This document shows, piece after piece, positions 1-8,189 of a stretch of 8,189 bases of DNA; the stretch's first letter is position 1; every line of letters begins with the position of its first letter. Source of the stretch: an uncultured Verrucomicrobiota bacterium (GTDB lineage: Bacteria; Verrucomicrobiota; Verrucomicrobiae; Opitutales; Opitutaceae); the NCBI GenBank assembly GCA_946481225.1, contig CAMLNJ010000112.1:1-8189 (forward strand). The letters run 5' to 3'. Under the pieces are notes generated by a model, which saw only the letters and a list, made by a program, of their open reading frames with translations, made no database searches and was not told the DNA's origin. Position numbers and translations under genes: made by a program.

Positions 1-1
1 C

Positions 2-361
2 TGGCTGAAGGCGCGGCCGGCGGGCAGCCTCGGCGCGGAGCATCTCGGATGGGTGACGGCGTGGCTGATGGTGCTGCCGAACGCGGCGCTCGCGGCCTAC
101 TACGCGTGGCGCGCGCGGGCGGACATCGTCTACGCCTCGCAAGTCGGCGACGGGCACGTGTGCATCCCGCTTTGTCTCGGATTGGCGGCGGTGATCGCGC
201 CCTTCGCGCCGCCGGCGTGGTTTGCGGACGCGCTGCTGGTGCTGGCGGGCGCGGCGGGGTTTCACGCGTTGCTCGTGGCGGTGTTTGGCGGATTGCCGCG
301 GGTGCTGGCGGTGTTGCCGATCGCGGCGTATGTGTGGTGCCTGCGCGAGGGGTTGTCGTGA
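2..361 (+). CDS. C-terminal fragment of a multi-pass membrane protein, possibly a cation antiporter
   Basis: The frame is open at the left edge (first full codon at base 2) and ends at TGA 359-361, giving 119 residues of a longer protein. An ATG at 53 exists, but the frame continues upstream with sensible codon use, so the true start is outside the window. The fragment has about four hydrophobic helices, separated by a short charged stretch (YAWRARADIVYASQ) and the motif QVGDGHVCIPLCLG, which carries a conserved-looking Gly-Asp-Gly-His in a membrane context. That polar motif between helices is reminiscent of the Na+/Ca2+ exchanger (CaCA) superfamily, but I cannot confirm this. Only 17 bases separate its stop from the end of the converging minus-strand frame, and no hairpin terminator is visible between them. 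Reality of the coding region is fairly certain; function is not. Confidence 0.6.
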   Translation, partial: WLKARPAGSLGAEHLGWVTAWLMVLPNAALAAYYAWRARADIVYASQVGDGHVCIPLCLGLAAVIAPFAPPAWFADALLVLAGAAGFHALLVAVFGGLPRVLAVLPIAAYVWCLREGLS

Positions 362-378
362 GCGAGGCGACCGGGCAT

Positions 379-525
379 TCAGATACGGAGGAGCCAGCGT
401 AGGACGGGCTCGGCGGCGAGGCCGGCGAGGAGGCTCAACGGAATGAGCAACCGGGCGAGGCGGAGGGCGCGGGCGGGTTCGGGGAGGTGGCGGGCGAGCG
501 AGGGGAACGCGGAGTGGAGGTCCAT
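379..525 (-). CDS. Possible 48-aa single-helix membrane protein
   Basis: This reading frame is the last 48 codons of the long frame above, but it may be a gene of its own. Its ATG (525-523) follows a four-unit TTCA(T/C) array by 23 bases, almost as the exosortase ATG follows its own array (22 bases). The context GGCATGGA around the start is the same in both places. The product begins MDLHSAFPSLARHLPEPARA, then has one hydrophobic helix (about residues 30-46, LLIPLSLLAGLAAEPVLRWL) and a basic end (RI). It would sit in the inner membrane. An alternative ATG lies four codons upstream (537-535), inside the presumed -10 region. There is no Shine-Dalgarno sequence, so a leaderless message would be needed. 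I do not recognise a family. The alternative is that it is simply an unusual C-terminal extension of the upstream protein. Confidence 0.42.
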   Translation of the reverse strand: MDLHSAFPSLARHLPEPARALRLARLLIPLSLLAGLAAEPVLRWLLRI

Positions 526-3500
526 GCCACGGAGCATGCCGGCACGCCGTGAAGCGCGGATGAAGCGGGGGTGAAGTCGGGATGAAAACGCGCGCCTCGC
601 CCGAGGGCGATGGCGCGGGTGGTTTGGGGGTTGTCGGGGCATTGTTGTTATTACTAACTTTGCGGTATGGTGGGAAATTCTGGGGGTGGCGAGGGTGGGG
701 GTGGGGACGCGGTTGCGGCGAGGCAGGTGTCGCAGGGTGATAAAGGCCGCGAAAACGAGCCAGGCTCCGGGGGCGGGTGCTTCCAGGTGATCGAGCGCCT
801 CGTGCTGGCCGAGCTTGCGGGCCTCCGCGGCTTCCAAGGCGCGCCATTGGGCGGAGTTTTCCACGACGATGTAGCTCGCGTCGGCGGTCAGAATGCCGGT
901 TCTTCGCGCTTCGGCGAGCAGATCGGCCAAGCCGTCCGCCGAGGCGTCTCCGGGGGCGCGGGCGCGATCTTGTTGGCGAAGTTGCAGGGCGAGGCCGGCG
1001 GGCCAGGGGGCGTCGGCCGGCTCGGCGTGGTCCGAGATCCCGGCGACGGGGCGCCAGGCGGCGGAAAGCGCGTCCCAATATTCCAAGGGCGCGTTCGTCG
1101 TCGCGGAGGGAAAGCGCGGAATGCGTCCCGTGACGAGCGGACGAAGCGCGGCGCCCAGGCGGAGCAGGGGCGTGTCGGCAGGGGCGGGTGAGCAGGTGTC
1201 GAAAGAGCCGTCGGCGCCGAGGGCGTGGAGCTCGAGGCCGGGCAGAAGATCGGCCCAGGCCCGGGCGAGCGGGAGATCGGGCACGGCGGGCAGGCGGGCG
1301 CGGGCGCCGAGGACGATGAACACGGGGCGGGGCGGAAGGCGGCGGCCGTCGCGGGGGGCGTCCAAATCGGCTCTTTGATGGTGGCGGATGGCGTGGGCGA
1401 GCGCGGCGTCGAGGTTGAGGCCGCCGCCGGGCGGGAGCGCGTCGTCGATTTCGGGGGCGGGGATGCGGGCTACGGTGTCGAGCGGGACGAGCTCGGGCAC
1501 GAGCGGAACGACGTCGAGGTTGACGAGGCTGATCCGGGCGGACTCGGCCGAGGGAAAGCGGAGGCGGAGGCTTTGGATGGCGGTTGCGAGGTCGCCGTGG
1601 AAGGCGTTGGCCTCGGTGCGGTCGACGAGCAGGTGGAGGTAGGCCGGACGGCGGGCGGCGGGGAGCCGGGCGGTTTCGAGGCCGGTGGCGAGCACGGCAT
1701 CGGAAGCGGGGCGGACAAGCCGGGCGTCGGGCGGGGCGAGCGCGGCCAGGGCGGCGCCCGGGTCGCGGGCGAAGTCGCCCGGGGACGACGGAAGGGACGC
1801 GGCGGACGCGGGGACGAGGAAATCGATCTCCACGCGGGAGGGAGTGTCGTGAGCGACCGGATACACGCGGAGTTCGAGTTCGTCGGGCCGGTTGAAAAAG
1901 AGGAGGCCCGGGTCGCGGCGTTCGGTGTCGCGGATCATGGTATAGACCCAGAGGGCGGTTTTCTTTTCCACGATACGGCCAGGCATCGGGACGCCGCCGA
2001 CGTGGAGGCGAAAGCCGCGGACGAGCACGCCGGGCGGCAGGGGAAGGCGGCGGATGTATTCGGCGCCGGCCGGGTCGGGGTTGGAGAGGGTGAGCGCGAG
2101 GGTGGTGGAGCTGGTGGCCTCGGTGAGCGGGCGGACGACGAGGTCGAGGGCCGAGACTTCGACGCGGCGGGGCGGCGGGGTGGCGCGCGGCATGGAGTGC
2201 CGGCGGGCGTTGGATTGAAAGAATCCGGCCGATTTGCGAGAGGCCGCGCCGCCGACTTTTCCTGCGAACAGCATCTCGAGGTGTTCGAGTTTGGCGTCGG
2301 GCAAGACGAGTCCGTCGAAGACGAGGCCGGCGTAGGCCTCGGAGATGATGGGGTAATAGCGGCCCTCCTTGTAGTCGCGCTGCGCGGCGAGGGCGTGGAC
2401 GACGTGGCGGCGGTCGCCGGAGAAAGCGGGGGCGCGGTTGGAGATCGCGGGGGTGTAGGCGTAGTCGAGGGCGGCGTTGAGCGCGGAGCGGTCAGCGAGC
2501 GCGCGGGCGACAAAGGCGGCGGGGATGAAGGCCACGCCCGCCGCGATCAAGGCGGCGATCCGGACGGGCCGCAGGCCGGAGGCGGAGGCGAGGCGGGCCG
2601 CGCGCCAGAGCAGATGAAGATGCAGGGCGAAGAGAAGGGTCGGCGCCAGGATCAGGAAGCCGGCGCCGAACGCGATCACGGCCAGGATGGCGAGTGGCAG
2701 GTAGGGCAGGAATAGCGTGAAAAAGTAGAGCGCGAAGGGGAAGGTGAGCGCGAGGATCGGCAGGGCGACGAGAGGCCGGCGCGGGAGCAGGAAGGAGCCG
2801 GCGAGGAGCAGGACGCCGTTGAGGACGGTGAGCAGGTAGACCTCCTTCGCCTGGAGATCGACGGGGAAGGGGATGGAGGTGTTGAGCGCGAGCCCGCCCA
2901 GCGGAAGGACCAGCGCGGCCACGACGATGGCGATGCGCTCGGCGGTTCCGCCGCCGCGGGCGGCGGCGCGGAGAACGAGGAGCATCGCCCGGACGAGGCA
3001 GGCGAACATGACGACGCCTCCTGCGACGACCAGCGTGGCGACGACGACCCCGTCCACGCGATGCGCTTGGCGAAGCGCGAAGACGAGCTGCGCCCCGAGA
3101 TACACGAGGAGCGGCGCGCCGACGGCGGCGGCCAGATTCTTCGCGATGGCGCGTCCGCCCGCCACCGGCGCGCCCGCGCAGGCGAGGCGGAGCAGCGCGT
3201 GGAAGAGCGGCACCATCGCGAAGGTGAACTGGTGGAGGAAATACCGAGTTTCCGGATAGATCCACGCGTTGGCTCCGTTGCGCGACAGAAGCGAAGAGGA
3301 GCATTCCACGGCGGCCCAGAGGTAGGCGACGTGAACGCCCAGCGCGGGCAGGGCCCACCAGGCTTGCCGTGTCGCGCCGGTTCCGAGTCTTCGTTCGCGG
3401 CGGCGGGCCCGGAAGAACAGGCCGAGAGAGAGGAGCAGACCGCCTAGAAGGATGGCGCCGAGGAGCGCGGCGGCGCGTTGGCCGGCGGGATCGAGAATGC

Positions 3501-3687
3501 CTTCGATCAGGTGATAGGCGTGGAGATTGAGCGCGAGCAGCACGCAGACCGGCAGGGCCCAGAACCACAGAAAGGAGGAGGGGCCGGTGAAGAGCGGCGG
3601 GAGGAGGCCGGAAGCCTCCGGAGGCGGATTGGACGGCGGCGCCGCGGGGGCGATTTTAGCCGCGGGAACGGGAGCAAGGGTGGTCAT
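379..3687 (-). CDS. MSEP-CTERM-like protein: multi-helix membrane part, VIT domain, vWA-like domain, exosortase tail
   Basis: The open frame is 1102 residues. Residues 39-397 hold about eleven membrane helices. Residues 505-625 look like a VIT (vault/inter-alpha-trypsin) domain, with GRIVEKKTALWVYTMIRD followed by RDPGLL and ELRVYPV. Residues 680-820 resemble a von Willebrand A fold (YLHLLVDRTEA), but the metal-site DxSxS is D-R-T-E-A. Residues 930-965 (ADASYIVVENSAQWRALE) match the usual end of VIT-vWA proteins. Residues 969-993 form an exosortase tail: EAPAPGAW, a short hydrophobic run, then RHLPRRNR. This order is that of MSEP-CTERM proteins, the dedicated substrates of exosortase K, and the gene overlaps the exosortase by 32 bases, implying translational coupling. 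The roughly 109 residues after 993 look like read-through of noncoding DNA: they translate a promoter-like repeat array. Three tandem stops (656-648) sit in the +1 frame, so the true end is probably near 650. The start at 3687 has no Shine-Dalgarno sequence. Confidence 0.85.
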   Translation of the reverse strand: MTTLAPVPAAKIAPAAPPSNPPPEASGLLPPLFTGPSSFLWFWALPVCVLLALNLHAYHLIEGILDPAGQRAAALLGAILLGGLLLSLGLFFRARRRERRLGTGATRQAWWALPALGVHVAYLWAAVECSSSLLSRNGANAWIYPETRYFLHQFTFAMVPLFHALLRLACAGAPVAGGRAIAKNLAAAVGAPLLVYLGAQLVFALRQAHRVDGVVVATLVVAGGVVMFACLVRAMLLVLRAAARGGGTAERIAIVVAALVLPLGGLALNTSIPFPVDLQAKEVYLLTVLNGVLLLAGSFLLPRRPLVALPILALTFPFALYFFTLFLPYLPLAILAVIAFGAGFLILAPTLLFALHLHLLWRAARLASASGLRPVRIAALIAAGVAFIPAAFVARALADRSALNAALDYAYTPAISNRAPAFSGDRRHVVHALAAQRDYKEGRYYPIISEAYAGLVFDGLVLPDAKLEHLEMLFAGKVGGAASRKSAGFFQSNARRHSMPRATPPPRRVEVSALDLVVRPLTEATSSTTLALTLSNPDPAGAEYIRRLPLPPGVLVRGFRLHVGGVPMPGRIVEKKTALWVYTMIRDTERRDPGLLFFNRPDELELRVYPVAHDTPSRVEIDFLVPASAASLPSSPGDFARDPGAALAALAPPDARLVRPASDAVLATGLETARLPAARRPAYLHLLVDRTEANAFHGDLATAIQSLRLRFPSAESARISLVNLDVVPLVPELVPLDTVARIPAPEIDDALPPGGGLNLDAALAHAIRHHQRADLDAPRDGRRLPPRPVFIVLGARARLPAVPDLPLARAWADLLPGLELHALGADGSFDTCSPAPADTPLLRLGAALRPLVTGRIPRFPSATTNAPLEYWDALSAAWRPVAGISDHAEPADAPWPAGLALQLRQQDRARAPGDASADGLADLLAEARRTGILTADASYIVVENSAQWRALEAAEARKLGQHEALDHLEAPAPGAWLVFAAFITLRHLPRRNRVPTPTLATPRISHHTAKLVITTMPRQPPNHPRHRPRARRAFSSRLHPRFIRASRRAGMLRGMDLHSAFPSLARHLPEPARALRLARLLIPLSLLAGLAAEPVLRWLLRI
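549..586 (-). promoter_or_regulatory. cre-tag-like array of four 11-bp direct repeats (distal copy)
   Basis: On the minus strand four pentamers occur with an exact 11-base period: TTCAT (586-582), TTCAC (575-571), TTCAT (564-560), TTCAC (553-549). This is the geometry of the CreB cre-tag (TTCAC, six bases, TTCAC) and of tandem sites for OmpR/PhoB-type regulators in general. Ten bases beyond the last unit is a weak -10-like hexamer CATGCT (538-533), and seven bases further the ATG at 525. The array lies inside the 3' part of the long open frame, which supports the view that this part of the frame is not really protein-coding. Confidence 0.7.
648..656 (-). other. Three tandem stop codons in the +1 frame, the likely true end of the MSEP-CTERM-like gene
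   Basis: Reading the minus strand from 656, the bases are TAG TAA TAA, one base out of phase with the long frame. They follow a C-run-rich stretch (about 665-701, with C4 and C5 runs) that is prone to indels in sequencing or replication. The sorting tail ends at about codon 993, roughly 17 codons earlier. A single extra base in this stretch, or a programmed +1 shift, would make this the natural stop. Confidence 0.5.
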
Positions 3688-4183
3688 GTTTTTGAAGGAC
3701 GAGATCCACGGCGAGCAGCGCCGGGAGAAAGACGACTACGCCGGCGAGCAGGTGGAGAAAGTCGCCGTAAGCGGGCGAGAACCTCGGGATGATCCAGCGG
3801 TGGGCCTCGATCACGACGGCGATGCGCAGGGCGTTGATCGCGAGGGTAAGCGGGACGGCGAGCGCGACGGCTTGAAGAGCGACCACGGGGACGCCGCGGC
3901 GGGCGCGGCCGAGACGCCAGGCGAGCAAGGGCGCGAGCAGCGTGAAGTAGTCGATGGCGGAGCAGGCGCGCGTGACGAGGACAGGGCGCGACCACGAGGC
4001 GTCGCGGAGCATCCAGCCGTCGGGCGTCGCGTGCAGGGGGATTCCGATGAGGAGTTTTAAGATCCAGGCCGCGCCGCCGGAGAAGAGGCGAAAGGTGGCG
4101 TCGGGAGCGAAGGATGCGAGCGCCAGAGCCGCGGCCAAGGCGAGGGCGGCGGCGAGGAACGGGCGGGCGTGGTCGCGATCCAT
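3656..4183 (-). CDS. xrtK: Exosortase, XrtK type
   Basis: A 175-residue membrane protein of the exosortase/archaeosortase family, the cysteine transpeptidase-like enzymes that process proteins bearing a C-terminal sorting tail at the periplasmic face of the inner membrane. The three family residues are visible: Cys74 in TRACSAIDYF, Arg120 in AINALRIA and His144 in GDFLHLLAG, each at the edge of a hydrophobic helix. Helices are seen at about 8-26, 35-50, 76-90, 97-115 and 143-163. The protein is short compared with EpsH-type exosortases (about 280 residues or more), as expected for the compact XrtK class. That class is known to pair with one MSEP-CTERM protein encoded next door, which is the arrangement here: the last 32 bases overlap the partner gene. 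The ATG at 4183 is preceded by a four-unit CreB-like operator and no ribosome binding site, so the message may be leaderless. The subclass assignment rests on size and neighbour. Confidence 0.87.
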   Translation of the reverse strand: MDRDHARPFLAAALALAAALALASFAPDATFRLFSGGAAWILKLLIGIPLHATPDGWMLRDASWSRPVLVTRACSAIDYFTLLAPLLAWRLGRARRGVPVVALQAVALAVPLTLAINALRIAVVIEAHRWIIPRFSPAYGDFLHLLAGVVVFLPALLAVDLVLQKHDHPCSRSRG

Positions 4184-4205
4184 GCCCCGAGCCTGCCGCG
4201 CGGGC

Positions 4206-4243
4206 GTGAAGCGAAGATGAAGCGGGGATGAAGTCGGGATGAA
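4206..4243 (-). promoter_or_regulatory. cre-tag-like array of four 11-bp direct repeats upstream of the exosortase
   Basis: On the minus strand: TTCAT (4243-4239), TTCAT (4232-4228), TTCAT (4221-4217), TTCAC (4210-4206), with an exact 11-base period. The spacers between units are also similar to those of the copy at 549-586 (first spacer CCCGAC in both). A weak -10-like CAGGCT lies at 4195-4190, ten bases from the last unit, the same distance as in the other copy, and the exosortase ATG follows six bases later. A response regulator of the OmpR/CreB class binding one face of the helix here would contact RNA polymerase as in PhoB-type activated promoters. The presence of creB and creC on the same strand makes CreB the prime candidate. 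Confidence 0.75.
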
Positions 4244-4455
4244 TTCCGACCGAGACCGAGGTGATCGATCGCCGTTTGTCGCGATGCGAGGGTCACACGC
4301 GAGGCGTCACTCCTGGTGCTTCATGCCATTTTGCACTTCGGCGTGATAACCCCCGGAGATCGCGAGCTGTAGGCCAGGCCGTTGGCCTGGCGGCCCGATC
4401 GGCGGCCGGGCCTAAAGCGGCGCTGCGTTTTTATACGTTTGAATGCGAGATGGCT
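4244..4455. other. Intergenic region with two GC-rich hairpins
   Basis: No convincing gene is seen here. Two adjacent inverted repeats are present: an 8-base stem GCCAGGCC/GGCCTGGC with a 3-base loop (4373-4391), and a 6-base stem GGCCCG/CGGGCC with a 9-base loop (4392-4412). They could end transcription from the HEAT-like gene that stops at 4456, but neither is followed by a clear T run on the minus strand. A short AT-rich patch (4427-4441) lies between that stop codon and the hairpins. Confidence 0.4.
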
Positions 4456-5091
4456 TCAGGGGTGCCACGAGGCCGGGCGGCCGGGCGGGCGGGTTTGCTC
4501 CGGCGGCGGGCCTTTGGTTCTTTGGCGAGCGCCGTCGCCGGTGGAGGGAAGCGTCGGGAGCGAGAGGAAATCGGCGGCATCGAGCAAGGCGATCGCCTCG
4601 CGCGGGTCCTTCGTTTTGCCGGCGGCGTCGCGGAGCAGGGGGATGGCTTCCGGGAGGCTTTTTTGCACCATGCCTTCGCGCGCGAAGGCGCGCAGTTCGG
4701 GATCGGCGTGCGTAAGGTAGGAGGCGAGCAGGGAAAGGGATTCGGGGCCGGCCGTGGCGATGGCGGTTTCGATCCGCGCGAGTTCGCTTTCGCGCGCGGA
4801 TGCGGCCGGTGCCCGAGGCGAGGGCGAGGGGACGGCGGGAGATGTGGCGATGGAGGCTGAGGGCGCTTTCGTCGCTTCGGACGCGGCGGCGCCCGGCGGA
4901 GGCGGAGCGGCCTGCGCGGACGTGGACGCGGGTGCCGACACAGGCGGCGAAGCGGAGGCGGACTCCGTGCGGGGCGTGGAGTCGGGCGGGGCGGAGGGCG
5001 TGCGTGAAGCTTCGGGCCCGAAGAGGACGATGATGGCGGCGCCGAGGATCAGAAGCGCCGAGAGTGCGGCGAGGAATCGGGGTGTCGGCAT
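4456..5091 (-). CDS. Membrane-anchored protein with Pro/Ala/Ser linker and HEAT-like domain, function unknown
   Basis: A 211-residue protein. Residues 6-25 form one hydrophobic helix (LAALSALLILGAAIIVLF) with little positive charge before it, so it is either an uncleaved anchor or a signal sequence. Residues 28-99 are a low-complexity linker of Ala, Pro, Ser and Thr with almost no charge. Residues 101-175 are predicted helical, with HEAT-repeat character: paired helices and the motif HADPELRAFAREGM, then PEAIPLLRDAAGKTKDPREAIALLDAA. The last 30 residues are basic and Pro-rich. The architecture suggests a helical adaptor held away from the membrane, on the periplasmic side if the topology is N-in. 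No Shine-Dalgarno sequence precedes the ATG (5091-5089). The hairpin upstream separates it from the preceding gene, so it probably has its own promoter. I recognise no named family. Confidence 0.72.
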   Translation of the reverse strand: MPTPRFLAALSALLILGAAIIVLFGPEASRTPSAPPDSTPRTESASASPPVSAPASTSAQAAPPPPGAAASEATKAPSASIATSPAVPSPSPRAPAASARESELARIETAIATAGPESLSLLASYLTHADPELRAFAREGMVQKSLPEAIPLLRDAAGKTKDPREAIALLDAADFLSLPTLPSTGDGARQRTKGPPPEQTRPPGRPASWHP

Positions 5092-5118
5092 GCCGGGAGG
5101 GGAAGCGAAACGGTAAAG

Positions 5119-5152
5119 GCTACGCCGGCCCTCCGAGGAGGGCCGGCGTAGC
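5119..5152 (-). terminator. Perfect 16-bp inverted repeat, probable terminator of the secreted-protein gene
   Basis: GCTACGCCGGCCCTCC and its exact reverse complement are separated by two bases. The hairpin lies about 40 bases after the TAA at 5194-5192, and on the minus strand it is followed by CTTTACCGTTTCG, a weak T-rich tract. It sits 28 bases upstream of the next ATG, so it separates the two genes transcriptionally. Its length and symmetry would also fit an interspersed palindromic repeat shared with other loci in the genome. Confidence 0.7.
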
Positions 5153-5191
5153 TTGGGGAGGGCGGCGAGCGCCCGCCGATGGATGGGCGGC

Positions 5192-6322
5192 TTAGTCGCT
5201 TACGGGCGTGTAGGATTCGATGATCGCGTCCTTGAGCCAGGCGAGTTCGGTGGGGATCGCGTTTAGATAAGACTCGATGTCGGTGACCGTCTTGGTGGCG
5301 AAGATCGAGAAGCCTCCGGTGGCGAGGCCATAGGTGTCATAGTAGTCACCGTTCCAGTCGCCTTGGAAATGGCCGGAGCTGGCGGAGGCGGGGAGGGATG
5401 CGGCGGCGACGACGTAGAGGTCGTTGCCCTCGTCGGCGTCGTTGAAGGTCTGGAGCTTGCCGCTGAAGGAGAGCAGGCCGTTGAAGGAATACGAAAAGCC
5501 GCTGCGGATGGTTTCCTCGGCCACGGCGTCGTAATAGCTCGGGAAGACGTTCACGTAGGCGCTCATTTTGCCGGAGAAGGAATCGCTCAGCTTGGTTGTG
5601 CCTTCATCGTCGAACTCCCACGTCGTGCCGCCTTCGCCATCGGAGACCCGAGTGTGGTTGTAGGTCGTGGTCTCCTTGTAGGTGTAGGCCTCGATTCCGT
5701 CGTTGAGGTAAAGGAAGAGCGCGTCGCGCGAGGTGGGGGAGTAGTTGTTGGGGCCCGGGCCGAAGTCGCTGGCCTGGCGTCCGACGTAGTGGATGGTGGT
5801 GCCGGCGGCGTTCTCGACGAAAAAGAGGGCCGGAGGCGTCTCTTCGCTCTCGGGACGCTCGGCGGGGAAGATGACGACGAGCCGGAAGTCGGAGGGCTTG
5901 GCGAGCGTGACGTATTCGCGGTCGTTAAGCGCTTTGATGAAATCGGCGTTGGCCCATTTTTGGGTATGCAGCTTGGTCGATTCCTCGATGACCTCTTTGA
6001 TGGGATGGATGTCCGTTTCCGAGCTGGAATCGAAGTCCTTAACCGTCGTGGTTCTTTTCTGGACGTAGTAGTTGGAGTTGGTCCCGTCCGCATCGAAGCC
6101 GGGAGGATTCATGATCCACTCCGGGTCGTATTCGATCGAGACCGTGGGGGAGGGGTTGGTCTCGACCTTGTCATCTTTGACGAGGAAGCCGCCGATCTCG
6201 CTCATGGCGTTGAGGGTCAGGGTCACGGAGCCCTTGACGCCTTGGTAGGCGGCGAAGGCGGGGGTGAGGGAAGCGGCGCCGAGGAGCAGCGCCGCGAGGG
6301 ACGTCGTGGATCGAAGTTTCAT
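5192..6322 (-). CDS. Secreted protein of unknown function with signal peptide
   Basis: A 376-residue protein from the ATG at 6322. The N-terminus MKLRSTTSLAALLLGAASLT followed by PAFA-AY is a classical Sec signal peptide with an Ala-x-Ala cleavage site near residue 24. A GTG 20 codons upstream (6382) is in frame but would bury this signal, so I chose the ATG. The mature part is acidic, rich in Tyr, Thr, Ser and Asp, and has alternating hydrophobic residues suggestive of beta structure. It contains no Cys and no obvious catalytic motif, and it lacks an exosortase tail or a C-terminal anchor, so it is probably periplasmic or released. Its base composition is noticeably less GC-skewed than the neighbours. 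It follows the sensor kinase by 133 bases on the same strand and ends in a strong hairpin. I do not recognise a family. Confidence 0.8.
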   Translation of the reverse strand: MKLRSTTSLAALLLGAASLTPAFAAYQGVKGSVTLTLNAMSEIGGFLVKDDKVETNPSPTVSIEYDPEWIMNPPGFDADGTNSNYYVQKRTTTVKDFDSSSETDIHPIKEVIEESTKLHTQKWANADFIKALNDREYVTLAKPSDFRLVVIFPAERPESEETPPALFFVENAAGTTIHYVGRQASDFGPGPNNYSPTSRDALFLYLNDGIEAYTYKETTTYNHTRVSDGEGGTTWEFDDEGTTKLSDSFSGKMSAYVNVFPSYYDAVAEETIRSGFSYSFNGLLSFSGKLQTFNDADEGNDLYVVAAASLPASASSGHFQGDWNGDYYDTYGLATGGFSIFATKTVTDIESYLNAIPTELAWLKDAIIESYTPVSD

Positions 6323-6455
6323 GGGATTGGTTGTCGCCGAACTTACGGGAAAAGCCTGAGGCGGGGGACGGGAAATCGCCACCCTTTTTCGTCAGCGAAC
6401 CGCGTCAGGGCTCTCCTTTAGTTCCCCGAAGCAGAATCAGGGAAGTGTGGGGCCT

Positions 6456-7907
6456 TCAGCCGGATGTGGGTCCGGCCAGGGTAAGCGTGGCGCGCGTGCC
6501 GCCGGCGGGGCGGTTTTCCAGGCGGGCATCGCCGCCGTGGAGGTGGGCGACCTCGCGCACGAAGCTGAGGCCGAGGCCGGTGCTTTTGACTCCGGTGTCG
6601 GGGCGTGGCAGCGAGTAGAAGCGTTCGAAGAGGCGCGGCAGCGCGTAGTCGGGCAGGCCGGGGCCGGTGTCGTCGACGGTGACGATGGCGCCGTCGGGGG
6701 CGGCGCGAAGCGAGAGCGTGATGGAGCCGCCGGCGGGGGTGAATTCGAGGGCGTTTTGGAGGAGGTTGCCGATCGCCTGCGCGAGCAGGAAGCGCTCGCC
6801 GGCGACGGTGATCGCCTCGGGCGCGTCGAGCGCGCCGGAGATTCGTCGGGTGCGTAGCATCGGCTCGAGGGCGGCGAGGCGTTCCTCGAGGAGGGCGCGG
6901 AGCTCGACGGGGGCGGGATCGACGAGGCCGCGGCGGGCCTCGACGGCGGCGAGTTGAAGGAGTTTTTCGACGATGGTCTGGATGCGCGCCGACTCGGTGA
7001 GGAGGTTTTGCAGGAAGCGGGCGCGCTGGGGCGCGGGCATCTCGGCGTCCTCGGCGAGGAGCTCGGCGGCGCCGCGGATGGCGGCGAGGGGGGCCTTGAT
7101 CTCGTGGGCGAGGGCCTGGGTGTATCGCTCGACGTGGGCTTTCCCTTCCAGGGCGGCGCGCATCTCGTCGAAGGCGCGGCGGAGCTCGCCGACCTCGCGG
7201 CCGGCGAAACGCTTCGGGAGCGAGGCGGGGCGGCCGTCGCGCACGGCGCGGGCGTAGGCGGTGAGTTTTTCGACCGGCGTGGTGATCCAGAGGGAGAAGG
7301 CGAGGCCGGTGACGATGACGAGGCCGCCGCCGAGCGCGCCGGCGGCGAGGACCTTGGTGCGGACGGCGGCGACGAGGGCGTTGATGTTGGCGGTGGGTTT
7401 GCCGAGTGAGACGACGCCGACGACGCGATCATCGTGACGGATAGGCGCGGCGACGTGGACGACGAGCGAGGCTTCGTCGGCGGGGTCGAGGCGGGTGGCG
7501 CGCGCGCCGTAGCGGCCTTGGAGGGTGAGGAGGACGTCGTTCCAGCGGGAGTAGTCGCGGCCTTCGTCGCGGCCGCCGTCGGAGTCGTAGAGCACGCGGC
7601 CGGCGGCGTCGGTGAGGTAGAGGCGAAGGTCGACGGCGGTCTTGTGAAAGGTGTAGATCCGGGCGTCGAGCGGGCGCGTGGCGGCGGCGTCGAAGGCGCG
7701 GCGCAACGGGGCGATGTCGAGCGTGGCGTCGGGGCGGACATGGGTCTCGGCGACGGCGGCGAGGTAGGCGGCGGTGTCGATGAGCGTGGCCTCCATCGAT
7801 TCGAGGTAGCGCGGCCGGATGGCGCCGAGGATGGAGGTGAAGAGGTAGAGGTAGCCGCCGCCGATCAACAACAGGTAGACGAGGAAGATGCGGGTGCGGA
7901 TGGTCAT
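6456..7907 (-). CDS. creC: CreC-like sensor histidine kinase
   Basis: A 483-residue inner-membrane kinase. TM1 is at about residues 7-29, a periplasmic sensor region spans 30-187, TM2 is at about 188-209, and a HAMP linker runs over 210-257. The dimerisation/phosphoacceptor helix has His268 (ALAHEIKAPLAAIRGAAELL). The ATPase domain shows the N box (GNLLQNALEFTP, Asn385), the G1 box DDTGPG (413-417), the F box LFERFYSLPR and the G2 box STGLGLSFV (442-450). The sensor region matches Escherichia coli CreC as I recall it (TLIDTA near the start, then DYSRWNDVLLTLQGRYGA, DPAD and VAAPI...GVVSLGKP), which identifies the subfamily rather than just a generic kinase. It should phosphorylate the CreB-like regulator encoded immediately upstream. 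The intergenic gap is 75 bases, and no Shine-Dalgarno sequence precedes the ATG. The usual creD is not downstream. Confidence 0.9.
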   Translation of the reverse strand: MTIRTRIFLVYLLLIGGGYLYLFTSILGAIRPRYLESMEATLIDTAAYLAAVAETHVRPDATLDIAPLRRAFDAAATRPLDARIYTFHKTAVDLRLYLTDAAGRVLYDSDGGRDEGRDYSRWNDVLLTLQGRYGARATRLDPADEASLVVHVAAPIRHDDRVVGVVSLGKPTANINALVAAVRTKVLAAGALGGGLVIVTGLAFSLWITTPVEKLTAYARAVRDGRPASLPKRFAGREVGELRRAFDEMRAALEGKAHVERYTQALAHEIKAPLAAIRGAAELLAEDAEMPAPQRARFLQNLLTESARIQTIVEKLLQLAAVEARRGLVDPAPVELRALLEERLAALEPMLRTRRISGALDAPEAITVAGERFLLAQAIGNLLQNALEFTPAGGSITLSLRAAPDGAIVTVDDTGPGLPDYALPRLFERFYSLPRPDTGVKSTGLGLSFVREVAHLHGGDARLENRPAGGTRATLTLAGPTSG

Positions 7908-7921
7908 CGCTGAAGGGAAAG

Positions 7922-7949
7922 GCTGAGACCTGAAACCTGAGACCTGAAG
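7922..7949. repeat. Heptanucleotide tandem repeat between creB and creC
   Basis: The plus strand shows roughly three and a half units of a 7-base motif: CTGAGAC, CTGAAAC, CTGAGAC, CTGAAGG. It lies in the 75-base gap between the regulator stop and the kinase start, close to where the ribosome would load on the kinase cistron. Such short repeats can vary in copy number by slippage. Here that would change the spacing upstream of the kinase, not its reading frame. Confidence 0.6.
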
Positions 7950-7982
7950 GGGCGGAGATCGGACGGCGGCAGCACGGGGAGT

Positions 7983-8189
7983 TTATTCGCGCAGCGAGTA
8001 GCCGAGGCCGCGGTGGGTGACGATGGGGTCGGTGTTGTCGGGGGCGAGGGCGCGGAGTTTGGCGCGGAGGGTTTTCACGTGGGCGTCGACGGTGCGGTCC
8101 AGGCTGGCCTCGGGTTCGTCCCACGCGGAGGTGAGAAGCTGCTCGCGGTTGAAGACGCGGCCGGGCTGGCCGAGGAACGTTTTTAACAG
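7983..8189 (-). CDS. creB: CreB-like response regulator, C-terminal DNA-binding domain (partial)
   Basis: The window holds the last 68 codons, ending at TAA 7985-7983; the receiver domain and the start lie beyond base 8189. The visible part is an OmpR/PhoB-type winged helix. It includes QPGRVFNREQLL, then SAWDEPEASLDRTVDAHVKT with the recognition helix (LDRTVDAHVKTLRAKLR), and the terminal wing THRGLGYSLRE. It aligns closely with E. coli CreB as I recall it (LLKT...PGRV, DRTVD.H.KTLRAKLRA, THRG.GYSLR). Conservation of the recognition helix supports recognition of a site like the enterobacterial cre-tag. Two arrays with that spacing are found in this window, upstream of the exosortase and of a short frame. 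Confidence 0.88.
   Translation of the reverse strand: MLKTFLGQPGRVFNREQLLTSAWDEPEASLDRTVDAHVKTLRAKLRALAPDNTDPIVTHRGLGYSLRE

Follow-up and report, generated by a model that had tools for sequence, protein, structure and literature searches.

A tandem array of TTCAY units located upstream of an XrtK-like exosortase gene is likely a CreB operator (we put the probability at about 0.8). It would form the upstream part of the promoter shared by this gene and the MSEP-CTERM gene (MSEP) that follows it, within a CreBC envelope regulon. The window, the whole 8,189-nucleotide stretch of DNA analysed here, contains two such arrays (Table 1). Array 1 reads TTCAT-6-TTCAT-6-TTCAT-6-TTCAC on the minus strand, which confirms the initial annotation of a four-unit TTCA(T/C) array with an exact 11-base period directly before the exosortase start. 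Array 1 is far above chance. The pattern TTCAY-N6-TTCAY occurs six times in the window, three times in each array, and 200 dinucleotide shuffles of the window gave a mean of 0.01 occurrences and a maximum of 1.

Table 1. Features of the window discussed in the text
Feature	Position	Strand	Remark
Array 1, proposed CreB operator (four TTCAY units, 11-bp period)	4206..4243	(-)	upstream of xrtK
-10-like hexamer CAGGCT (NANNNT)	4190..4195	(-)	exactly 10 bp past array 1; rule from 82 other arrays
XrtK-like exosortase gene	3656..4183	(-)	ATG 22 bp past array 1; leaderless by prediction
MSEP-CTERM protein ORF	379..3687	(-)	overlaps 3' end of xrtK
Array 2, second four-unit TTCAY array	549..586	(-)	downstream of MSEP; absent from the initial annotation
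-10-like hexamer CATGCT	533..538	(-)	exactly 10 bp past array 2
48-aa ORF with hydrophobic stretch	379..525	(-)	ATG 23 bp past array 2
HEAT_2-like protein (weak similarity, below cut-off)	4456..5091	(-)	between xrtK and creC
Secreted protein, putative	5192..6319	(-)	signal-peptide-like start judged by eye
CreC sensor histidine kinase	6456..7907	(-)	NF008312
CreB, C-terminal DNA-binding domain only	7983..8189	(-)	truncated by window edge

The gene order on the minus strand is the creB part, creC, the putative secreted protein, a small protein, array 1, the xrtK-like gene and MSEP. The xrtK-like product passes the exosortase/archaeosortase signature TIGR04178 (33.4 bits, cut-off 23) and falls below the cut-off of the narrower XrtK model TIGR04287 (22.9 bits, cut-off 55). 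We therefore call it XrtK-like rather than XrtK. The MSEP ORF passes the MSEP-CTERM model TIGR04286 with 282.6 bits (cut-off 150). A metagenomic protein, P0009, is identical over 91% of this ORF and stops near 680, while the MSEP ORF stays open for ~100 codons past that stop (window 379-700). The true MSEP C terminus is probably near 680, and the C-terminal end in the window is uncertain. Searches of NCBIfam and Pfam gave no match for the putative secreted protein, and no significant relatives of the 48-aa ORF were found among the fetched loci (best E 0.19).

The placement of a CreB/CreC pair on the same strand 2.3 kb upstream was borne out. The end of creC is 2273 bp from the start of xrtK, and the CreC protein passes its curated model with 553.1 bits (cut-off 356). 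The CreB fragment is 68 residues long and has CreB (NF008296) as its best model; its 90.1 bits are to be read against a cut-off of 273 that is beyond the reach of a fragment of this length. Aligned to E. coli K-12 proteins, the fragment scores 218 with CreB and 75 with ArcA. This part of the protein contains the recognition helix. The proposed similarity to E. coli CreB stands for the DNA-binding domain.

The cre/blr tag is given as TTCAC-N6-TTCAC upstream of creD (PMC4689548), and we read the same sequence in E. coli K-12 at the 3' end of creC, before creD. The claimed match of array 1 to this tag holds for the 11-bp spacing and the TTCA core. Only its last unit is TTCAC, however, and the other three are TTCAT, so the half-sites agree only if T is allowed at the fifth base. 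In Salmonella, CreB is reported to bind a promoter that lacks a typical cre tag (PMC7873081), so the specificity of CreB does not reside in the tag alone.

Arrays and CreC occur together across genomes. Relatives were gathered through MSEP; 80 loci were kept and 45 were extended to whole genomes, 12 of which have CreC over the cut-off. A three-unit pattern was found in 11 of these 12 and in 7 of the other 33, G008 being among the 7. The CreC-positive genome without any three-unit array is G014. When G008 is taken together with the 12, 12 of 13 genomes have the pattern, with 36 matches against 0 for a reversed-pattern control, and the remaining CreC-negative genomes have it in 6 of 32, with 8 matches against 2. 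A larger survey covered 250 genomes from the family of G005 (Opitutaceae bacterium EW11), to which the window itself presumably belongs; CreC-positive was defined here as a match at E 1e-80 or better. Three-unit arrays are present in 97 of 105 CreC-positive and 34 of 145 CreC-negative genomes (Fisher 7.5e-30, a P value that overstates independence because the genomes are related to each other). The survey gave 307 array matches and 11 for the reversed pattern. In 34 of 51 CreC-positive genomes among those listed, an array follows the 3' end of creC within 334 bp, on the same strand. Gaps between creC and array were computed for 36 pairs, of which one has a gap of 1116 bp and one is on opposite strands. 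In the other 15 of the 51, the arrays are distant or on separate contigs.

The CreC-negative genomes with arrays must be explained, be it by gaps in the assemblies, by a CreB that has diverged or by a different regulator of the OmpR family. Such a different regulator could read the same box, alone or alongside CreB, and CreB would then not be its only controller. Such a regulator would account for the 30 of 34 array-positive CreC-negative genomes that have no CreB match at E 1e-66. It would also account for the arrays in 12 CreC-negative genomes (L319-L336) that precede YceI-, CreD-, sulfatase- and VIT-type proteins, families assigned by eye. The strong overall association of arrays with CreC speaks against it, and CreB or a CreB fragment is in fact present in 4 of the 34; one genome counted as CreC-negative, G144 (L331-L334), does hold CreB. 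The draft genomes may also be incomplete, and those with arrays and without CreBC may simply miss the genes. We regard a second reader of the box as unlikely; CreB may still not be the exclusive reader of the arrays.

CreB remains the favoured reader of the array before the exosortase gene, and the arrays recur at this position in relatives. We searched for the best three-unit match within 1.2 kb before MSEP in 13 CreC-positive loci, including the window, and 33 CreC-negative loci. Locus L009 (genome G009), whose contig starts at MSEP, was left out, and G172, found later by the family search, was included. An array with at most one mismatch precedes xrtK or MSEP in 8 of 13 CreC-positive loci (7 of 12 without the window) and in 3 of 33 CreC-negative loci. 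Among the CreC-positive loci, seven including the window have no mismatch, L033 has one, L007 has two, and L014, L017, L018 and L021 have five. In L014, L017 and L018 no array was seen before MSEP, although L018 offers only ~580 bp of upstream sequence. At least four mismatches were found in 30 of the 33 CreC-negative loci, and the three exceptions (L001, L002, L008) are all from genomes of the G005 family. MSEP is rare in this family (11 of 250 genomes over the cut-off), and the sequence upstream of xrtK is readable in 10 of the 11, G009 again being the exception. Conservation of the array before orthologous exosortase genes, the check proposed with the initial annotation, was found in 8 of these 10 genomes, five with an array of three strict units (G004, G005, G008, G044, G172) and three with a degenerate one (G001, G002, G007). 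In G003 and G006, xrtK is not preceded by an array, and neither CreB nor CreC exceeds the cut-off. The comparison of genomes with and without CreC thus favours a link at the level of loci, but three CreC-positive MSEP loci are arrayless, and three genomes (G001, G002, G008) have an array or near-array before xrtK yet no CreB or CreC over the cut-off. Physical linkage was also observed. In L010, creBC adjoins an array-led MSEP. In L021 (4182-12955), creBC is divergent from a run of an array, a gene for a 558-aa protein, a CreD-like gene, an xrtK-like gene and MSEP, the tightest physical link that we saw.

The arrays are also found before creD, the classical CreB target. A match to PF06123 (creD) is present in 7 of 19 genomes, and an array lies directly before creD in 5 of the 7. 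In a sixth (G021), the array precedes a gene run that contains creD, and for creD of G035 no array was seen in the 4-kb stretch read. Because the arrays precede creD, their identity as CreB sites is supported independently of the exosortase. The listed CreC-positive genomes other than G004 and G005 contain at least 91 arrays, of which 82 were read; a downstream ORF was obtained for 78 of these. Among the 78 proteins, CreD is the most frequent family (27), followed by VIT (6), sulfatase (4), YceI (4), DUF3142 (3), PMT_2 (3) and others; the ORFs were chosen mechanically, and the frame is probably wrong in some cases. The array-linked proteins of the CreC-positive MSEP genomes include CreD, VIT/VWA, sulfatase, YceI, DUF4153 and metallophosphoesterase, and two of the VIT/VWA proteins have PEP-CTERM matches just under the cut-off. 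A small membrane protein of ~177-204 aa with an LLVPLVAMQF-like motif recurs after arrays in L261, L262, L264, L269, L273, L274, L279, L282, L283, L289 and L292.

In relatives, these promoters also stand before creD and before envelope genes of the VIT, YceI, sulfatase and mannosyltransferase types, which contradicts the earlier idea of a CreBC system reserved for the exosortase and its one substrate. CreBC probably regulates the envelope more widely, with the sorting system as one of its targets rather than the only one.

The array could instead be a PHO box read by PhoB/PhoP. The PHO box of Streptomyces coelicolor, to which an OmpR-family regulator binds, is made of direct repeats of 11 nt with a GTTCACC core (PMC4415409), a word nearly identical to the one found here and with the same period. 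PhoB is also the second-best model for the CreB fragment of the window (47.1 bits), and a CreB/PhoB-like regulator below the cut-off is present in 18 of 19 genomes tested. The arrays follow CreC and precede creD, however, and no classical Pho transport or phosphatase family, judged by names, is among the array-linked Pfam families. None of 11 pstB stretches from 10 family genomes (G001 gave no pstB match) has a strict array of at least two units or a three-unit array with at most two mismatches; this control is one-sided, as the PHO box of these bacteria was itself not found. The E. coli-type word TGTCA at a period of 11 gave a single match, in L233. With 11 pst stretches lacking the arrays, we rejected the PHO box reading, which appears highly improbable.

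The CreB reading gains further detail from the spacing of the arrays relative to downstream elements. Once a fixed geometry had been noticed, it was tested on a set of 82 arrays taken from further CreC-positive genomes (L239-L318, L337, L338). A hexamer of the form NANNNT starts exactly 10 bp past the array in 71 of the 82, compared with a mean of 2.9% at other offsets. The second A and the last T are the best conserved bases of the -10 element, and NANNNT keeps both. An ATG is located at +21 to +25 in 63 of the 82 arrays, most often at +22, and a simple pattern for a Shine-Dalgarno-like word matched in only 1 of these 63. Four of the 82 arrays were first lengthened by one unit with one mismatch. 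Three units are present in 58 arrays and four in 24, the search itself having demanded three units, with two-unit sites outside the survey; the fifth base of the units is T in 64%. The stereotyped order is therefore a TTCAY array, 10 bp, NANNNT, ~6 bp and ATG, with a Shine-Dalgarno word being rare. Both arrays of the window, which are outside the 82, obey this rule, with CAGGCT and an ATG at +22 for array 1 and CATGCT and an ATG at +23 for array 2. CAGGCT is GC-rich. The hexamer at +10 is present in all 8 family xrtK upstream sequences with an array or near-array, and the geometry is kept in xrtK promoters of relatives even though their fourth unit has 1 to 3 mismatches. In CreC-negative genomes, the hexamer is present in 12 of 18 arrays from 12 genomes (9 of 14 without the CreB-holding G144). 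L010 and L039 are more distant; there the start codon is at +41 and +51 from the third unit and the hexamer at +10 was not seen as aligned, so the layout may belong to one family.

The geometry bears on whether array 1 could be a chance or purely local tandem repeat with no regulatory role. Its units resemble each other, and so do the two arrays of the window, a picture that local duplication could yield. Between genomes, however, the spacers vary, whereas the TTCAY units are constant, as are the +10 hexamer and the distance to the start codon, and the reversed pattern was rarer than the array in all three counts given above. We consider a role-less repeat next to impossible.

The hexamer lies as far from the ATG as a -10 element usually lies from the transcription start, and for this reason we predict that the arrays head activator-dependent leaderless promoters. 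In PhoB promoters, the PHO box replaces the -35 element. We propose that phosphorylated CreB likewise binds the TTCAY half-sites, which follow each other in tandem at one per turn of the helix, and that bound CreB substitutes for the -35 element and activates transcription. RNA polymerase would then use the NANNNT hexamer exactly 10 bp downstream of the array, and transcription would start at or beside the ATG of xrtK, so that the xrtK-MSEP mRNA would be leaderless and translated as such. The xrtK-MSEP operon would belong to a CreBC envelope regulon, whose further members in the family of G005 would be creD and genes of the VIT, YceI-like, sulfatase and mannosyltransferase types. That CreB controls the exosortase operon, as proposed in the initial annotation, thus has good comparative support from the co-occurrence with CreC, the arrays before creD, the recurrence before xrtK, the linkage of creBC to MSEP in L010 and L021 and the fixed geometry, but the link is not universal.

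We lean, with some reserve, towards a broader view in which CreBC of this verrucomicrobial family broadly governs both the cell envelope and protein sorting. It would act through a stereotyped promoter, in which TTCAY units replace the -35 element, the -10 element follows at exactly 10 bp and transcription starts at the start codon, and most of the regulon, the exosortase included, would be leaderless. In the open-licence literature, we found no description of the control of the XrtK/MSEP-CTERM pair or of an exosortase coupled with CreB, and little on CreBC outside Proteobacteria. The operator and promoter layout could allow targets to be predicted in any genome of the group. It would connect an envelope regulator with an orphan exosortase-substrate pair, and it predicts a set of leaderless transcripts.

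The system described here resembles the CreBC/BlrAB regulon of E. coli, Aeromonas and others in its half-site, 11-bp spacing, regulator family and a tag near the creC-creD junction (PMC4689548). It differs in the three- or four-unit arrays, the frequent T at the fifth base, the fixed +10 hexamer, the predicted leaderless start and the exosortase operon among the targets. In Proteobacteria, PrsK/PrsR control of PEP-CTERM genes also joins a two-component system to exosortase sorting through a common upstream motif, although PrsR is an NtrC-like sigma-54 activator usually encoded near exopolysaccharide genes, while CreB is of the OmpR family and has a tandem-repeat site (PMC1569441, PMC9850573). 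The histidine kinase and response regulator of the proteobacterial dedicated sortase system (TIGR03785, TIGR03787) are likewise two-component proteins named for one sorting system. The target of that system is a VIT-domain protein. Its regulators are of other families, with the window CreC scoring 112.6 against a cut-off of 612.2 and the CreB fragment 24.4 against 335.7.
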